Positions 1-64,000 of a DNA stretch of 64,000 nt are shown in pieces. The notes under the pieces are model-generated. The model saw nothing but the letters and a program-made list of their open reading frames with translations, searched no databases and was not told where the DNA came from. Positions within the stretch are counted from its first letter, which is position 1. Every line of letters begins with the position of its first letter. The stretch is from a virus. Both the position numbers and the translations under genes were made by a program. The stretch is from the IMG/VR virus record IMGVR_UViG_3300037504_000888, positions 1 to 64,000 of that record. One strand, given 5' to 3'.

Positions 1-84
1 CCTCCAGCAGGTGGGGCTCGATGTTGTAGTGGTTTGTCCGCCTGCTGAAACTGTTATGCCGCTACATCGAAGAACTTGAACGTA

Positions 85-120
85 GAAGAAGAGCGGGTGT
101 GCAGCCCTCTCTTCTTCTTC
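85..120 (-). terminator. Hairpin after the collagen-like lipoprotein gene
   Basis: GAAGAAGAG (85-93) pairs with CTCTTCTTC (109-117), and an inner GGG/CCC extends the stem around a 7-nt loop. It lies directly after the stop codon of the minus-strand lipoprotein gene. There is no clean T-run on the minus side, so intrinsic termination is likely but not certain. The remaining bases 1-84 hold no start codon I can support, one copy of the TGTTATGCC motif (52-60) and a 7-bp inverted repeat CAGCAGG/CCTGCTG. Confidence 0.5.
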
Positions 121-121
121 G

Positions 122-895
122 TCACTGCACGTCGATGCAGATGACGAACGTGACAAGCTCATGCGGTGGCGCCACACCCTCCGCGATGCAGTGCCAGGCG
201 TATGGCACTTTACCAGCTGGGTGGTTGGCGGTTATCCGCACTGTAGTGGCTCCGTTTTGGTAGACGTCGCAACCACCGCCGATTGCGACGTCTCCTTCGT
301 CGCAGTATGCGGTGAGCCCGAAGGCTCCAGGGTCGGGTGGGTTGTCCCACTCCTGCACGGTGTAGACGTTCGATGTGTCGATGGACCCCGCAGGGCCTCT
401 TTCTCCCTTGTCGCCCTTCGGCCCGGTTGGGCCTCGAGCTCCACGGTCTCCTTTCGGGCCAGCCGGACCGACGATACTCTCACCAGCTGGTCCGGCCGGG
501 CCCATCGGGCCCATCGGGCCTGGGACAGTACTGTCGGCTCCTGGCGGCCCGGCAGGACCGGCAGGCCCGGTAGGCCCGACGATGCTCTCCCCGTCACTCC
601 CATGGTAGACCGTGGCGGCGGTGCCATCCTCACAGGTGAGGATGGCGCCCACCTCGGTGGGGGTGACGCTGCAGGAGCTCCCAGCCGGGCCCGGGGCGCC
701 AGCGGGGCACGAGCAGGACGCCTCCCCAGCTGCCCCATCAGGGGCTTGTGGAGTGACTGGGGGCGTCCCTCCGGAGCCCGTAGATGTGGCGGTGGGGACA
801 CCACCAGGCTCAGGGAGCGGTGTCAGCGTGTTGTCTTCGTTACCGCACCCAGCGAGTGCGGCGATGATGATGATGGTGATGATGATGTAGCGCAT
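122..895 (-). CDS. Collagen-like repeat lipoprotein
   Basis: A 257-residue protein. It begins with a short, very hydrophobic signal followed by LAGC, so Cys17 should be lipidated after signal peptidase II cleavage. A Pro/Ser/Thr-rich linker follows. Residues ~65-170 are Gly-X-Y repeats (GPAGPAGPPG, GPKGDRGARG types), which fold as a collagen-like triple helix. The C-terminal ~85 residues contain several cysteines and look globular. The start is firm: GGAGGAGG lies directly before the ATG. The signal peptide is unusual because phage collagen-like stretches normally sit in virion fibres; here export to the envelope of the infected cell is inferred. A role in surface alteration or superinfection exclusion is speculation. 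Confidence 0.85.
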   Translation of the reverse strand: MRYIIITIIIIAALAGCGNEDNTLTPLPEPGGVPTATSTGSGGTPPVTPQAPDGAAGEASCSCPAGAPGPAGSSCSVTPTEVGAILTCEDGTAATVYHGSDGESIVGPTGPAGPAGPPGADSTVPGPMGPMGPAGPAGESIVGPAGPKGDRGARGPTGPKGDKGERGPAGSIDTSNVYTVQEWDNPPDPGAFGLTAYCDEGDVAIGGGCDVYQNGATTVRITANHPAGKVPYAWHCIAEGVAPPHELVTFVICIDVQ

Positions 896-1026
896 TCCTC
901 CTCCATTGGTGGGAAAGCTTCATCGAGCAACGTGTTTAGCTCTCTACGAGCTCGTTCCAGCTCCTCCCTTTGGAGGAACTGGGTGGCATGTTTCAAGTTC
1001 CATATTTTTACGAGTTCTTCTGTCAT
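823..1026 (-). CDS. Small hypothetical protein, helical N terminus
   Basis: 67 residues, predicted helical and charged at the N terminus (EELERARRELNTLL), with a Ser-rich low-complexity tail. GGAGG precedes the ATG with good spacing. The last 73 bases overlap the start of the lipoprotein gene, suggesting translational coupling. The low-complexity tail is probably a by-product of that overlap. A GGCATAAC motif lies 18 nt upstream of the start. No family recognised. Confidence 0.55.
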   Translation of the reverse strand: MTEELVKIWNLKHATQFLQREELERARRELNTLLDEAFPPMEEECATSSSPSSSSPHSLGAVTKTTR

Positions 1027-1083
1027 GCTCGCCTCCTTCCATAGTTGTTATGCCGGTGGGGGATGAGCTTTTTGACGTACGCG

Positions 1084-1410
1084 TCAATCACTCGTGCGCC
1101 TGAACTCGTTGCGCCAGATGAGCGAGTTGACGAGTCCCGGTGGGATGAGCGTATCCCTTTCCGAGGGTTTGTAGGTGGCGGAGCAGTACCCGCCGTTGTA
1201 CTTGGGGGGCATGAGGCCAATCTCAATGTGCTTCCCCACACAGATGGAGCAGAGGTTCACGTTGTAGGTCTGCTCGGTTGTTTTGTTGGTAACTGCGTAG
1301 AAGCTCTTGATATAGAGCGTCCGCACCCTACCCTTGCCGCCGCACATCTTGCAGCGGCAGGGGGTTCCTACGCGCTCGACATGAAGGTCGAGTACTTCGT
1401 CGGTTTTCAC
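1084..1410 (-). CDS. Small CxxC zinc-binding protein
   Basis: 108 residues starting at GTG, with AAAGGAG upstream. An N-terminal pair CRCKMCGGKGR, followed ~30 residues later by LCSICVG, makes a likely single zinc site of the zinc-ribbon or DnaJ zinc-finger style. The rest has no recognised fold. A copy of the GGCATAACA motif lies about 22 nt upstream. Function unknown; nucleic-acid or protein binding is an inference from the zinc site only. Confidence 0.7.
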   Translation of the reverse strand: MKTDEVLDLHVERVGTPCRCKMCGGKGRVRTLYIKSFYAVTNKTTEQTYNVNLCSICVGKHIEIGLMPPKYNGGYCSATYKPSERDTLIPPGLVNSLIWRNEFRRTSD

Positions 1411-1434
1411 CAGGTTAGTCTCCTTTCACCAGTG

Positions 1435-1731
1435 TTATGCCGGTGGGACGAGGTTTCTGACGTCTAGTGGGTCGTTGATGCGCGTCTCAGCGGTGCCGAC
1501 GACCACAGTCACGGTGTGAAAGTTCTTCTTCACCCGCAGCTCGAAGTTACGGTCAAGGCTGATGGCAGCGAGCACGCCTTCGTCCCTGCGCCACTCAATC
1601 TTGGCGTTGATGTTGAGCTTCATCCCCGCGAAGAACATGGTGGTAAAAAGAGCCTGAGCCGCGCTGGAGCCCACGGTGGGGCTCCAGCGCCTGAAGAACT
1701 CAGCTCGAGCACGTCGTGGGCATTCAGGCAT
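1435..1731 (-). CDS. Hypothetical protein
   Basis: 98 residues, basic N terminus then alternating beta-like segments (FELRVKKNFHTVTVVVG). It overlaps the upstream gene by 8 bases, typical of the coupled small genes here. Its last codons, ending in GCA TAA, form part of the repeated GGCATAACA motif. No family recognised. Confidence 0.6.
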   Translation of the reverse strand: MPECPRRARAEFFRRWSPTVGSSAAQALFTTMFFAGMKLNINAKIEWRRDEGVLAAISLDRNFELRVKKNFHTVTVVVGTAETRINDPLDVRNLVPPA

Positions 1732-1984
1732 CTTCGTCGGTGGGTCCTGCTACATAGGGGGTTTCCCTATGGTAGCAGTGCCACAGCGTCTCGAACTCCT
1801 TGCAGTCACAGGCCGCTTCAACCTCTCCAGACAGAGCAGCGACGAGGGGGACGACCGAGCCGTCCTCCCGTAGTCCCCAGGCGATGAGAGGTGTTTGCCA
1901 CTTCTCCCCGTCGATGTTCTTGAAGTGGGCGTACCAGCCGTCGGCTGGCATCAGCTGAACGATCTTGCTTTCCTCGTCCTTCAT
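1724..1984 (-). CDS. Hypothetical protein
   Basis: 86 acidic residues with the pattern IVQLMPADGWYAHF and a CDCKEFETLWHC cysteine/histidine group that could bind a metal. The stop codon overlaps the next gene. AGGAAG precedes the ATG. Likely cytoplasmic; no family recognised. Confidence 0.65.
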   Translation of the reverse strand: MKDEESKIVQLMPADGWYAHFKNIDGEKWQTPLIAWGLREDGSVVPLVAALSGEVEAACDCKEFETLWHCYHRETPYVAGPTDEDA

Positions 1985-1992
1985 GGCTTCCT

Positions 1993-2232
1993 TTAGTTGT
2001 TACCGTAGTTCAGCAGGTCAGCCTGCGGGTGAGCGGTGACCTCGATTGCGACGGCGTTGATGTCACCGTCGTCCTCGGCGAGGCCGTAGTGCGGGTTCAA
2101 TTGCTCGAGGTCTGCGATGACCTCGAGCACAGTGCGGTTGTTGCGGACGCCCGCCTGTATAAGGCGGGTTGCTTTCGGCGAGCTCGCTACGAGACGCCTG
2201 CTCTTCATCACTTTTCCAGACAACTTCTTCAT
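1993..2232 (-). CDS. Hypothetical protein
   Basis: 79 residues from MKKLSGKVMKS. The reading frame is open further upstream, but that part is antisense-like and rich in Arg/Pro; AAGGAGA, 8 nt before the ATG at 2232, fixes the start. A basic N terminus is followed by an amphipathic segment. No recognised domain. Confidence 0.65.
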   Translation of the reverse strand: MKKLSGKVMKSRRLVASSPKATRLIQAGVRNNRTVLEVIADLEQLNPHYGLAEDDGDINAVAIEVTAHPQADLLNYGNN

Positions 2233-2258
2233 TATCATTCTCCTTGGTGTGGATGGAT

Positions 2259-3113
2259 CTATACGGTTCCTCGGTACATCACCTTTCTCTTCAAGATGTG
2301 CTCGAGGTACTCGTCGCCGTACCAGGCGTCGGGGTCCTCTAGGATGTCGTGAGCCGTCCTTAAAGAGCCGAGGCACATGTGCTCCTTTGCGCACCTAGGG
2401 CAAAGGAGTCTGCTGCAAGCAAGACACAAGACAGCGCTGCTTGTGCGTACCCAACAACCCCTTTTGTCGCAGGCCCAGTGTCGATCCTCTGGGGCATGGA
2501 TGTCGACCAAGCAGAGCTGCGCTTCACGCTTTCTGCGCTTGCGCTCTTCTCGTCGCCTGGCTTCGTTGTTCTTGCGTTCCTCTGCTTGTTGCTTGAGGCG
2601 TACAGCTTGCTCCTCTGCTGTCTCTACAGCTTCGAGGAAGTGTTCTTCACCCTGGACATTAGGATGCTCAAAAGCCCCTGACCACACCTGAAGCGCTTGA
2701 GCATCGTACTCGTCCCACTCTGTGTCGGGCATGTCGATGTCCAGTGACTGCGCTATCTTCTCTCTAAGACGGCCTTCTTCTCGGGCCTCCCACCAGTGTG
2801 AGTACAAGGACCCGCACTGCTCATAGAGCTTGATGAAGCTCGCTCGAGCTCGTTCGTCAATGCCCTGTAGGCGGTGGATCGCCATACCGCGCAGAAGTTC
2901 GCTTCGACACGTTGGACATGCGGGTTCAGTGTCCACGAGGAGGCACCGTTTTACGTAGTCGACGGTGCGGAGAAGCATGGCGCCACAGCCGCAGCGCAGC
3001 AGGAGTGTGGGGAGTTCTCTTCCCTCGTCGTTGATTGTTCGCGGTGGTCCGGGCCCCACTACTTCTGTCTCGCCGAGTAGTGTTCCGGCGGCTAAGTTGC
3101 GCGTACTTGTCAT
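2259..3113 (-). CDS. Two-zinc-site protein with central coiled coil
   Basis: 284 residues. The N-terminal region has CGCGAM plus ACPTCR (~residues 41-70), a probable zinc ribbon. The middle (~165-200) is a highly charged coiled coil (EERKNNEARRREERKRRKRE). The C-terminal part has a second Cys/His cluster (CDKRGC, LCLACSRLLCPRCAKEHMC), resembling a B-box or RING-like cross-brace. GGAGGAAAG precedes the ATG. It is the first gene of the minus-strand unit and has a GGCATAACA copy 16 nt upstream. A scaffold or nucleic-acid-binding role is inferred. Confidence 0.7.
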   Translation of the reverse strand: MTSTRNLAAGTLLGETEVVGPGPPRTINDEGRELPTLLLRCGCGAMLLRTVDYVKRCLLVDTEPACPTCRSELLRGMAIHRLQGIDERARASFIKLYEQCGSLYSHWWEAREEGRLREKIAQSLDIDMPDTEWDEYDAQALQVWSGAFEHPNVQGEEHFLEAVETAEEQAVRLKQQAEERKNNEARRREERKRRKREAQLCLVDIHAPEDRHWACDKRGCWVRTSSAVLCLACSRLLCPRCAKEHMCLGSLRTAHDILEDPDAWYGDEYLEHILKRKVMYRGTV

Positions 3114-3146
3114 GTCTTTCCTCCACCATTGTTATGCCGCCATCGC

Positions 3147-3155
3147 TGCTATGCT
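3147..3155 (+). promoter_or_regulatory. Extended -10 for a leaderless gene
   Basis: TGC-TATGCT ends exactly 6 nt before the ATG at 3162, and there is no Shine-Dalgarno sequence. The same arrangement recurs before other first-in-operon genes here. An alternative sigma70-like pair TTGTCA (3107-3112), 17 nt, TGTTAT (3130-3135) could also serve this gene. Confidence 0.5.
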
Positions 3156-3161
3156 TGTGCC

Positions 3162-3950
3162 ATGAGTGAGTTCATCCAACCGTTCTCGACAAAGGGCGCC
3201 ACCGAGCTCCTTCCCGACATTCCAGAGTACTTGGGCGAGGAGCGTGAAGACCACCTACACGCGTTGTTCGTGCAGGGCCAATTCCCTGGTTGGCTGCGGA
3301 TGTGGCACGAGGTGAACGTCCGCAAGGACGACCAGTACGCCACGTTCTACGTGATGCCCGACTTCCTCTGCATCGGCGAAGGGCAGGACTACTGCTACAC
3401 GCCGATGGGGGCGATGAACGCCGAGCGCGTACTCAGCCTCTTCAATGCCGTGTTGCCTACGCCGAAGATGGTCGACGACATATACAAGGCGTGCAGGTTC
3501 AAGCAGGTAGCAGCGACGTGGGGCCCGCCCTACGACAGCTCGATGACGCGTACCTCCCGTTGGCCCGTACAGACGACGAAGGTCTGGAAGAACCTCGTGG
3601 CCTCTGGAGCATGCTTGGGCGACCTGGTCGAGGGCCACATGAAGAACGTCGTGGTGAGCGAGAAGATGGTGGCACACCAAGGCGTAGACCTCAGCTTCTG
3701 GGGCTGGTTTAACAAGGATGGCTCTCGCATTCAGGGTGACAGCCAGGCACACGGTGCCGGCTACTGCGACTACGCTCACGGTGTACGTGGCGTGCTGCGT
3801 CGAGTCGTGGTCAACGGAATCCTGATGGAGTTTGATGCAGCAATCGAGGATGAAGAGGTCGCACCGCTCTTCACGTACAATGGCAGCTTCAGCCCGAGCT
3901 CGTACTTGGCGACCCGGGCGAAGTTCGGCATCACGGAGATCAAGTACTGA
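3162..3950 (+). CDS. Hypothetical protein, probably leaderless
   Basis: 262 residues starting MSEFIQPF. No ribosome binding site is visible and the ATG lies 6 nt after an extended -10, so translation from a leaderless mRNA is likely. The sequence is globular, rich in aromatic residues, without a signal peptide or membrane segment. The next gene starts inside its stop codon (TGATG), so the two are coupled. No family recognised. Confidence 0.75.
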   Translation: MSEFIQPFSTKGATELLPDIPEYLGEEREDHLHALFVQGQFPGWLRMWHEVNVRKDDQYATFYVMPDFLCIGEGQDYCYTPMGAMNAERVLSLFNAVLPTPKMVDDIYKACRFKQVAATWGPPYDSSMTRTSRWPVQTTKVWKNLVASGACLGDLVEGHMKNVVVSEKMVAHQGVDLSFWGWFNKDGSRIQGDSQAHGAGYCDYAHGVRGVLRRVVVNGILMEFDAAIEDEEVAPLFTYNGSFSPSSYLATRAKFGITEIKY

Positions 3951-4561
3951 TGCGACCTAGTCCCTTAAAGGTCCTTGATTTCGTCTCCTTCGGAGGCGTG
4001 GCTACTGCTATGACCCTTGGCGCACTGGCGATCACCCTGTGGGGGGAGACCGAGAACATTGGTGCTGCCATCGCCCTCAGCTGGGTCGTGGCCGCTGCGG
4101 CCTGGGGTATCTACGGCTTCGTCGTCTATTGCCGCTGGAAGTACATCAAGAAGTTCGACGTGGAGCTCGAGCACGGCATTATGGTGGCGCGCAATGGATA
4201 CCTCGTCAGCTCTCTAGAGTTGGCGGCCGAGCTCGACCGCTTCGTAGGTCTCTGGGAGAAGCACATGCGGGTGCGTAAGCGACTCGAGGAGGACCGCATC
4301 TGGGTTGTCTTCCACCCCGGCGTCATCGAGAACAAGGGCAAGTATGAGAAAGTAGCCGGGTTCGTCACTGTTGGCGGCAACGTGGCGCACGTGGCTTACT
4401 TCAAGAGGATCAAGGACGGGGTCTACGTGAAGGACCCGGGTGTATCCATCGAGCGTACAGCCTTCGCACACGAGCTAGGACACATAGTCATGGCTCGAGA
4501 GTGGGGTGACTGGGACCAGGAGCGCCACCACGCATTCACGAAAGCCGAGGGCCTTCCCTGA
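3950..4561 (+). CDS. Membrane-anchored HExxH zinc metallopeptidase-like protein
   Basis: 203 residues. Two N-terminal membrane segments (~residues 15-35 and 40-62) are followed by a basic stretch and a soluble domain. Near the C terminus AFAHELGHIVM matches the HExxH zinc-metallopeptidase motif, and HH near the end (ERHHAF) could supply the third ligand. The catalytic part probably faces one side of the inner membrane. A target is not evident; processing of a phage or host envelope protein is possible. Its end overlaps the convergent gene by 26 bases. Confidence 0.7.
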   Translation: MRPSPLKVLDFVSFGGVATAMTLGALAITLWGETENIGAAIALSWVVAAAAWGIYGFVVYCRWKYIKKFDVELEHGIMVARNGYLVSSLELAAELDRFVGLWEKHMRVRKRLEEDRIWVVFHPGVIENKGKYEKVAGFVTVGGNVAHVAYFKRIKDGVYVKDPGVSIERTAFAHELGHIVMAREWGDWDQERHHAFTKAEGLP

Positions 4562-5126
4562 TGCGGCGTTCGAAGGGGCGCTCTTCCTGCTTCAGTCCGT
4601 CGGCGGCATTCTGGTAGTCCTGCAGCGAGCCAGATAGTTCCGCCTGCGACTCGCGAACTCGGTAGATATAAGAGGTCATGTCGACCTTGAAAATGTCGCC
4701 GTACTCACCGAAGTAGCCGATGTCTCGCATCTTCGCCATGGCCGCCATGGCGCCCTGCTTGCGATCGCTCTCTTGTACGGCCTTCATGCTGCTCAAAAAC
4801 TCGCCATGGTTGCAGTCGAGGCGTCCGGTGACAGGACTCTTACTGGCTCGATACCAGAGCTCGGCGAGCCACAACGGCACCCAGGGGCGACGGCCAACTT
4901 CTTCGTCGTAGAGCCACAGCGTCCCGGTGTGGTTGTACTCGAAGTGGAACTTGAGGAACTGGAATATGGGTGAGCCTGGGTGGCAGGGCACGTAGTCCTG
5001 CTCGACGAGCAGAGCGATGCGCTGATTGCGGCAGCACTGAACATTATTGCTCTGGTGGTGGGCCAGTCCTCTCTTCGTGACGGTGGTCTGGCAGTACGGG
5101 CATATGACGGTCTCAGAGGATGCCAT
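4536..5126 (-). CDS. C2HC zinc-finger protein (paralogue 1)
   Basis: 196 residues. The N terminus holds CPYCQTTVTKRGLAHHQ, then NVQCCRNQR: a C-x2-C-x11-H-x6-C finger. The same pattern, including GLAxHQ and a following basic residue, occurs in the adjacent gene (5113-5658), and a more diverged copy at 6849-7349. The remainder is a helical domain with no known family. It overlaps the neighbour by 14 bases. Likely binds nucleic acid; the target is unknown. Confidence 0.75.
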   Translation of the reverse strand: MASSETVICPYCQTTVTKRGLAHHQSNNVQCCRNQRIALLVEQDYVPCHPGSPIFQFLKFHFEYNHTGTLWLYDEEVGRRPWVPLWLAELWYRASKSPVTGRLDCNHGEFLSSMKAVQESDRKQGAMAAMAKMRDIGYFGEYGDIFKVDMTSYIYRVRESQAELSGSLQDYQNAADGLKQEERPFERRIREGPRLS

Positions 5127-5658
5127 GGTGCTCCTTGAAGGCTTCGAGCCCTACTTCCCAGGCATTCTTGCTTCGGCCGTACTCTTGCCGATGCTTGTTC
5201 CTGCGGAGGGCGTACAACACGGTGAACGCCTTGGCTTTCTTCTCGCTCATCTTGCACTCGTCGATGAGGGCTTGAGCGCGCTCTTTGGCGTTCTCGAGCA
5301 ATGTATTCTTCGCGCTCTTCGCATCTGCGAGACAATCAGACATGTGGAGGTAGGGCGTCATGAACCCGCTCTGCCAGACGCATTCCAGGGCCCAAAACGG
5401 GTAGTAGCAGCCGTAGCCATTGAGGTGACTGGCAGGCGAGTTCTTACCGGGCACGCCCAACGTCTCGAGCAGGCGGCTGAGGCCGTCGTTGTGGTACAAA
5501 CCACCGTAATCCCTCTCTACTTCTTGAAGTACTGCGCGCTTTATCCTGCAGTGCTTGTTCGTATCCTGGTGCCAGGCCAGACCACGGCTACCGGCAACGA
5601 AGGCCCCGCAGTGCGGGCAAAACATCTTCTGACTGGAGGTGGAGGCTATCTCGGTCAT
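5113..5658 (-). CDS. C2HC zinc-finger protein (paralogue 2)
   Basis: 181 residues. Finger near residues 14-43: CPHCGAFVAGSRGLAWHQ, then NKHCRIKR. It aligns with the downstream paralogue over the finger and the following VERDY/VEQDY segment. The C-terminal half is helical and basic. It is the first gene of a minus unit. No clear Shine-Dalgarno is present, but GGCACAACA, a variant of the recurrent motif, ends 7 nt before the ATG. Confidence 0.75.
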   Translation of the reverse strand: MTEIASTSSQKMFCPHCGAFVAGSRGLAWHQDTNKHCRIKRAVLQEVERDYGGLYHNDGLSRLLETLGVPGKNSPASHLNGYGCYYPFWALECVWQSGFMTPYLHMSDCLADAKSAKNTLLENAKERAQALIDECKMSEKKAKAFTVLYALRRNKHRQEYGRSKNAWEVGLEAFKEHHGIL

Positions 5659-5721
5659 CAGCTCTGTTGTGCCGCAGCGCCGTGAAAAGTTCCAGGTCGC
5701 ATGGCATAACGGCTTCGACGC

Positions 5722-6153
5722 ATGACATACGATAGAACAACACGTCCGGCGTCCATGCAGAAGCGCCGGGAGATTCGTCAGCGTATGCTCGAGCGCGGGT
5801 GGTTTCCCGTACCCAGTGACATGCCGCGCGACGCTCTGCTACGCATTCCAGTCAAGTGGGCTCCCAACTTCGACGATGAAGACCGAGTTGATTGCAACTG
5901 GACCGAGATGTGGTGCATAGCCCTCTGGGCGAAGCTGTGTGCTTCAGGCAAGGGTACGATGAAGCGCTACGCGCTCGAGCTGAAGAGGCACAAGCAGCAG
6001 CCCAGGTTGAAACGCGCCATTTTGATTACTGCGAAGATTTCCGCGGAAAGAAACCCCGAAGCCGACCTGGCCATCACCCGGTCCATCGAGCTTCTTGACG
6101 CCCCCTGGGCCGTCACGCTACAACTTGAACGGTCCTCTGGAACTCTGAAGTAG
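5722..6153 (+). CDS. Hypothetical basic protein
   Basis: 143 residues, basic, predicted helical (MQKRREIRQRMLERGW; RYALELKRHKQQPRLKRAILI). The start MTYDRTTRP lacks a Shine-Dalgarno; GGCATAAC lies 12 nt upstream in the direction of transcription. An internal Met (residue 12) is an alternative start. First gene of the plus unit that ends at 8436. Confidence 0.65.
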   Translation: MTYDRTTRPASMQKRREIRQRMLERGWFPVPSDMPRDALLRIPVKWAPNFDDEDRVDCNWTEMWCIALWAKLCASGKGTMKRYALELKRHKQQPRLKRAILITAKISAERNPEADLAITRSIELLDAPWAVTLQLERSSGTLK

Positions 6154-6169
6154 CACTCTTGGTGGTGAG

Positions 6170-6183
6170 AGCCCTTCGGGGCT
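6170..6183 (+). terminator. Possible terminator hairpin with UUCG loop
   Basis: AGCCC-TTCG-GGGCT lies shortly after the stop codon at 6153. It is a very stable tetraloop but has no T-run, so it may be an attenuator or RNA-stabilising hairpin rather than a terminator. Confidence 0.35.
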
Positions 6184-6209
6184 GGGTGAAGGCGGCAGCC
6201 AAGGTCGCC

Positions 6210-6225
6210 AGGGATGGCCATCCCT
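6210..6225. promoter_or_regulatory. Perfect 16-bp palindrome, possible operator
   Basis: AGGGATGGCCATCCCT is a perfect palindrome with no spacer in the 175-base intergenic stretch before the gene at 6329. This is typical of a dimeric-regulator operator. No regulator gene can be assigned. Confidence 0.35.
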
Positions 6226-6328
6226 AACCCTCAGACCGCAGCGCAGCGCGCCCCCTGGGCCAGACGCAGTGCGCGCGAGAAGACGAACCTGCTACAACGA
6301 GTTCCAGGGGACTCCTATAGAGGGAAGT

Positions 6329-6883
6329 ATGCAGTACGAAGCAAACATCGCCCGTGCTTTCTTCACCATGGCCTCCGTGGCGTTCATTACGGTGGTCGCC
6401 ACCAACTGCCGGTGCACCTCCGAGTGCCCCCCATGCCCCTCATGCCCGAGCGTTTCTGCTAGCCCCAACCCCTCGGTCGATCCACCGAGCACTGACCCTC
6501 CTGAAGCCGAGGTGCTGAAGCAGCTCCCCGAGCAGGACCTCCAGCTCCGCAGCATGTTCGGCACGAGTGCCGAGCTCCTGTCGAAGAAGAACGCCGAGAA
6601 CTGGACGCTGCCGTACCCCCACCAGGTTCGGATCTTCCGCGAGGACAACTCGTGGATTGAGGACTGTGGTTTCTTCCCCACCCTCCAAGGGGATGGGTGG
6701 CGAACCGCGTACTGCCTCATCGAGGACAACCAGCGCGTGGCGCACAAGCTCTACATCCGAGTGCGGAAGAGTAGCAGGGGCGAGCCCATCTACGACTTCA
6801 AAGTAGTGGGCCCCGAAGGCGCACGACTGGACACCAGCTTCGTCGAGCATGGGCAAGAAACTTCCGCGGGCGGAATGCCCTAA
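6329..6883 (+). CDS. Exported cysteine-rich protein, probable lipoprotein
   Basis: 184 residues if started at MQYEANIAR, which has GAGGGAAGT just upstream; a longer upstream reading is GC-rich and unlikely. A hydrophobic signal (FFTMASVAFITVVATNC) ends in a cysteine that could be a lipobox. A Cys/Pro/Ser-rich linker (CPPCPSC) precedes a globular domain of ~120 residues with no known family. It is probably exported and anchored in the envelope. The end overlaps the next gene by 35 bases. Confidence 0.7.
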   Translation: MQYEANIARAFFTMASVAFITVVATNCRCTSECPPCPSCPSVSASPNPSVDPPSTDPPEAEVLKQLPEQDLQLRSMFGTSAELLSKKNAENWTLPYPHQVRIFREDNSWIEDCGFFPTLQGDGWRTAYCLIEDNQRVAHKLYIRVRKSSRGEPIYDFKVVGPEGARLDTSFVEHGQETSAGGMP

Positions 6884-7349
6884 GTGTGGTCTGATCGTCA
6901 TCGAGCGACGTATGGACGAGCACATCAACAATGGTTGGTGTGTCAGCCGCCAGAACCTGCATCAGATACGCAAGCTCGGCTACGACGTGCCTAGCCACTA
7001 CGGGTCGAGCATCCGAACCGTGCAGATGCTAGCCAGGTACGCCGGCATCAAACTAGAACGTGAGCCTGTGGACGCCCTCGACTATGGCAGAAACTTTACG
7101 GCTTGGGCCAAGAGGAAGACCGAACAGGGTCGCCCCATCGACCAGCGCTACGTGGTCAAGGACCTCTACGTGGCCCCCACGTGGCTCATCAAGCTCGCCG
7201 CGGCTTGGCGCCACCGCCGCGCCCGCGCACTCAATGGCAAGCCTGCGCCGTTCCCCAAGAAGGTCCTGGTCAAGCTGCCAGAGGCCGTCGACAATGAGCG
7301 TCTACAGCAGGCGCTGATAACCTCGTTGACTCTGAGGAGTAGGAAATGA
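6849..7349 (+). CDS. C2HC zinc-finger protein (paralogue 3)
   Basis: 166 residues. CPKCGLIVIERRMDEHI, then NGWCVSR, gives the C-x2-C-x11-H-x5-C layout seen in the two minus-strand paralogues at 4536-5658. A basic helical C-terminal part follows (AAAWRHRRARALNGK). The ATG lies within the preceding gene, so it is probably coupled. A DNA- or RNA-binding role is inferred. Confidence 0.75.
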   Translation: MGKKLPRAECPKCGLIVIERRMDEHINNGWCVSRQNLHQIRKLGYDVPSHYGSSIRTVQMLARYAGIKLEREPVDALDYGRNFTAWAKRKTEQGRPIDQRYVVKDLYVAPTWLIKLAAAWRHRRARALNGKPAPFPKKVLVKLPEAVDNERLQQALITSLTLRSRK

Positions 7350-7933
7350 AGACGGATTTGTCTGACTGGCTCGACGAGAAACGCAGTTTCTTGGTCTTCG
7401 TCCCTGACATCGAGATGAAGGAGGCGATGAAGAATGAACCCTACGTACTGCGCATTCACCTTCCTAGGATCTACTCGTTCCTCGAGGTCGTGCAGATTGA
7501 GAACCCGCTCGTTGGCATCAGCGCCCTGGGCATGGGTCCGCAGACGGCCTACGCGTTCTTGGTCGATCCCACCACCGAAGTGAATAGGCGCTTCTACATC
7601 ACCGCCATATTCCCGCACATGCACTTTCCTTGGGGTGACACGCGCGTGCGCTGCTCGCCTCGGGGCATCAGCACGCACAGCGGTGTGGCGCTGCTGCACG
7701 TCGAGACGAACGTTGAGCACGACGACTACGACTGGTTCGAGCGCAACATCCAGGAGATGGGCTACCGCCTCGTCGACGCCAAGCCCTACACTCAGAGCGC
7801 TGAGCTCGTGAACCTCTACAAGGCCAACCTGGAGGAGCTGCGTGGCAAGGTGGAAGAGCAAGTTCGACCACCGGGACCCGGTGTGGGTCAGCCGAGTGGC
7901 GAAGGCCCTGAAGGGTCAGATGAACCAGCGTGA
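7346..7933 (+). CDS. Hypothetical protein
   Basis: 195 residues starting in the stop of the previous gene (ATGA). A mixed alpha/beta domain of ~165 residues is followed by a Pro/Gly/Glu-rich tail (PPGPGVGQPSGEGPEGSDEPA region). The tail overlaps the next gene and is probably disordered. No family recognised. Confidence 0.75.
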   Translation: MKTDLSDWLDEKRSFLVFVPDIEMKEAMKNEPYVLRIHLPRIYSFLEVVQIENPLVGISALGMGPQTAYAFLVDPTTEVNRRFYITAIFPHMHFPWGDTRVRCSPRGISTHSGVALLHVETNVEHDDYDWFERNIQEMGYRLVDAKPYTQSAELVNLYKANLEELRGKVEEQVRPPGPGVGQPSGEGPEGSDEPA

Positions 7934-8162
7934 GCTCTACGAGGCCGAGCGCCTCACCGAAGAGTGGAAGAAGCAGTACGTCGACGACGACCGCGGGATG
8001 AAAGCGCTCGAGGTCGTCGACATGATGCGGCGGGGGCGCAGTGAGCCCCTGCCGGTGGACCACGTGACGCTTCACATCGGTGTGGACCATGCTGTAGTTT
8101 CAGAAAGTTCGACGGCCACCATAGCCGTCCCTCGAAAGGGCAACGATGCATCGGAATCATGA
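7842..8162 (+). CDS. Small hypothetical protein
   Basis: 106 residues. The GTG at 7842 is preceded by GGAGGAG at good spacing and was chosen as start, giving a 92-base overlap with the previous gene. A shorter form from the ATG at 7920 is possible. Charged helical N-terminal half. No known domain. Confidence 0.6.
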   Translation: MARWKSKFDHRDPVWVSRVAKALKGQMNQRELYEAERLTEEWKKQYVDDDRGMKALEVVDMMRRGRSEPLPVDHVTLHIGVDHAVVSESSTATIAVPRKGNDASES

Positions 8163-8436
8163 TCCCCAGCTTTGGATGGAGTCTGTCCCCAGGACCCCCA
8201 CAGCTACCCCTGAGAAGCCCCCGACCACCCTTTGGGACCCGGGGGCTTTGCTTTGTGCCGTGGTCGACGGCAGGCGCGTCTACGGCAAGGTCGCGTGTGT
8301 TGACCCGCACGTCGACTACGTGGTGGTTCGCTCCTACAACTTCAACGGGCACGAGCCCGTCAAGAGCACCTGGGCGGGTACCAGGGACCAGTTCCAGGCG
8401 ATGTGGATGTTCGCACGCCTCGAAGGCGCCGCTTGA
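8146..8436 (+). CDS. Small hypothetical protein, SH3-like pattern
   Basis: 96 residues; a Pro/Thr-rich N terminus is followed by a beta-rich core (GALLCAVVDGRRVYGKVACVD) reminiscent of small SH3-like barrels, though this is only a visual impression. The start overlaps the previous gene by 17 bases. Its stop lies in the loop of a GGCGCC-GCTTGAC-GGCGCC hairpin (8425-8443). Last protein gene before the tmRNA. Confidence 0.65.
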   Translation: MHRNHDPQLWMESVPRTPTATPEKPPTTLWDPGALLCAVVDGRRVYGKVACVDPHVDYVVVRSYNFNGHEPVKSTWAGTRDQFQAMWMFARLEGAA

Positions 8437-8521
8437 CGGCGCCTGCGTCCTGAGCGACGCTTCTATCAGGTCGGCGGCCTCGTGCCTTAATGGAGAACTG
8501 GCTCCTGCCGGCCGTACTTAC

Positions 8522-8890
8522 GGGCCTGACTGGTTTCGACGTGGAGGAATGGAAGTAGCTGCGAGCAGGCGGGGCTCACGCCGCCTTGACCCATGTGAGC
8601 AAACGGCAGTTGCCAACGACAACGCCAACCAGGCCGCGGCGTAAGACCCGCGACCCACCCCTAGCGAGGAGCTCGAGTAGCGACGGGGTGCCAGTACACG
8701 AGCTGAGCCTGCGCGGCGTGTCTCCGATGATGCAGGCGAGCTTACGGAGAGGCTGACTTCTCGGAAAGACGGGATGGTGGAGGCGGCACACCCCCAGTCG
8801 CCAATGACGCCGGGAAAGACCGGCTACGCTCGTGAACGAAGCTACTGACTGAACTCTGCGGACCGGAGTTCGATTCTCCGCAGGTCCACC
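8522..8890 (+). ncRNA. ssrA: tmRNA (ssrA)
   Basis: Rescues stalled ribosomes by acting first as alanyl-tRNA and then as template for a degradation tag. The 5' end GGGCCTGACTGGTTTCGACG pairs with 3' CAGGTCC: seven acceptor pairs including the G3-U70 wobble that alanyl-tRNA synthetase reads. The T arm is CGGAG-TTCGATT-CTCCG. P2 pairs AGTAGCT (8554-8560) with AGCTACT (8840-8846). The tag frame runs 8612-8644 and encodes ANDNANQAAA then TAA, close to the E. coli tag start ANDEN. The 3' end reads ACC-T, so the final A of CCA is not encoded. Its length of about 370 nt is typical. No smpB gene is in this window, so host SmpB is probably used. Confidence 0.93.
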
Positions 8891-9121
8891 TCTACTTTCT
8901 CAGCTCCCCCGTTGTCACATTCGGGGCAGGAAAAGTTGGACTGAGCATGCTGAGCTCTGCGAAGTCCCCTGGTCACGGGAGGTTGCAACGCCCGCGCGAC
9001 TCGGTGCGTGGTATCCGTGTCACCGTCCTTCTCGGTCTCTCGGATGCTCGAGCAGGCCCTGGGTGAAAACCGAGGGCACCACTCGAGTAGCCCGGTCTTC
9101 TGGGATGGGCGGAAGTCGCGT

Positions 9122-9227
9122 CTGAACGTCTCAGCCTCGGGCGGCAAGGCCCGGGGCGAGTAGGTAACCCTGAGAGAGGCTTGCCCCTCTTGATGGGAGC
9201 GAAGTTCGAGTCCTCGCCGTTCAGGCC
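9122..9227 (+). ncRNA. tRNA-like fold with enlarged D arm (uncertain)
   Basis: CTGAACG (9122-9128) pairs perfectly with CGTTCAG (9218-9224), followed by GCC. Just before the 3' strand is a T-arm-like element CGAAG-TTCGAGT-CCTCG with one mismatch. TCAG/CTGA forms a D stem whose loop carries an extra 8-bp hairpin (9135-9156) and the classical AGTAGGTAA. The hairpin at 9174-9191 has loop CTTGCC, only 6 nt, containing TGC in anticodon position. Total ~103 nt is long for a tRNA. It may be a degenerate tRNA, part of a larger structured RNA, or chance. Bases 8891-9121 hold further paired segments (CTCGGT/ACCGAG, GCCCT/AGGGC) but no gene I can name. Confidence 0.35.
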
Positions 9228-9561
9228 GAAGCAGAGGCGGGGAACGTCCCGCCATCAAGGCCCTCGCCTCTGCTTCTACATCCTCGGCGAGACCGACCAC
9301 AACGTCGGCCTCGACCAACTCCAGGCGTTCACGGACGCCTGGCTCGGGTACTACGGCCAGTCCGACGAAGAAGAAGTAGAGTCGGTGCGACGACACCTCC
9401 AGGACCTACTTGCCCGAGCCCACCGCGATGGCGGTGGCGAGATCGCTCCCCTAGAAGAAGAAGCTGGGGGAGATACTGCACCACCTGGGACTGATAGTAG
9501 TAGGACCACCCCTACTACCCGGACGGATGGTGACAGTGCCTTCGCCTCTGCTTCTACTTAG
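9193..9561 (+). CDS. Hypothetical acidic protein, start uncertain
   Basis: At most 122 residues from the ATG at 9193. The convincing coding part begins near 9270 (LGETDHNVGLDQLQAFTDAWLG) and continues as an acidic helical segment with a Thr/Ser/Asp-rich tail. No good start lies close to that part, and the ATG at 9193 sits within the tRNA-like fold with only a weak GAGAGG upstream. A 16-bp direct repeat (9264-9279 and 9542-9557) brackets the coding part. Possibly a remnant or a recently inserted fragment. Confidence 0.45.
   Translation: MGAKFESSPFRPKQRRGTSRHQGPRLCFYILGETDHNVGLDQLQAFTDAWLGYYGQSDEEEVESVRRHLQDLLARAHRDGGGEIAPLEEEAGGDTAPPGTDSSRTTPTTRTDGDSAFASAST
9264..9557 (+). repeat. 16-bp direct repeat bracketing a small reading frame
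   Basis: TCGCCTCTGCTTCTAC occurs at 9264-9279 and 9542-9557, in different reading frames. GAAGCAGAGGCG at 9228-9239 is an inverted partner of the first copy, with a GGCGGGG-AACG-TCCCGCC hairpin (9236-9253) between them. The arrangement could be a duplication scar or a structured-RNA end. Confidence 0.5.
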
Positions 9562-9570
9562 CTCCAGATT

Positions 9571-10221
9571 TCAGGGGTTACTGGCTACACGGGCGTCGGT
9601 GGTGAAGACCTTGCGCATCTTAGCCTCGTAGAAGAGGGCTCGAGGCTTGGCGCCCTTCCAGGCGGGGTTGCGTGTGCCCGCGTAGCACATGAAGAGCTTC
9701 TTCGGTGCGGGCGAGTAGCAACGACTCAACTTGATGGCCGCTGCATGCGTGGCGTACCAGGTGGATGTGGCATCTGTGCCATCCATGACGTTCCAGTGCC
9801 TTCGGATGCCGCGATCGTACTGCATCTGGAAGATGGTGCGGGCAGCGAAGTAGCGACGAGTGATCTTTCCCGTCTTCGGGTTGCGTATGATGACTTCGTC
9901 GCACTCGCCTCGCGCCCAAACACCGGGCTCCTTCTGGTAGCCGGGGCGGCACTTGCCCTCATGGATGTGTTTGGCGAATCGGCTCTCCCAGAAGCCAGCT
10001 GTGACTAGGGCAATGGCTAGTGATTCACGAGAACCACGCCAGCGGGGCGTGCAGTCCTTTGTGTCGTACTTGCCTGAGCAGGTGAAGCGTGCGCTGACGT
10101 CAGCATTTGCTTCGGCGATTGTCGTCAACCGGTCTGTTCGCTCTTCGAGCGTCTCTTGGTCGGTGTAATAGGCAGGAAGAGAAAGAAGAAGGGCGAGGAT
10201 GGTTGCGATGAACTGTTCCAT
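9571..10221 (-). CDS. Secreted lytic-transglycosylase-like protein
   Basis: 216 residues from MEQFIATILALLLSLPAYY, a typical signal peptide. The mature part resembles lysozyme/transglycosylase folds: SLAIALVTAGFWESRFAKHI places a Glu where SLT and goose-type lysozymes carry their catalytic acid, and later segments (ARTIFQMQYDR; TWYATHAAAIKLSRC; FMCYAGTRNP) fit the remaining fold. Several cysteines may form disulfides after export. The start follows an extended -10 (TGT-TACAAG) by 6 nt without a Shine-Dalgarno, suggesting a leaderless mRNA. Likely cleaves peptidoglycan glycan strands; a pilin- or conjugation-type transglycosylase relationship is possible. Confidence 0.7.
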   Translation of the reverse strand: MEQFIATILALLLSLPAYYTDQETLEERTDRLTTIAEANADVSARFTCSGKYDTKDCTPRWRGSRESLAIALVTAGFWESRFAKHIHEGKCRPGYQKEPGVWARGECDEVIIRNPKTGKITRRYFAARTIFQMQYDRGIRRHWNVMDGTDATSTWYATHAAAIKLSRCYSPAPKKLFMCYAGTRNPAWKGAKPRALFYEAKMRKVFTTDARVASNP

Positions 10222-10244
10222 GACGGCCTTGTAACATGAAGGTC

Positions 10245-10297
10245 GTCGGACCACGCAAGATCTACTTGTTGAACGGTGGTCCGACAGGTTGTACAAC
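10245..10297 (+). promoter_or_regulatory. Promoter overlapped by a 10-bp inverted repeat
   Basis: TTGAAC (10269-10274), a 17-nt spacer and TACAAC (10292-10297) form a sigma70-like promoter for the gene at 10345. GTCGGACCAC (10245-10254) and GTGGTCCGAC (10276-10285) are perfect inverted repeats that embrace the -35 box, with 21 nt between arms. This fits an operator controlling one or both divergent genes. Confidence 0.5.
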
Positions 10298-10344
10298 TGC
10301 TTCACCGCCCGAGAACAACGTACCGGGCGAGAAGGAGAGATAAG

Positions 10345-11094
10345 ATGAACCACGGGTACAAGTACGGTATCCCCTACGGGGGTCAAGGCGACGAAAGCCG
10401 ACTGCAGCGAGCCTTCGATGCACACCAGGCTCAACACGAGTTCCGCCCGGGAGAAGGTCCGGAAGCAGAGAGGTTGCTCGAGCCCACCGTTCTGTATCGC
10501 TTGACGCTCAGCAACGGTGTGCTGGTCGAGCTTCTTCACCGCCGGCTCAAAGGCACTGACGACTCCGGCACCCTCGGCCTTCGCCTCACTCCTGAGGGTG
10601 ATGAGACAGGGGAGGTGAACCTTGAAGGCCTGGATCTTGAAGCGTTTCTTCTCATCGTCGACAAGCTGAAACCGTCATACATACATCCTGCAGAGAGACG
10701 CATCCGTACCAAGTCGGTCAAGACGCTCAAGAAGCATGAGGACCTAGGTCGGTCGAACAAGGACCTAGGCAAGGCCATGGCCCACGCGTTCGTGAATGAG
10801 GTGAGCAAGCTCAAAACGCCAGCCGACGTGAACATGGTGCCCATCGCCAGCGAAGAGGAGCACATGTCGGAGTATAGTCTGCGCTCGTGCGTCGGGGTGT
10901 CGAAAGCCGTCACCATTGACGGTGAGCGTTGGGTTGTGGACAAGGTTGCAAACAAGCTGAAGCTCACGCGTTTCGATACTACTGCAGACGCGGACCCCGA
11001 GACTGTGGTGATCGACGAGAAGGCGCTGCTGGCTGACGAGCCACTCGTCAACGTGGTGCGCCGTCACATCGCCGAGGCACGAAAGGCGAGTTGA
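10345..11094 (+). CDS. Hypothetical cytoplasmic protein
   Basis: 249 residues from MNHGYKYGIPYGG; GAAGGAGAG lies at ideal distance, so the longer upstream frame was discarded. Acidic with helical and beta segments, no membrane segment or known motif. It stands alone between a regulated promoter and a terminator-like hairpin, so it is probably a monocistronic gene with its own control. Confidence 0.8.
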   Translation: MNHGYKYGIPYGGQGDESRLQRAFDAHQAQHEFRPGEGPEAERLLEPTVLYRLTLSNGVLVELLHRRLKGTDDSGTLGLRLTPEGDETGEVNLEGLDLEAFLLIVDKLKPSYIHPAERRIRTKSVKTLKKHEDLGRSNKDLGKAMAHAFVNEVSKLKTPADVNMVPIASEEEHMSEYSLRSCVGVSKAVTIDGERWVVDKVANKLKLTRFDTTADADPETVVIDEKALLADEPLVNVVRRHIAEARKAS

Positions 11095-11203
11095 CGGAGC
11101 TTGACAGTGTGGGCGGATGGGCTCATCCTTCCCCTTGAGGTCCAGCCGCTTGTACGGCGGTGAGGGTAAGTTGCTGCAGAGCAGCCGCCTCAACCTCTTC
11201 TGC

Positions 11204-11247
11204 ACGGGTCGTCGGCGCTCCCCTCCGCTGGCGGCCCGTAGCTTTTA
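11204..11247 (+). terminator. Rho-independent terminator-like hairpin
   Basis: ACGGG (11204-11208) and GTCGGCG (11211-11217) pair with CGCTGGC (11226-11232) and CCCGT (11235-11239) across a 2x2 internal loop, followed by AGCTTTTAT. It lies ~110 nt after the gene at 10345-11094, reading in the same direction. Confidence 0.55.
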
Positions 11248-11311
11248 TGGGGCTAGGAAAAGACGGCGCGCTACAATGGAGCACGCCGCAACGAAGAAGA
11301 GACGCGTCAGG

Positions 11312-11398
11312 CCCAGGAGGGGCTCCCCACTTGCTGAACCGCCCAAGGGTTTCAGCGTCTTCACCTTGGTCGCCGCGTGGTGGGGAGCCACACCTGGG
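11312..11398. other. Long structured element, possible small RNA
   Basis: CCCAGG (11312-11317) and GGCTCCCCAC (11321-11330) pair with GTGGGGAGCC (11380-11389) and CCTGGG (11393-11398), 16 pairs around one 3x3 internal loop. Inside lies a smaller stem GCTGAA/TTCAGC. Bases 11095-11428 contain no convincing gene; besides this and the terminator there are small stems at about 11120-11190. It could be an RNA gene or a processing site. Confidence 0.45.
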
Positions 11399-11428
11399 TG
11401 CGGCCTACTCTTCATCTTCGCCCAGCAC

Positions 11429-12589
11429 TTACAGGTTCTCTGCGGCGAGCTTGCCGAGGATGACGACCTCGCCGCGCTCGTCGCTGGCGATGTCTACTTG
11501 GGCAAGACGTAGGGTCCGCAATTCTTCGTTGTCCAAGAGCACCTTCACCTCCATCTTCTTGTACGGTTTGGAGTAGCCCAGGTGATTGGCGTTACTCAGG
11601 TCGACACCCAGAGCAGTTGCAGCGCGCTCGAGTGAGACCTTTGGGGCCGTGCCGAACATGGCCGATAGCCGCTTCTTGAGCTCCGGGGCGTGCTTTGAGT
11701 CGTACAGAGCGGCCTTGATGTCCGGGGGCGTCCAGCCCTCGGGCTTGAGCACCTTCCCGTCCTCTCGGTACGTTACCTTTCCATCGGGGCCTACCTTGGC
11801 CATGTTCGAGCGGTGAACCTCATCCCACAGGCGGTCGAGGGGCATGCCGAGCTCGAGGCCCATGCCTACGGTGACGACCATCAGGTCGGTGAGTGCGTCA
11901 GCGGTCTCGATGGCGTTGTAGTCGTAGTTGTCACGCCATTTGTCCAGCACCGTGTCGATGTTCCCTTTGGCGGCCTCCACGAGGTGCTGAGGACCGTTTC
12001 CGACGGCACCCTTGAGCAGCTCGAAGAACTCCTCAGCGACGAGACGAAGACGCAACATCAGTCGCTCTTGCATCTCTCGCTTGGAGCTGAGATTCACGTC
12101 GTCGTCGACCAGGTCGTTGATGTCGTCGGGCGGTACGGGCTCCTCCAGAACAGGGTGCCCGAACGCAAGATGAAGCTGCTCCATGTCCCGCATCAGATGT
12201 TCCATTCGTCGTTCTCCAGGCAGGGGTTCTCGAGATGCTCGATGTTGAACTCCTTCTTCCTTCCGTTCCAAGTACTTAAGTGAGTCACGAGCGTCGACTC
12301 GGTCGAGCAGCGACTGCAGGTCATTCAGCACGCTCGGTATCTCGTCGCGAACGCCGGCGTACTCCTCAATCAGCGCTTCGACGCCTGAACGCAACTTCTC
12401 GGCTTCCTTCCCAGCTTCGGGGTCGTTGTCCTGTACGTACTCGTCCGCCTGTTCGAGCGCGTTCGCGCACTCTTCCAACGTCAGAGCCTCTGCGATGTCC
12501 CCCGGTTCATGCTTGCCAGTAACCGGGTTTCGCTTGCTCATCTGCTCTGCCTCTGCTCGCCACTTGGCCACGAGTTCGTGTAATTTCAT
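11429..12589 (-). CDS. MazG-like nucleotide pyrophosphohydrolase, extended
   Basis: 386 residues. The middle (~175-295) matches the all-alpha NTP pyrophosphatase superfamily: AEEFFELLKG (EExxE at 186-190) and ETADALTD (228-235) carry the Mg-binding acidic residues, and SNMAK (261-265) with KPEGWTPPDI (282-291) is the usual phage MazG/PRA-PH tail. The enzyme should hydrolyse NTPs or ppGpp-like nucleotides to monophosphates. The N-terminal ~170 residues are a charged coiled-coil extension and the C-terminal ~90 a beta-rich extension, both unusual. GAGG precedes the ATG. It is the last gene of the long minus polycistron. Confidence 0.8.
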   Translation of the reverse strand: MKLHELVAKWRAEAEQMSKRNPVTGKHEPGDIAEALTLEECANALEQADEYVQDNDPEAGKEAEKLRSGVEALIEEYAGVRDEIPSVLNDLQSLLDRVDARDSLKYLERKEEGVQHRASREPLPGERRMEHLMRDMEQLHLAFGHPVLEEPVPPDDINDLVDDDVNLSSKREMQERLMLRLRLVAEEFFELLKGAVGNGPQHLVEAAKGNIDTVLDKWRDNYDYNAIETADALTDLMVVTVGMGLELGMPLDRLWDEVHRSNMAKVGPDGKVTYREDGKVLKPEGWTPPDIKAALYDSKHAPELKKRLSAMFGTAPKVSLERAATALGVDLSNANHLGYSKPYKKMEVKVLLDNEELRTLRLAQVDIASDERGEVVILGKLAAENL

Positions 12590-13101
12590 TCCTCTTCCTC
12601 TGGCTTCACGGGCACCTCTTTGGTGTCGATGCCGTTGTGCCAGTAGCAGTGCAAGTACTTGCGCGCCCAGGCGCCAAGTACGGCGTGCAGCGCTTCTTCA
12701 GCCTGCTTCTCGGTGTAGTCCTTGTTGACGCTGAAGATGGAGTCGTTGCTGGTGTTCGCACATTGGTCGATGACGTAGTCCTCCATGCGTTCGAGCACGT
12801 CTTCTAGGCCCAGTGCGTCACAGAGCGTAGCGTCCGGGAGAACTTCTTCAGCCTCCATGACGCCGAAGGTCTCCATCTCCTCACCGTAGGGCGGGTCCTC
12901 GGAGTATTCAGACCGACCCTCCACGATGGCCTCCTCCTCGGTGTCGAAGGGTCCGCCGGGCCATTCCTCCTCGTCCCGGGTCGGGGCGTAGAACCACTTC
13001 CTCGTATTCCCCGGACGCTCCGGGGGCGCGTCGTTGATGTAGTCTTGAGCCCTCAACGTCTTAGGGCTCAATTCCTCACTAGGTATGATTCGCGTCTTCA
13101 C
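12586..13101 (-). CDS. Hypothetical acidic protein
   Basis: 171 residues from GTG at 13101 (MKTRIIPSEELSPK); the longer frame upstream is low-complexity and overlaps its neighbour. Very acidic (EEEWPGGPFDTEEEAIVEG; ends PEEEE). The segment WFYAPTRDEEEWPGGPFDTEEEAI resembles small phage proteins that respond to nucleic acid, but no family is certain. It overlaps the MazG gene start by 4 bases. Confidence 0.65.
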   Translation of the reverse strand: MKTRIIPSEELSPKTLRAQDYINDAPPERPGNTRKWFYAPTRDEEEWPGGPFDTEEEAIVEGRSEYSEDPPYGEEMETFGVMEAEEVLPDATLCDALGLEDVLERMEDYVIDQCANTSNDSIFSVNKDYTEKQAEEALHAVLGAWARKYLHCYWHNGIDTKEVPVKPEEEE

Positions 13102-13465
13102 GTCGTTTCTTCTCTTCGTTGTAGGCGTTATCGTACCGGTTCCATTTGTCCCCGGCCCAGAACAGGTACTTGTCCTCTGCGACACAGAGTGTGTTGACCG
13201 TCATGCTTTGCTCCCATTTGAGTGATCGTCGAGCCAAAGATAGCAGAAGACCAATGGGGGTGGGTCGTTCCACTAGCGACGCTAGTTGAAACGCTCTCTC
13301 GAGCCATACGGGGTCTTCAACTGGCTCTCTTCCGTGTCGAGCGGAAGAAGCGCTATGGGACGGCATGGGTCCAGTGGACCTATCTACGGCCTTTTCACGG
13401 AGCTCCTTGAGCTCCTCTTCCTCGCCCTTGGCGGTTCTACTACTCACTCTTCCTGGTCTGCTCAT
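13079..13465 (-). CDS. Hypothetical protein
   Basis: 128 residues from MSRPGRVSSRT; the upstream start is possible but weaker. A charged N terminus, then two helices (LERAFQLASLVER; LLLSLARRSLKWEQ), then an aromatic C-terminal segment (YLFWAGDKWNRYDNAYN). It overlaps both neighbours by ~25 bases. No recognised family. Confidence 0.55.
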   Translation of the reverse strand: MSRPGRVSSRTAKGEEEELKELREKAVDRSTGPMPSHSASSARHGREPVEDPVWLERAFQLASLVERPTPIGLLLSLARRSLKWEQSMTVNTLCVAEDKYLFWAGDKWNRYDNAYNEEKKRREDANHT

Positions 13466-13688
13466 GCTTCTTGAAGCCACGGATGGTTGCGCTGGCATGC
13501 TTCTTCGATTCGTAATACTTGCCGAGAGCGTCCTTGCCGGCGCAGTGCGCCTGGGCGTAGCGGTTCCACCGCGCTCGAATTTTGTAGTCGTCGGTGCCGG
13601 GGAGGTTGGCGGACACAGCCGCCCACTCCACGTACCAGACGCTGTCCCTGAGCACAGGGTTTAGCTCGAACGTCTTGGTAATCTTCAT
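13440..13688 (-). CDS. Small hypothetical protein
   Basis: 82 residues from MKITKTFELNP; the longer upstream frame is Arg/Ser-rich and belongs to the antisense of the next gene. Compact, basic, with a Trp-containing core (DSVWYVEWAAVSANL) and a Lys-rich end. It starts in the stop codon of the membrane protein gene (ATGA). Confidence 0.65.
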   Translation of the reverse strand: MKITKTFELNPVLRDSVWYVEWAAVSANLPGTDDYKIRARWNRYAQAHCAGKDALGKYYESKKHASATIRGFKKHEQTRKSE

Positions 13689-13867
13689 AGTCCCCAATTG
13701 TGGTGTTCTTCGTGGTGCCTTCGATGATCTTCGCTGATAGGCTCGGGGCGCAGGTGTTTCTCCTTCGCCGTTCTTCGCCCCAGCATGAAGCCGAGGGTAT
13801 ACCCGGTGAGGCCCGAGGCGACTATGAGCAGAGCACCAACCATGTACAGCAGCACGGGGTCCTTCAT
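13685..13867 (-). CDS. Small single-pass membrane protein
   Basis: 60 residues: an N-terminal membrane helix (VLLYMVGALLIVASGLTGYTLGFML) with glycine-zipper spacing, then a basic RR and a His-rich cytoplasmic-type tail (DHRRHHEEHH). It is coupled to both neighbours by ATGA overlaps. The His-rich tail may bind metal. Function unknown. Confidence 0.7.
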   Translation of the reverse strand: MKDPVLLYMVGALLIVASGLTGYTLGFMLGRRTAKEKHLRPEPISEDHRRHHEEHHNWGL

Positions 13868-14367
13868 AGGGGGATGCGCTCCACGATCCTGAGCAGCGCG
13901 TTGGTGATCTTCTGCTCTCGGTTCTTGGTCTCGGTGACCGTCCGCAGCTCATCCATGTACTGGACTGCTCGACGCTTGGCTTCGCTGAGCTCCTTCTCAG
14001 CTTCCATAGCCCTCTGCTTCAGGTTCGTGTTCTCCTGGTGCTTTTCGTCCGCGAGCTGCTTCAGCTCAGCAGCGCGGTCGAATTGCACCATACACTTTTC
14101 GCGTAGTTGCTTCGCCGTCAGCTTCGAGATGCTCTGCTCGAAGTTCTTTCTGTACTCGTCCATTGCTACTCTCCATAGGTGTGCCGTGACGGACTTGTCT
14201 TCGATCGCCTTTAGCTCTGCCTTCACCTTCACTTCCAAGAGCTGGAAGACGTCCCTATTCGCCTGTTCCCTTAGTGCTCCGGTGTGCGGACCCCCAATAT
14301 AGCCACGGAGCCCCTCCCGCATCAGGTGCGCAACCATGTTGCGCACCTCCTGTTCAGTTATAGCCAT
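13864..14367 (-). CDS. Coiled-coil hypothetical protein
   Basis: 167 residues from MAITEQEVRN, chosen because GGAG lies 8 nt upstream. Residues ~95-155 form a heptad-rich coiled coil (AELKQLADEKHQENTNLKQRAMEAEKELSEAKRRA in pattern). Cytoplasmic and probably oligomeric. No family recognised. Confidence 0.7.
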   Translation of the reverse strand: MAITEQEVRNMVAHLMREGLRGYIGGPHTGALREQANRDVFQLLEVKVKAELKAIEDKSVTAHLWRVAMDEYRKNFEQSISKLTAKQLREKCMVQFDRAAELKQLADEKHQENTNLKQRAMEAEKELSEAKRRAVQYMDELRTVTETKNREQKITNALLRIVERIPL

Positions 14368-14588
14368 CCGCGTTGCTCCGCCAACCACTCAGTGATGCAG
14401 AGCTGACCCTCGTCGCCCACCGAGTAGACTTCGGAGTCGTCGGTGATCTGCTTCTTCGGCACCCAGCACTTGTCTGAATCCTCATGCGAGTCGTCGTCCT
14501 CGAACTCCTCGCATTCGCACTGCATCAGTAGGCTCTTGGCTGATTCAGCGATGCACTTCACTCTATCGATGTCATAGCCGGAGTCCAT
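14358..14588 (-). CDS. Small acidic hypothetical protein
   Basis: 76 residues from MDSGYDIDR. A CECEEFEDDD segment gives a cysteine pair in a very acidic context. AAGGAG lies ~12 nt upstream. It overlaps the gene upstream by 31 bases and the one downstream by 10. Unknown function. Confidence 0.6.
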   Translation of the reverse strand: MDSGYDIDRVKCIAESAKSLLMQCECEEFEDDDSHEDSDKCWVPKKQITDDSEVYSVGDEGQLCITEWLAEQRGWL

Positions 14589-14812
14589 TGTAGGCTCTTG
14601 CTCCTTGTTTGGCAGGTGTGAATGGCCTTGTCGCAGGCGTCGATGATGTTGCGGCACTCATTCCAGAGCTCCTCGGGAGGCTGCTCGTCGCATGTCTCTG
14701 CGTTCTGTGTGAGCGTGAGTAGGTCACGGGCGGTATCAAGCAGCTGCTCGCCCCTCTCGATGTGACGCGCCAGGGCTCCAGTGATGGTGAGCAGGTCTTC
14801 GGCGTCGCTCAT
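14558..14812 (-). CDS. Small helical protein
   Basis: 84 residues, mainly amphipathic helix (LTITGALARHIERGEQLLDTARDLL) with three cysteines near the end. GGAGGAGGA directly before the ATG. The 37 bases upstream hold a CGCACCC-GTTC-GGGGGCG hairpin. Unknown function. Confidence 0.65.
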   Translation of the reverse strand: MSDAEDLLTITGALARHIERGEQLLDTARDLLTLTQNAETCDEQPPEELWNECRNIIDACDKAIHTCQTRSKSLQWTPAMTSIE

Positions 14813-14849
14813 TCCTCCTCCAATCGACGCACCCGTTCGGGGGCGTTTC

Positions 14850-15062
14850 TTAGTTGTGTAAGCACTTGCTGCATGTGCATCCGAAGCGGGGGTCCTGGGG
14901 CATGAGCTTCTGCTTCAAGTGCAGGATGATGCTGCCGCATGCCGACATGTAGATGTGGCGACGTTCCCCACCATGGTGTGCCGTTCCCGTGTGCTTGAAC
15001 TTGTGGAAGAGGACCTTCCGGTACGGGTCCATCCCCGGTGGTCGTCGCGGTTGTGACCACAT
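14850..15062 (-). CDS. Small zinc-binding protein
   Basis: 70 residues from the ATG at 15062, 4 nt after the preceding stop. Ends with CGSIILHLKQK, then GCTCSKCLHN; the cysteines and histidines suggest one zinc site. A competing frame over 14809-15060 is Pro/His-rich and looks like its shadow. A start at 15032 (MDPYRKVLF) is also possible. Confidence 0.55.
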   Translation of the reverse strand: MWSQPRRPPGMDPYRKVLFHKFKHTGTAHHGGERRHIYMSACGSIILHLKQKLMPQDPRFGCTCSKCLHN

Positions 15063-15066
15063 GGCG

Positions 15067-15327
15067 TCACCCGTAGTTGGGCTTGAGGGACCCATGCAGA
15101 CCGAAGTCGGGACGGTCGCCGTTGGGGTCGAGAAGGACAACGCGCCCACAGGGGCAACCGTTGACGGATAACTTCGCCTTGCGCTCCTGCTTGGCGTGCT
15201 CCTCCTTCTCGTAGGGGCCGAAGTAGTGTAGGCCGTTGACGACGTACCAGCGCTTCTCACCGAAAGGCACCTTGGAGATGCCCTCGCGTCGCGTCTGTTC
15301 CTCAGTCTTCGTCTTATTCGGCGTCAT
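15067..15327 (-). CDS. Small hypothetical protein
   Basis: 86 residues from MTPNKTKTEEQ with GGAGGAGGAAG upstream, so the long upstream frame is discarded. The core KRWYVVNGLHYFGPYEKEEHAKQER looks like a small alpha/beta module with a GYF-like or gp-type 'display field' pattern, then a CPCG pair. No family assigned. Confidence 0.65.
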   Translation of the reverse strand: MTPNKTKTEEQTRREGISKVPFGEKRWYVVNGLHYFGPYEKEEHAKQERKAKLSVNGCPCGRVVLLDPNGDRPDFGLHGSLKPNYG

Positions 15328-15406
15328 CTTCCTCCTCCTCGTACTTCTTGAGCTCTTGCTTGAGTCTACCCTCTTTCTTTCCAAGGGTTCCGTATAAAGA
15401 AAACAC
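15314..15406 (-). CDS. Possible 30-residue charged peptide
   Basis: A GTG at 15406 opens a frame of 30 residues (begins MFSLYGTLGKKEGR, ends EEEEDDAE) that fills an otherwise empty 118-base gap. Its Glu run is encoded by the Shine-Dalgarno of the next gene, which it overlaps by 14 bases. No clear ribosome binding site of its own. Offered as a candidate only. Confidence 0.3.
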   Translation of the reverse strand: MFSLYGTLGKKEGRLKQELKKYEEEEDDAE

Positions 15407-15445
15407 TGTCGGCGAGGATCTTGGCGGAATGGGTGTGAACGTAGC

Positions 15446-15688
15446 TCACTTCTTCTCTCCCTTTCCGAGCTCGAAGTACTCGCAGGCTCGGCAGAATCCG
15501 TTGAGGAAGCCCTGCGCTTCCTCAACGGAGGTGCAGTGCCCTAGCTTCACGCCTTCGGCGTATGCAGGCCAATGCTTATTGTCGGGTATGAAAACTATGA
15601 AGGAGCCGATGAACGACACCTTCAGATGAAGCGTTTCTGCCACGCGAGCCATTTCTTGGCACGCGTGGTATTGGACGATGGTTGTCAT
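15446..15688 (-). CDS. Small hypothetical protein
   Basis: 80 residues with several His/Cys (HACQEM; GHCTS; CRACEY). The pattern HLKVSFIGSFIVFIPDNKHWP is beta-like. It starts 5 nt after the preceding 32-residue gene. Possible metal binding; unknown function. Confidence 0.65.
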   Translation of the reverse strand: MTTIVQYHACQEMARVAETLHLKVSFIGSFIVFIPDNKHWPAYAEGVKLGHCTSVEEAQGFLNGFCRACEYFELGKGEKK

Positions 15689-15692
15689 GCGA

Positions 15693-15791
15693 TCACAGAC
15701 CCATCTCCTCTAGGGTTTCGAGCAGCTCGTCGAGGTACGCCTCGTCCCCACTGGCCTCGGTCTTCTTGAAGGGGGTTTCCTTGATGCTCAT
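15693..15791 (-). CDS. 32-residue small protein
   Basis: Begins MSIKETPFKKTEASGDEAY and ends with an amphipathic helix (LDELLETLEEMGL). Its ATG overlaps the preceding stop codon (ATGA) and the next gene starts just after its stop, the same coupling as its neighbours. This makes it likely to be translated despite its size. Function unknown; helix-mediated protein binding is a guess. Confidence 0.65.
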   Translation of the reverse strand: MSIKETPFKKTEASGDEAYLDELLETLEEMGL

Positions 15792-15976
15792 GTGGTCAGC
15801 TCCTCCAGAAGGTTCAGCGCTCTCTGGGCCTCAGCGGTTTCTCGTATCTGACGTGTGCAGGCGTGGCACGGGCTGTCATCCGGATTCACGATGTCACACT
15901 CCTTCGTTCGGCCGTGGTGGTCGATGAACGCTTGCAGCGTTCGTATCGCCCGTCTCGCTTCTTCTTCTTGGCTCAT
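15788..15976 (-). CDS. Small helical CxxC protein
   Basis: 62 residues: helix, then HHGRTKECDIVNPDDSPCHACTR (two cysteine positions plus His, possible zinc hairpin), then helix. Helix-zinc-helix is the layout of some small adaptor proteins. Overlaps both neighbours by 4 bases. Confidence 0.7.
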   Translation of the reverse strand: MSQEEEARRAIRTLQAFIDHHGRTKECDIVNPDDSPCHACTRQIRETAEAQRALNLLEELTT

Positions 15977-16251
15977 GGTCCTCGGTAGGAGCTAGGGGGT
16001 TCGCTCGGGGGAGTTGAATCGCGCTCCCGGCGGGGCACGCCGCTGCCACCACAGGTGGGGCAGCGGCTGCCATCGACGTGAGGGTTGCCGATGCCGGTGC
16101 CCCGGCAGTCGTAGCAGTCCTCCTCTTCCGCGATGGAGTCTTCGTACGCTTCCTCGTTCACCATGTGCTCCACACACTCAGGGCATACTCCTTCGGTGTT
16201 GAGCTCGTCGGTCGGTTCACAACAGTGGATGCAGATCTCTTCGTCGCTCAT
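15973..16251 (-). CDS. DnaJ-like zinc-finger protein
   Basis: 92 residues with eight or more cysteines: CIHCCEP, CPECVEH, CYDCRGTGIG and CPTCGGSGVP. The last two are CxxCxGxG elements as in the DnaJ cysteine-rich domain; the first two make a second zinc site. The C-terminal tail is Pro/Ser-rich. Such small proteins often bind unfolded protein or RNA; the target here is unknown. Confidence 0.8.
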   Translation of the reverse strand: MSDEEICIHCCEPTDELNTEGVCPECVEHMVNEEAYEDSIAEEEDCYDCRGTGIGNPHVDGSRCPTCGGSGVPRRERDSTPPSEPPSSYRGP

Positions 16252-16511
16252 CGCTCTACCTTGAGCTGGCGAAGCCAGTCCCAGAATGTGTTGCCGCGGA
16301 AGCAGGCTTCCATCACCTTCTCGAAGAGAAAGTGTTCTGCATCCTTGGGGTAGGCGTTGTGCTCTGCGATGTAGTTAACGATGTACTTCGCGTAGGAGGT
16401 AACGTTGGTGAAGTCAGCATCGCCGACCACATGCGGTTTATTCGCTCGTAGAGTACGGCGACGTTCAAGCTCGTTTAGGAGCTCCTTGTCGCTGAGGTCG
16501 CGGATGTTCAT
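16248..16511 (-). CDS. Small hypothetical protein
   Basis: 87 residues from MNIRDLSDKELL with AGGAGAAAG before the ATG. The N-terminal helix contains DLSDKELLNELERRR, then an alpha-helical C-terminal domain with aromatic residues (FRGNTFWDWLRQL). Overlaps its neighbour by 4 bases. No family recognised. Confidence 0.7.
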   Translation of the reverse strand: MNIRDLSDKELLNELERRRTLRANKPHVVGDADFTNVTSYAKYIVNYIAEHNAYPKDAEHFLFEKVMEACFRGNTFWDWLRQLKVER

Positions 16512-16519
16512 CTTTCTCC

Positions 16520-16669
16520 TCACTTCAGGAAGAACACGTCGATACGCTGCTTGCCTAGCAGCCACACCTCGACGTGTTTCATATCGTCTGAACCTTTCAG
16601 CCCACTCCGCCAGAACCAGTTGATCTCGGCGGCGGTGTAGACCAACACCAACCCGTGGTCATTGAGCAC
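16520..16669 (-). CDS. Possible 49-residue protein
   Basis: A frame from GTG 16669 encodes VLNDHGLVLVYTAAEINWF followed by a short helix and a beta-like end (KHVEVWLLGKQRIDVFFLK). It fills an otherwise empty 212-base gap and ends 8 nt before the ATG of the next gene. The frame is continuous with that of the preceding gene after its TGA, so it could also be a readthrough extension or the detached end of a longer protein. Confidence 0.45.
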   Translation of the reverse strand: MLNDHGLVLVYTAAEINWFWRSGLKGSDDMKHVEVWLLGKQRIDVFFLK

Positions 16670-16724
16670 TTCACGAGCGTCACTCGTGCCCGGCGATCCT
16701 CGATCTTCTTCTTCTTGCGGTCGG

Positions 16725-17021
16725 TCAGCACCAAAAGTCCCGTTCCGGGTCGAAAGGTGGCGGCTCCGGAGGTTGCTCCTCCGGGTTCTCCACTACTTCG
16801 GGGGTGTAGCCCTCAGTCCCAAGGACGTCGGTGATCCAGGACAGCAGTTCTTCTGGGTACACCCCAGCGTCCTGCAGCGGCGGGTCCACGTAGTACACCA
16901 TGGGGCGCCCGTTCTTCTTTTCGTGGGCGTTCAGTGCGTGCATGGCCGTCCGCGCCTCACGCTCGTTGCGGGCCGTCTCCACGTAGCGTCGACGGCCGCT
17001 TTTCTTGATGAAGAACCTCAT
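16725..17021 (-). CDS. Hypothetical protein
   Basis: 98 residues from MRFFIKKSGRRRYV; starts within the ligase stop codon (ACATGA). Basic N terminus, Pro/Glu-rich C terminus (EEQPPEPPPFDPERD). A cofactor of the adjacent ligase is conceivable from position only. Confidence 0.65.
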   Translation of the reverse strand: MRFFIKKSGRRRYVETARNEREARTAMHALNAHEKKNGRPMVYYVDPPLQDAGVYPEELLSWITDVLGTEGYTPEVVENPEEQPPEPPPFDPERDFWC

Positions 17022-18148
17022 GTCCCTGGCTCCCTGATGGCGACGCCAACGGGGTGAAATGGCACCCCGTCCGGCGTGTAGTTGAAGTAGCGAACGGTGA
17101 GCATCTTTCCGACGCTCTCGTTGGCAGTGCGGAGCATCTCGAGGCGCTCGGCCTCGTTGCCCATTGGCGTGACCTCGAAGGTGCGCTCTCCGCAGACACA
17201 CTCGAAGATGGGGACGTTGGCGAACTTCCCCTTGCCCGTCTTCCAGCCCACGATGAGGAACTCGTCGTCCTGGAACGCCTTGTACTTCAGCAGGTCTGAG
17301 CTGCGGTAGCCGAACTTGTAGACGCCGCCGAGGCTGCGGTAGATGGCGCCCTCGTAGCCCTCAGCGACGAAGTCGTTATGAAACTGCTCGAGTTCGATGT
17401 GCTCGTTGACCACGTGCGTCTCGACCAGCGATATCGACCGCAGCTCCCTGAAGTGGAACAAGGAGCTGGTGAAGAAGTGCTGGAGCGTCTCGAAGCGCTT
17501 GCTCCACGGCATCTCCGGTTCGTCTTCCATGTAGACGTCGTAGACGTGGTACTCGACGTTGATCGACGCCTCCTGCGGGCGCCGGACCCAGGAGCTGATG
17601 GTCTGGAGCGCGGTGCCATGGTGGTAGAGCTCGCCGTCGAGGATGTACCCCGGCGGGAGAGCCAGTCGCAGCTCTCCTTGGATGTGATGAACGACGTAGG
17701 GGTCGCCACCACGGGACAGCAGGTGTGCTTGGCCATCCTTCAGGAAGGCGAGGCAGCGCACGCCGTCCAGCTTCGGTTGGACGTGGGCAGGGTAGGTGGG
17801 CGCCTTCTTCTGCTTCTTGTAGTCCTTCGCAAGCATCGGCTTGAGGTTGCGATTCTCCTCCCAGTGGTTCGGGTCAACGTGGTACTTCTTCTTGACCTGC
17901 TTCTTCCACTTGCTGATGGCTTCCTTGATGGCCTGCTCGGAGTCGCTCGTCTCGTTGGAACGACCCTTGTTCTTGCCCTCGCACTCGAAGGCGGCGTGCT
18001 GCAGCTGCCCGCCGACCTGCCCCCACTCGACGTGGACCTGAGAGCCCTCGGCCCAGCAGGTCCACTGAGTGATGGCGCCAGTGACCGACTTGGCGTAGAG
18101 GGTCGGCATCTTGTCTAGCCCGTTGTAGCTGTCTGGGTCGTAGTTCAC
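17018..18148 (-). CDS. ATP-dependent DNA ligase with WGR-like N-terminal domain
   Basis: 376 residues. Joins nicks using ATP, via an enzyme-AMP intermediate. Residues ~15-90 resemble a WGR domain (WGQVGGQL, poly-basic KWKKQVKKKYH end). Nucleotidyltransferase motifs follow: KLDGVR (active Lys126), DGEL (171-174), EGAIYR (266-271) and LLKYK (286-290). A C-terminal OB-fold begins near 293 (DDEFLIVGWKTGKGKF). Similar WGR-ligase fusions occur in phages and some bacteria; WGR probably helps bind nucleic acid. It overlaps the methyltransferase gene by 4 bases, so the two are made together. Confidence 0.9.
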   Translation of the reverse strand: MNYDPDSYNGLDKMPTLYAKSVTGAITQWTCWAEGSQVHVEWGQVGGQLQHAAFECEGKNKGRSNETSDSEQAIKEAISKWKKQVKKKYHVDPNHWEENRNLKPMLAKDYKKQKKAPTYPAHVQPKLDGVRCLAFLKDGQAHLLSRGGDPYVVHHIQGELRLALPPGYILDGELYHHGTALQTISSWVRRPQEASINVEYHVYDVYMEDEPEMPWSKRFETLQHFFTSSLFHFRELRSISLVETHVVNEHIELEQFHNDFVAEGYEGAIYRSLGGVYKFGYRSSDLLKYKAFQDDEFLIVGWKTGKGKFANVPIFECVCGERTFEVTPMGNEAERLEMLRTANESVGKMLTVRYFNYTPDGVPFHPVGVAIREPGT

Positions 18149-18789
18149 TTCACCTCTCCCAGGCGCCCAAAAGCGCGCCTGAATTCACGGAGGCAGTGGG
18201 CCTTCCGTCTCAGTTGTTGTGCCGGCGGCAGCCAGACAATTACGTTGGCATGTGTGGGCGAGGTACCGGGGACGACGGTGTCGTCCTCGATCTTGTTGAA
18301 GGGGATTCGGTCCCTAGGGACGCAGATGTACGTTTCCATGGGCACCACTTCACTCGGGAACATCTTGGCCCGGTACATCTGGGTGCGTTGCAGCAACTCG
18401 ATGCTGAACCCGATGAAGACAGCTTGCTGCACGGAGCCAGCGCCCCACAACTCGGCGAGGCGGAACCACCAGAGGCACATGGCGCTGTAGTGCTCCTCCG
18501 CCCTCTCTTCGGTGTCGGGGTAGATGAAGCCTTTGTTCTTCACCTTTACGACGCGTTTGCCGTTGCCGTCGCAGTAGCCCCCGGGCGGGTTGAGGAAGAC
18601 GCGCCCCTTCCAGGTCTTCGTGAAGCCGTTCTGGGCCTCGGTGTAGAACTTCTTGGCCCGGACCGCCTCGTTGAATAGCGCGCTCGAGGCGGGGTCCAGG
18701 TCGATATCACCCATCAGAAGCTTGGAACAGAGAGCAATCTCTCGTGGGGTACCATGCTCGGCCGTCTCCGAGCTGTGCTGAGCGATCAC
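18145..18789 (-). CDS. Dam-type phage DNA N6-adenine methyltransferase
   Basis: 214 residues from the GTG at 18789, preferred because GGAAGGG precedes it and it overlaps the upstream stop (GTGA); a GTG at 18822 is possible. HGTPREIALCSKLLMGDIDLDPASS is the typical opening of the phage Dam family, and FLNPPGG is its NPPG/Y catalytic motif. It should transfer methyl from S-adenosylmethionine to adenine, perhaps shielding phage DNA from restriction. Near its end PPAQQL is encoded by a variant of the repeated GGCAYAAC motif. Confidence 0.85.
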   Translation of the reverse strand: MIAQHSSETAEHGTPREIALCSKLLMGDIDLDPASSALFNEAVRAKKFYTEAQNGFTKTWKGRVFLNPPGGYCDGNGKRVVKVKNKGFIYPDTEERAEEHYSAMCLWWFRLAELWGAGSVQQAVFIGFSIELLQRTQMYRAKMFPSEVVPMETYICVPRDRIPFNKIEDDTVVPGTSPTHANVIVWLPPAQQLRRKAHCLREFRRAFGRLGEVK

Positions 18790-19094
18790 TTCAACCCTTC
18801 CTTTGCCATCTTCTGAAGCCACTTCAGGTCTCGGTCACTAGCAGCCTTGAGGATGCTTTTGAGAGCTTTCATCATGCGCTCTCTACGGACCTCTTCATCG
18901 GACTCGATGACAACCTCACCAGACTCATCTAAGACCTTCGTGTCGTAGATATCGCCTACCTCAATCTCCTTGGAGCACTGGTAGCAGATAGATGAGCCGA
19001 GTTGAGCCTGCTCCCTTGCCTCCTCCGGTGAGTCTGCTTCTACGTCCTCATAAACGGTAGCATCAACCATACCCATCACGGTGTACTTGGCCAT
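18786..19094 (-). CDS. Small hypothetical protein with CxxC
   Basis: 102 residues from MAKYTVMGMVDATVYEDV with AAAGGAC upstream. The N-terminal part looks like the small DUF-type beta-alpha fold in which DSPEEAREQA follows a beta strand; CYQCSKEIEVGD supplies a knuckle. A helical, basic C terminus ends in KWLQKMAKEGLK. Longer upstream frames are shadows. Confidence 0.7.
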   Translation of the reverse strand: MAKYTVMGMVDATVYEDVEADSPEEAREQAQLGSSICYQCSKEIEVGDIYDTKVLDESGEVVIESDEEVRRERMMKALKSILKAASDRDLKWLQKMAKEGLK

Positions 19095-19408
19095 TGTTGT
19101 CCTTTCATCGTCGCAACCAGTTCCTTGACGCTCGACTTGCGGAACCAGTTTCCAGTTGCCTCGTCCATCGCCACCAACTCTCCGTTGTGAAGCACGCTTA
19201 CGGACCATGATCCGTGCTCGCTGAGCCACTGAAGCATCTCGCGCTGCGCTTCTAGTTGTTGCTGAAGCTTGGCGTGGTCTCGCACGAGTGCATGAAGGGC
19301 ACGCTGCCTGTCGAGCTGCCACCACGATGCGCCGGCTCGCTCGACCATGATTGAGCCGTCAGTCTGAATGGTGAACGTCGTGTCGCCAGCTGTGGTGCAA
19401 TCAGTCAT
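19076..19408 (-). CDS. Hypothetical coiled-coil protein
   Basis: 110 residues from MTDCTTAGDTTFTIQ; AGGGGAGG precedes the ATG. A beta-rich N terminus, a central coiled coil (LVRDHAKLQQQLEAQREMLQWL), and a C-terminal segment with GNWFRKSSVKELVATM. It overlaps both neighbours. No known family. Confidence 0.65.
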   Translation of the reverse strand: MTDCTTAGDTTFTIQTDGSIMVERAGASWWQLDRQRALHALVRDHAKLQQQLEAQREMLQWLSEHGSWSVSVLHNGELVAMDEATGNWFRKSSVKELVATMKGQQWPSTP

Positions 19409-19703
19409 CCTCGCCTCCCCTTGCCAGCGCTTCCCGCAACCGCGCATTTTCGGCCGCAACCCGATGGGTCCCCTCAAAACGCTTTTGCAGCCGCGCCAAC
19501 TCTTCAGCTTGCCACTTTCGTTTGGCGCCGTTGGCTGCCGCCTCGTTCTTGAGGCGGACGATTGCGACCCGCGCCTCGTCAAGCTCACGCTCCAGCTCGG
19601 CAACGCGGTCGGCAAGCTCTTCAACGTCCACTTCGTCTCGAAGGGTGGCGCGAATATTCTCGCTCAGCTTGCGGTCAGTAATCGCTTGTCTCTTCGACTT
19701 CAT
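19401..19703 (-). CDS. Coiled-coil protein
   Basis: 100 residues, almost entirely heptad-repeat helix (VAELERELDEARVAIVRLKNEAA). Basic N terminus, acidic C terminus (RGGEDD). Probably dimeric. Overlaps the previous gene end by 4 bases. Function unknown. Confidence 0.7.
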   Translation of the reverse strand: MKSKRQAITDRKLSENIRATLRDEVDVEELADRVAELERELDEARVAIVRLKNEAAANGAKRKWQAEELARLQKRFEGTHRVAAENARLREALARGGEDD

Positions 19704-20170
19704 CGATGTCCATCCCAGTTTGATTCCTTCGCGTAGGGCACACGCTCAACAACCTCCTCGGAGTACTCCTTACCGCACCCCGAGCAGGGTTTGTCCTTGG
19801 GCCTTCGCCAGCTCATGTCGTAGCAGTGGGTGCATGCGCACCGTCCAGGCGAGGGCGACTTTATCTTTGCTCGGCGGTTGTCGTGGAACTTGCAGAGCCG
19901 CTGATAGCGGCGTCCGCTCTTGTAGAACTCCTCGACGGGTAGCTCCTTGTCGCACTCGGGGCAGTACCGAGTGGTCTTGGCAGCCTTCCGCTTGTCCTTG
20001 GGTCTGGGCGTCGTCTTGGGTGGAGGCTTCACTTCAACCGGCGGCTCTTCCGGTACATCCTCATCCCATTTACAGGTCCCATCGACCCAGTTCGTTCCGT
20101 AGTGCGGCCCTTCGTGTCCTCTCGGTCGAACACAATGGACGTCACCCTTCTTGGCAGGACAGTGGTTCAT
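19700..20170 (-). CDS. Multi-zinc-site protein with GHEGPH motif
   Basis: 156 residues from MNHCPAKKGDVHC. Four metal sites are visible: CPAKKGDVHCVRPRGHEGPH at the N terminus; CPECDKELPVEEF with LCKFH, as in HNH-associated zinc modules; CACTHCYD; and CSGCGKEY. A Pro/Lys-rich linker (PPVEVKPPPKTTPRPKDKRK) separates the first from the rest. The C..GHEGPH motif recurs in the gene at 21844-22161. A DNA- or RNA-binding role is likely. Confidence 0.75.
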   Translation of the reverse strand: MNHCPAKKGDVHCVRPRGHEGPHYGTNWVDGTCKWDEDVPEEPPVEVKPPPKTTPRPKDKRKAAKTTRYCPECDKELPVEEFYKSGRRYQRLCKFHDNRRAKIKSPSPGRCACTHCYDMSWRRPKDKPCSGCGKEYSEEVVERVPYAKESNWDGHR

Positions 20171-20544
20171 CACACCCTCATTGCGAAGTAGAGCTTCTCG
20201 CCTGTGAGCAACTCCTTGATGCCATCGACGAGCGCGTCTTCCCACTTGCCGTAGGGCTCATCAGGGTCTCTGAGCTTCACCAGATTGAACGGCTCCCCGA
20301 CCGTCGGCTCCTTGATGTCGCACAGGTAGCGCTTGGGGCTGAACGTGTCCAGTTTGATGTAGAGCTCGGCTGTGACGTGCCTGATGACGGGCTCGACGAG
20401 CTCGTCGGGCACGGGGGTGTTGTGACTCATGAGCTCGTCCATGGTGGCCTGAACGTGCTCCTTGTCCCACCAGACGTCGACCAGGTTGGCAACCCGGTCG
20501 ACCCTGATGAGATTCTTTCGGTTCTTGCGCTTCTCCTTAGACAT
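20170..20544 (-). CDS. Hypothetical protein
   Basis: 124 residues from MSKEKRKNRKNL; AAGGAGAAG precedes the ATG. Basic N terminus, then a mixed helical domain (VDVWWDKEHVQATMDELMS; ELVEPVIRHVTAELYIKL). One-base overlap with the next gene. No family recognised. Confidence 0.7.
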   Translation of the reverse strand: MSKEKRKNRKNLIRVDRVANLVDVWWDKEHVQATMDELMSHNTPVPDELVEPVIRHVTAELYIKLDTFSPKRYLCDIKEPTVGEPFNLVKLRDPDEPYGKWEDALVDGIKELLTGEKLYFAMRV

Positions 20545-20747
20545 CACTTCTCCTTGAGCGGGTGCACAGAGCGCCGCAGCTCTCGTACTCGCTGATACCA
20601 GCGTTGGCACTCCTCAATTTCCTCGCTCACCATGTCGTGGCAGTCATTGTCGAGCCGCGATTCCATCTCAATCTCCAGCTCGGTCAGTGCTTGAAACGCG
20701 TCCCTCAAACGAGGGGGCCTGCCTCGGCCCTGCTTGGGGTCAGCCAT
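20544..20747 (-). CDS. Small basic helical protein
   Basis: 67 residues from MADPKQGRGRPPRLRD, chosen because its ATG overlaps the preceding stop (TGATG). RGRPPR resembles an AT-hook-like basic patch, followed by a helix with EIEECQRWYQRVRELRRS. Possibly DNA-associated; this is an inference. Confidence 0.65.
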   Translation of the reverse strand: MADPKQGRGRPPRLRDAFQALTELEIEMESRLDNDCHDMVSEEIEECQRWYQRVRELRRSVHPLKEK

Positions 20748-21340
20748 CAGTCTTCGCCCCAAATGAATGAAATGGCGTCCTCCCAGTTCATCTCTTCTAC
20801 GCCGTGCTTTTCAACTATCCTCTTGAGCTTCTTGAACACGCCGAACACCTTCTTCTGGTACTTGACCAGCTCAGGCTTGAACACCTTCGCGAGGGTTTCA
20901 TCACGAGAGCAAGCGGAGCCGTCACCCACGACAACGCTCACCCCAATCTCGGAGGGGTTCTCTGCCTCGGCAGTATCGTGATCCCAAAAGATGAGCACAG
21001 GCAGTTTCACGGTCTTGCTCATCTTCAGGACCTTGAGCTCTTTCTGAAGACCAGCCTTTCTGACTGCGTTCACGAACGCATTGAGCTTTTTCTCTTCCTC
21101 CTTCCGAGCCTGCGCTTCCTCCTCCCGCATGAAGTTGCGGACAGTCCGCCCCAGCTCGTCCAGCTCCGAGTAGGGCAGCTTGGCTACTTGCTTCTTGATG
21201 CCCTCTAGGTTACTCATGGTCTTGCGCTCCTGTTCAGCGATGACGCGGTCGGCGGCGCAGCGTTTGTTGAGCTTTTCGATATGCCGTTCCAACTCGGCAA
21301 CGCGGTCCTTTAGGGCTTCGATGGTGGTGTTGTCACTCAC
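20747..21340 (-). CDS. Coiled-coil plus alpha/beta domain protein
   Basis: 197 residues from GTG. The N-terminal ~100 residues are coiled coil (LKDRVAELERHIEKLNKR; REEEAQARKEEEKKLNAFV). The C-terminal half has a hydrophobic strand-rich core (VKLPVLIFWDHDTAE; IGVSVVVGDG). No catalytic motif recognised. Confidence 0.7.
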   Translation of the reverse strand: MSDNTTIEALKDRVAELERHIEKLNKRCAADRVIAEQERKTMSNLEGIKKQVAKLPYSELDELGRTVRNFMREEEAQARKEEEKKLNAFVNAVRKAGLQKELKVLKMSKTVKLPVLIFWDHDTAEAENPSEIGVSVVVGDGSACSRDETLAKVFKPELVKYQKKVFGVFKKLKRIVEKHGVEEMNWEDAISFIWGED

Positions 21341-21621
21341 GGCTTATTCCTCGCTCGTTCTTCTTCTGTGAGCTCTTCGTCGGGCAGTACGTACTCGGCG
21401 GGCACGCCCAACCCCTTGACGACGTCCCGGCGGAACTTCGTTGGCGGAGACATAGCGAAGAGTACCTTCTGAACGTACTTCAAAAACTCCTCGCCCAACC
21501 TCTTCTCGACGAGGAACCTGCCAAAGATGAGAGATTGAGAAGAGGGCCCGAAGCCCTCTTTGTCCATGAGGGTGGACGCCTCTCGAACCTTACTCCTCTC
21601 TTGCTCCTCGACGTTCTTCAC
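21337..21621 (-). CDS. Hypothetical protein
   Basis: 94 residues, helical, charged N terminus (VEEQERSKVREAS), overlapping both neighbours by 4 bases. The C terminus carries PDEELTEEERARNKP. No known motif. Confidence 0.7.
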   Translation of the reverse strand: MKNVEEQERSKVREASTLMDKEGFGPSSQSLIFGRFLVEKRLGEEFLKYVQKVLFAMSPPTKFRRDVVKGLGVPAEYVLPDEELTEEERARNKP

Positions 21622-21860
21622 TTCTTCTCCTCCTCAACGCCCCTAACACCGTGGTTGATGTCGTACTCGGCCTTCGCAGCACTGGGCAGGTGATGGGCAA
21701 GCTCGCCCAAGTCCTCCTTCTCCCCGTGTATGAGGGTAATGGTGGTGAGACAGCGCCCGTCGTCCAACCGCTGCTCGTTGAATCGCCACAACCCTGTGGG
21801 GGCCTCGAGGGTCAGCGTCTTGGAATTAGGGTTCTCGGGGGTCTCAAACGTCAGTTTCAT
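21618..21860 (-). CDS. Hypothetical protein
   Basis: 80 residues with a beta-rich N-terminal half (MKLTFETPENPNSKTLTLEAP) and an acidic/helical end. GGAG precedes the ATG. Unknown function. Confidence 0.65.
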   Translation of the reverse strand: MKLTFETPENPNSKTLTLEAPTGLWRFNEQRLDDGRCLTTITLIHGEKEDLGELAHHLPSAAKAEYDINHGVRGVEEEKK

Positions 21861-22161
21861 CTTTCTCCTCCGGTTCTAGTAGGTTCCACACCTGCCCATC
21901 GTTGGTGATGAACTGTGCGCCCCAGATGTGCCCGTAGCTCTCGCTGCGGTACAGGTGGGGTCCTTCGTGCCCTGCGGGCTTCTGGCACTGCAGCTTGTCG
22001 TCCCATAGAGCAGGGCACTGAGCAGGCGGCGCATGGCCAGGCTTCGGATACCCTTCATGAGGCGTTGTGAGGCTCATGCCGTGCTTCTCTCGGAAGCACT
22101 CGCCTTCACCACATTCATGGTGACAGGCGCCGCCATCGTGAGGGCACCGCCGGTCACTCAT
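21844..22161 (-). CDS. Zinc-binding protein with GHEGPH motif
   Basis: 105 residues from MSDRRCPHDGG with GGAGGAGAAG upstream. The N-terminal cluster CPHDGGACHHECGEGEC is followed by CPALWDDKLQCQKPAGHEGPH, matching the motif in the gene at 19700-20170. An aromatic C-terminal part follows (GHIWGAQFITNDGQVW). Probably two zinc sites. Role unknown. Confidence 0.75.
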   Translation of the reverse strand: MSDRRCPHDGGACHHECGEGECFREKHGMSLTTPHEGYPKPGHAPPAQCPALWDDKLQCQKPAGHEGPHLYRSESYGHIWGAQFITNDGQVWNLLEPEEKDETDV

Positions 22162-22343
22162 GTCTTCTCCTCCTCGAACTGCTGCGGGGGCACGAGCTTT
22201 CGCTCCATGCTCTTCTCCCGTTGCCGCTGGTGGTAGTCCAGCATCGCCTTGTTCACCTCCTCGGCGCACAGCGGGCAGTACGACTTTCCCTCATGCACGA
22301 CGGTGAAGTCCTGCTCGCCGTGCTTGCTGCAGGTGGTTTTCAT
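22158..22343 (-). CDS. Small zinc-ribbon-like protein
   Basis: 61 residues from MKTTCSKHGEQDF. CSKHG plus CPLCAEEV makes a short zinc ribbon (C-x2-H...C-x2-C), followed by a basic helix. It overlaps both neighbours by 4 bases. Similar CxxHG...CPxC proteins are common in phages; function unknown. Confidence 0.7.
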   Translation of the reverse strand: MKTTCSKHGEQDFTVVHEGKSYCPLCAEEVNKAMLDYHQRQREKSMERKLVPPQQFEEEKT

Positions 22344-22504
22344 CGCTTCTCCTTCGGCGCGTACGCGCCTTTCATGTTGAGGAAGTCGCAGTGCTCTTTC
22401 CAGCACTGCGGGTGGAAGAAGTGGAGGAGGTTGGCAGCATCCCTGCTGCGCCTCATCTCCTCCTCTTCCCCCTTCTTGCCACACCAGGTGCATTCACGCT
22501 TCAT
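22340..22504 (-). CDS. Small CxxC/HxxC zinc protein
   Basis: 54 residues from MKRECTWCGKKG, whose ATG overlaps the preceding stop. CTWCGKKG and FFHPQCWKEHC supply the ligands of a treble-clef-like site. Basic C terminus. Unknown function. Confidence 0.65.
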   Translation of the reverse strand: MKRECTWCGKKGEEEEMRRSRDAANLLHFFHPQCWKEHCDFLNMKGAYAPKEKR

Positions 22505-22737
22505 AGCTTGCACCAAACCCACCCAGCGAACTCACCTTCTTTGAAGACCGGCGCCACCTGCGGGGTCCCACGCTTGGATGCACCTCCGAGCCGTTGCAAC
22601 AGACGGTCTACGTCCATCTGCAGGTTTTCAGGCATCACTACGTGGTGCTTGTACAGCTTTAGCAGCGCCTCCTTCTCGTCGTCGTCCAGGGCGTTGAGTC
22701 GCCGAACCAGTTCTTCGCCAAACTCGTCGTTGGTCAT
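22501..22737 (-). CDS. Small hypothetical protein
   Basis: 78 residues; helical N-terminal half (FGEELVRRLNALDDDEKEALLKLY) and a C-terminal strand with GWVWCKL. Starts inside the stop codon of the interrupted gene upstream (CCATGA) with AAGGAG before it. No family recognised. Confidence 0.7.
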   Translation of the reverse strand: MTNDEFGEELVRRLNALDDDEKEALLKLYKHHVVMPENLQMDVDRLLQRLGGASKRGTPQVAPVFKEGEFAGWVWCKL

Positions 22738-23030
22738 GGCTTCTCCTTCTTGTATTGGTAAGGCACGTTGAGGAACTTGGCTTCAGGCACAGGCGTACCG
22801 TCTACCCAGGTGATTTGATGAGGCTCGAGCACATCCTCATGCCCCATCTGGAAGATGTACCGGCTCATCTTGTTCCTGTGTTCTTCCTCGGTCGAGCAAC
22901 AGGTCCAGACGCCGCAATTGGGGCACAGGTATTAGTGGTTGAACTCCTGCACCCCGACGCCGATATCCACCGACTCGCAGTCGAACAACGGCGAGGGCTT
23001 GCCGCAGCGGAGGCACTTCGGGTCACTCAT
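22734..23030 (-). pseudogene. Zinc protein interrupted by an in-frame TAA
   Basis: From the ATG at 23030 (overlapping the preceding stop) the frame reads MSDPKCLRCGKPSPLF..EFNH, a TAA at 22932-22934, then YLCPNCGVWTCC and 60 more residues to a TGA that overlaps the next ATG. Both halves carry cysteine pairs expected in one zinc ribbon (CLRC...CPNC), and both ends keep the operon's stop-start overlaps, so this was one 98-codon gene. The 32-residue first half and a 44-residue second half (from MSRYIFQMG) could still be made separately. A nonsense mutation, stop readthrough or sequencing error would each explain it. Confidence 0.7.
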
Positions 23031-24262
23031 CCAGTACCCCCAATGCCAGCACCCTCAATCTTGGCGAGCAATTCATCTATGATGTTTGCCGGGAAGAGTC
23101 CTCCGACCATCGACTTGAGTTGGGTGCGTAGGTCACGCACTACCTGTAGCTTCTCCTGTAGCAAGTCCACTGCGACCTTCTCGGCGTTCCGCGCCCTTGC
23201 GAGGTCCACGTGAAGCCACTTCACGTTCTCCCTGGAGCCTTCGAGCTGCTTCACCAACCAAGCAACACGCTGATCCAGCATTCCATCTTCGGCGTCGTCG
23301 CCAGCTCCTGCCTCCGTTAGGATCTTGTTTGAAGCGTCAACGACCTGCTGCAATGCCTGAAACTTATCCAGTGCATCATCCAGCTCAGACTGTCTTTTCG
23401 TGATCTGGTACTGCGTCTCACACTGGTGTGCGAAGAGGCGATCACTCTCCTTCTTCAGCTTCTCATGCGCATGCTCCAGGGACTGCTTTAGCGAGTTCTC
23501 TGTCGACTTAGCGCGCACAAGCTCCCTCTTTGCAGTCTGCCAATCCGCACCGAGCTGCCGAATCTCCTCCACCAGAGTACCGGACCGAACGGTCCAACTA
23601 GGCAGCGCCTTGTACGCCTCGGACAGCAGCGCCTCGGCGTCGTTCAACCGCTTGTTTGCGTCGTCAAGCTGGCGTTGAAGTTCGAGCACGTCTCGGGGTG
23701 GGCAGTTGTACTGAGCGTCCTTCTCTGCCTCATCGAGATTCACGCTCTGCGTTTCCGTTGCCTGTTCTTCAATCTGTGTGGCAACGGCTCTCCACCCCCC
23801 GCTATCTGGCGGGTTGTCCTTGCTCTCCCCCTTCTCGGACGTCATGTCAGTGGGACTGGGCGGCATGGGTTGTTTCCCCGCAAGCGCTTCTTCGAGCGCC
23901 TTCGCAATTTCATTGTCGCGGTCGCTCCCGTTGCCGAGCTTGATGTCGCAAAGGTCGCTCTTTAGCTGCCCAATGGCCTGCACCAACCGGTCCCGGTCGG
24001 CGGCTGCGTTCTCCGCGTTGAGCTTCCAGAGAGAATGGTGCGCAGTACGGAAATGCACGTAGTCGCTGTTGTTACACAACTCGTGGCAGTCATCAGGTGC
24101 CCCCGCCCCCTCCTCGTGCTGCTCATTGAGGTAGCGCGTGATGGCCTCCACGCGCGTAGAGTCTAGGTTCTTGTAGTTGTGCAGCTCCCCGAGCGGGGCG
24201 TCGCCCAGATGCTCCATGGCAATCTCCCTAGAGAGTTGCTCGATTCGTTCACTTGGTTTCAC
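23027..24262 (-). CDS. Long coiled-coil protein
   Basis: 411 residues. The N terminus (KPSERIEQLSREIAMEHLG) resembles that of the next gene. A middle linker is Ser/Pro/Gly-rich (~130-160). Residues ~185-380 are nearly continuous coiled coil (LELQRQLDDANKRLNDAEALLSEA...). The end (GGLFPANIIDELLAKIEG) is short and hydrophobic. Probably a structural or tethering protein made early in infection; no family recognised. Confidence 0.7.
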   Translation of the reverse strand: MKPSERIEQLSREIAMEHLGDAPLGELHNYKNLDSTRVEAITRYLNEQHEEGAGAPDDCHELCNNSDYVHFRTAHHSLWKLNAENAAADRDRLVQAIGQLKSDLCDIKLGNGSDRDNEIAKALEEALAGKQPMPPSPTDMTSEKGESKDNPPDSGGWRAVATQIEEQATETQSVNLDEAEKDAQYNCPPRDVLELQRQLDDANKRLNDAEALLSEAYKALPSWTVRSGTLVEEIRQLGADWQTAKRELVRAKSTENSLKQSLEHAHEKLKKESDRLFAHQCETQYQITKRQSELDDALDKFQALQQVVDASNKILTEAGAGDDAEDGMLDQRVAWLVKQLEGSRENVKWLHVDLARARNAEKVAVDLLQEKLQVVRDLRTQLKSMVGGLFPANIIDELLAKIEGAGIGGTG

Positions 24263-24591
24263 CTGTCTTTTTCCCTCCCCATCGTGGAGTGGAAGTACAG
24301 CAGGGCGCCCTCGTCGTCGTAGACGCCAGCGATATAGCCAAAGTCGTTGTCTCGAACGCCACAGATGCCGTTCAGGATGCCTAGAAGCCCTACGCCCTCG
24401 TCGGTTGCCTGAATAGTCGGGTGACGCTCTGCCAGCTCACCATCGACGGGAATACGTCGCTCGCACAGTGCGTGAAGAAGCTCCCTGACTCTTCCATCCA
24501 GGAAGTCGTGTTCAATCAGTTCGTTGAGGCGTAGCACCAGCTCCTGTGCCAGCTCTTGGTCCTTGATTCGTTCACTTGGCTTCTTTGCCAT
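24259..24591 (-). CDS. Hypothetical protein sharing KPSERI N terminus
   Basis: 110 residues. The opening KKPSERIKDQELAQELVLRL is similar to the coiled-coil protein next to it, suggesting a shared recruitment segment. The C-terminal part (DFGYIAGVYDDEGALLYFHS) looks like a small beta domain. ATGA-type overlap with its neighbour. Confidence 0.7.
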   Translation of the reverse strand: MAKKPSERIKDQELAQELVLRLNELIEHDFLDGRVRELLHALCERRIPVDGELAERHPTIQATDEGVGLLGILNGICGVRDNDFGYIAGVYDDEGALLYFHSTMGREKDR

Positions 24592-24884
24592 CAGCCCTCC
24601 TCTTCTGACTTGCTGTCATCACGAAGCTGGTTGAGCGTCTTGAGGCCCATCATCCAGAGCACACCCTGGATAAAGCCGAGCCACCTCATGGCTTTCTCTA
24701 TACGACCCTCGGCAACGAAGTCAGCGGCCTGCTCGCACATCCACGCCAGGTGGAGTTGCACGTCAAACGGGTTAATGTTTTGCACGTAAGGTAGGTCGTA
24801 CTGTTCGCCTTCCAGTTTTTTTGCAGGGCACCGCCACAGTCTCCGGTATCCAGATAGAACGCTCACTAGTTTCTCAGGTGTCAT
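24591..24884 (-). CDS. Hypothetical protein
   Basis: 97 residues, helical. The segment INPFDVQLHLAWMCEQAADFVAEGRIEKAMRWLGFIQGVLW fits a common phage protein pattern in which one domain manages a paired helical fold; I cannot name it. Acidic C terminus (DDSKSEEEG). It overlaps the endolysin stop by 11 bases. Confidence 0.7.
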   Translation of the reverse strand: MTPEKLVSVLSGYRRLWRCPAKKLEGEQYDLPYVQNINPFDVQLHLAWMCEQAADFVAEGRIEKAMRWLGFIQGVLWMMGLKTLNQLRDDSKSEEEG

Positions 24885-25659
24885 TACGCTGTCTCTTTCT
24901 CATGACGAGCTCGAAGTGCATGCCGTCAGGGCGGTTCCAGTGGCCACCCCACCAGAAGCCGAAGTCGTTGGCGCTTTGGACGAGTGGAATGACAGTGCCA
25001 TGATCGTCACTGGGGGCTGGGTGCCGACCTAGACCATTACATTCAGCATTGATGTCGAAGGCTGTGCCCCAAGCATGAGAGCTGAGGACGCCAGGTGCTC
25101 GCCGCACGTAGCGGGGCACCCAGGAGCCTGCCCAGCTCTTGACGTAGTGCATCAGGTCATTGTCCTCCCAGTACTGGAAGAGTGCCTTCATCGGCTCGAC
25201 GGCGAGCTTGTTGACGAAGATATTCCTGCTGTAGGGCGCCCCAACAATACCTACGAGTTGAGGAATGTGCACCCTGGACAGATATTCCCTCTGCCAGTTG
25301 TTCGTGATCCGTATGGCCTCGGGATTGTTGCGCGTAGGAGCCGCTTTGGACTCAATGCGGCCGAACCTCTTGTGCTTCTGAGCTACGCTCAGTGGTTTGA
25401 AGTCAGGCTTATCTGGGGTCACCCAGCGAGAGCCGGCGATGGCGAGGTCTTGAGCCATGGCGGCACCCCAGAGCGCGTCGTCTACGATGCCATCTTGCGG
25501 CAATCGTTGTATGGCCTCGTACTCCTTCGTGGCGTTGTGTGTTTTCGGGCCGTAGTCGCAATCGATGCGCCCCTTGTACAAGCCCTCTCCGTGCAGGAAC
25601 TCCTGCCATAGACCGACAAGCGGGCCCTTGTCGCCCCTCTTCAGAATGGTCAGCTGCAT
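24874..25659 (-). CDS. Endolysin: peptidoglycan-binding plus M15 peptidase domains
   Basis: 261 residues. Residues ~8-70 are a PG_binding_1 domain (LKRGDKGPLVGLWQEFL... DCDYGPKTHNATKEYE). The C-terminal half carries the zinc-peptidase signatures of the D-Ala-D-Ala carboxypeptidase/L-Ala-D-Glu endopeptidase family M15: SSHAWGTAFDIN (His and Asp ligands) and GMHFEL (catalytic Glu region, His ligand), with FWWGGHW before it. It should cleave peptide crosslinks at lysis. No signal peptide, so release probably needs a holin. AAGGAGA precedes the ATG; GGCATAACA lies 36 nt upstream. First gene of the 14-kb minus polycistron. Confidence 0.88.
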   Translation of the reverse strand: MQLTILKRGDKGPLVGLWQEFLHGEGLYKGRIDCDYGPKTHNATKEYEAIQRLPQDGIVDDALWGAAMAQDLAIAGSRWVTPDKPDFKPLSVAQKHKRFGRIESKAAPTRNNPEAIRITNNWQREYLSRVHIPQLVGIVGAPYSRNIFVNKLAVEPMKALFQYWEDNDLMHYVKSWAGSWVPRYVRRAPGVLSSHAWGTAFDINAECNGLGRHPAPSDDHGTVIPLVQSANDFGFWWGGHWNRPDGMHFELVMRKRQRNDT

Positions 25660-25707
25660 GCTCTTCTCCTTGTGCTAGTTCCAGGGAACCACTGCTGTTA
25701 TGCCCGC

Positions 25708-25720
25708 TATAGTGTAGACT
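25708..25720 (+). promoter_or_regulatory. -10-like boxes for the late module first gene
   Basis: TATAGT (25708-25713) and TAGACT (25715-25720) lie just before the GTG at 25727; TAGACT ends exactly 6 nt from it. No Shine-Dalgarno is present. This fits the leaderless pattern seen at 3162, 27284, 32434 and 42909. Confidence 0.5.
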
Positions 25721-25726
25721 TTCGTC

Positions 25727-26062
25727 GTGGCCTCGAAAGAGCAGAAAGCGCAAGAGCGGCAGCAGCAACGCGACAACATCAAGCTGCGGGAAGCACTGAA
25801 CAAGAGCTACGCCGTACTTGAGGCTGAGAAGTACACCCAGACGGCTTTGGCCTTCACCTTCGAGGAGGCCGTCACCCAACAGCTACAGCGCCTCGAGCAA
25901 TCTGGCTCTCGCATCCGCCCCTCGCCTCTAGAGCGAGTGGAGAAGATCGAGAAAGAGCTGCTACAAGCAGTGGAGACCATCACCGCCATCCCACCCGAGG
26001 AGTTCATCAGACAGATTCGGGGGCGGGACGTGAACACTGAGGAAGACGATGAATCTAAGTGA
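25727..26062 (+). CDS. Small helical protein, first gene of late module
   Basis: 111 residues from GTG. Charged coiled-coil-like N terminus (KEQKAQERQQQRDNIKLREAL) and a further helical segment (LERVEKIEKELLQAVETI). It overlaps the next gene by 14 bases. Could be a small tail-assembly or regulatory protein; no family recognised. Confidence 0.7.
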   Translation: MASKEQKAQERQQQRDNIKLREALNKSYAVLEAEKYTQTALAFTFEEAVTQQLQRLEQSGSRIRPSPLERVEKIEKELLQAVETITAIPPEEFIRQIRGRDVNTEEDDESK

Positions 26063-27158
26063 CATTCGTTGGGGCAGCTACAAGAACTTCGAGGGCCCGT
26101 GGACGCTGGGCGAAGTGCCTTACGAGCTGCCGATCACCCCGACTGACGAAGACAAGGTCATGGCGGTCATCACCGCCACCGAGGGCGGCAAGTACGACGT
26201 CGTCAACATGTACGACGTCTGCTTGTGGACGTGTTCGTTCATTCAGTGGTGCAACCGGGCTCCGCAGCACTCCGTTGACGACCTGCTGACGCACATCCTG
26301 CTCGAGAAGGGCGCTTCTTACTGCGAACCGCTCTTTTCCCTGGCCTCGACCCGCGGCTACATCTTCCGGGTCATCGATGGCAAGGGACGGTTCTACCGAC
26401 AGCAGAACAACGTCCAGGTCGCTACTCCCGAGCTGCAGCAGGACCTCTACTTTGGGGGCTCCACCGGCTACAAGGGACAGTGGCACGAGACGGATAAGTC
26501 GTGGGCCAAGTTGTGGTGTCTAGCTTCAGCTCAGACCTTCGGGGGAACCGAACAGGCTCGAGAGGCCGCGGTGACGTTTACGGCCCCCAAGGTCGTCAAG
26601 TTCTTCGCCTACGGCGCGGGTCGTACTCTGCTCGAGGAGATGCCCCCGAGCTCGGTGGGGCACGCCTGGCGGGCGCTCTACCTCAGCTTTGCGGCCAACA
26701 ACCCCGCCAAGGCCGCCTCGGCCGTGAAGAACGCTCAGAGCTACCTCGGGCTCGAACCATGGACCGAGGTCTGGCTCATCAACCAGGCGCACCATCTGAC
26801 CTTCGACTCTGGCATCAGCATCTACCCACACCGCTACAACAAGATTCGGCCTGTCATCGAAAATCTCTGGGGTGTGGACCTGCCCGATGTATCGGAAGAG
26901 TTGAGGAAGTGGCAGCCGGGCTTCTCCGAGCGTTGGTTTGACCCTGCGGAGGTTCAGCGCGCTCTCAAGGCCCTGGGTTACGACCTGGGTCCCCGCGGCA
27001 TTGACGGGGACTTTGGACGTAAGAGCAAAGCGGCCCTGCAGGAGTTCGAGAGGGACGCCGGTGTCCCTCCAGAGTGCCAAGATGGAATGCCGGACCGGTT
27101 CACTCTGCCCGAGCTTGAGAAGGCGCTGGAGGCGAAAGGACTGAAAGAACTTTCTTGA
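26049..27158 (+). CDS. Lysozyme-like cell-wall hydrolase with peptidoglycan-binding domain
   Basis: 369 residues. The N-terminal part contains AVITATEGGKYDVVNMYDVC; in related phage muralytic proteins a Glu in TEGG precedes an N-YD motif and acts as catalytic acid. The C-terminal ~75 residues are a PG_binding_1 domain (EVQRALKALGYDLG; IDGDFGRKSKAALQEFE). A central ~200-residue part is unclassified. Encoded with the tail genes, it is more likely a virion-associated lysin that opens the wall on infection than a second endolysin, though either is possible. Confidence 0.7.
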   Translation: MNLSDIRWGSYKNFEGPWTLGEVPYELPITPTDEDKVMAVITATEGGKYDVVNMYDVCLWTCSFIQWCNRAPQHSVDDLLTHILLEKGASYCEPLFSLASTRGYIFRVIDGKGRFYRQQNNVQVATPELQQDLYFGGSTGYKGQWHETDKSWAKLWCLASAQTFGGTEQAREAAVTFTAPKVVKFFAYGAGRTLLEEMPPSSVGHAWRALYLSFAANNPAKAASAVKNAQSYLGLEPWTEVWLINQAHHLTFDSGISIYPHRYNKIRPVIENLWGVDLPDVSEELRKWQPGFSERWFDPAEVQRALKALGYDLGPRGIDGDFGRKSKAALQEFERDAGVPPECQDGMPDRFTLPELEKALEAKGLKELS

Positions 27159-27222
27159 CGGGGCGCTGTAGCTGCCGTAGCGTCATCTCGCTGTCTTCAT
27201 GTTGTCCACCCCGGACGCCCCG

Positions 27223-27260
27223 AAGGCCCGCCTGATTGCCCACAGGCGGGCCTTCTCTTT
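27223..27260 (+). terminator. Rho-independent terminator
   Basis: AAGGCCCGCCTG (27223-27234), loop ATTGCCCA, CAGGCGGGCCTT (27243-27254), then CTCTTT. The 12-bp stem separates the lysozyme-like gene from the baseplate genes. Confidence 0.85.
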
Positions 27261-27268
27261 GGCGTAGG

Positions 27269-27277
27269 TGTTAGAAT
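27269..27277 (+). promoter_or_regulatory. Extended -10 for leaderless baseplate gene
   Basis: TGT-TAGAAT ends 6 nt before the GTG at 27284, right after the terminator. No Shine-Dalgarno and no clear -35 box. The expected transcription start coincides with the start codon. Confidence 0.55.
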
Positions 27278-27283
27278 CGCTGC

Positions 27284-27943
27284 GTGGCTGTAGACCTGCA
27301 GACCGTTCTTCCGCAAGACGTCGTGCCCGTGAGCCGATCTCGGCTCACTAGGCTCGGAGGGTTGTTGGCGCTCGATGTCATCGGTGAGGACTTCCGGGCC
27401 GTCGATGAGGTTCGCATCAACGACATCCAGAGCCCCGATTTCGTGGTGGTGTCGAAGACCCGCCTCATAGCCCAGCTGCCGGACCCTCTTCAGGAAAACC
27501 CGGACGTCTCTACCATCTTCGTGCTCAGTCGCACACTCACGCTGACGACAAAGAGCTTGTTGCGGTTTCGCATTGGCGATACGCCAGGTGCCGTACAAGG
27601 CATCCTGCGCCTACTTCAGCTCTTCGTGAAGCTACTTCTGAGTGAACCGGGCACAGACATCTTCAACAAGGACATGGGCGGGGCCGCCCTACGCAATGTA
27701 GGCGTGACCTTCAATGCCGGTGAGGGAGACACCATCAAAGCCGACTTCACCATCGCTGTGGACCGAGTGGCTCGACAGATCATCGGCATTCAGAGCCGTA
27801 ACGGTCGGTTGCCCCGCAATGAGCGTCTGCTCAACGCTCGACTGCTGGGTGCCACGTTCAGCAGATCCACTGGTTCGTTGTTCGTGAACATCGAGGTAGT
27901 ATCGCAGGACGGTACGCCCGCTCGGGTAAACCTGGAGCTTTGA
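27284..27943 (+). CDS. Baseplate wedge-like protein, N-terminal Ig/TIG-like
   Basis: 219 residues from GTG. Residues ~20-65 look like an IPT/TIG beta-sandwich strand set (LGGLLALDVIGEDFRAVDEVRIND). The C-terminal half, with LLSEPGTDIFNKDMGGAALRNVG and DRVARQIIGIQSRNGRLP, resembles gp25/W-like baseplate wedge proteins by length, position and pattern. It lies immediately before the baseplate J protein, as such proteins usually do. Assignment is by context as much as by sequence. Confidence 0.6.
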   Translation: MAVDLQTVLPQDVVPVSRSRLTRLGGLLALDVIGEDFRAVDEVRINDIQSPDFVVVSKTRLIAQLPDPLQENPDVSTIFVLSRTLTLTTKSLLRFRIGDTPGAVQGILRLLQLFVKLLLSEPGTDIFNKDMGGAALRNVGVTFNAGEGDTIKADFTIAVDRVARQIIGIQSRNGRLPRNERLLNARLLGATFSRSTGSLFVNIEVVSQDGTPARVNLEL

Positions 27944-27946
27944 AGC

Positions 27947-30900
27947 ATGGCAGTCCGAGACATTGAAGCCTTTCTCCGGCAGGCGGCAGCGAACTTCGAC
28001 CCGAACCTCGATACCAATCCGGGTTCGCCGTTCGACACCAAGATCATTCAGACGCTAGTGCGGCGCATCGGTACCGACCCGTTCAGCGTAGACCTGAGTA
28101 CGTTCTTGAGCACTCGCTTGCAGCAGGCGTATCCGAAGTTGGCTACGGATGAAGGTGACAACCTCACCGACCTGCTCATCAAGCCCATCACGCTGCTCTG
28201 GGACCCCGTGGTGCGGGAGAACACCCGAGTCCGTAGGGGCCTGAGCTTCAACGATCCCTCTACGCTGACACTGGAAGAGGCCGACTCGCTCGGTGGCAAC
28301 TTCTTCATTCCTCGACGGCGCGGACGCTTCTCTCGTGGGCGTGCCCGCATCATCTTCGGCAAGCCCCAGGACGTCAGCGTCAATCAGAACAACTTCATCA
28401 CAAGCCGTGGCGGGCTCGTGTTCTTTCCCTCGTCTTTGCAGAGCATCCGCGCCAACGAGATGCTCATCAACGTCACGCAGGACAATCTCTACTACTTCGA
28501 CATCAACGTCGTCGCCGAGCTCCCGGGCACGCAGTACAACATCGAGGCGAACGAGCTCAACTCTATCGCCAACCTCAACGCTGCAGTGCGGGTCACCAAC
28601 ACCCAGCGCTTTCGGGACGGTGAGGATGAAGAGGATGCCGTCACCTACGTCGGCCGCCTCGAGCAGAGCCTGGGCGAGAAGTCCATGGTCACACTGCGGG
28701 GCATTGCCGCCAAGGTCCTAGAGGCGTTCCCCGAAGTGCAGCGGCTCAACGTGGTCGGCTTCAATGACCCCGAGATGCAGCGCGACGTCATTGTGGGTGG
28801 CGGTCTGGGCCCTGTCGTAGCCTCGGGTGTAGCCGGAGCAGCGACGGACGACACCGAGGGACAGGCTACAACACGTCGTTTCAGCACCACCGAGGTGGAC
28901 TTCGATGTGTTGGTGGGGGCTGCTGGGGGTTTCGTGCTCACAGTCATCAACGGAACGGCTGGCACTGAGCCTGCTGTCGACGTACCTGTGAGGGGCGTCT
29001 ACGACGCCAACGCCATTGATCTCGATGAGTCGGTGTTGGTGCTAGGCCGCACGGGCCTGACCTGGATTCTACGCCGAAGTGAGCTCACCCTCAGTCACAT
29101 CCCGGGCGGCATTCTCTTTCCGAACACCTCCAGCGGGGAGCTCAGAGTCGATAGTGACGCCATCCACGTGGGTGGGGCCTATGACATACACACTCGCCCC
29201 AGCGATGTTGAAGAAGCCACACTCACCATTACCAACGTCACTGACGATGAGCCCGCTCTGAGTGGGTTGGAGGCTTTCGAGAGCACGCTGATCTCCGCTG
29301 AGGGCTTCACGCTACTGGATTACGGTGCAAGTCCTCCCGACGACATCATCTCCGTTGTTGAGCAGGCCGCGCTCGAAGGATGGACGCTGCAGATTCAAGA
29401 GGGTCCCAACGCCGGTAACTACCGAGTGATTGACCGTCAGACCACGCCGGGCAACCAGGTCTTCGTGAGGACGGACCCCGAGCCCCCGAATGTCGACCCC
29501 GAGTACCGCCGTTGGCGTCTCTTCGACCAAGTCAACATCGACCTGGTCGAGCCCAAAGAGACCCGCATCGAGGGTGAGGACCTAGTAGCGGTTCAGGGGT
29601 CAGACATCGTGACGACGGCAGGTGGGGTGAACTTCGACCAGTTCGGGGTAGCCGAGGGCGACACCCTACGTGTGCTCACGGGGAAGAATAAGGGCGACTA
29701 CACCGTCATCTCTGATCCGCTCGTGCCAGGGTTCAACCAGCTCCAGGTGGACCGTGACATGCCCTTCAGCGCAGCCAACGTCGACTACCTCGTCTTCCGT
29801 CCTGGTGATGGCGGCATTGAGCTGCCTCTCGTACGCGTGACGAGCCTTGAGCTGCTGGACTCGAGTTCGCAGCCCCAAGGCTCGTTCATTCCCTACGCCA
29901 AGCCCGTCGACGTGCAGAGCCGGGCCTTTCAGAACCCCGCCCGCGGGGTGAAACATGACTTTCGGGACGCGCGGCTGGGTCTGGTGAGCGCCTCAGCAGA
30001 TCAGCTTACGAAGGAGTTCACCATCACTGGCGGCTCCAACTCATTCAACCTCTATCTGGGTAGTACGGCCACGAGCTATCTCATCACAGTGACGCCCGGC
30101 ACGTACACCGTCGATGCGCTCGTGACTGAGCTCAACACTCAGATTGAGGCAGCGACACTCATCCCCGATGTGGCGGTGAGAGTGAACGAACTGCACTTCG
30201 GCATCCGCCCAGTGGGCAACGGCTACGTAGCGGCGACCAATGGGTCTGCGATGAACGTGCTCTTCGGCGACAGCACGTTGAAGACCACTGCCGACATCCA
30301 GACGGATGAAGTTACAGGCACTTGGGCTTCTCTTAGCCCAGCCATCGACTTCGTCACCGGGCTCGATACGGCGCAGGTGGTCGACGGCCGCAACGTAGGC
30401 TTCTACGGAGGGCCCTTCGTGACCAACGCCGTGCAGGTGGCAAGTTCGTCTGCCCTTATGCCGGGCACGAGCTTCACCGATATCCAACAGGGGCGGGGCC
30501 TGAAGTACTTCGCCCCTGACGTGGGTCGACGGGTCATCATCGGCTCTCGTAGTCTGGGTAGCGTTCGGGTCTATTTCCTCGACCCCACGAGCTTCGAGGT
30601 GGACGAGAATACGATCTTCGAACTCGACCAGGGCGACGCCGGCGTTCTTCGCTTCATCCCTGACCCCACGTTGAGCCACCAGCAGATCCCACCACTGCCC
30701 GACGGTGCAACGCCAGTTGACGGTGAGTCTGCAGATGGTGGAACAACGCTGACTAGTGCCTCGCAGGATTTTGGTCTCAGCGGAGTCAATGAGGGCGACG
30801 AACTAGAGATTGAGAACCACCCACTATTGGGCAGTATCGCACTGTCTGACCCGGTACTCAACCTGGCGGGCAAAACCTTCGTCTACTCCTTGGAAGAAGG

Positions 30901-32017
30901 GGCTGATCGCACCGTGGTCTTCGTGCAGGACGACCCGAGCATCTTATCGGGGGCTGTGACGCTCAACGGCGTCGTCGAACAGATCAACGCGTCGGCAGGC
31001 GTCAACATAGTCAGTTTGGACTCCAACCGCCTGAAGTTCTCTACCGACTTGAAGCTTGTCATCCGCGCCAGTAGTACGGCTACGACTTCTAGTGACTCCA
31101 ACAATTGGGAGCTGCTTAGCAACGTGGCGAACTACACACCCACGCTGCGTTTCAACGACGCCGACATCAGCAATGAGTCACCGCACGCTGGAACCTACTC
31201 TATCATTGGTGTAGAAGGGGATACGCTGACCATCAGCGGTACCTTCCCTAACGACGCCAACTGGTTGAGTCCTGTTGTCGAGCAAACGTTCAAAGTACGT
31301 CGTCGAGGCGTTCAGCGTATTTCGACTACGCAGATGGCGGAGCAGCAGGCTGAGGCCAGCTTGTACTACGCCGACATCGAGCTCGTGAGTCAGGGTGCTG
31401 GAGACGCCTGGAACATCAACAGCGGCGAGCAGCTCATCGTCTCTGGCTACAAGAGTGACGGATACTATCTGACGACGGATGACGAGAATCTGACCTTCAG
31501 CCCTGCCGAACGCCCGAGGCTGGTAATCAGTCGCAGCATCCTCGAGGAGGGGGTGGACGATGACCCGCGGAACGCTACGCAGGTCACGGGACAGAACATC
31601 GAGATCACCTACGACCGTTCGACGACGGTACAAAACGTACAGGACTTCGCTCTCAGTGAGGTTGAGCGCGTGGTTTGCGCCAGTCCGCTCAGCCGTCACC
31701 TCGTTCCGCACTACATCCGTTACGACTACGAGTACTTCGGCGGTAGCGACGAGGACGTGGTGCTAGCGGACCACCAGAAGTACATCCGTGAGCTTTTCCC
31801 GGTGGACACACTCGACGCCAGCGACCTGCAGAAGATGGGCAGTGACCGCGGAGCGACGAAGATTACCAACCCACTCACGCTCATCGCCATCGTGCACAAT
31901 ACCGACCGCAGCGTGTGGATTCAGCGCAGCCAGAACAGCCTGGGAACGACGCGCTTGGCTGCCTTCATCCCCGACATCCTGAACGTGGTCCGCAATGTTA
32001 CCGGGGGAGTGGCTTAG
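27947..32017 (+). CDS. Giant baseplate J-like protein
   Basis: 1356 residues. The N-terminal ~300 residues follow baseplate J/gp6 organisation: DIEAFLRQAAANFDPNLDTNPGSPF opening, then EDAVTYVGRLEQSLGEKSMVTLRGI and VLEAFPEVQRLNVVGFNDPEM. Usual members are 300-600 residues; here ~900 residues of beta-rich repeats are inserted (motifs such as EGDTLRVLTGKNKGDYTVI and GWTLQIQEGPNAGNYRVI). The C-terminal end (SPLSRHLVPHYIRYDYEYFGG) again looks conserved. The protein forms wedges of a contractile-tail baseplate. It ends overlapping the antisense gene by 4 bases. Confidence 0.85.
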   Translation: MAVRDIEAFLRQAAANFDPNLDTNPGSPFDTKIIQTLVRRIGTDPFSVDLSTFLSTRLQQAYPKLATDEGDNLTDLLIKPITLLWDPVVRENTRVRRGLSFNDPSTLTLEEADSLGGNFFIPRRRGRFSRGRARIIFGKPQDVSVNQNNFITSRGGLVFFPSSLQSIRANEMLINVTQDNLYYFDINVVAELPGTQYNIEANELNSIANLNAAVRVTNTQRFRDGEDEEDAVTYVGRLEQSLGEKSMVTLRGIAAKVLEAFPEVQRLNVVGFNDPEMQRDVIVGGGLGPVVASGVAGAATDDTEGQATTRRFSTTEVDFDVLVGAAGGFVLTVINGTAGTEPAVDVPVRGVYDANAIDLDESVLVLGRTGLTWILRRSELTLSHIPGGILFPNTSSGELRVDSDAIHVGGAYDIHTRPSDVEEATLTITNVTDDEPALSGLEAFESTLISAEGFTLLDYGASPPDDIISVVEQAALEGWTLQIQEGPNAGNYRVIDRQTTPGNQVFVRTDPEPPNVDPEYRRWRLFDQVNIDLVEPKETRIEGEDLVAVQGSDIVTTAGGVNFDQFGVAEGDTLRVLTGKNKGDYTVISDPLVPGFNQLQVDRDMPFSAANVDYLVFRPGDGGIELPLVRVTSLELLDSSSQPQGSFIPYAKPVDVQSRAFQNPARGVKHDFRDARLGLVSASADQLTKEFTITGGSNSFNLYLGSTATSYLITVTPGTYTVDALVTELNTQIEAATLIPDVAVRVNELHFGIRPVGNGYVAATNGSAMNVLFGDSTLKTTADIQTDEVTGTWASLSPAIDFVTGLDTAQVVDGRNVGFYGGPFVTNAVQVASSSALMPGTSFTDIQQGRGLKYFAPDVGRRVIIGSRSLGSVRVYFLDPTSFEVDENTIFELDQGDAGVLRFIPDPTLSHQQIPPLPDGATPVDGESADGGTTLTSASQDFGLSGVNEGDELEIENHPLLGSIALSDPVLNLAGKTFVYSLEEGADRTVVFVQDDPSILSGAVTLNGVVEQINASAGVNIVSLDSNRLKFSTDLKLVIRASSTATTSSDSNNWELLSNVANYTPTLRFNDADISNESPHAGTYSIIGVEGDTLTISGTFPNDANWLSPVVEQTFKVRRRGVQRISTTQMAEQQAEASLYYADIELVSQGAGDAWNINSGEQLIVSGYKSDGYYLTTDDENLTFSPAERPRLVISRSILEEGVDDDPRNATQVTGQNIEITYDRSTTVQNVQDFALSEVERVVCASPLSRHLVPHYIRYDYEYFGGSDEDVVLADHQKYIRELFPVDTLDASDLQKMGSDRGATKITNPLTLIAIVHNTDRSVWIQRSQNSLGTTRLAAFIPDILNVVRNVTGGVA

Positions 32018-32385
32018 CGATGAGTGCCCGGGTCGAGCTCGTCTTCGACACCGTTGAAGAGCGGGGCGTGTCCACCCGACTCCACGATGAGGCCGCTGCG
32101 CGGGTTCATCAGGAGCTTGCAGTCGCAGCAGCGAAGCAGCGCCTGCGGCGTGACTTCTCCGTCTATCCACGTGGTGCCACTTCCTCGCGGCCCCGCTGGG
32201 AACTCCTTCGTCATGCTCGAGCAACCACAGCTGGGGCAGGCGAATTGGCGGTAGAAGGAATCGTCGGTTCGCTGTGCGGGGGCGAGCTCGTCTTCGTACC
32301 CTTCGATGGCCTTGCGTGCGATATCAGGGTGGAGCTCCTGGATTGTGCCGCGCTGTCGAATGAAGTCCTTCAATGACTCAGCCAT
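32014..32385 (-). CDS. Antisense zinc-finger protein in the tail operon
   Basis: 123 residues from MAESLKDFIRQRG. CPSCGCSS and RCCDCKLL form one probable zinc site. It is the only minus-strand gene between 25727 and 55007. Its ATG lies 6 nt after TGC-TACTCT, an extended -10 read on the minus strand, with no Shine-Dalgarno. It may be an insertion with its own promoter and its transcript would oppose tail mRNA. Confidence 0.75.
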   Translation of the reverse strand: MAESLKDFIRQRGTIQELHPDIARKAIEGYEDELAPAQRTDDSFYRQFACPSCGCSSMTKEFPAGPRGSGTTWIDGEVTPQALLRCCDCKLLMNPRSGLIVESGGHAPLFNGVEDELDPGTHR

Positions 32386-32421
32386 ATCAAGAGAGTAGCA
32401 TGGGTTGGTGGGGCAGTAAGG

Positions 32422-32427
32422 TAGGCT
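32422..32427 (+). promoter_or_regulatory. -10-like box for large tail protein gene
   Basis: TAGGCT lies exactly 6 nt before the ATG at 32434, with no Shine-Dalgarno. It matches the TAnnnT-6-start pattern but lacks the extended TG. Confidence 0.4.
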
Positions 32428-32433
32428 GATTAA

Positions 32434-35400
32434 ATGGCAGGCGACGGATTTGGCAATGCTCCTTGGGGCGGCGGGTCTTGGGGTGGAGTTCTGTCGACCG
32501 CTGGCGGGGATGCACCGGAGAACATCCCGTTCACGGTGGACTGGGACATCTTCGACTTGTCGGGAGTGCGTCAGCCGAACGACATGGACCGTGTTCAGTC
32601 CTTCGTCGAGACCAGTACTATCGGTAACGGCGCGTCGTTCTTCATCGCCTCGTTCAACATCTGCTCCGGCGGCACGGCGCCGGCCTACCCCACCGACACT
32701 GCGCAACTGCTCATCGACAAGGCAGTTACAGAGGACTTCACCATTGAGTGGAGGGTGGCATTCAATGACCTGCCGCCCGACTTCTCGGACTTGGTCAACG
32801 AGCATGTCTACCTAGGTGCGTGGAGTCAGCAAGACTTCGCCGTTGGCTTCTTCTTCAGTCAAGCTGGTATCCAGCACACAGGTGAGCTCACACTGACCGG
32901 TGGCAACATCGGTGTCGTTCAGACGCCGGATGACCTACCGGGTAGTAGTAGCTGGATTAAACCTGGCGTTGAGTATGTCATTCGCGCCGCCGTCAACTCC
33001 GAGACGCAGCTGCTTTATCTGTTCGTGACGCCGGCGGCTGACATCGACAGCGGTTCGCCTCCGATTCTTCGAGCCATCCTCGTCGCCAAACCGACGCTGT
33101 TAGCATCTGAAGACAATATCCTCGTTTCTGTGCGGGGAACGGCGACGAATCGCAGTTGCGTAGAGCTCTTCAATTATCAGATGAGCTCTAAGTTCCTGGT
33201 CAGCAATCTGGCCCCGGTGGCGCTCGCCGGAGACGACCAGGCCATCAACCGTTGTAGCATCGTCGAGCTCGATGGTACCAACAGCTTCGACCCCGAGGGT
33301 GAAGAGCTCACCTACGAGTGGCGTCTTATCGACGCGCCGCAGGGATCGATGTTCGTCGTTGAGGGTACTGATGGCGTCACGCAGCCAAAAGCCGTACCCA
33401 CCGGCTTCACCGACCGCTTCTTCAGCGATACACTGGGTGTAGCGGACTCGGTTGAGTCCATCCAGGACGGAGACGTAGTCACCCTCGTCGACGGGTCCTT
33501 CACCATCGTCGACAAGGGTACCGACAGCGGCAATTTCTACGTCGACGTCGAGTACAGTCAGATCCCCGACAGCTACGGTGGCGTAGCCTTCAAACTGCTG
33601 CGGCAGGCAGGCATCAGTAGGCCTACAACGGCCAATCCCACGTTCTACCCTGATGTACTAGGATTCTACTTATTCGACCTTCGTGTGAATGACGGAGAGC
33701 TTTCAAGCTCACCGTTGGGACTCAATCGCGATCGCGTGCTCATCAATGTTGTCGAGAGCGCGCTGCCTCGGGGTTGCGCTGTCGACACGGAGTTCATGTT
33801 CAACTACATGCTGTCGTTCTGGCGGCTGGTGGAGGACAAGGACCGCATCGCTACGTTCTTCGAGGCGGTTAGTCGTGTCGCTTCGAGCGAGCTCTACACA
33901 CTGTGGCAGGTCGAATACTCGAAGAGTCTGCGTGACATCCAGCGCACGTTCGTGCGTCGTTGGTTGCACTACGACCTGTTGTTACCGGAGCCTGTGCCCG
34001 AGCTCACAAGGGTCAGAGATGTATGGAGTGGAGTGACGACGACGGCTCTGCCAGCGGGGATCATCGTAGGTGGTAAGCGACTCATTGTGAGCTCACCGAG
34101 GTTGACAGACCCCGTCGAGATCACCCTGAACACGCCGGGTGTAGTCAGTCCTTCGTACTACGCGCTCGAGCTGCAGACCGTACTGCGGCAAGCCATAGAT
34201 CCCTCCTTCTCCGCTACTTCGTTCCGAGGGCGCGCGGGGCTCGAGAGCATCACGCAACTCGCCAGTTTGCTTTACCCGGACGACGTACAGGGGCGCTACA
34301 TTACAGTGACGGTGGATGGCACCAACGTCGAGTCGGTGACTATTGGAATGCCAGTTGATGCTACTGCGTTCATCGCTGAACTCGTCGCTGGCCTGCCCAG
34401 TGCCTCGGTGACGACCGAGGCCGGGTTGCTGCGCATTGGCAGCAAAACCCTGGGTGGGAGCATCATCATCGATGATGCGAGCACGCTGCTCGGTATTAAC
34501 GCCGGCCCCCTGATTTTCCCTGACAGCACAGCGGAGTCACCTCACTACGTCCGAGTGACGGCGGACGTTCCCTTCACGTTCACCAGCCTCTCCAGCGCTC
34601 CTGGGTTCTCCTACCCGGTCAACAACACACTCCTGGGCGGCCTGAGCGGGCAGAAAGTGGCTGAGCGGACTTTCCGAGCTGACCAGAGCTTGAGCAGCTA
34701 CGGCCTCGCTGAAGGCGACTTGTTGGTCGTGGGCCGGGTGGCGTTCAGTATCGTCCGCATTATCGACGACGAGAGCGATGACTTACCCTTCCAACGGGTG
34801 GTCGTGAACCGCGCCCTGTCTACGGACCTCGATGCGCCGGACGATGCCTCAGAAGCGCCAGCAACCGAGTGGATCGTTCCAGGCTGGGTACAATCCGAGT
34901 TCCTGAACTTCTACAACGGCCTGGTCGACCGCGGGGACTACGTGGACTTCGAGGTGGTGCTGGAGGGGCAGACCGAGCTCGTGGAAACGACAGCGATTGG
35001 TGTAAGCCCCAGTAGGCCGAACCGATTGGGCATCGACACCCCCTCGCTGCGCAGTGTGCTGACGGGCTCTGAGACGTCTGTGCGTTTGGCACGCGTCATC
35101 CGCCGCCACTACGTCCCCGTCGACGCGCGCACGGAGGACATTCCCATCCTCAACGACGTCATCGCCATAGAGGACACCGACGCCGTACTGAGGAGAAACG
35201 TAGACTTCTTCATCGAGGAGTTCCGGGGGCGCAACAGCGTACGCTTCAGTACCGGCGTTGGTGCCGAGCTCGGTGATGTGTGGGAAGGCGACCGCCCGCC
35301 AGACCGGCTGTGGGCCGAGTACACCTTCTTCAACAACGAGGAGCTCATCGAAGCAAACTTCGGTGCCGCTATTGGCCTGACTCGGGATCGAGTGCCCGAC

Positions 35401-36726
35401 GATGTCGACTACCTCAGTGCCGTGCGCGGCATCTGGTATGCGCTCTACAACGGCCCTACGATGCGCAACCTTCGCATCGCCCTTCAGATCTTCTTGGGGC
35501 TGCCCTTCGCCGAAGTGGCGGGCATCATTCGCGAGATCCGCACCGATTTTCTCAGTCAGCGTAGCCGCATTCTCATTCAGGACGCTGACAACCCGGCCAT
35601 CGTCCGTTCTTACGTCTATCCACGAGTGCTCGAAGTCGAGGTGAATCCGGCGACGGGTGATAAGTACGCCGTGGGCGACTCAGTGGACGAGTTCGCCCCG
35701 CTCGTTACGGGCGCCGAGATCGTCGACTACGTCAAGGACCCCACCTGGTTCCAGGGCATCACCACCCAGGGCATCTTCGTCGAGCCTCAGAAGTACCACA
35801 CGTTCGCAGTACGTGTAGACAGCGAGGCGTTCAACTTGAACTCCCTGCGCTTCGCGCAGGACTTCGTCAATGGGGTGAAGCCAACGTATACCGATCCGAT
35901 GTACCTCATCGTCTTCCGTGTGGCGGGTGACGGGGACGAGATCGACGTAGTCGACGACATCGAGATGAACGTCACCCTGCACCTACAGGACTCGATGTGC
36001 GACCGCCTCGGGGCGAGCACACGCTACGACCAGCCATTCCCCGGAGGAGACGAGTATGGTTGGAACTGGCGCAACAAATTCGACCACAACGACGACCCGA
36101 CGGATGCCGACCCCAGCTACCCCGGACCAAGCGACACCGTTCGGTGGGGCTACGACAAGGAGTACATCTGCCCCGACGACATCGTTGAAGCCGAGCGCTG
36201 CGAGGAGTACAACAACGAGATTCCTCGGTACGACTCAGTCCTCAAGTACGACGTGGGCCCCTTCCAGCAGCTCATCGACACTACGGCGGGTCCGCTCGTC
36301 TTCCCACAAACCTTCAATCTGGGAGCCGCCTTCGATGGTACAATCAGTCGCATCTTTCTTCAGCTCGAGGGAGACACCGGCACCATTACGGAAGCCGAGT
36401 GGCAGGTGGAGCTGCTCGTGGACTCGGTTGTTGAGGCGACGGTGCCGTTCTCGCTGGGTCGCAGTGAGTACCAGAACCCCGGTCCCGCCCTTGTCTTCGT
36501 AGTCACGCTGGAACAGAACGTCGAGGTGGTGGCTACGGTGAGCGTACCCGTTACGGCCGGTCAGACTGTGGAGCTTCGAGTACAACCGGTGAGCGCCGCT
36601 GCACAGAACCCTACGTGGACGGCTGCTCACTACGCCGTGAACATCAGTCAGGGCGTATGGCAGTTCGATACGCCGGTTGATGGTACCCTATGTTCCCTGG
36701 GGGAGCTGGACCCGCCTGAGCCATGA
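32434..36726 (+). CDS. Very large tail protein with LamG-like and PKD domains
   Basis: 1430 residues. The Gly/Trp-rich start (GFGNAPWGGGSWGG) is typical of tail and baseplate proteins. Residues ~30-250 resemble a concanavalin/LamG sandwich. APVALAGDDQAINRCSIVELDG with SFDPEGEELTYEWRLID (~265-310) is a PKD-type Ig domain. A conserved helical region follows (FNYMLSFWRLVEDKDRIATFFE). The C-terminal part is mixed beta. Likely an outer baseplate or tail-tip component exposing carbohydrate-binding modules. Confidence 0.7.
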   Translation: MAGDGFGNAPWGGGSWGGVLSTAGGDAPENIPFTVDWDIFDLSGVRQPNDMDRVQSFVETSTIGNGASFFIASFNICSGGTAPAYPTDTAQLLIDKAVTEDFTIEWRVAFNDLPPDFSDLVNEHVYLGAWSQQDFAVGFFFSQAGIQHTGELTLTGGNIGVVQTPDDLPGSSSWIKPGVEYVIRAAVNSETQLLYLFVTPAADIDSGSPPILRAILVAKPTLLASEDNILVSVRGTATNRSCVELFNYQMSSKFLVSNLAPVALAGDDQAINRCSIVELDGTNSFDPEGEELTYEWRLIDAPQGSMFVVEGTDGVTQPKAVPTGFTDRFFSDTLGVADSVESIQDGDVVTLVDGSFTIVDKGTDSGNFYVDVEYSQIPDSYGGVAFKLLRQAGISRPTTANPTFYPDVLGFYLFDLRVNDGELSSSPLGLNRDRVLINVVESALPRGCAVDTEFMFNYMLSFWRLVEDKDRIATFFEAVSRVASSELYTLWQVEYSKSLRDIQRTFVRRWLHYDLLLPEPVPELTRVRDVWSGVTTTALPAGIIVGGKRLIVSSPRLTDPVEITLNTPGVVSPSYYALELQTVLRQAIDPSFSATSFRGRAGLESITQLASLLYPDDVQGRYITVTVDGTNVESVTIGMPVDATAFIAELVAGLPSASVTTEAGLLRIGSKTLGGSIIIDDASTLLGINAGPLIFPDSTAESPHYVRVTADVPFTFTSLSSAPGFSYPVNNTLLGGLSGQKVAERTFRADQSLSSYGLAEGDLLVVGRVAFSIVRIIDDESDDLPFQRVVVNRALSTDLDAPDDASEAPATEWIVPGWVQSEFLNFYNGLVDRGDYVDFEVVLEGQTELVETTAIGVSPSRPNRLGIDTPSLRSVLTGSETSVRLARVIRRHYVPVDARTEDIPILNDVIAIEDTDAVLRRNVDFFIEEFRGRNSVRFSTGVGAELGDVWEGDRPPDRLWAEYTFFNNEELIEANFGAAIGLTRDRVPDDVDYLSAVRGIWYALYNGPTMRNLRIALQIFLGLPFAEVAGIIREIRTDFLSQRSRILIQDADNPAIVRSYVYPRVLEVEVNPATGDKYAVGDSVDEFAPLVTGAEIVDYVKDPTWFQGITTQGIFVEPQKYHTFAVRVDSEAFNLNSLRFAQDFVNGVKPTYTDPMYLIVFRVAGDGDEIDVVDDIEMNVTLHLQDSMCDRLGASTRYDQPFPGGDEYGWNWRNKFDHNDDPTDADPSYPGPSDTVRWGYDKEYICPDDIVEAERCEEYNNEIPRYDSVLKYDVGPFQQLIDTTAGPLVFPQTFNLGAAFDGTISRIFLQLEGDTGTITEAEWQVELLVDSVVEATVPFSLGRSEYQNPGPALVFVVTLEQNVEVVATVSVPVTAGQTVELRVQPVSAAAQNPTWTAAHYAVNISQGVWQFDTPVDGTLCSLGELDPPEP

Positions 36727-37388
36727 TTCATCCGCCTGGAACCAACGTTGCCATCCGCCACTACAGGGCGGGTCAGCTCGTAGAGGCGCGCGACGTTCAC
36801 AACGCGTGGGTGAACAACGGCCGCGGGTGGTTGTCGAAGCTCGTCTCTCTGCAGGTGCTTGACCCTGGCAACCCGGCGGGGGACGTGGCGGAGAACAACG
36901 CTCGGATTCGTTACTTCGGTCTGGGCATGGGCGGGCATCAGGCATCGGCAAGTTCGCTGGTGCCTCCATACTCCACGTACTACCAGCCGGGCGCCGACCC
37001 CAACGCCACAGCCGGCAACGAGTACCGTAGCGACTTCGCCTCGAACATCAGTACGCTAGAGAGACCAGTGCGCAGAAGCGGGACGCTCGACCCCTACCCG
37101 GGGGACCCGGCGGACGTCTGGTTGTACGAGGACATCCCGGTGTGGCGTCGCGATACACAGTCGGTGACGTTCAACGTCTCCGTCGACGCTACGGGTGGCG
37201 AGCTCATCTACGGGGCCCTCACCGACCTGCCTATCAGCGAGGCGGGGCTCTTCACTGACGACACCGGCGTGAGCATCAACCAGCCGTACAGCCCTCTGAT
37301 TGCCTACGTGAACTTTGGTACAATCCAACTCACCACGAGCAGCATCGTGCTTTTCTCGTGGACCGTGCGATTTGCGGACGCCCCATGA
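36723..37388 (+). CDS. Tail protein, duplicated family copy 1
   Basis: 221 residues. It shares with the next gene a fixed series of segments: GRGWLSKLVS, RIRYFGLGMGG, LERPVRRSG, YPGDPADVWLYEDI and the final VLFSWTVRF. This shows a tandem gene duplication. Starts in the stop of the large tail protein (CCATGA). Beta-rich; probably a baseplate or fibre-attachment protein. Confidence 0.7.
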   Translation: MIHPPGTNVAIRHYRAGQLVEARDVHNAWVNNGRGWLSKLVSLQVLDPGNPAGDVAENNARIRYFGLGMGGHQASASSLVPPYSTYYQPGADPNATAGNEYRSDFASNISTLERPVRRSGTLDPYPGDPADVWLYEDIPVWRRDTQSVTFNVSVDATGGELIYGALTDLPISEAGLFTDDTGVSINQPYSPLIAYVNFGTIQLTTSSIVLFSWTVRFADAP

Positions 37389-38038
37389 AGTTCAACGAAG
37401 ACATTTTGGTCAGGTACAACCTGCAGATCATCGCTCGTGAGCGCGGGAAGATCGTTCAGCGTCACGAGTCGCACAACATATTCCTCGACTTGGGGCGGGA
37501 GTGGTTGTCGAACCTCATCTCGTATCAAGCGTACGGCCCGCCGCCGGAGTATCAGAGCGAGGCGCGTGTTCGCTACATGGGCTTCGGCATCGGGGGAACG
37601 CAGCAGGTGGCGCCAGAACTCAGCGAACAGAGCCCCATTGGTTCCTCTGGCGACCCCTACGAGGCTAACAGCGCCGCCGGTATCGGCTCGAACGCGCAGA
37701 CCGACCAAAACCGCTCGGTGACCCGCCTCGAGCGCCCCGTGCGAGTTAGTGGCTCGAGTTCGAACTACCCCGGCACGGGCGGAGACGTCTGGATTGGCGA
37801 GATTCAAGCGCCGGTCTTCCATGAAACCGCGACGAGCGCTCGCTTCGTGCGCGTCTTCACGCAAGAGGAGATCAGTTACACCCCGTTCACTGCTGTACCC
37901 CTCAGCGAGGCTATGCTCTACACGTCTGACGCCAACCCGGCGTTTTACCTAAATACGGGTATCGCGTACGACACTTTTCCCACCATCAGCAAGACCACGT
38001 CCATTGCACTAGAAGTCCAATGGACCTTCAACTTCTAA
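37385..38038 (+). CDS. Tail protein, duplicated family copy 2
   Basis: 217 residues from MKFNEDILVRYN (ATG within the preceding stop region). Corresponding segments are GREWLSNLIS, RVRYMGFGIGG, LERPVRVSG, YPGTGGDVWIGEI and a final ALEVQWTFNF. It has diverged from copy 1 but keeps length and order, so both probably occupy related positions in the tail. Confidence 0.7.
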   Translation: MKFNEDILVRYNLQIIARERGKIVQRHESHNIFLDLGREWLSNLISYQAYGPPPEYQSEARVRYMGFGIGGTQQVAPELSEQSPIGSSGDPYEANSAAGIGSNAQTDQNRSVTRLERPVRVSGSSSNYPGTGGDVWIGEIQAPVFHETATSARFVRVFTQEEISYTPFTAVPLSEAMLYTSDANPAFYLNTGIAYDTFPTISKTTSIALEVQWTFNF

Positions 38039-38048
38039 CGGGACGGCC

Positions 38049-40082
38049 ATGCCCTTTCATCGTTTCGTAGACCCCACCTACAACCTGATTGGTGGCTCCT
38101 TCCCCGGAACCATCGGGGCACAGACCTACGACCGCGTCAACGTCATCAGCGGTGGCACGGGTGGTGGCGGGGCGGCCAATGCTGATGCCGCCAAGGTGGG
38201 TGGTCCCAACGCGGGCACCTACTTCGTGGCTTTCGGCGAGGATGCCACGAGTTCTTTCGCCAACCGCGGTTTGCGCGCCCTGGCAGAGAACACCGACTTC
38301 CTCGACAACGTCGCTCGCGGCAACATCCCGGGCTACAGCGTCAATTCGTCCGTCGCCGTCAGCGGTACTTCGTTCGTGCTCACCGGTGACGTTTGGACCG
38401 GTGACACACTGGCTGCAGCCGACGATCTCGTTACTCTCATCGACGCCTCGACTGGGCGCGCCCCAGTGCAGAGCAACGGGCAACGTCTTCAGGTCTCGGG
38501 CATCTACGACAACGCCAACGCGGTCAATGTGTTGGGTAATGGGTGGGTGACCAACCCCACGGTTCGCCTCAACGCCTCGTTCACGGGCAACCTCAACGTC
38601 GCCTACGGAGGTCGTACGAGTCGTGCGCGCATGCTCGAGGAGACCGAGCAGGACCGCCATTGGTTGATGTTGATGGGTGCGTGGGCGCGCGTCTTCAAGA
38701 ATGAGCTCATCGCGTGGCACGGACTCAACGAGCGCTATAGCCGTGCCGATAGCGTCAACGACCAGGGTGGGCTGCTTGACGTCACGCCTAACACGCCAGG
38801 GTCTGGCGCCACCATCTACCGCAACGGGCAGGCGCTCGTTCTGCTGCACCCGAATCAGGACTACTGGGTCTCTGCACCACCTGACCCGTACTTGGCGCTG
38901 TTCCGTGCGGAGAAGGTCAACACGAACCTTGAGACAGAAGACCGTCAGAAGGCTGGGGTCATCGGGTTTCAATCGATTTACGCCAAGGCCATCGATCCTG
39001 GTGAAGCGGGTGACGAAGGTAGCAACCTGTTCGACTTCGTGGCGATGGCACGTCGCAACGTCGTCAGCGATACGGTCGGTACCGGAACCGCCTACACCTA
39101 TGTGCCCGTAGAGGCTCCGTGCATCCTGAACCCGGGGGGAACTGGGGACTACACCCTACAGTTGACCAACGCTAGCCACTACTGGTCTCGAAACGAGGGA
39201 GGGACCGACGTCACTGGTGCGCGTGGTGGGGGCTTCGACCTAGCTCTGGTGACTTGGGGAGGCGTTACGCGTTTGCTCAAGTTGTCGCAGTCCATTGTGG
39301 GCGGTGGCGGCTACAACCAGGCTACCTTTGTCAGCGTCAACGGACCCTCTGGTACGGGCCCGTTCAATGGTCTCAACAACGAGCCGGCGACGGTGACATG
39401 GATCACCCCCCATTTTTGGATGGGTGGGCAGAATGACTACCCGTTCTTTTATGGGCACGCTCCGTACAACTCAGACGACCTGGATACGGAGTTCTTCAAC
39501 CCGCCCTTCTTCTTGGCGGGTTCTCGGTATGAGAGTCACGGCCTTCCGTCGCCCAACGGACGAGTCAATCAGGCGTTTTCCTGGGGTGGGTTTGACAAGA
39601 GAAGCGGTACCGCTCCGGATCGACGCGGCATCATGTACGGCGACGGTTCCCTCGAGTGCGTTCGTGTAGCCGCCGACCTGCACTCGCTGGCACCAATACA
39701 AGACTTCATCAATTCGAGTGGCGACACAGCTACCCTAGACGCCTATCTCCAAGGTACCTACGCGCAGTCGGAAACAGGGTTCAACGTTCACTGCAACGTT
39801 AACACCGGTGCAACCGGTACAGGTACTATCAACTTCAACTTCTACGCGGGCGGGCTTGCCACAATGCCCCTGGGTACTCGTTGTACGGTGACTTTGAACG
39901 TCACTGTCGACACCCTGGATGACCTCGTGCTCAACTGGGGTGGGGACATTCCCTTCCTCTTCAGTGGAGGCGAAGACCAGGTGCCCCCGGATGTCGTGGG
40001 GGTGTACAAGTGGGAGGGCCTAGTCACCCTCGTTGGCAGTAGCGTCAGAACTTGGCTGATGACTCGTACAGACTACATCTGA
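38049..40082 (+). CDS. Tail structural protein
   Basis: 677 residues. Gly/Ala/Asn-rich, beta-rich, with a helical patch (ARMLEETEQDRHWLMLMGAWARVFKNELIAW). The sequence has the look of a trimeric tail fibre or baseplate appendage, without recognised enzymatic motifs. GGGAC lies before the ATG. Position between duplicated tail proteins and a propeller protein supports a virion role. Confidence 0.65.
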   Translation: MPFHRFVDPTYNLIGGSFPGTIGAQTYDRVNVISGGTGGGGAANADAAKVGGPNAGTYFVAFGEDATSSFANRGLRALAENTDFLDNVARGNIPGYSVNSSVAVSGTSFVLTGDVWTGDTLAAADDLVTLIDASTGRAPVQSNGQRLQVSGIYDNANAVNVLGNGWVTNPTVRLNASFTGNLNVAYGGRTSRARMLEETEQDRHWLMLMGAWARVFKNELIAWHGLNERYSRADSVNDQGGLLDVTPNTPGSGATIYRNGQALVLLHPNQDYWVSAPPDPYLALFRAEKVNTNLETEDRQKAGVIGFQSIYAKAIDPGEAGDEGSNLFDFVAMARRNVVSDTVGTGTAYTYVPVEAPCILNPGGTGDYTLQLTNASHYWSRNEGGTDVTGARGGGFDLALVTWGGVTRLLKLSQSIVGGGGYNQATFVSVNGPSGTGPFNGLNNEPATVTWITPHFWMGGQNDYPFFYGHAPYNSDDLDTEFFNPPFFLAGSRYESHGLPSPNGRVNQAFSWGGFDKRSGTAPDRRGIMYGDGSLECVRVAADLHSLAPIQDFINSSGDTATLDAYLQGTYAQSETGFNVHCNVNTGATGTGTINFNFYAGGLATMPLGTRCTVTLNVTVDTLDDLVLNWGGDIPFLFSGGEDQVPPDVVGVYKWEGLVTLVGSSVRTWLMTRTDYI

Positions 40083-40089
40083 GGATACG

Positions 40090-41550
40090 ATGAGCTCACA
40101 CGCAGAGATTCAATCCCGTCGACTGGTACGACCTGAGACGGATCTTGTCAGTATCAGTAGTGGTGGCACTTACGAGTGGGACCCCCGTAAGAGCGGGACG
40201 TTGAATGTCGTTACAACGGGAACCAATTACGCCCCGCTGGAGATCAACTTTCATCCGGACTACGTTCCCGTAAGAGGGGAGACGTTGCGCATCGAAGGCC
40301 GGGAAGGAGTTGTCGGTGGCTTCCTCTCTCAAGGCATGATCGACCTGCAGAGCATCGTGGTCTCGGAGTCTGGCCCACGTCCCCGGCAAAACTTCGGGGG
40401 TACGTTGGTGTATGGTCGAGTCAACTCGTCACCTGTTTCGGACCAATGGTTCTTCTACCCTGACGTGGAGCCCCCCACCGCGGAAGACGTTGTCCGATCT
40501 CTGCACGCGTACTCCGTTATTGCTGATGGCATCTCCGCGGTAGCTCAGACTTTTGTGGGTCCCACATTTCCTCTTCCGGACCAGGGGGAAATAGTCAAGT
40601 GCAGTATTGCTAACGACGCCACTCTCGACCTCACGTACTTGCAGCCCTTGTGGAGTACCCGCGTTACTAGTGATACGTGGGCCTACGGAAGTCCGAGCTG
40701 GGTCAACAACTGGATGCTGAGTGATGGTCGCACCTATTATGGTTGTCAGGCTGAAGGTTCGACGGGCACTCAGCTGGGTGGCTGGACGTCAGCAAGCTCC
40801 ACCGGCTCGCAGTTTGGTGCGCATGCGTCCGCAGAAAGTGTCTGGGTGGTCGACACCGATACGACGGACGCCAATGAAGTGGGCATTCTTCTTATTCTCC
40901 CTTCGGGTAGTGTGTCTATCAACCGGTCAACCGACGGTGGTTCCAACTGGACAGGTATCGCGGGACTGTCGATTGGCACTGAGACAGTGACCGCTGTCAT
41001 CCCTGACGTTAGAATCGGCGGAGGAAGGTCTGGCACCTTCTTCGTACTCACTGCAGAGGGCTCGGTCTGGTACTTCACAGGCGCAGGGGGTATCGGGAGC
41101 CCTTCGAACCATCAGGTAGTTGGTCCTACTGGAAGCGCCTTCCGGTGCGGAGTGTTCGACTCGTTCACTGGAGACGCCTACTTCGGAGGGGACGACGGGC
41201 AGGTCTACCGAGCCATCGGGGACGACTGGACAAACACAGCCAACTACGAGTCCACGGGCAACATCAGCTCCGTTTACACCGTACGAGCGATGGCCTTCGC
41301 CGAGTCACGGCTACAACTGTACACGCTGCTCGGAAGAGATCGAGGAGGTTCGATCGGTGAGGAGGTCTTCGTCGCTCGTAGCGACACCAGAGCCATCTAC
41401 TGGACGACCGCGCCCCTACACGCCTACTACGATGCCGCCGTTGTATACCCACCCCACTTGGACGCTTTCGGTGGTTACCTGTACCTTAGTATCCCACTAC
41501 AGGCAAACGACCAACAACCGGTTCAGTTCTACCGGATGCTAGCGGTTTAG
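40090..41550 (+). CDS. Tail protein with BNR/Asp-box propeller signature
   Basis: 486 residues. SINRSTDGGSNWTGI is an Asp-box (SxDxGxxW) of BNR/sialidase-type propellers, with repeated FVLTAEGSVWYF and AYFGGDDGQVYRAI blades around it. Such propellers bind or cleave glycans at the phage tip. The N-terminal ~120 residues are a separate beta domain. No catalytic triad was identified, so binding is more likely than hydrolysis. Confidence 0.6.
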   Translation: MSSHAEIQSRRLVRPETDLVSISSGGTYEWDPRKSGTLNVVTTGTNYAPLEINFHPDYVPVRGETLRIEGREGVVGGFLSQGMIDLQSIVVSESGPRPRQNFGGTLVYGRVNSSPVSDQWFFYPDVEPPTAEDVVRSLHAYSVIADGISAVAQTFVGPTFPLPDQGEIVKCSIANDATLDLTYLQPLWSTRVTSDTWAYGSPSWVNNWMLSDGRTYYGCQAEGSTGTQLGGWTSASSTGSQFGAHASAESVWVVDTDTTDANEVGILLILPSGSVSINRSTDGGSNWTGIAGLSIGTETVTAVIPDVRIGGGRSGTFFVLTAEGSVWYFTGAGGIGSPSNHQVVGPTGSAFRCGVFDSFTGDAYFGGDDGQVYRAIGDDWTNTANYESTGNISSVYTVRAMAFAESRLQLYTLLGRDRGGSIGEEVFVARSDTRAIYWTTAPLHAYYDAAVVYPPHLDAFGGYLYLSIPLQANDQQPVQFYRMLAV

Positions 41551-41559
41551 GAGGAGAAC

Positions 41560-41976
41560 ATGAACAATCTGCTTGCTGAGTTCAGCCTGCTGGGGGTGTG
41601 CGCCCTGGCCGTTGCTATCGTCGTGCTCAGCGCCTTGGTGCGCAAGACGCTCGAGCTCATCTGGCCCTGGCTCTCCAAGGTCGAGGTGGTATCGAAGCAG
41701 CAGAGAGTGGCGGAGTATCACAACCAGGTGGCGCGCTTCTACAACGAGCTCGGCCTCTACGTGCTGCCCTACGTCATCGGCTCGCTCATCGCCATTGGCA
41801 AGATCACGTTCGTCTTTGGCTCCATCGAGACCTACGCAGGTCGGTGGATCTTCTCCATGCTCGTGGCGACATTCAGCGCTCTCTTCTACAAGAGCATCAA
41901 GAAGGCCATCCCGGGTCTGCTCGGTGTGCAAGTCGAGACCAGTGACAAGATCCTCGAGCTGCCGAAGAAGGAGTAG
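41560..41976 (+). CDS. Multi-pass membrane protein, possible holin
   Basis: 138 residues with three hydrophobic segments (~residues 5-27, 66-85, 92-112) and a basic/charged end. GGAGGAGAA precedes the ATG. Size, topology and place before two other small membrane proteins fit a holin or a holin-like late membrane protein, but there is no diagnostic motif. Confidence 0.55.
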   Translation: MNNLLAEFSLLGVCALAVAIVVLSALVRKTLELIWPWLSKVEVVSKQQRVAEYHNQVARFYNELGLYVLPYVIGSLIAIGKITFVFGSIETYAGRWIFSMLVATFSALFYKSIKKAIPGLLGVQVETSDKILELPKKE

Positions 41977-41979
41977 CTC

Positions 41980-42363
41980 ATGCCCTTCTGGATGGTCCTA
42001 AGCATCTGGTGGGTGGAGAAGGCCGAGCCCTGGTTGAAGCGCAACTGGCATTGGATGGTAGCCGCCACGGGCGGCCTCGTGCTTTTCATCTTCGCCATCA
42101 CCAAAAAGAGGCCCAAGGTCGAGATCGTTTCAACCGAGCTCTCGGGGGCCGACCAGGTGAAGCGGGACCTCGAGGAGCAGAAGCGCGCCGAGGAGGCCGT
42201 GCTCAAGGACGAGCGCGACTCCGACCTCAAGAAGGCCGAGGAGCAGCGTAACGACACCATCAGCGGTCTCCTTGAGGATCAAGAGGACCGTGCTGAGAGC
42301 CCGCCTGAAGGGGATTCTCTCACTGACTTCCTCAAGGACGTTGGGAAGGACGTGCGTAGATGA
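41980..42363 (+). CDS. Single-pass membrane protein with coiled coil, spanin-like
   Basis: 127 residues: membrane helix at ~28-44 (WMVAATGGLVLFIFAITKK), then a long charged coiled coil (DQVKRDLEEQKRAEEAVLKDERDSDLKKAEEQ). Topology resembles an inner-membrane spanin, although the helix is further from the N terminus than usual. It could work with the signal-peptide protein at 45785-46318. Inference only. Confidence 0.5.
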   Translation: MPFWMVLSIWWVEKAEPWLKRNWHWMVAATGGLVLFIFAITKKRPKVEIVSTELSGADQVKRDLEEQKRAEEAVLKDERDSDLKKAEEQRNDTISGLLEDQEDRAESPPEGDSLTDFLKDVGKDVRR

Positions 42364-42893
42364 AGTATGACGACGAGCTGCTAGCGACGCTGGAAGAGTT
42401 CCCCAGGTTCCGCATCAAGTTCAAGCACGAGAGCTGGTTCATGAAGCTCCTGAACGTGCTGCTGCTGATCGTCACTTTCGGTCAGCAGCGTGGGTTCATG
42501 ACGCGGTTCATTACCACTATCGGTCGATACATGTGGGTTCCGAGGGATTGGGGGGAGTGGAACGACAAGGGGCGTGCCCTCATCCTGCGTCACGAACGCG
42601 TTCATATGCGTCAGCAGGAGTCCTTGGGCATGGTTGTCTACGTGCTGACGTACCTCTTGTGGCCCATCCCCATACTCTGGGCAAATGGGCGCACCGAGCT
42701 TGAGATGGATGCGTACGAGGAGACGCTGCGGGGGTTCTATGAGTACTTTGGGGCTGCCGCTCTGCGTGACCCCGAGCTCCGCAAGAGCATAATCAAGCAC
42801 TTCACCAGTGGCGACTACGCGTGGATGTGGGTGGGTCGTCGTCGCATCGAACGGTGGTACGACGACGCCATTGCGCGGATTCTTGATCGATAG
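42360..42893 (+). CDS. Membrane-associated HExxH metallopeptidase-like protein
   Basis: 177 residues. RHERVHMRQQ contains HExxH, and GRTELEMDAYEETL downstream could provide the third zinc ligand (Glu or Asp). A hydrophobic segment precedes the motif (LLNVLLLIVTFG) and another follows it (VVYVLTYLLWPIPILWA). This layout is shared by a class of small phage proteins of unknown role. It may process tail or envelope proteins. Overlaps the previous gene by 4 bases. Confidence 0.65.
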   Translation: MKYDDELLATLEEFPRFRIKFKHESWFMKLLNVLLLIVTFGQQRGFMTRFITTIGRYMWVPRDWGEWNDKGRALILRHERVHMRQQESLGMVVYVLTYLLWPIPILWANGRTELEMDAYEETLRGFYEYFGAAALRDPELRKSIIKHFTSGDYAWMWVGRRRIERWYDDAIARILDR

Positions 42894-42894
42894 C

Positions 42895-42903
42895 TGGTAG
42901 AAT
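42895..42903 (+). promoter_or_regulatory. Extended -10 for leaderless polyvalent gene
   Basis: TGG-TAGAAT ends 5 nt before the ATG at 42909. There is no Shine-Dalgarno and no -35 at a normal distance. The hexamer matches that before 27284. Confidence 0.55.
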
Positions 42904-42908
42904 GGGGC

Positions 42909-45785
42909 ATGTCCGAGTGGGACTCCTTTTTCAAACACGCTCGCGTCAAGACGAAGCTGAAGTCCCATCAGGAGCGCGTCGTCGAGCGTATGAAGAGCGA
43001 AGACCAGCCGGGGTTGGTCGTCGCTCATGGGCTTGGTAGCGGCAAGACGCTCACGTCCATTGCTACGCAGGACGCCCTGGGCTTGCCCGCTACGGTGGCC
43101 GTCCCAGCGGCGCTGCAAGCGAACTACCGCAAGGAGATGGACAAGCACCTCGAAGGCACCAGCCCTGAGGCGTCCTTGACTACCTTGCAGCGCATCAGCC
43201 GCGCCGGCGACATCGGCCACGCCAACCCCATGTTGGTGGTCGACGAAGCCCACAAGGCCCGTGAGATCAACACGAAGACGTACAAGGCGTTGAAGAAGGG
43301 TATTGAGAATACCGACAAGCGGCTGCTACTCACCGCCAGCCCCTTCTACAACCGGCCGAACGACATCGCCCCACTCGTAAACCTGGCCGCCGGCGAGACC
43401 GTCCTCGAGGCGCACCCGACGGACTTCAAGAAGAAGTACGTCAAGGAGCGCGTCATCAAGCCAGGGCTCATCGGCAAGTACGTCAAGGGCGCGCAGCCCG
43501 GTGTTGTCGAGGAGCTGAATCCCAAACAGAAGGCGTTCCTCGAGGGCACCTTCCGTAAGTGGGTCGACTACCACCCGAACTCGACTGAGGGCTTCCCCGA
43601 GGTGAAGCGGCAGCAGGTCGAGGTGCCGATGACGCAGCGCCAGCTTCAGGCGTACGACGCCATGATGGGTACGGCGCCGCCCTGGCTGGCACACAAGGTG
43701 AAGAAGGGCCTGCCACCCAGCAAGCAGGAGTCGAAGGAGCTCAACGCATTCATGAGTGCGGTGCGGCAGATCTCGAACACCACCCGTGGCTTCTCTCCTG
43801 AGGAGAAGCCGCAGGAGCCGAAGATCGAGACCGCCTTCAACCGCATGCAGGACACGCTGAAGAAGGACGAGGATGCCAAGGGGGTCGTCTACTCGAACTT
43901 CCTCGAGTCGGGGCTCAAGCCCTACAAGGAACGGCTGCAGAAAGCCAACATTCCGTTCGGTGAGTTTACCGGCGATATGAAGAAGAAAGAGCGTGACCAG
44001 CTCGTTCGGGACTACAACGAGGGTAAGAAGAAGGTCCTGCTCCTCAGTTCCGCCGGTGGTGAGGGGCTTGACCTAAAAGGCACACGGCTCATGCAGGTCA
44101 TGGAGCCGCACTGGAATGCGGAGAAGCTCAAGCAGGTGGAAGGCCGCGGGATTCGCTTCAAGAGCCATGACCACCTGCCTCCGGAGAAGCGCAACGTCAC
44201 AGTGGAGAACTACCTGGCGACGCGGCCTCCACGGAAGGGGCTCTCGAAGCTGGTGCTAGGCAAGGATAGCGGCGGCAGTTCCGACCAGTACCTACGGCAA
44301 ATGAGCGAGGACAAAGAGAAGCTCATCAAGCAGTTCAGGAGCCTCATGGAAGACGACCAGGAGAAGACCTCTGCGGCGACCAAGTTGGTGAGCCCAGACC
44401 TCTTGGCGCTGCCACATAAATACGACCTGACACCAGGAAGTAGCTCCGCGAAGAAGGTAGATCACATTGCTGAGGAGTTTGGAGAGTCCGGCTACGACAT
44501 GGAACGACCACCGCTGGTGGGGTACGAGGTGGCGCCCGATGACATCCAGCTACTTGATGGAGGGCACCGCGCTCAAGCAGCTCAACGGGCGGGCATTGAC
44601 GTGCCCGTGCTGGTGAAGTCTCGAGACGCTATGCTAGCGGCACGTGACACCCCCGAGTGGGAGGCGTTTGGGCACACCGACACCCCAGCCAAGGATCTGT
44701 TGAGCGATGGGAAGACAACTATGAACGCAGCCGACATCGTCAAGGAAGCCAAGACCCTCGGCGGCTTCTACAAGGGCAAACCGAGTTCTCCCGACACGGT
44801 GAAGAAGACCGTGGAGTTTCAGGGCCTGAAGATCAAGGTGGATCGCCCCAAGGGGTTCATCATGTTCGGTGAGGACTCCAAGGGAGAGGAGTGGAAACGC
44901 AAGTACAAGGTCGACTACGGCTTCATTCCCAAGACCGTGGGCGGCGACGGTGATGGACTCGACGTCTTCATTGGACCGAACAAGAAGAGCAAGAAGGCGT
45001 TCTGGGCCGTACAACGGAAAGACGATGGCACCTTTGACGAGTACAAGGTCTTCGTCGGCTTCGACAACCGCGACGAGGCGGTGGCTTGCTATCGGGCGCA
45101 CATCCCGAAGAAGTACTTCGGGAGGATGATCACTATGACGGTGGAGATGATGAAGGCAATGCTGGGGACCAACCCTGACGAGGTCGTTGAGGGTGTAAAG
45201 ACAGCGGAGTGGGCTGGCTTTTTCGACGAGGTAAACAAGCTAGCCGCGCTGGTTCTCCCAAACAAGGCTCGGGGCTTCATGGGGCGTGCTGACGAGCTTT
45301 TGCAAGGGGGACGGGTGGGCAAGTTGAAGGACGTAGCAGAAGAGGCCGTGCGTACCGCCAGGCTGGTTGACCCCTCTACACAGGGAGGGGAGGCTGAGAT
45401 CATGCGACGGGCGTTCGAAAACGTCGCCAACAAGGCCAAGAAGGAGAGCAGGTCTGAGGCACGCAAGGTGCTTGGTGCCCGCGCGGGCCTAACTACCGCC
45501 GTTGCGGGCACCGGTGTGGGTGCAGGTGTCGGCGGTGGGATGCTTCTCAAGAAGAAGCTGCAACCTGGGGAGAAGACGGTGGAGGCTGCTTCCAAGTTGG
45601 CCGACTCCAGCGTCTTCATGGACGACCCTCGCATGGCGCAGCAGATGGCTATGATGCGTCGGCAGCAAGGCCACCCCGGCATGCCCCCGCCCATCACCAA
45701 CCTCAAGCACCCTGGTAACAAGCACCTGAAGCTGGCGTTGCTCGAAGCCGCTATTCAGGGCACGGCGGGAGTCGGGAGTGTCTGA
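42909..45785 (+). CDS. Polyvalent-type protein: SF2 helicase, ParB-like, pyrophosphatase-like
   Basis: 958 residues with several domains. Residues ~15-450: SF2/SNF2 helicase with GLGSGKT (Walker A), VVDEAHKAR, LTASPFYN, SSAGGEGLDLKGT and QVEGRGIRF. Residues ~540-590: ParB/sulfiredoxin-like LLDGGHRAQAAQRAG. Residues ~640-760: a domain with YKVDYGFIPKTVGGDGDGLDVFIGP, resembling the inorganic-pyrophosphatase-like domain of polyvalent proteins. A Gly-zipper hydrophobic stretch (TTAVAGTGVGAGVGGG) lies near 850, a basic tail at the end. Known polyvalent proteins are packaged and injected to protect incoming DNA; its place among tail genes suggests the same here. Confidence 0.82.
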   Translation: MSEWDSFFKHARVKTKLKSHQERVVERMKSEDQPGLVVAHGLGSGKTLTSIATQDALGLPATVAVPAALQANYRKEMDKHLEGTSPEASLTTLQRISRAGDIGHANPMLVVDEAHKAREINTKTYKALKKGIENTDKRLLLTASPFYNRPNDIAPLVNLAAGETVLEAHPTDFKKKYVKERVIKPGLIGKYVKGAQPGVVEELNPKQKAFLEGTFRKWVDYHPNSTEGFPEVKRQQVEVPMTQRQLQAYDAMMGTAPPWLAHKVKKGLPPSKQESKELNAFMSAVRQISNTTRGFSPEEKPQEPKIETAFNRMQDTLKKDEDAKGVVYSNFLESGLKPYKERLQKANIPFGEFTGDMKKKERDQLVRDYNEGKKKVLLLSSAGGEGLDLKGTRLMQVMEPHWNAEKLKQVEGRGIRFKSHDHLPPEKRNVTVENYLATRPPRKGLSKLVLGKDSGGSSDQYLRQMSEDKEKLIKQFRSLMEDDQEKTSAATKLVSPDLLALPHKYDLTPGSSSAKKVDHIAEEFGESGYDMERPPLVGYEVAPDDIQLLDGGHRAQAAQRAGIDVPVLVKSRDAMLAARDTPEWEAFGHTDTPAKDLLSDGKTTMNAADIVKEAKTLGGFYKGKPSSPDTVKKTVEFQGLKIKVDRPKGFIMFGEDSKGEEWKRKYKVDYGFIPKTVGGDGDGLDVFIGPNKKSKKAFWAVQRKDDGTFDEYKVFVGFDNRDEAVACYRAHIPKKYFGRMITMTVEMMKAMLGTNPDEVVEGVKTAEWAGFFDEVNKLAALVLPNKARGFMGRADELLQGGRVGKLKDVAEEAVRTARLVDPSTQGGEAEIMRRAFENVANKAKKESRSEARKVLGARAGLTTAVAGTGVGAGVGGGMLLKKKLQPGEKTVEAASKLADSSVFMDDPRMAQQMAMMRRQQGHPGMPPPITNLKHPGNKHLKLALLEAAIQGTAGVGSV

Positions 45786-46318
45786 TGAACCTGAAAGCCC
45801 TCATCGCCGTCCTTCTCATCCCCGCCACGACCTATGCCGGCGGGGATGACGTCGTCAAGCGCCCGGAGATTCCGGTGCCGCAACTCACACTGAAGTACGC
45901 CCCTGAGCCACTCATTCCAGTGCCCGACGGGGACGACAAGATCGAATTCGTGCGCCAGGGTGATGAGGTCCCGTTCAGCGGCCAGCTCTTCGACCCGGCT
46001 ACGGCGCTGCGCTGGGCTCACTACCTGCAGCAGGCCAAGCTCCGGCTCAAGGAAGACGTGGTATACGAGCGTCGCGTCTGCAACGCCCACCTCGACTACC
46101 TGGGCAGTCGGCTCGAGCTCGAGGTGGCCTACAGCGAGGCCGTGGAGAAGGACCTCCGCGCCCGCGTGTTGGATCTTGAGCAGCGAAACTCCGACATGCA
46201 GGAGGAGCTCCGTAGCCCACCCTGGCACAAGTCCAGAGCATTCGGCATAGCTATCGGAGTAGTGGGAACGTCGCTCGTCGCAGGCCTTAGTGCCTGGGCG
46301 GTCATCGAGTCTAGGTAA
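45785..46318 (+). CDS. Exported coiled-coil protein with C-terminal membrane helix
   Basis: 177 residues. Signal peptide MNLKALIAVLLIPATTYAGG, a Pro-rich segment, a coiled coil (~100-150) and a C-terminal membrane helix (AFGIAIGVVGTSLVAGLSAWAV). Exported and anchored at its C terminus, it spans the periplasm, as a spanin or a tail-chaperone-like receptor protein might. It begins at the stop of the polyvalent gene. Confidence 0.6.
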   Translation: MNLKALIAVLLIPATTYAGGDDVVKRPEIPVPQLTLKYAPEPLIPVPDGDDKIEFVRQGDEVPFSGQLFDPATALRWAHYLQQAKLRLKEDVVYERRVCNAHLDYLGSRLELEVAYSEAVEKDLRARVLDLEQRNSDMQEELRSPPWHKSRAFGIAIGVVGTSLVAGLSAWAVIESR

Positions 46319-46327
46319 GAGGTAACA

Positions 46328-49285
46328 GTGGCAATCAAGATCAAAGTAGATCAATCTGGAAAGCCAGTTGGTGTAGCGGGGCAAGCGCGCGAGGACCTCG
46401 ATCTGGCTGCCGCTGTTACGCTTACAGCGGTCGACGGAGTAGCGGTTACGCAATACCAGTGGGAGGTTGTTTACGCTCCCCCAAACGAAGCGCTTACCGC
46501 CCCAAGTGGGTCGACGCTATCTGCCCCAACCGCCTCGAGTACGACGATCACGCCCGACAACAGGGGAACCTACTTGATTGATCTACAGGTCAATCAAGGC
46601 TTCGGACTTGGTGCTCGCGAGGATGACCGCGCGCGGATCACCTTCTACGCTGGCCCAGCTCTCAACTCGGACCCGACGAAGCTCCCTAGGCGGCGACTTG
46701 CCGCTTTTGAAACGCGGGAACACAACGTTCCCGACGCGGTGGAGCCCGGAGGGAACGAAAACGGCTGGGCGCGCGAGTGGGAGAGATGGTTTCGTGCAGT
46801 CGAAGCGGCTTTGACAGCGCAAACCCCAACGCTGGCTAATTCCGTTCTGGCGTCGATCGATGGGGTGACCACTCTTTGGTCGAAGATCACGAATGCCATG
46901 GTCGATTCCGCCGCTGGGATCGAGTGGACGAAGTTTCTCGGGGTTGGAACCGAGATCTACGAGCCGTCAGGGTGGCCGCAGGCTGGCGAAGCGAATGACG
47001 CAAACGTAACCCTCAACTACGTGGAAGGGACGCGCACTCTCACACTGACCCACGCTTCGGACTACTCGTTCTGGGCAGCAGGACAGCGCTTCACGAAGAC
47101 GGCGAACGAGAGCATCGTCTGGCCCGACTTCAGCGGAACGCACTTCTTCTACTTCGACAACACGGGCGCGTTGCAAACCACGCAGAGTACGGACACGTGG
47201 ATCAACGAAGCGATCGGTGGTGATGGTTGTCCGGTCGCAGCGCTGTACTGGAACGCGACCGAGGGCGAGGTCTTGTGGATGCTCGACGAGCGCCACGGGA
47301 TGATGCCTGGCGAGACGCACAAGTGGGCGCATGAGGCAATCAGTGCACAATGGATCGAGGGTGGCGCGCTCAGTGGGTTCACGTTTGGAGACGGCTCTCT
47401 AGACGCACACGCTCAGTTCGACGTCGAGAACGTCATCATCCGCGATGAGGACATTCGCGTCAGTGTTGTCGCAGGTGACCCCCGCACGCAGACAATGAGC
47501 CCCGCCACGATGCGTGGTTACTTCAAGCTCGGCAGCGAGTGGAACTACAAGGACCCGGATGGCTTCGCTTGCTTGCAGGGAGGCGCGAGCTACCAAGGAG
47601 GGACTGTTCCGGCGGGTCGCCTGCGGTACAACGAGATCACGGGCGGTGTCGGGACGATTCCAGAAGTGCCGAACAACAACGCAGTTCTCGCTCACATCGG
47701 GGTGACGACAGAAGGCTCTGGCTATTCCGCTGACGGAAGCTCTACCAACTGGCGCCTCTTCTACGTGGTGGGACAGGGTGCTTACGGCACCGTTGGCGAC
47801 GCGAAGAATGCCGCCCTTCTCGAGCTGAACCAATTGCAGCTGGACGGCTTCCCGCTGGAAGAAGTCGTGTGGCTCGGAACGGTAGCGTTTCAAACGCGGA
47901 ACACAGACGCCAATGCGGTGTCGGCACACCTGGAGCAGCCGGATGATGCGCTAGGGAATCCGGTGGACTACATCGACCAGCGCAACCCGAGCGGGCTTGC
48001 AGGTGGAGGAGGAGGCAGTGGCGGTGTCACCGACCACGGACTGCTCACGGGGCTATCAGATACCGCCGACCACACCTGGGCTCTGCTTGTCGATGGCACT
48101 CGACAGGCAACGTATCTCGACGCGCTGAACTACCTGACCATCGGTACGAATGCCGCTGCGAGCGGCGTAGTTCGAGTCGCGAATGCTGCGTACCACAAGG
48201 CACGCAACGCGGCGAACAGCGCTGACCTGAGTCTGCTGGGGCTCAACTCATCCGACGAACTAGAGCTTGGCGAATCTGGAGTCTCCAACATTACAGCTAC
48301 CGCATCGACGGCGTTTCAGGCGTCTGTCGGTGGCGTCACCAGAATGATCGTTCAGGGCTCATTCACGTCGTTCTACAGCAGTCTCTTGCTAGCTGGCGAC
48401 TACGTGAGCATCGGAGTGAATGCGGCAACGACCGGAGCGCTCCGCCTGGTGAGCCAGGGGTATATCAAGGCACGAAACGCTGCGAACAGCACCGACCTTA
48501 CGCTCATTGGTCTGAACATCACCGACAGCATCGACATCGGCAGCACTAGCGTTTCGAACATCACCAACTACTCATCCTCGTCGTGGCAAGCATTCGTAGG
48601 CGGAGGCACACGAGCGAACATTGGATCGTCCGAAGCCACGTTCTACACGAACGTCAAGCTCGGAAGCACCTACATCTCAGTTGGACCTGCGGCAGCAGCG
48701 AGTGGACCTGTTCGCATAGAGCAAGCGAGCTACCTTACCTCACGGAACGCTGGGAACACGGCAGACATCGAGCTGATCGGCGTTGCAGCGTCCGATGTCG
48801 TTACCCTTGGCACTTCAACCGCTGGAGGCTTCAAGGCGTTCGTGGGGGCAGGCGGTAGCTCGGCGGTGTTCGACATCGGCGGTGCATCAATCCTCACGCT
48901 CACCGAGACCACGGCCGAGTTCGCGTTCAGTGGCGGCAACATCAACCTCGGTGTGGGCTTCATTTCCGTTGGTCCGTCGCCCGCGCAAAGCGGAGGGTTG
49001 CGACTACCCAATGCGGTATGGGTCAAAGCTCGCAACGCTGCGAACAGCGCCGACCTCACAATCATCCGCCTCAATTCGAGCGATCAAGTTGAAGTCGGGC
49101 CAACGGGAGACGCAGCACTGGAGACCATGAGCGATCGAGTGCACATCTACAAGTTTCTCCAGCTCTCATCCGTCACCCCACCGTCAGGCACGCCGAGCGG
49201 TAGTGATTGGTGGTTCTATGCAGCGTCGGACGGCTTGCACGCGGTGAGCCCTAGTGGAACGGACACAATCATCGCGTCCATCTGA
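46328..49285 (+). CDS. Tail fibre with four repeat modules
   Basis: 985 residues from GTG. N-terminal ~110 residues form an Ig-like anchoring domain; a linker with EWERWFRAVEAAL precedes the shaft. From ~595 four repeats of 60-70 residues share YxSIGxNAAxxGxxR and KARNAANSADLxLxGLNSSD, typical of a beta-helical trimeric fibre shaft. The last ~60 residues (SVTPPSGTPSGSDWWFYAASDGLHAVS) look like a conserved phage-fibre end motif. Host recognition is the likely role. Confidence 0.7.
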   Translation: MAIKIKVDQSGKPVGVAGQAREDLDLAAAVTLTAVDGVAVTQYQWEVVYAPPNEALTAPSGSTLSAPTASSTTITPDNRGTYLIDLQVNQGFGLGAREDDRARITFYAGPALNSDPTKLPRRRLAAFETREHNVPDAVEPGGNENGWAREWERWFRAVEAALTAQTPTLANSVLASIDGVTTLWSKITNAMVDSAAGIEWTKFLGVGTEIYEPSGWPQAGEANDANVTLNYVEGTRTLTLTHASDYSFWAAGQRFTKTANESIVWPDFSGTHFFYFDNTGALQTTQSTDTWINEAIGGDGCPVAALYWNATEGEVLWMLDERHGMMPGETHKWAHEAISAQWIEGGALSGFTFGDGSLDAHAQFDVENVIIRDEDIRVSVVAGDPRTQTMSPATMRGYFKLGSEWNYKDPDGFACLQGGASYQGGTVPAGRLRYNEITGGVGTIPEVPNNNAVLAHIGVTTEGSGYSADGSSTNWRLFYVVGQGAYGTVGDAKNAALLELNQLQLDGFPLEEVVWLGTVAFQTRNTDANAVSAHLEQPDDALGNPVDYIDQRNPSGLAGGGGGSGGVTDHGLLTGLSDTADHTWALLVDGTRQATYLDALNYLTIGTNAAASGVVRVANAAYHKARNAANSADLSLLGLNSSDELELGESGVSNITATASTAFQASVGGVTRMIVQGSFTSFYSSLLLAGDYVSIGVNAATTGALRLVSQGYIKARNAANSTDLTLIGLNITDSIDIGSTSVSNITNYSSSSWQAFVGGGTRANIGSSEATFYTNVKLGSTYISVGPAAAASGPVRIEQASYLTSRNAGNTADIELIGVAASDVVTLGTSTAGGFKAFVGAGGSSAVFDIGGASILTLTETTAEFAFSGGNINLGVGFISVGPSPAQSGGLRLPNAVWVKARNAANSADLTIIRLNSSDQVEVGPTGDAALETMSDRVHIYKFLQLSSVTPPSGTPSGSDWWFYAASDGLHAVSPSGTDTIIASI

Positions 49286-49297
49286 GCGAGGCTGATC

Positions 49298-52200
49298 ATG
49301 ATAGGCGTAGTGATCCATACACTGGTCAAGGTCTTCGCTGGGACCGTATTCGCCGCGGCTGTACCTCCCGACACCGTGACGATCACGAGTACACCTACGA
49401 CTTTATTTGAACAACAGGAGAATACCGGCGACGCAATCGAGGGAACTACTACAGCCGCCGACGGCAGTACTGCCACTGCTACTATCAACGGTCAAACATT
49501 CGGCACTGATACTGTTTCCGGCGGAGCATTTTCGATCACTGGATTCCCTACGGCTGCGATGATTGGCACCGGCGTAACGGTAGAGGTCACTGTCGGTACT
49601 GGGTCCGCCACGAGCACGACGAACGTTCTAGCAGGGACTGCATACTGGGACGCGAAGCGCGGTATCACCTTTACACAGTCCGAGGTAGATGCCGATCTAA
49701 CTGCTTGGACTCAGGATGGGGCAACAACGTATGATAATGGCGACGGCACCTACACCATCGAGGCGGTCAGTGGCAATCTGAGAATATACGATCTGGTCAC
49801 CAACCCGTTGGCAGGTGCAAGATATAGCGACGTATTGTTCAAGGCCAAGTTGGGCACTGGTACTCCTACCTTGGAGGTACGTCCCGCCGCAGACTATACT
49901 GATACCGCTACCTATGACTTGTCTGCAGGCACCATCGCTACCGCCGGTGATGTCTACGGATCATACTACACCTACATAACGGGGCCTGATGCAGATGGGT
50001 TCTACACTTGCCGAGTCGGCGCGTACATGGCTTCGTCGGGGGGTCCAGCCGTGGTATTCAAGCTAACTGGCACGGTCAACCCTGGAGACTCTGTCATCAT
50101 AAAGGATTTGAATCCAGTGGTGCATCGCCGTGTGGCGTCGTGGTCTGATCAGATTCAAGATCTGGTAGCATCTGCGCCGACCGATGACGCTAAACCAACC
50201 TTCACTGACGTTCCGGTAGGAGCGCTTGCCGATCGTTTATGGTACGACCGCAGCACCTCCAAGGCTTTGCGCACCGGGGACGTTACCCTGACGTCTGAAA
50301 CTCATTATGTGATCATCGTAGCAGCGTATTTCGATACGGGAAATGTGCGTAAGCTACTGGAGACGCAAAGCGGTCGATACGTGAACATAAGAACTGGAAA
50401 TCCTGGTGATGTAGAGATAAACGGTACCGGTACAGGAGACATATTCTCAGGGCAACATTTGGTAACTTGGATTATCGACGGGACCTCCGGGCGCACCAGG
50501 GTAGATGGATCTGATGTGGAATCTGGGATCAGTGTATCCGCTACTGATCTAACTGGAGTCATAGCGCTAGGTAACTCCTGGGGCGGTGATAACGCTAGAT
50601 GGTTTGCAAACTATTACGGCATCTACATAGCTGCTGGTTCGAGTGTGCCTCTGACCGACGCCGAAATCGAAGCTTTAGAAAAGCAGATTAGCGGCTACCA
50701 CGGGCTAGGGGTAGTTTTCGACACCGTGACGATCGATACGATCACGCAGTCGTCCACCACGAACAGTCTCTACACGAACACACCATGCCGTGTTGCTGGC
50801 ACTTCGACCGCAAGCGATGGCACTACTGTCACGGTAACAGTAGACGGTGAAGCCGCTGGAACGGGTACCGTAAGCAGCGGTGCATGGCACGTAGACTTCA
50901 TCGTGACGGCCGCTATGGTTCCGGCGGCTGGTTCCGGCAACCCGGCTACGGTAGAGGCGAGCATCACGGGCGCGTCTGATACGTCTTCTGTCAACGTCAC
51001 GACAGAAACCGCTAGCTTGCTCGGATGGTGGGACCCGTCAGATTCATCGACGCTCAGTTTCGACGGCTCGGGGAACGTCAACGGCATCACCGACAAGTAC
51101 AACTCCTTTGACCTGGCTTGGGACGCTGGCGCCTGGGTGAGTACCGGTGTGCCGACTGGCATCGTCAACGGGCTCACGGTGTTGGACTGGGAGGGACATT
51201 CAGATGCTAGAAGGCTACGGAACACGAGCGCATCGTTGGTATGCGAGCATATTGCGACAGCCTGTAGGTATGACGCTACCTTGCCTTTCAATTCCTATAG
51301 AGGGTTAATCACAGCCGACAGTGGGAGTAACTCCGGACTGTTCCTTTTGGGGTTCCAAAACCGGGCTCACCTATACAATACACAAGGCCATGATCACTAT
51401 GTCGATGGCGTCGTTAGGAATGATGATCGAATCGACAATTCTTGGCATCTGATAGAGTCGGAGAGAGTAAACACCGCGGCCGGTATCATTTTCGGAAACG
51501 ATCGCGATCAAGCATCACGAGGGTGGAGCGGCCCACAGGGTGAGACACTCGCATGGGACTCGGCACTCTCGTCTGGCGCAAGAGAGGCGCTACATCACTA
51601 CTACGGTGTCAAGTGGGCCACGCCTTACGATCTGGTAGTCGAAAACGTTACACAGGACGTACTAGACGGCACGGTATTCACAAACGGACGATGTCGCATC
51701 AATGGTACCTCGACGGAAGCGGACGGCACTACCGTAACGGTAACGGTAGATGGGGAGACTGCTGGCACGGGTACCGTAAGCAGTGGTGAGTGGTACGTAG
51801 ACTTCCTCGTAACTAGCGCCATGGTTCCGGCTGGAGGTAGCGGCACTAGCTCCAGCATTGTGGTTTCGACCGCTACGCATAGCACCGATGCTAGTATCAA
51901 CGTCACGAGTGAGGCGGTGAACGTGCTCGGGTGGTACGATCCAAGCGAGTCGGCTTACGTGTCGCTTGACGGTTCGGGGAACATCGACGGCCTGACTGAT
52001 AGATCGAGCGCGGGGAACGATCTCACGTGGAACTCTGGCAGCGGCGCGTCTACTGGCGTGCCGACGACTACGGTCAACGGGTTGACTGCATGTGATTGGG
52101 GTAATGCCGATGATAAGCGTTGGTTGGAAAACACGGGGTCGCAGGTGATTCAGTACGTGTCTGCTGTATCTAGGTATGACGGAGTAATACCGTTCGATCA

Positions 52201-52540
52201 ATACGCTGGGCCGGCTGGAGCTAACACAACCAGCAGTCCACAAGGTGCGTTCTTTTCCTCCGCTAGTGTTGGCGCTAGTGCGTGGTACGATGCAGCTGCT
52301 GGCCTTAACCATTTCCGCGACGGTGTTGACACAGGATCGGTGGATACATCCTTACATTTTTACGAAGCTATTAGCTCCGCAAACACTAGTACCGGGCTTA
52401 TCGTAGGCAACGATCGCGCAGTCAGTAGTCGCTCATGGAACGGCCCTACGGGTGAGATGCTAGCGCTCGATGCAGTGCCATCGTCAAACTACCAAGAGGC
52501 CGAGCTCGACTACATCCAAACCAAGTGGGGTACGCCGTAA
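49298..52540 (+). CDS. Adhesin-like fibre with tandem Ig-like and LamG-like modules
   Basis: 1080 residues built of three repeats of a bacterial Ig-like domain (GTSTASDGTTVTVTVDGEAAG; GTSTEADGTTVTVTVDGETAG; first copy ~45-110) each followed by a concanavalin/LamG-like module (~330-475, 575-790, 885-1080, e.g. GWWDPSDSSTLSFDGSGN and GWYDPSESAYVSLDGSGN). The two later modules are ~80% alike in parts of the DNA, so duplication was recent. Its base composition is visibly more AT-rich than the baseplate genes, as expected of a transferred adhesin. Confidence 0.7.
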   Translation: MIGVVIHTLVKVFAGTVFAAAVPPDTVTITSTPTTLFEQQENTGDAIEGTTTAADGSTATATINGQTFGTDTVSGGAFSITGFPTAAMIGTGVTVEVTVGTGSATSTTNVLAGTAYWDAKRGITFTQSEVDADLTAWTQDGATTYDNGDGTYTIEAVSGNLRIYDLVTNPLAGARYSDVLFKAKLGTGTPTLEVRPAADYTDTATYDLSAGTIATAGDVYGSYYTYITGPDADGFYTCRVGAYMASSGGPAVVFKLTGTVNPGDSVIIKDLNPVVHRRVASWSDQIQDLVASAPTDDAKPTFTDVPVGALADRLWYDRSTSKALRTGDVTLTSETHYVIIVAAYFDTGNVRKLLETQSGRYVNIRTGNPGDVEINGTGTGDIFSGQHLVTWIIDGTSGRTRVDGSDVESGISVSATDLTGVIALGNSWGGDNARWFANYYGIYIAAGSSVPLTDAEIEALEKQISGYHGLGVVFDTVTIDTITQSSTTNSLYTNTPCRVAGTSTASDGTTVTVTVDGEAAGTGTVSSGAWHVDFIVTAAMVPAAGSGNPATVEASITGASDTSSVNVTTETASLLGWWDPSDSSTLSFDGSGNVNGITDKYNSFDLAWDAGAWVSTGVPTGIVNGLTVLDWEGHSDARRLRNTSASLVCEHIATACRYDATLPFNSYRGLITADSGSNSGLFLLGFQNRAHLYNTQGHDHYVDGVVRNDDRIDNSWHLIESERVNTAAGIIFGNDRDQASRGWSGPQGETLAWDSALSSGAREALHHYYGVKWATPYDLVVENVTQDVLDGTVFTNGRCRINGTSTEADGTTVTVTVDGETAGTGTVSSGEWYVDFLVTSAMVPAGGSGTSSSIVVSTATHSTDASINVTSEAVNVLGWYDPSESAYVSLDGSGNIDGLTDRSSAGNDLTWNSGSGASTGVPTTTVNGLTACDWGNADDKRWLENTGSQVIQYVSAVSRYDGVIPFDQYAGPAGANTTSSPQGAFFSSASVGASAWYDAAAGLNHFRDGVDTGSVDTSLHFYEAISSANTSTGLIVGNDRAVSSRSWNGPTGEMLALDAVPSSNYQEAELDYIQTKWGTP

Positions 52541-52555
52541 CCTCAGGAGACGACA

Positions 52556-53029
52556 ATGGACATAGCAACACTGAAAAGCAAGGCCGTCGAGAAGTTCGGC
52601 GCCGACGCAACGATCATCTACACACCCGACCTGGCGTCGGATAGTCCTGGTGAGCAGCACGCAAAACTTCCCGGTGTGGAGACCTACACGGCCTTCGTGA
52701 AGGAGCCCCTGGGAGCAACCGGATTTCGCACGTCTACCTACTCGATCCATGTGACTGAGAGAGGCACTGTAGATGAAGAGGCTCGTTTCGAGCGAGTGGA
52801 TATCGATCCTACAGAATCGAACGACGCGAAGTTCATTCGGCTCCTCAACGAGGAGGTGGAATCGCTGCGTTCAGCAGGGACGATTCGGCGCGCGTGGATC
52901 GATCCATCATCGCCTCAATACCTCACCCCGAGCCGGCTCATCCGGGCGGTGCTCGATTCGAACGGGACTGAGATAGCGCGCGAGTACTATCTCGCCGCCG
53001 ATGGAACGCTGCAATTCGATGCAGTGTAA
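52556..53029 (+). CDS. Hypothetical late protein
   Basis: 157 residues with AGGAGAC before the ATG. Alpha/beta appearance, no signal or membrane segment. Its position after the fibres suggests a fibre chaperone or attachment protein. No family recognised. Confidence 0.65.
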   Translation: MDIATLKSKAVEKFGADATIIYTPDLASDSPGEQHAKLPGVETYTAFVKEPLGATGFRTSTYSIHVTERGTVDEEARFERVDIDPTESNDAKFIRLLNEEVESLRSAGTIRRAWIDPSSPQYLTPSRLIRAVLDSNGTEIAREYYLAADGTLQFDAV

Positions 53030-53041
53030 GGAGCTTGAACC

Positions 53042-53437
53042 GTGGCACAGAATACGTGGCTGAAGAAAACGGTCTTTCGGGGCTCTGGCGGTAGCAGCGT
53101 TACCGTGAACATCACGATGGATGTAAGCGAGATCACGGCAACGGACGCCACGATCGCCGTGACGCTCCGGCTCTGTGCCATGGTGACGGGCACAAGCTCG
53201 AATACGCAGATGAAGGAGATTCGAGCGATGTTCGTGAAGGACTCAAACTCGGGCTCATTACGTGCAGCCGCAGGCCCGACAGAGATACTCGACATCGGTC
53301 AAACGAGTGGCTTCATTGGCACGATGACCGCAGACGCTCCCGACTCGAACACCATTCGCATCCAAGTACCTACGGGCCCCACAGCTGGAATCCTTTTGCG
53401 CGGCGTGATGACCGCGCATGTTGACCACGTGACCTAA
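53042..53437 (+). CDS. Small beta-rich late protein
   Basis: 131 residues from GTG with GGAG upstream. Beta-rich (SSVTVNITMDVSEITATDATIAVTL) and Gly/Thr-rich, probably a tail appendage or fibre-tip protein. Its stop overlaps the glycosyltransferase start (TAATG). Confidence 0.65.
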   Translation: MAQNTWLKKTVFRGSGGSSVTVNITMDVSEITATDATIAVTLRLCAMVTGTSSNTQMKEIRAMFVKDSNSGSLRAAAGPTEILDIGQTSGFIGTMTADAPDSNTIRIQVPTGPTAGILLRGVMTAHVDHVT

Positions 53438-54201
53438 TGATCTGGCTCATTGTTCCTTTCAGCCGTCCTGCGTTCGCCGCCAATGTGGTGGCAAACTATC
53501 GGCGACAGAGCATCTACGCGCGGCTCGTATGGGTGCACAACGGACCAGCGAGAGGTGAAGCGCTGGAGACCCCAGGCGAGCACCTAGAGAGCGAAAGCGG
53601 GCTCGCAGAGCCTATGAATGCGGGTCTGGCTTACGTACGAAAGAAGGGCGCGCCGACAGACTGGTTTTGCAAGTGGGACGATGATGACTACTACGGACCC
53701 GACTACGTACGAACGGTGATCGATGGCATCGAGCGCGGGGCTGATATTGTAGGACGGTCTGCTGCGTGGGTACGGACTGAAACCGAGAGGTTGTGGTTCA
53801 TCGAAGGCTTGCAGAACCAATGGAGCAACGATCTGGGGTTTCACGGGCCGACGCTTGCGAGCGCGATCGACTGCCCGAACTTTCCGCTCGTAGATGAGTG
53901 GGGCGAAGACTTCGCATGGCTCAACGAGATGGCAGCTGCGGGTCGGTCTAAGCGCTGGCACTCCAGCGCACATGACTTCTGCTGGATGCGACGAGGACCG
54001 GAACATGGGCACGCCTTTCCCTTCAGCGCGCCTACACTCGCGGGCATGCAAGCGTTCAACGTGTATGACTGCGGACCGTTCCTATTGGAGACCACGCGCA
54101 CAACATCGCCGCGTTTCAAACACATTGTGCGAAAGCCAGAGGACGGCGAGCAAGTCGAACGCATGTTCGACGAGATGCACCTAGCGAGGAGCCAGCGATG
54201 A
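53437..54201 (+). CDS. Family 2-like glycosyltransferase
   Basis: 254 residues. Opens with LIVPFSRPAFAANVVANYRRQS, the strand-loop-helix of GT-A folds; WFCKWDDDDYYGPDYV carries the DxD metal/nucleotide-sugar motif. Later, DEWGEDFAWLNEMAAAGR holds a probable catalytic Asp/Glu region. It should transfer a sugar from a nucleotide donor. The acceptor is unknown; its location directly after the fibres and before a radical SAM enzyme suggests a virion or nucleotide modification. Start and stop overlap both neighbours. Confidence 0.8.
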   Translation: MIWLIVPFSRPAFAANVVANYRRQSIYARLVWVHNGPARGEALETPGEHLESESGLAEPMNAGLAYVRKKGAPTDWFCKWDDDDYYGPDYVRTVIDGIERGADIVGRSAAWVRTETERLWFIEGLQNQWSNDLGFHGPTLASAIDCPNFPLVDEWGEDFAWLNEMAAAGRSKRWHSSAHDFCWMRRGPEHGHAFPFSAPTLAGMQAFNVYDCGPFLLETTRTTSPRFKHIVRKPEDGEQVERMFDEMHLARSQR

Positions 54202-55007
54202 GGCGTCACGTTTCAATAGGGCCGGCTGTGCCCATGCGATGGCTCAGCGTGAAGGTTACGAACCATTGTCCGCATGAATGTTCTTACTGCGTCAGCGGCT
54301 CGAACGCAGAGCACCCTCGATGGGGTGTCGAGTTCGTTGAAGAAGAAGTGCTCACACAAGCCGCACAGGTCGATGCGGTAGAGATCACGGGAGGCGAGCC
54401 GCTGCGCGAAGCGTTGCTGGCTGAGTTGCTGTACAAGCTACACCGGGACCACGCTGTGCGAATCAACCTGCTCACCGCTGGGAGCCGCAACCGGCACGAT
54501 CGTCGCGCCCTCCAGGAATTGCGGGTTGGAGACCACGTGCACTTCACGCACCACATTAGCGAGCGTGATAACGAGCAAGAGATTCGTGCATGCCTTTACG
54601 ACCTTCCTTCTGGCGTAGACGCCACGGTGAAGGTTTTGGGGCTCGATGAAGAGTCAGTGCGTGGCGCCATGCAACGATGGACTGACGTCCGCGTGATGCC
54701 AGCGCTGGTCGGGCAGTACCCACGTCCGCTCAACCTTCCGTGGCCTGACGACTATCCGCGGTGGCTCAGCCTACGAGTTCGCTTCGATGATGGTAGCGAA
54801 GAGGTCGTGCCCCCAGCTCGTGCCATCCACGACGGCTTTACGCGTGTGAACGGTTGGAAGTGCTCGGCTGGTACAGTCATCAATGAGTGGGGGATGCGGA
54901 TGAGCACGTGGTGCAACTCTCGACAACTTGGCCGCTGTCAGGCTCGCTTTTGCGACTGCGGCTCCGACCTTCTCTTGGGGGTAAAGGTTTCGGGTTTGGC
55001 AAGCTAG
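54198..55007 (+). CDS. Radical SAM enzyme with C-terminal cysteine cluster
   Basis: 269 residues. TNHCPHECSYCVSG carries the CxxxCxxC that binds the [4Fe-4S] cluster; EITGGEPL is the GGE motif for S-adenosylmethionine; the remaining TIM-barrel part follows. Near the C terminus WKCSAGT, WCNSRQ, RCQARFCDCG provide five more cysteines, reminiscent of SPASM/twitch auxiliary clusters of peptide-modifying members. The ATG overlaps the glycosyltransferase end by 4 bases. The substrate is unknown; a phage or host protein side chain is a plausible target. Confidence 0.82.
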   Translation: MRRHVSIGPAVPMRWLSVKVTNHCPHECSYCVSGSNAEHPRWGVEFVEEEVLTQAAQVDAVEITGGEPLREALLAELLYKLHRDHAVRINLLTAGSRNRHDRRALQELRVGDHVHFTHHISERDNEQEIRACLYDLPSGVDATVKVLGLDEESVRGAMQRWTDVRVMPALVGQYPRPLNLPWPDDYPRWLSLRVRFDDGSEEVVPPARAIHDGFTRVNGWKCSAGTVINEWGMRMSTWCNSRQLGRCQARFCDCGSDLLLGVKVSGLAS

Positions 55008-55029
55008 TAGTTCGACCTACATACTTGGA

Positions 55030-55067
55030 GCTAAGAAAAAAGAGGGGCGGGCCCTAGAGGCCCGCCC
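55030..55067 (-). terminator. Strong terminator between convergent modules
   Basis: GGGCGGGCC (55045-55053), loop CTAGA, GGCCCGCCC (55059-55067). Read on the minus strand it is followed by CTCTTTTTTCTTAG, a full intrinsic terminator for the replication module. The plus-side late transcript may also stop here. The TAG stop of the last minus gene lies in the loop. Confidence 0.85.
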
Positions 55068-55230
55068 ATTCGTGCGTCTCGAGTTGCCGTCGCGGGGTTG
55101 TACGGCCGAAGACGTCGAGGCCGAGGCGTCGAACGAGGTCTTGCAGCTCCCCGTCCGACGCGCTCAAGTCTACCTCGGCGACGTCGTCAGCCCGGGGCAG
55201 GACGCACCCGGGCCAGACGGTCGTCTTCAG
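55054..55230 (-). CDS. Possible 58-residue protein with CTG start
   Basis: A frame beginning CTG-AAG-ACG at 55230 overlaps the preceding stop (GGGCTGA) with GGGGGGAC upstream and encodes a protein opening KTTVWPGCVLPRADDV and containing LSASDGELQDLVRRLGLDVF. It ends in the terminator loop. CTG starts are rare, but no other start explains this coding-like stretch. Short helical protein of unknown role. Confidence 0.5.
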   Translation of the reverse strand: MKTTVWPGCVLPRADDVAEVDLSASDGELQDLVRRLGLDVFGRTTPRRQLETHEWAGL

Positions 55231-56012
55231 CCCTGTTGTCCCCCCAAGGACTGCAGGAACTGCTCGAGCTCGCCCCCGTTGAGAGCCGACGCGAGCTCGG
55301 TGGTGAGGTCTCCGCGTTGACGGTGCATCGCAGCTTCGACGAACGTCACGAGTAGGAGCAGCGTGGTGCCGGTAATCTGATTGCTGACAGCAGCCTGGTT
55401 CTTGAGTTCGGTGAGTGCTGCTACGAGCTGGCCCTGCGACTGCGTGAGGGCCTGGATGCTCTGAGAGATCTTCTGCTGGTTGCTGATGATGGTGGCCAGC
55501 GGGTCAGGGTCGTTGGAGAACGTCGGCTGCCGGACGTCAGCTGCCGGGGCAGGAGGAGTGGCAGCCGGGGCGGCAGGAGCAGCAGGAGGGGCGGCAGGGG
55601 CGGCAGGAGCGGCCGGGGCGGCCTGTTGGGGAATCCCGACTGCTCCGGGCATGGAGATGGCAGGAGCGGCCGCCGGGGCGGCAGGAGCTGATGGACCCGG
55701 CATGGACATCTGCTGTGAGGGCATCTGTGGGGCTCCGCTTGGCATGGCCGGCTGCTGTGGGGCCGGCTGCTGTGGGGCTGATGCTGCCTGGGCCGGAGCA
55801 ACACCCTGACCGGCATCCTTGGCCTGGAGCACGGCGAGCAGGCGCTCTGCTTGCTGATCGGGAGGAGCGCTCGAATAGGCGATCTTGTCGTTATGATCGG
55901 CGAAGGCGTTCTCCTGGTTCATGATCCTGAAGCGGAGGCTCGGGCGGAGCTGTTCTTGGATGTAGTTGAGGTCCCGGGGGATGGTGTCGGCGTTGATGGT
56001 TCCTACGCTCAT
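55227..56012 (-). CDS. Pro/Ala-rich linker protein with hydrophobic end
   Basis: 261 residues from MSVGTINADTIPRD with GAGGAAAAG upstream. A helical N-terminal ~85 residues is followed by ~100 residues of Ala/Pro/Gln/Met low complexity (PAAPAAP, QQPAMPSG types), then a helical region (NQQKISQSIQALTQSQGQLVAAL) and a short hydrophobic helix (GTTLLLLVTFVEAAM). Two ordered ends joined by a flexible arm; perhaps a scaffold for replication proteins. No family recognised. Confidence 0.7.
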   Translation of the reverse strand: MSVGTINADTIPRDLNYIQEQLRPSLRFRIMNQENAFADHNDKIAYSSAPPDQQAERLLAVLQAKDAGQGVAPAQAASAPQQPAPQQPAMPSGAPQMPSQQMSMPGPSAPAAPAAAPAISMPGAVGIPQQAAPAAPAAPAAPPAAPAAPAATPPAPAADVRQPTFSNDPDPLATIISNQQKISQSIQALTQSQGQLVAALTELKNQAAVSNQITGTTLLLLVTFVEAAMHRQRGDLTTELASALNGGELEQFLQSLGGQQG

Positions 56013-56419
56013 GATCTTTTCCTCAGTTGCTTGATGAGTTGGGTATTTTGGGGGGCCTGGTTCGACACGCAGGCAATCACCTGCATGTCGGTGCAACCAA
56101 AGCACGGCCTCGGGTTCGCCTTGGTTGGGTCTGGGTGCTTCATATCCTTGGCGGGACACTTCAACTGTGGGCGGAGGGTCCGCCAGTACTGCTCGATGAA
56201 GGCGATGAGTCCCTCGCGCAGCTCGTCGATGGGGTGCTCGACGTCACTGAAGTCTTCTGGCAACCAGTCTCTTAGCGCGTCGATGAGACGGGTTCGCTCC
56301 CAGGCGGGATGAACGTTGAGCCCAGCGTGACGGCAGAGCTGATAGAGCTCGGTGTGATTCAGTCGGTCGAAGAGGTCATAGTCGATGCTGGTTGTAGATG
56401 AAGACGTCAACGGGTCCAT
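56009..56419 (-). CDS. Hypothetical protein with SAP-like segment
   Basis: 136 residues. LNHTELYQLCRHAGLNVHPAWERTRLIDALRDWL resembles a SAP-type helix-extended-helix DNA-binding segment. A later CPAKDMKHP and CFGC could bind metal. AGGAGG abuts the ATG. Overlaps the RusA-like gene by 44 bases. A DNA-associated role is inferred. Confidence 0.65.
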   Translation of the reverse strand: MDPLTSSSTTSIDYDLFDRLNHTELYQLCRHAGLNVHPAWERTRLIDALRDWLPEDFSDVEHPIDELREGLIAFIEQYWRTLRPQLKCPAKDMKHPDPTKANPRPCFGCTDMQVIACVSNQAPQNTQLIKQLRKRS

Positions 56420-56870
56420 CCTCCTGTTCCGCGTTCCAGGCCCAAAGCTCGAAGTACGCCTCCCCGCCTGGGGGTGCCTGTACCTTCATCGAAGTGACAC
56501 AGACGTGTTGTGAATCGTCATGCCCGCAAGCGTCGACCAACGCATCTTCTAGAACCTTGAGGTAGTTGGATGCGTCAAGTTTCTTATGCCGTGTCTTTGC
56601 CTTTTTTGGCCACCCGCGGTTGTAGAGCTCTTGGAAGTAGAGCACAACGATAATCGAGTATTCTCCGGACGGGCTGGAGAAGAACTTCAGCACCTCCGGG
56701 TGGTTTCGCGCGAGCCATGTCTTGAACTCGCGTTTGTACTTCTTGCCGGTGTTGTTGAGCACCCGCAGAATCACGGGCTTGCCCTTGGGGTTGTTCTTCG
56801 GCCTTGCCAGCTTGCTGAAGTAGGCGTTGTTCATCGACGGTGGGAAGAACGGGCACTTGATGTGGATCAC
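56376..56870 (-). CDS. RusA-like Holliday-junction resolvase
   Basis: 164 residues. FFPPSMNNAY at the start and the acidic catalytic block LDASNYLKVLEDALVDACGHDDSQ match RusA-family endonucleases, in which three aspartates bind Mg and cut four-way junctions. The Lys-rich middle (RPKNNPKGKP; KKAKTRHKK) suits DNA contact. It sits among recombination genes, supporting a role in resolving branched replication intermediates before packaging. Confidence 0.8.
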   Translation of the reverse strand: MIHIKCPFFPPSMNNAYFSKLARPKNNPKGKPVILRVLNNTGKKYKREFKTWLARNHPEVLKFFSSPSGEYSIIVVLYFQELYNRGWPKKAKTRHKKLDASNYLKVLEDALVDACGHDDSQHVCVTSMKVQAPPGGEAYFELWAWNAEQEDGPVDVFIYNQHRL

Positions 56871-57499
56871 TGACTGAATCTCCGGGGCCCAGAACGGTGC
56901 TGTCGCCCATGGATGTCCACATCCTGTCCCCGTATGGTGACGCGTCGACTCAGTAGGGCGCTGGTGCGCTCGATGCTGGATAGGAAGCCTTCTAGAACCT
57001 TCTTCTGCGAGGTGATCTCTGCGATGCGTTGTTCGATCTGCCGGGGGTACGGCTGGCGTTCAGCGGCCTCTTTGAGCTCGGTCTCGCTAGGTACGTCGGA
57101 TTTCTTGGAGGCGTGAAGCTTTGCGTCATCGCGCAGTGCGGTTTTGAACTCCCGAACGATGTCCTTGTACTCCCGGTGGCGAACCTCTAGCTCGGCTTCG
57201 ACAAAGCCAAGAAGCCTCTTGCAGAGGTCGAACCAGTGGTTGACCTCAGCCATCAGACGCTCGAATTCCTCCCCTTCTAGATCCACGAACTGGTCGGGGG
57301 TGAGCGTCGGATAGGGGCAGACCGGAGGGGAGATATTCTCGTTGAACCCCTTCAGAGCCAGCTCTTGTATGGCTTTGGAGTAGGTATCTTCCCACTCCGC
57401 GGTGATTGCGTCTTGCTGGTCATCGGGGACGTAGCCGTTGACGTTGACGTTGAGGGTCACTTGGTCAGCCTCCTTGGTGGTGACGTCTTCTTTCTCCAC
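56867..57499 (-). CDS. Hypothetical helical recombination-module protein
   Basis: 210 residues from GTG. Long helices (EEFERLMAEVNHWFDLCKRLLGFVEAELEV; RQIEQRIAEITSQKKVLEGFLSSIERTSALLSRR) suggest a coiled-coil dimer. Many phages encode such a protein between nuclease and recombinase genes. It overlaps the nuclease gene by 43 bases. No enzymatic motif recognised. Confidence 0.65.
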   Translation of the reverse strand: MEKEDVTTKEADQVTLNVNVNGYVPDDQQDAITAEWEDTYSKAIQELALKGFNENISPPVCPYPTLTPDQFVDLEGEEFERLMAEVNHWFDLCKRLLGFVEAELEVRHREYKDIVREFKTALRDDAKLHASKKSDVPSETELKEAAERQPYPRQIEQRIAEITSQKKVLEGFLSSIERTSALLSRRVTIRGQDVDIHGRQHRSGPRRFSQ

Positions 57500-58314
57500 G
57501 TCGTGTGCAGCTTGAGGATGGTGGGGCGGCAGGTTTCACTGAAGGCACACCACTTGCAGGGCATCCCCTCCTCGCGGTCGGGGAGTGTGCCAGCTTGGAG
57601 GTGCTGATGGGCGAGCTGGCTGCGACCCTCAAGCGTGTTCCACTCGTTGCGGTTGAACGGCACGACCCACGGTGCCGTGGGGGGTGTCCAGTTGCTGTTC
57701 GACTTGTTGTAGTAGAGAAACCACATCAGCGGTACGTCGAGGGCTTTCTGATACAGGGTGGCCTGCTGTAGGTGGTGGTCCTTGGGTCCTGTCAGCTTCT
57801 CGAACTCATCGGCGGACGTCGTCTTGATCTCCCAGCCGAGGCGTAGGTAGGGCTGACCCACTGTGTCGCAAAAGGTGAACACACCGTCGCAAGATGAGGA
57901 GTAGTCGTACTGGGCGGATACGCCGCCCAGGTTTTTGTCGATCCTCACCTCGTCCTCGAGCGACACCTGGCCGAGTGTTGTTGCGCAGACCTCCTCGAAC
58001 TCAGTCTGCAGAAGCGCGTGCAGCATGGTGCCGACGTCGAAGCGGTTCTGCATGTTCACGTCGGGGTTGGCTGCCTGGCGCGGCTCACCTCGCAGCGCAT
58101 AGACGGCCTGCCTCACGCAGGTGTTCAACTCGGAGGCATGAAGCCCAGGCGAGCGATTACTGTTGTCTCCGAAGTGCACCGCAACAGTGCGTCCGCCGAC
58201 GTCCCGTTTCTTCCAGTCTTCGTAGGCTGGGCCGAGCCAAGCAACCTGCTCGAGCAAGCTCTTCCAGTTGTTGTGTGGGTCGTACAGGTCGTCAATCGTC
58301 AGTAGCCTTGGCAT
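57457..58314 (-). CDS. Cas4/RecB-like PD-(D/E)XK nuclease with Fe-S cysteines
   Basis: 285 residues. LHASELNTCVRQAVYALRGE (first Cys), WEIKTTSADEFEKLTG (E-x-K catalytic core), HHLQQATLYQKALD (QhxxY motif) and CKWCAFSETC (three Cys) form the full Cas4-type pattern of a 4Fe-4S exonuclease. A catalytic Asp is probably in SCDGVFTF. It should degrade or process DNA ends for recombination. GGGAGAAG precedes the ATG. Confidence 0.82.
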   Translation of the reverse strand: MPRLLTIDDLYDPHNNWKSLLEQVAWLGPAYEDWKKRDVGGRTVAVHFGDNSNRSPGLHASELNTCVRQAVYALRGEPRQAANPDVNMQNRFDVGTMLHALLQTEFEEVCATTLGQVSLEDEVRIDKNLGGVSAQYDYSSSCDGVFTFCDTVGQPYLRLGWEIKTTSADEFEKLTGPKDHHLQQATLYQKALDVPLMWFLYYNKSNSNWTPPTAPWVVPFNRNEWNTLEGRSQLAHQHLQAGTLPDREEGMPCKWCAFSETCRPTILKLHTTWRKKTSPPRRLTK

Positions 58315-58810
58315 GCTTCTCCCATTCGCTGCGCGGCACGAGCACCCACGAGTCCTCGGTCCGTAGGGTCTGTGGGTCTTTGAAGTCGACTACGAAGACA
58401 GGGATTTCACCCAGTGCGCACTCCGACCGAATCTTGTCGAGCTCGGTGCGCCGCACTGAGTAGCTTTTCTTCATCGTGTACTTCGCCTCAATACGGTACT
58501 TGCCGGCGACACGAACGTCGCCCTCGTAACCGGTTTGGTTCCCACTTCCGTAATGCCGCCGGCCGCCTGTGGTTTGCGCCAGCTTCTCTTCCTGCTTCAC
58601 AGAGGCCCTCTTCATCTTCTTCTTCGAGTGCTTGGGCCGGCTCTCCTTGGGTGGGTGGAGGATGACGGGTATGTGATGCGTCGCGTGCTCACAAGGTAGG
58701 AGCGCCTGGTCGACGAGGAAGTCACCGCGGTAGCCGTCATCAGTCGTGAGTTCGACGATGATGGCCCCTGCGGTGGTGCGGGTGAGAAGGGCGCCTATCG
58801 ATACAAACAC
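58292..58810 (-). CDS. Probable PD-(D/E)XK endonuclease
   Basis: 172 residues from GTG at 58810, a start that overlaps the RecA-like gene end. The C-terminal half reads GYEGDVRVAGKYRIEAKYT then KKSYSVRRTELDKI and EIPVFVVDFKD; an Asp followed by E-x-K fits a PD-(D/E)XK nuclease core, as in Hjc-like or VRR-NUC-type enzymes. The middle is strongly basic (KHSKKKMKRASVKQEEK). Role in DNA repair or junction processing inferred. Confidence 0.6.
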   Translation of the reverse strand: MFVSIGALLTRTTAGAIIVELTTDDGYRGDFLVDQALLPCEHATHHIPVILHPPKESRPKHSKKKMKRASVKQEEKLAQTTGGRRHYGSGNQTGYEGDVRVAGKYRIEAKYTMKKSYSVRRTELDKIRSECALGEIPVFVVDFKDPQTLRTEDSWVLVPRSEWEKHAKATDD

Positions 58811-60084
58811 TTGATTCCCGCCGCCGCCATGATGTGGCGACGGAAGTCTAGCTCGAAGTCGAAGTCCACCTGGAGGCATTCTTTGAAAGCCTCCTCGGTA
58901 GGTGCGTACATCCCGTCTAGGGGCTCGCGGGTGACGCCGTTCAGCAACTGCATGCCCTTGTTCGTATGCAGGAGCAGCCCCTGGCGCTTGGCGAAGAGGA
59001 TGAGGTCGCCGTGGACGTCGACGTTGCCGGGGAAGAACTCCGAGTAGTAGAAGTTGAACTCGCCCTTGATGTGGTCGTGGGTGCCAGCCTTGCCCTTAAT
59101 GGTCTCAAAGCCGGTCTTCTTGCCCACGGTGTAGTCGCGCCCTTGAATCTGGCGCTTGATCTGCGCCCCCGGCCACATGGCGAGGTCGATGAGCTTGAAG
59201 TGCTCAGTGGCCTTGCCGCCGGTGACCTTCCACTCCTTGCCGTACTGGCTGTCATTGGCCCGCACCTGTTGGGTGAAGAGCAGGCTGGTGGTATTCCTGC
59301 CCTTGTTCACGTAGGGGACGTACTTGGGCCAGAACTTCGTCATCATCAGAGCTCGAGCGGCCCGAGCAGCATCCTCGTCCATCTCCTTGTCAGCGTCGCG
59401 CTGAGGCTCAAGGGATGAGATGGAGTCCACGCCGATGATGTTGAAGACGTTGGACTTCACACACTCCAGCACGGTCTGCAGAACCTGCTCGCCGGTGCCA
59501 CCCTCGATGACATGCAGCGTGCCGATTTGATGCTTGAGGCCCGCGATGCGCTCGTTGTCCCACATGGGCAGCCCGAGCTCCATGTCTCGCTGAATCCACT
59601 GGCGGATGACGTTGTCAGGCACCTCTACGCGCATACCGGCCTGCAGCATCTGATCGTAGGGCATCTGCGTCTCCGAGATGTGCAGCGCACCCATGAACGA
59701 GTTGCCGTAGATTTGCTGCTGCATCGCCATGGTACGGAAGAGCAGCCAGGTCTTCCCAGCATTGTAGACGCCGGAGATCATGCAGGCTCCGCCAGCGGGG
59801 AAGCCCCCACCGAGAGCGACGTCGAGCTCCACGATGCCGGTGGGGCGTCGAAGGGTGTAGACGGTCTCCATCTGACGGGCGGGGATGAGCTTGCCTTCGA
59901 GCTTGTTCATCACCGTGTTGAGGGCTCGGGTGCGCTCAGCGTCAGTATTGGAGGGGAGCGCCGGGTCTTTGGTGACCGCCAGGGCCGGACCCGCAGCAGC
60001 CCTGGATACGGGGGCGGGTCCGGCTTTCTTCTCGGTCTTTTTGGCGGGCGCCTTCTTCTTTACGGCTTTCTTCCTCGTGGCCAT
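58795..60084 (-). CDS. RecA-like recombinase
   Basis: 429 residues from MATRKKAVKKK; the longer frame upstream is discarded. A Lys/Ala-rich tail (~1-50) precedes the ATPase core: GVYNAGKT (Walker A, 105-112), NIIGVDS (Walker B, ~215-221), and LLFTQQVRAND (L2/glutamine-switch region). It should form filaments on single-stranded DNA for strand exchange. The C-terminal ~120 residues are phage-specific. Neighbouring nuclease, resolvase and polymerase genes fit a phage recombination-dependent replication system. Confidence 0.85.
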   Translation of the reverse strand: MATRKKAVKKKAPAKKTEKKAGPAPVSRAAAGPALAVTKDPALPSNTDAERTRALNTVMNKLEGKLIPARQMETVYTLRRPTGIVELDVALGGGFPAGGACMISGVYNAGKTWLLFRTMAMQQQIYGNSFMGALHISETQMPYDQMLQAGMRVEVPDNVIRQWIQRDMELGLPMWDNERIAGLKHQIGTLHVIEGGTGEQVLQTVLECVKSNVFNIIGVDSISSLEPQRDADKEMDEDAARAARALMMTKFWPKYVPYVNKGRNTTSLLFTQQVRANDSQYGKEWKVTGGKATEHFKLIDLAMWPGAQIKRQIQGRDYTVGKKTGFETIKGKAGTHDHIKGEFNFYYSEFFPGNVDVHGDLILFAKRQGLLLHTNKGMQLLNGVTREPLDGMYAPTEEAFKECLQVDFDFELDFRRHIMAAAGIKCLYR

Positions 60085-60242
60085 GGGTCTCCTTGATGTT
60101 CGAACGGCTCCGTCCCGTGAACGGGGCACTTCACGACGCTGCCTAGCTTCTCCAGCTCACGGCCGCATTGCGGGCAGCCTTGGGCAGCCTTCTTCTCGAG
60201 GGCGGACTGATCAACGCTTTCATCGACTCCTAGCTTTTCCAT
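60060..60242 (-). CDS. Small zinc-ribbon protein
   Basis: 60 residues from MEKLGVDESVDQ. GCPQCGREL with VVKCPVHG is a typical zinc ribbon (CxxC...CxxH). It overlaps both neighbours (25 and 23 bases), so it is coupled to the recombinase. Could bind DNA or a partner; unknown. Confidence 0.65.
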   Translation of the reverse strand: MEKLGVDESVDQSALEKKAAQGCPQCGRELEKLGSVVKCPVHGTEPFEHQGDPWPRGRKP

Positions 60243-60558
60243 TCTTCTTGAGCTCCTTCTTGAGTAGGGGGGACATGGAGAAGGATACCGCAAAGTAGGC
60301 GTCGACGTAGCGTTTGTACTTCACGTCGGGGTTGTGTTTGCTCGCCAGCTCGAACATCTTCTTGCGCTTGACCTTGGTGACAGTGACTTGTCCCAGCCGA
60401 GGAAGAGCGACGGTGCCCTCCTCGACCAAGGTTTCGCGAGCAGCCTCGATGAACAACTTGGTGATGAGCGATACGCTCTTTCGGTCCATGCCAAGCTGTG
60501 CGGCGACGCGACTGTCTAGAACGAGCTTGGTTCTTTGGCTGTGGTTCTGGTCTCTCAC
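60220..60558 (-). CDS. HU/IHF-like DNA-binding protein
   Basis: 112 residues from GTG overlapping the polymerase stop. SRVAAQLGMDRKSVSLITKLFIEAARETLVEEG followed by VALPRLGQVTVTKVKRKK reproduces the helix-helix-strand layout and the G-x-F/V arm start of HU/IHF proteins. The arm sequence RYVDAYFAVSFSMSPLLKKEL is shortened compared with HU. It should bend or coat phage DNA. Confidence 0.75.
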   Translation of the reverse strand: MRDQNHSQRTKLVLDSRVAAQLGMDRKSVSLITKLFIEAARETLVEEGTVALPRLGQVTVTKVKRKKMFELASKHNPDVKYKRYVDAYFAVSFSMSPLLKKELKKNGKARSR

Positions 60559-63285
60559 TTGGCCTCACCCCAGGAATCTCCGACGCCCGCTTCGGCCTCC
60601 ATGGGACAGGCAAGCTCGATGGGGAACGGGTAGGTCATGATCTCCTCGATGTCCTGCTTTGCGTCCTCAACGTGTTCTGCTGGCACCTCGAAGACCAGCT
60701 CGTCGTGGACCTGCAGCACGATGTGGCAGTCGTACCGTTTATCTAGTCCGTAGGCGGCGAGGTTGAGCTGAGCCATGCGACAGACATCCGCGGCCGAACC
60801 TTGGATCTGGGTATTTACCGCCAAGCGCTCACCCAGGGCCTGCTGGTCCTTGCGGTTGCTGTCGATCATGGGAATGTTGCGGCGGCGGCCCATCACGGTG
60901 AAGGCGTATCCGTACTTCTTGCCCTCCTCGATGGCCTCCTTCATGAACCGCTCAACGGCAGGGTAAGTCTTCTTGTACTGTTCGATCTTGGCAATGGCGA
61001 CGTCCTTGTCGACGCCGAGGTCTCTCGCCAACTTGCCAGGACCCATACCGTAGTTCAACGTGTTGTTCCCGAGTTTCCCCGGGCACTGACTATACCTTCG
61101 CTCTTGATTCCTTACAGGTGGAGCAATGAACTCCACGAGGCCCAGTGGGCTGGAAACTCGAACTGCAACTGGCACACTGCCGCGGTTTGAACCGAATCCT
61201 TTTCGGCAGGTTGTTCGCACAACCATGCTCGACCTGGTGGCACCGTTTGCACAGTACTTCCAGGTTGTTCGGGTCAGAGTTCCTCCGGTTTCCGTCCTTG
61301 TGATGGACGAGTACCGCGAAACGTCCGCAGCGAAGGCAGCGATCACCGTGAGCGGTAAACGCAACCTTCTTGTAGTAGTCCGGCGAGGGGCCACCCTTCC
61401 AGGCGTTGTTGTTCGCGCCCTTCTGATTGTAGCCCTTGCGTTCGTACGTGGCGTGCCAGCGTTGCTTGCAAGATTCGAGATGATGTGCACGTCGGCATGG
61501 GGGACACCGTTTACAGTTCGCACCCGTCGGGATGAACTGTTCACCGCATCGGCTACATGTTTTTTCTTTCCGTTGAACATGTCCCATTCCTATGCGCATA
61601 CTCAAGAGTGCCTGCCGTGTCAACGAGGGAGCGGGAGTGACTACCCTGCGCTGAAGCGCCCCACGTTGAGGGGGCCGTCGCCCCCAAGTCGATACACTAC
61701 CCAGAACGGTGGGCAGCACGGGATTGTCTTAGGCAGCGAGCCCGTAGAGTTCCCCGTTTTGAGCAGGTTTTACTTCGGCCTGACTGGTAGGTTGACCGAA
61801 GCCGATGTTCTTGGCGTCAGAACGGTAGGCCGCGTGGTCCACCAGGTACTCCAACAGGTTGGCTCCGGCACGTTGGGTGATGCCGGGGCTCAACTCTTCC
61901 GCCTTCATGGCGAGATCGGCGGGGTCCATCGACGCAGCGTCCTTGCTGAGTTTCTTGCCGGCAGCGACGTCCTCGTAGATGGTGTCGTACATCAGCGCGG
62001 CGTTGCCGGAGTGGATATCCCAGCTCCGTAGGAAGATGTCGATCATCGGTTTCTCCATGGCGGCAGCTGCCAGGAGTCGCATCTCCAGCTGCGAGTAGTC
62101 TGCTGCGATTACCTTCCAACCAGGCTCGGTGATGAATGCACTGCGCAAGTTCCAGTGGTCATTCTCCGGGCGCGGGATGTTCTGGAGGTTCGGGTCGCTC
62201 GAGCTCAATCTTCCCGTCCTGGCGACGTCCTGATTGAAGTTCGAGTGGATACGGTCGTAGGGGTCGAGTAGCTCATGCAGGCCGTCTATGTATGTGCCAA
62301 GCAGCTTCGTGTACTCGCGGTGCTCCAGGATGAGCGCTGCTACCGGATCGTGGTTCTTGTAGTACTCGAGGAAGGGCTCATTGCACTGAGGTTTTCGGAC
62401 GCCGCTCTTACCGCCGCTCGTCATCGATAGTGGAGTGAGGTTCGCGATCTCGAAGAAGTACCTCTGCAGCTGCGGAGTACTTTTGGGGTTGAGCATGAAG
62501 CCTGCCTCACGAACGATGTCGCGCTCGATCTGTCGAATCTTGGCGTGCGCTTCGGGACGGGCTGCCTCGAACTGCGCGCGGTTGACTTTGATGCCACGCC
62601 GCTCCATTGCCCACAGCGCCTTGGTGTAAGGCACCTCGACGCGCTCGAAGAAGTCCCAGAGTGTTGAGATGTAGGGTGGGACGTTCGTGAACAGCGAGTA
62701 GGTGTACTCACCCTGCAGCGTTTGTTTGAGCGACTCCCAGCACTTCAGAGTGCCCCAGGCGTCGTTGGCGGCGTACTCTACCAGCAGGTCGAAGTTTTCC
62801 CGCTCGGCGCGCATGATGACCTCTTCTGCGCTTTGCTTCTTGCCGATCCTCCCGAACGTGTCCTCGAAGTCGGCCCAGGTCCATCCGAGGATGTGGTTGG
62901 CGATGAACTTGAGCTTGTGAGGCTTGTCCTCGTACAACAGCGCATGCATCACCTGTACGTCGTGCCAGTCGCCGGTGATGTTGAGGCCGTAGTTCGCCAG
63001 CATGTGCATGTCGAATTTGGCGTTAGCAAGAATCCAGGTCTTCGATGGGTCGGCGAACGCCCTCTGGCAATGAACGAGCACATCCGCTCGTAACGTCGCT
63101 CGGCTGTTGCCCCAAGCAACTGACCAGTAGAGAGGTACGTCGCCCCACTTACTGAGGCCCGTTGTCTCGGTGTCGATGGCGATGTGCTTCTCGCCCTCGA
63201 TGGCGTTGACTAGGTACTGGATCTGGTCGTGAGTAGAGTCCCTCGACACGTACAGCGTGTCGGGCATATCGATGTTCCAGCTCAT
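60555..63285 (-). CDS. Family A DNA polymerase, split by a group I intron
   Basis: Exons 61795-63285 and 60555-61058 join to 664 residues (497 + 167). Exon 1 has the 3'-5' exonuclease motifs DTE (38-40), NAKFDMHM (88-95) and YAAND (171-175), polymerase motif A DYSQLEMR (396-403) and the first half of motif B (RSDAKNIGFG, 488-497). Exon 2 continues LNYGMGPGKLARDLG and carries motif C HDE (615-617). No 5'-3' exonuclease domain. The ATG at 63285 has GGAGGTGGA upstream. An insertion of ~45 residues lies between DIHS and motif B. It replicates the phage genome; splicing is needed for activity. Confidence 0.93.
61059..61794 (-). mobile_element. Group I intron in the polymerase gene
   Basis: 736 nt. 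Exon 1 ends CTTCGGT, which pairs fully with the internal guide GCCGAAG (61773-61779 read on minus), with the U-G wobble at the splice site. Core segments are AAAACGGGGAACTC (61747-61760) and AGACAATCCCGTGC (61716-61729), nearly the same as in the T4 td intron, and AAGGTATAGTC near 61088-61098. The intron ends in G (61059), and the joined exons restore polymerase motif B. An HNH endonuclease is encoded inside. Confidence 0.92.
61090..61587 (-). CDS. HNH homing endonuclease of the intron
   Basis: 165 residues from MGHVQRKEKTC; a Met 12 nt upstream (61599) is an alternative. The N-terminal CSRCGEQF/CPPCRR is a zinc site, CLRCGRFAVLVHHKDGNRR with NLEVLCKRCHQ is the HNH nuclease core, and CASCSSSF/CSTCK is a second zinc site. 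It should cut intronless polymerase genes at the insertion site and promote spread. Its TAG stop lies inside the conserved core segment GGTATAGTC. A weak AGGA precedes the ATG. Confidence 0.88.
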   Translation of the reverse strand: MGHVQRKEKTCSRCGEQFIPTGANCKRCPPCRRAHHLESCKQRWHATYERKGYNQKGANNNAWKGGPSPDYYKKVAFTAHGDRCLRCGRFAVLVHHKDGNRRNSDPNNLEVLCKRCHQVEHGCANNLPKRIRFKPRQCASCSSSFQPTGPRGVHCSTCKESRAKV

Positions 63286-63306
63286 TCCACCTCCTATCGG
63301 GGAGGC

Positions 63307-63329
63307 CCGCCCCGGGTTCACCGGGGCGG
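63307..63329. terminator. GC-rich hairpin between Q-rich protein and polymerase
   Basis: CCGCCCCGG (63307-63315), loop GTTCA, CCGGGGCGG (63321-63329), placed after seven TAG codons and before the polymerase Shine-Dalgarno. No T-run, so it may be an attenuator, transcript end or translation-level control of the polymerase. Confidence 0.4.
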
Positions 63330-63336
63330 ACCACTG

Positions 63337-63354
63337 CTACTACTACTACTACTA

Positions 63355-63357
<3 letters not shown>
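63337..63357 (-). repeat. (TAG)7 tandem stop-codon tract
   Basis: Seven consecutive TAG codons follow CAG-CAG of the Q-rich gene. After them the same frame continues without a stop (CAG-TGG-TCC..., 12 more codons through GTG 63321) into the polymerase start at 63285. This is a trinucleotide microsatellite in a gene already rich in CAG repeats. Confidence 0.9.
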
Positions 63358-63981
<624 letters not shown>

Positions 63982-64000
63982 GGTTCGGACGGTCCCCTGT

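Follow-up and report, generated by a model that had tools for sequence, protein, structure and literature searches.

In the tmRNA pathway, alanylation through the G3-U70 pair is followed by SmpB-guided entry into stalled ribosomes, tagging of the nascent chain and release. Phages may carry the gene themselves: one survey recovered tmRNAs in 402 of 18,146 phage genomes (PMC9004378), and a 2025 tmRNA database holds 79 unique, curated phage entries (PMC11915505). Mycobacteriophages Bxz1 and Wildcat and Bacillus phage G possess a complete ssrA comprising a tRNA-like domain, pseudoknots and a tag frame, and the tmRNA considered here is like them by description, although its tag, ANDNANQAAA, is new. 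Phage-borne tmRNA is already known as a kind, and the present gene is a further member. It also has all its structural parts in common with the bacterial standard form, represented here by an actinobacterial set, and its D-arm signature, TGACTGGTTTCGACGTGG, is shared with two Actinomycetota MAGs; the actinobacterial RNAs differ at acceptor pair 4:69 (G-C vs. C-G) and at the tag end (mostly LAA vs. AAA).

A Complete tmRNA Gene

The DNA analyzed (the window) is a stretch of 64,000 nucleotides from a phage record of 103,264 bp. A preliminary description had claimed a complete phage-encoded tmRNA with G3-U70, T arm, P2 and the tag ANDNANQAAA, and each of these is present. ARAGORN calls a one-piece gene at 8522-8890 (+) with the tag ANDNANQAAA*, and Rfam RF00023 matches 8522-8891 over the full model (1-374 of 374) with 100.6 bits (E 3.9e-38), well above the curated cut-off of 47 bits, so that the covariance check proposed in that description returned anything but a poor score. 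This value falls inside the range of the other phage tmRNAs found (77-137 bits), with sampled actinobacterial tmRNAs at 78-210 bits. By ARAGORN it is the sole tRNA or tmRNA gene in the window, and none occurs in the 39 kb of record beyond it. The thermodynamic fold surpasses shuffled sequence only moderately (z -2.1), as expected because pseudoknots are omitted from the calculation. The parts of the gene are the following.

8522..8891 (+): complete one-piece tmRNA gene (ssrA), encoded 3' end ACCU (ARAGORN, RF00023)
8522..8528 (+): acceptor stem, 5' strand GGGCCUG, with G3 at 8524 and C4 at 8525
8540..8566 (+): P2, 5' strand, segments 8540-8546, 8554-8560 and 8561-8566, partner 8828-8860
8567..8600 (+): PK1, helices 8567-8572/8581-8586 and 8574-8579/8595-8600
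8608 (+): A86-equivalent, 4 nt upstream of the resume codon, assigned by sequence
8612..8644 (+): tag frame, resume codon GCC (8612), ANDNANQAAA, stop UAA (8642-8644)
8632-8655 (+): P5 hairpin, its loop containing the stop UAA
within 8656..8750 (+): PK2, S1 8656-8661/8685-8690 and S2 8670-8675/8699-8704
within 8656..8750 (+): PK3, S1 8707-8712/8732-8737 and S2 8721-8726/8745-8750
8759..8802 (+): PK4-region hairpins 8759-8774 and 8782-8802, the second covarying with the tmRNA of IMGVR_UViG_3300028920_000002
8864..8880 (+): T arm CGGAG-UUCGAUU-CUCCG, perfect
8881..8887 (+): acceptor stem, 3' strand CAGGUCC, with G69 at 8884 and U70 at 8885
8888 (+): discriminator A, then CCU

The tRNA-like domain thus combines G3-U70 with a T arm and has no anticodon arm, P2 is interrupted into three paired segments, and PK2 and PK3 consist of two 6-bp helices apiece. 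The tag is ten codons long and opens on an alanine resume codon; the A86 whose equivalent precedes it is essential in Escherichia coli tmRNA (PMC2481249). Given that the 3' end is encoded as ACCU, CCA has to be completed post-transcriptionally with its terminal A.

The tag itself, devoid of Tyr and Leu and ending in AAA, occurs in this exact form in no other viral contig searched. The suggestion that its end might identify the host by comparison did not hold up: of the 69 tags predicted in the sampled actinobacteria, 55 close with LAA and none with AAA, and AAA ends recur in other phage tmRNAs (ANDDYIRAAA in Bordetella phage PHB04; ANNNNHFAPVAAAA in a viral contig).

Genomic Context and Related Phages

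The gene lies between 7346-7933 and 10276-11094, amid phage genes, and the record is syntenic with the viral contigs IMGVR_UViG_3300005683_000087 and IMGVR_UViG_3300028920_000002, in support of its phage origin. The proteins of the record include a baseplate J-like protein, an ATP-dependent DNA ligase, PolA, a RecA/UvsX-like recombinase, a primase, a DnaB-like helicase and a GpA-type terminase; at the DNA level it matches none of 50,697 records of known phages. A search for smpB elsewhere in the genome, as had been suggested, gave no PF01668 match across the 103-kb record, and the phage would therefore have to use host SmpB. No sigma-70 promoter-like site was found in 7900-9700, in a phage that encodes its own RNA polymerase, and no terminator-like site follows the tmRNA gene.

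The viral contig with the most similar terminase, IMGVR_UViG_3300005683_000087 (66% identity), is largely syntenic with the record but has no tmRNA; the gene is therefore accessory and dispensable. IMGVR_UViG_3300028920_000002, a 187-kb phage whose PolA is 60% identical to that of the record, does carry one. The two tmRNAs are orthologous, with 71% identity across an alignment of 341 columns, and share the GGGCCUG acceptor and the ANDNA start of the tag, but they differ in the tag as a whole (ANDNATPALAVDKAA in the relative), and the relative's gene adjoins lysis genes. Across 50 helix pairs compared between them, 38 are the same, 5 changed on one side and 7 on both, and none is broken, in a comparison where helices were aligned manually, a procedure biased toward pairing, because MAFFT misaligns pseudoknots, and where PK2 and PK3, in which the relative's RNA differs, were left out of the count. 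Compensatory change accompanies the conservation of P2 and of the pseudoknots counted, and the T arm contributes two compensatory pairs. Seven both-sided changes with no broken pair indicate that the structure is under selection and, taken with the different tag, that the RNA is conserved even as its tag changes.

Several other features of the record deserve mention. Its RNA polymerase is a single-chain beta-beta' protein of 1858 aa (L007:103-5679, equal to record 83603-89179, outside the window), with Rpb2-type domains followed by Rpb1-type ones and an intact catalytic NADFDGD; it matches bacterial beta' chains with E 2.8e-95 and is conserved in IMGVR_UViG_3300005683_000087 (59%). PolA, at 60555-63321 (-), consists of two ORFs (61729-63321 and 60555-61580) with a stretch between them, and the PolA frame of IMGVR_UViG_3300028920_000002 has one internal TGA; the gene is possibly interrupted by an intron, or split. 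At 42909-45785 (+) a fusion of a SNF2-family helicase with an inorganic-pyrophosphatase-type domain is predicted, and a 998-aa protein (L007:16456-19452) bears intein splicing and LAGLIDADG domains. Downstream of the tmRNA, 8900-9290 holds no ORF that is convincingly coding, is more stably folded than shuffled sequence (z -3.6) and ends in a strong hairpin (about 9228-9277) without a T run; it is possibly a further structured RNA. A tRNA-like stretch at about 9150-9220 was dropped, as it matched neither ARAGORN nor the Rfam tRNA model.

Variation at Acceptor Pair 4:69

In the window tmRNA, acceptor pair 4:69 is C-G (C4 at 8525, G69 at 8884), whereas all 60 actinobacterial tmRNAs with a parsable acceptor, a bacterial comparison set drawn from one phylum, have G-C. 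Among relatives reached through the PolA or the SNF2-family helicase gene, the pair is C-G in four, U-A in one and G-C in three; with the window tmRNA included, six of nine depart from G-C, in small viral samples chosen without selection on the acceptor. A viral scan with positions 4-5 left open (25 contigs in 9 sequence clusters) returned non-G4 in five clusters, including a mixed one, with three of the non-G4 contigs lacking an ARAGORN call. C4-G69 is also found in the isolates Xanthomonas phages X1 and XacN1 and Stenotrophomonas phage QDWS359, and G4-C69 in phages PHB04 and Rb1. Since the swap is seen across one-piece and permuted forms, several independent swaps among phage tmRNAs appear likely from these sequences, small samples compared with no tree built. 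The literature searched makes no mention of it, which does not prove it unreported.

The pattern GGGCCTGAN{0,1}CTGGTTTCGACG had no match in genome contigs, a weak test given that its D-arm part is rare in bacteria (the D-arm search reached two genomes only); the sampled actinobacterial acceptors are therefore the better control. Six actinobacterial pattern matches without GGGG were checked, and none was a tmRNA. In two viral permuted tmRNA predictions (L012 and L032) the acceptor has G3-C70 in place of G3-U70. One actinobacterial genome (G367) has two tmRNA matches 2 kb apart (C23:16394-16743 and 18443-18775), of which the second is weak and not called by ARAGORN.

A tentative explanation, which we regard as possible but doubtful, is that phage tmRNAs have repeatedly and convergently exchanged G4-C69 for C4-G69 or U4-A69, with G3-U70 preserved, thereby escaping agents directed at the host version or tuning charging. 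Such agents might be, for example, an integrase directed at the 3' end of ssrA, recombination between the phage gene and its host counterpart, or a defence that targets the acceptor; the window tmRNA would be one case.

Function and Alternative Readings

A phage-encoded, complete and structurally constrained tmRNA is best read as serving ribosome rescue. Very probably the RNA is functional, charged by host AlaRS and dependent on host SmpB in trans-translation, the gene being an accessory that spares ribosomes; as judged from sequence, every part found fits the established pathway. The charging, SmpB use, tagging, degradation and benefit that we infer would proceed as follows. Once transcribed, the RNA would be 3'-trimmed or CCA-repaired and charged by host AlaRS via G3-U70, and host SmpB and EF-Tu would deliver it to ribosomes stalled at broken mRNA ends. 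The nascent chain would gain alanine and then ANDNANQAAA, the ribosome being freed at UAA. The main ClpX determinant is Ala-Ala-COO-, and substitution of the antepenultimate Leu causes just a modest rise in KM (PMC7652416). The product, AANDNANQAAA-COOH, should thus still be degraded through its retained C-terminal Ala-Ala, probably less avidly because Ala replaces the antepenultimate Leu. During infection-time mRNA breakage, the gene would keep ribosomes available.

Two other readings were weighed. The RNA might act as a competitor, binding SmpB or ribosomes and blunting host trans-translation, or re-tagging proteins with a weak degron so that they escape degradation. A tag without Tyr and Leu that ends in AAA would suit this role, and the tmRNA of mycobacteriophage DS6A, reduced to the tRNA-like domain, does inhibit tmRNA (PMC4131195, PMC11915505). 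Yet a decoy needs that domain alone, whereas here the full reading frame, stop, pseudoknots and A86-equivalent are all retained, as is the C-terminal Ala-Ala (PMC7652416), and we consider this role improbable. Less probable still, and already disfavoured, is that the gene is a decaying passenger from a host chromosome, acquired for example via a prophage integrated at ssrA. The 3' ends of ssrA are often integration sites, several prophage ends were observed there, and the gene is sporadic, being absent from IMGVR_UViG_3300005683_000087; against this origin, no integrase occurs among the scanned ORFs of the record, the complete gene shows covariation with its IMGVR_UViG_3300028920_000002 ortholog without a broken pair, and C4-G69 is found in none of the 60 parsed actinobacterial tmRNAs.

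The window tmRNA is a structurally supported addition to the limited curated set of phage tmRNAs, and it documents a phage group that passes on a tmRNA gene as the tag changes. If valid over the full tmRNA database, the 4:69 swap would be a sequence mark dividing many phage from bacterial tmRNAs, and would provide a lead, open to testing, on the reason phages have the gene.
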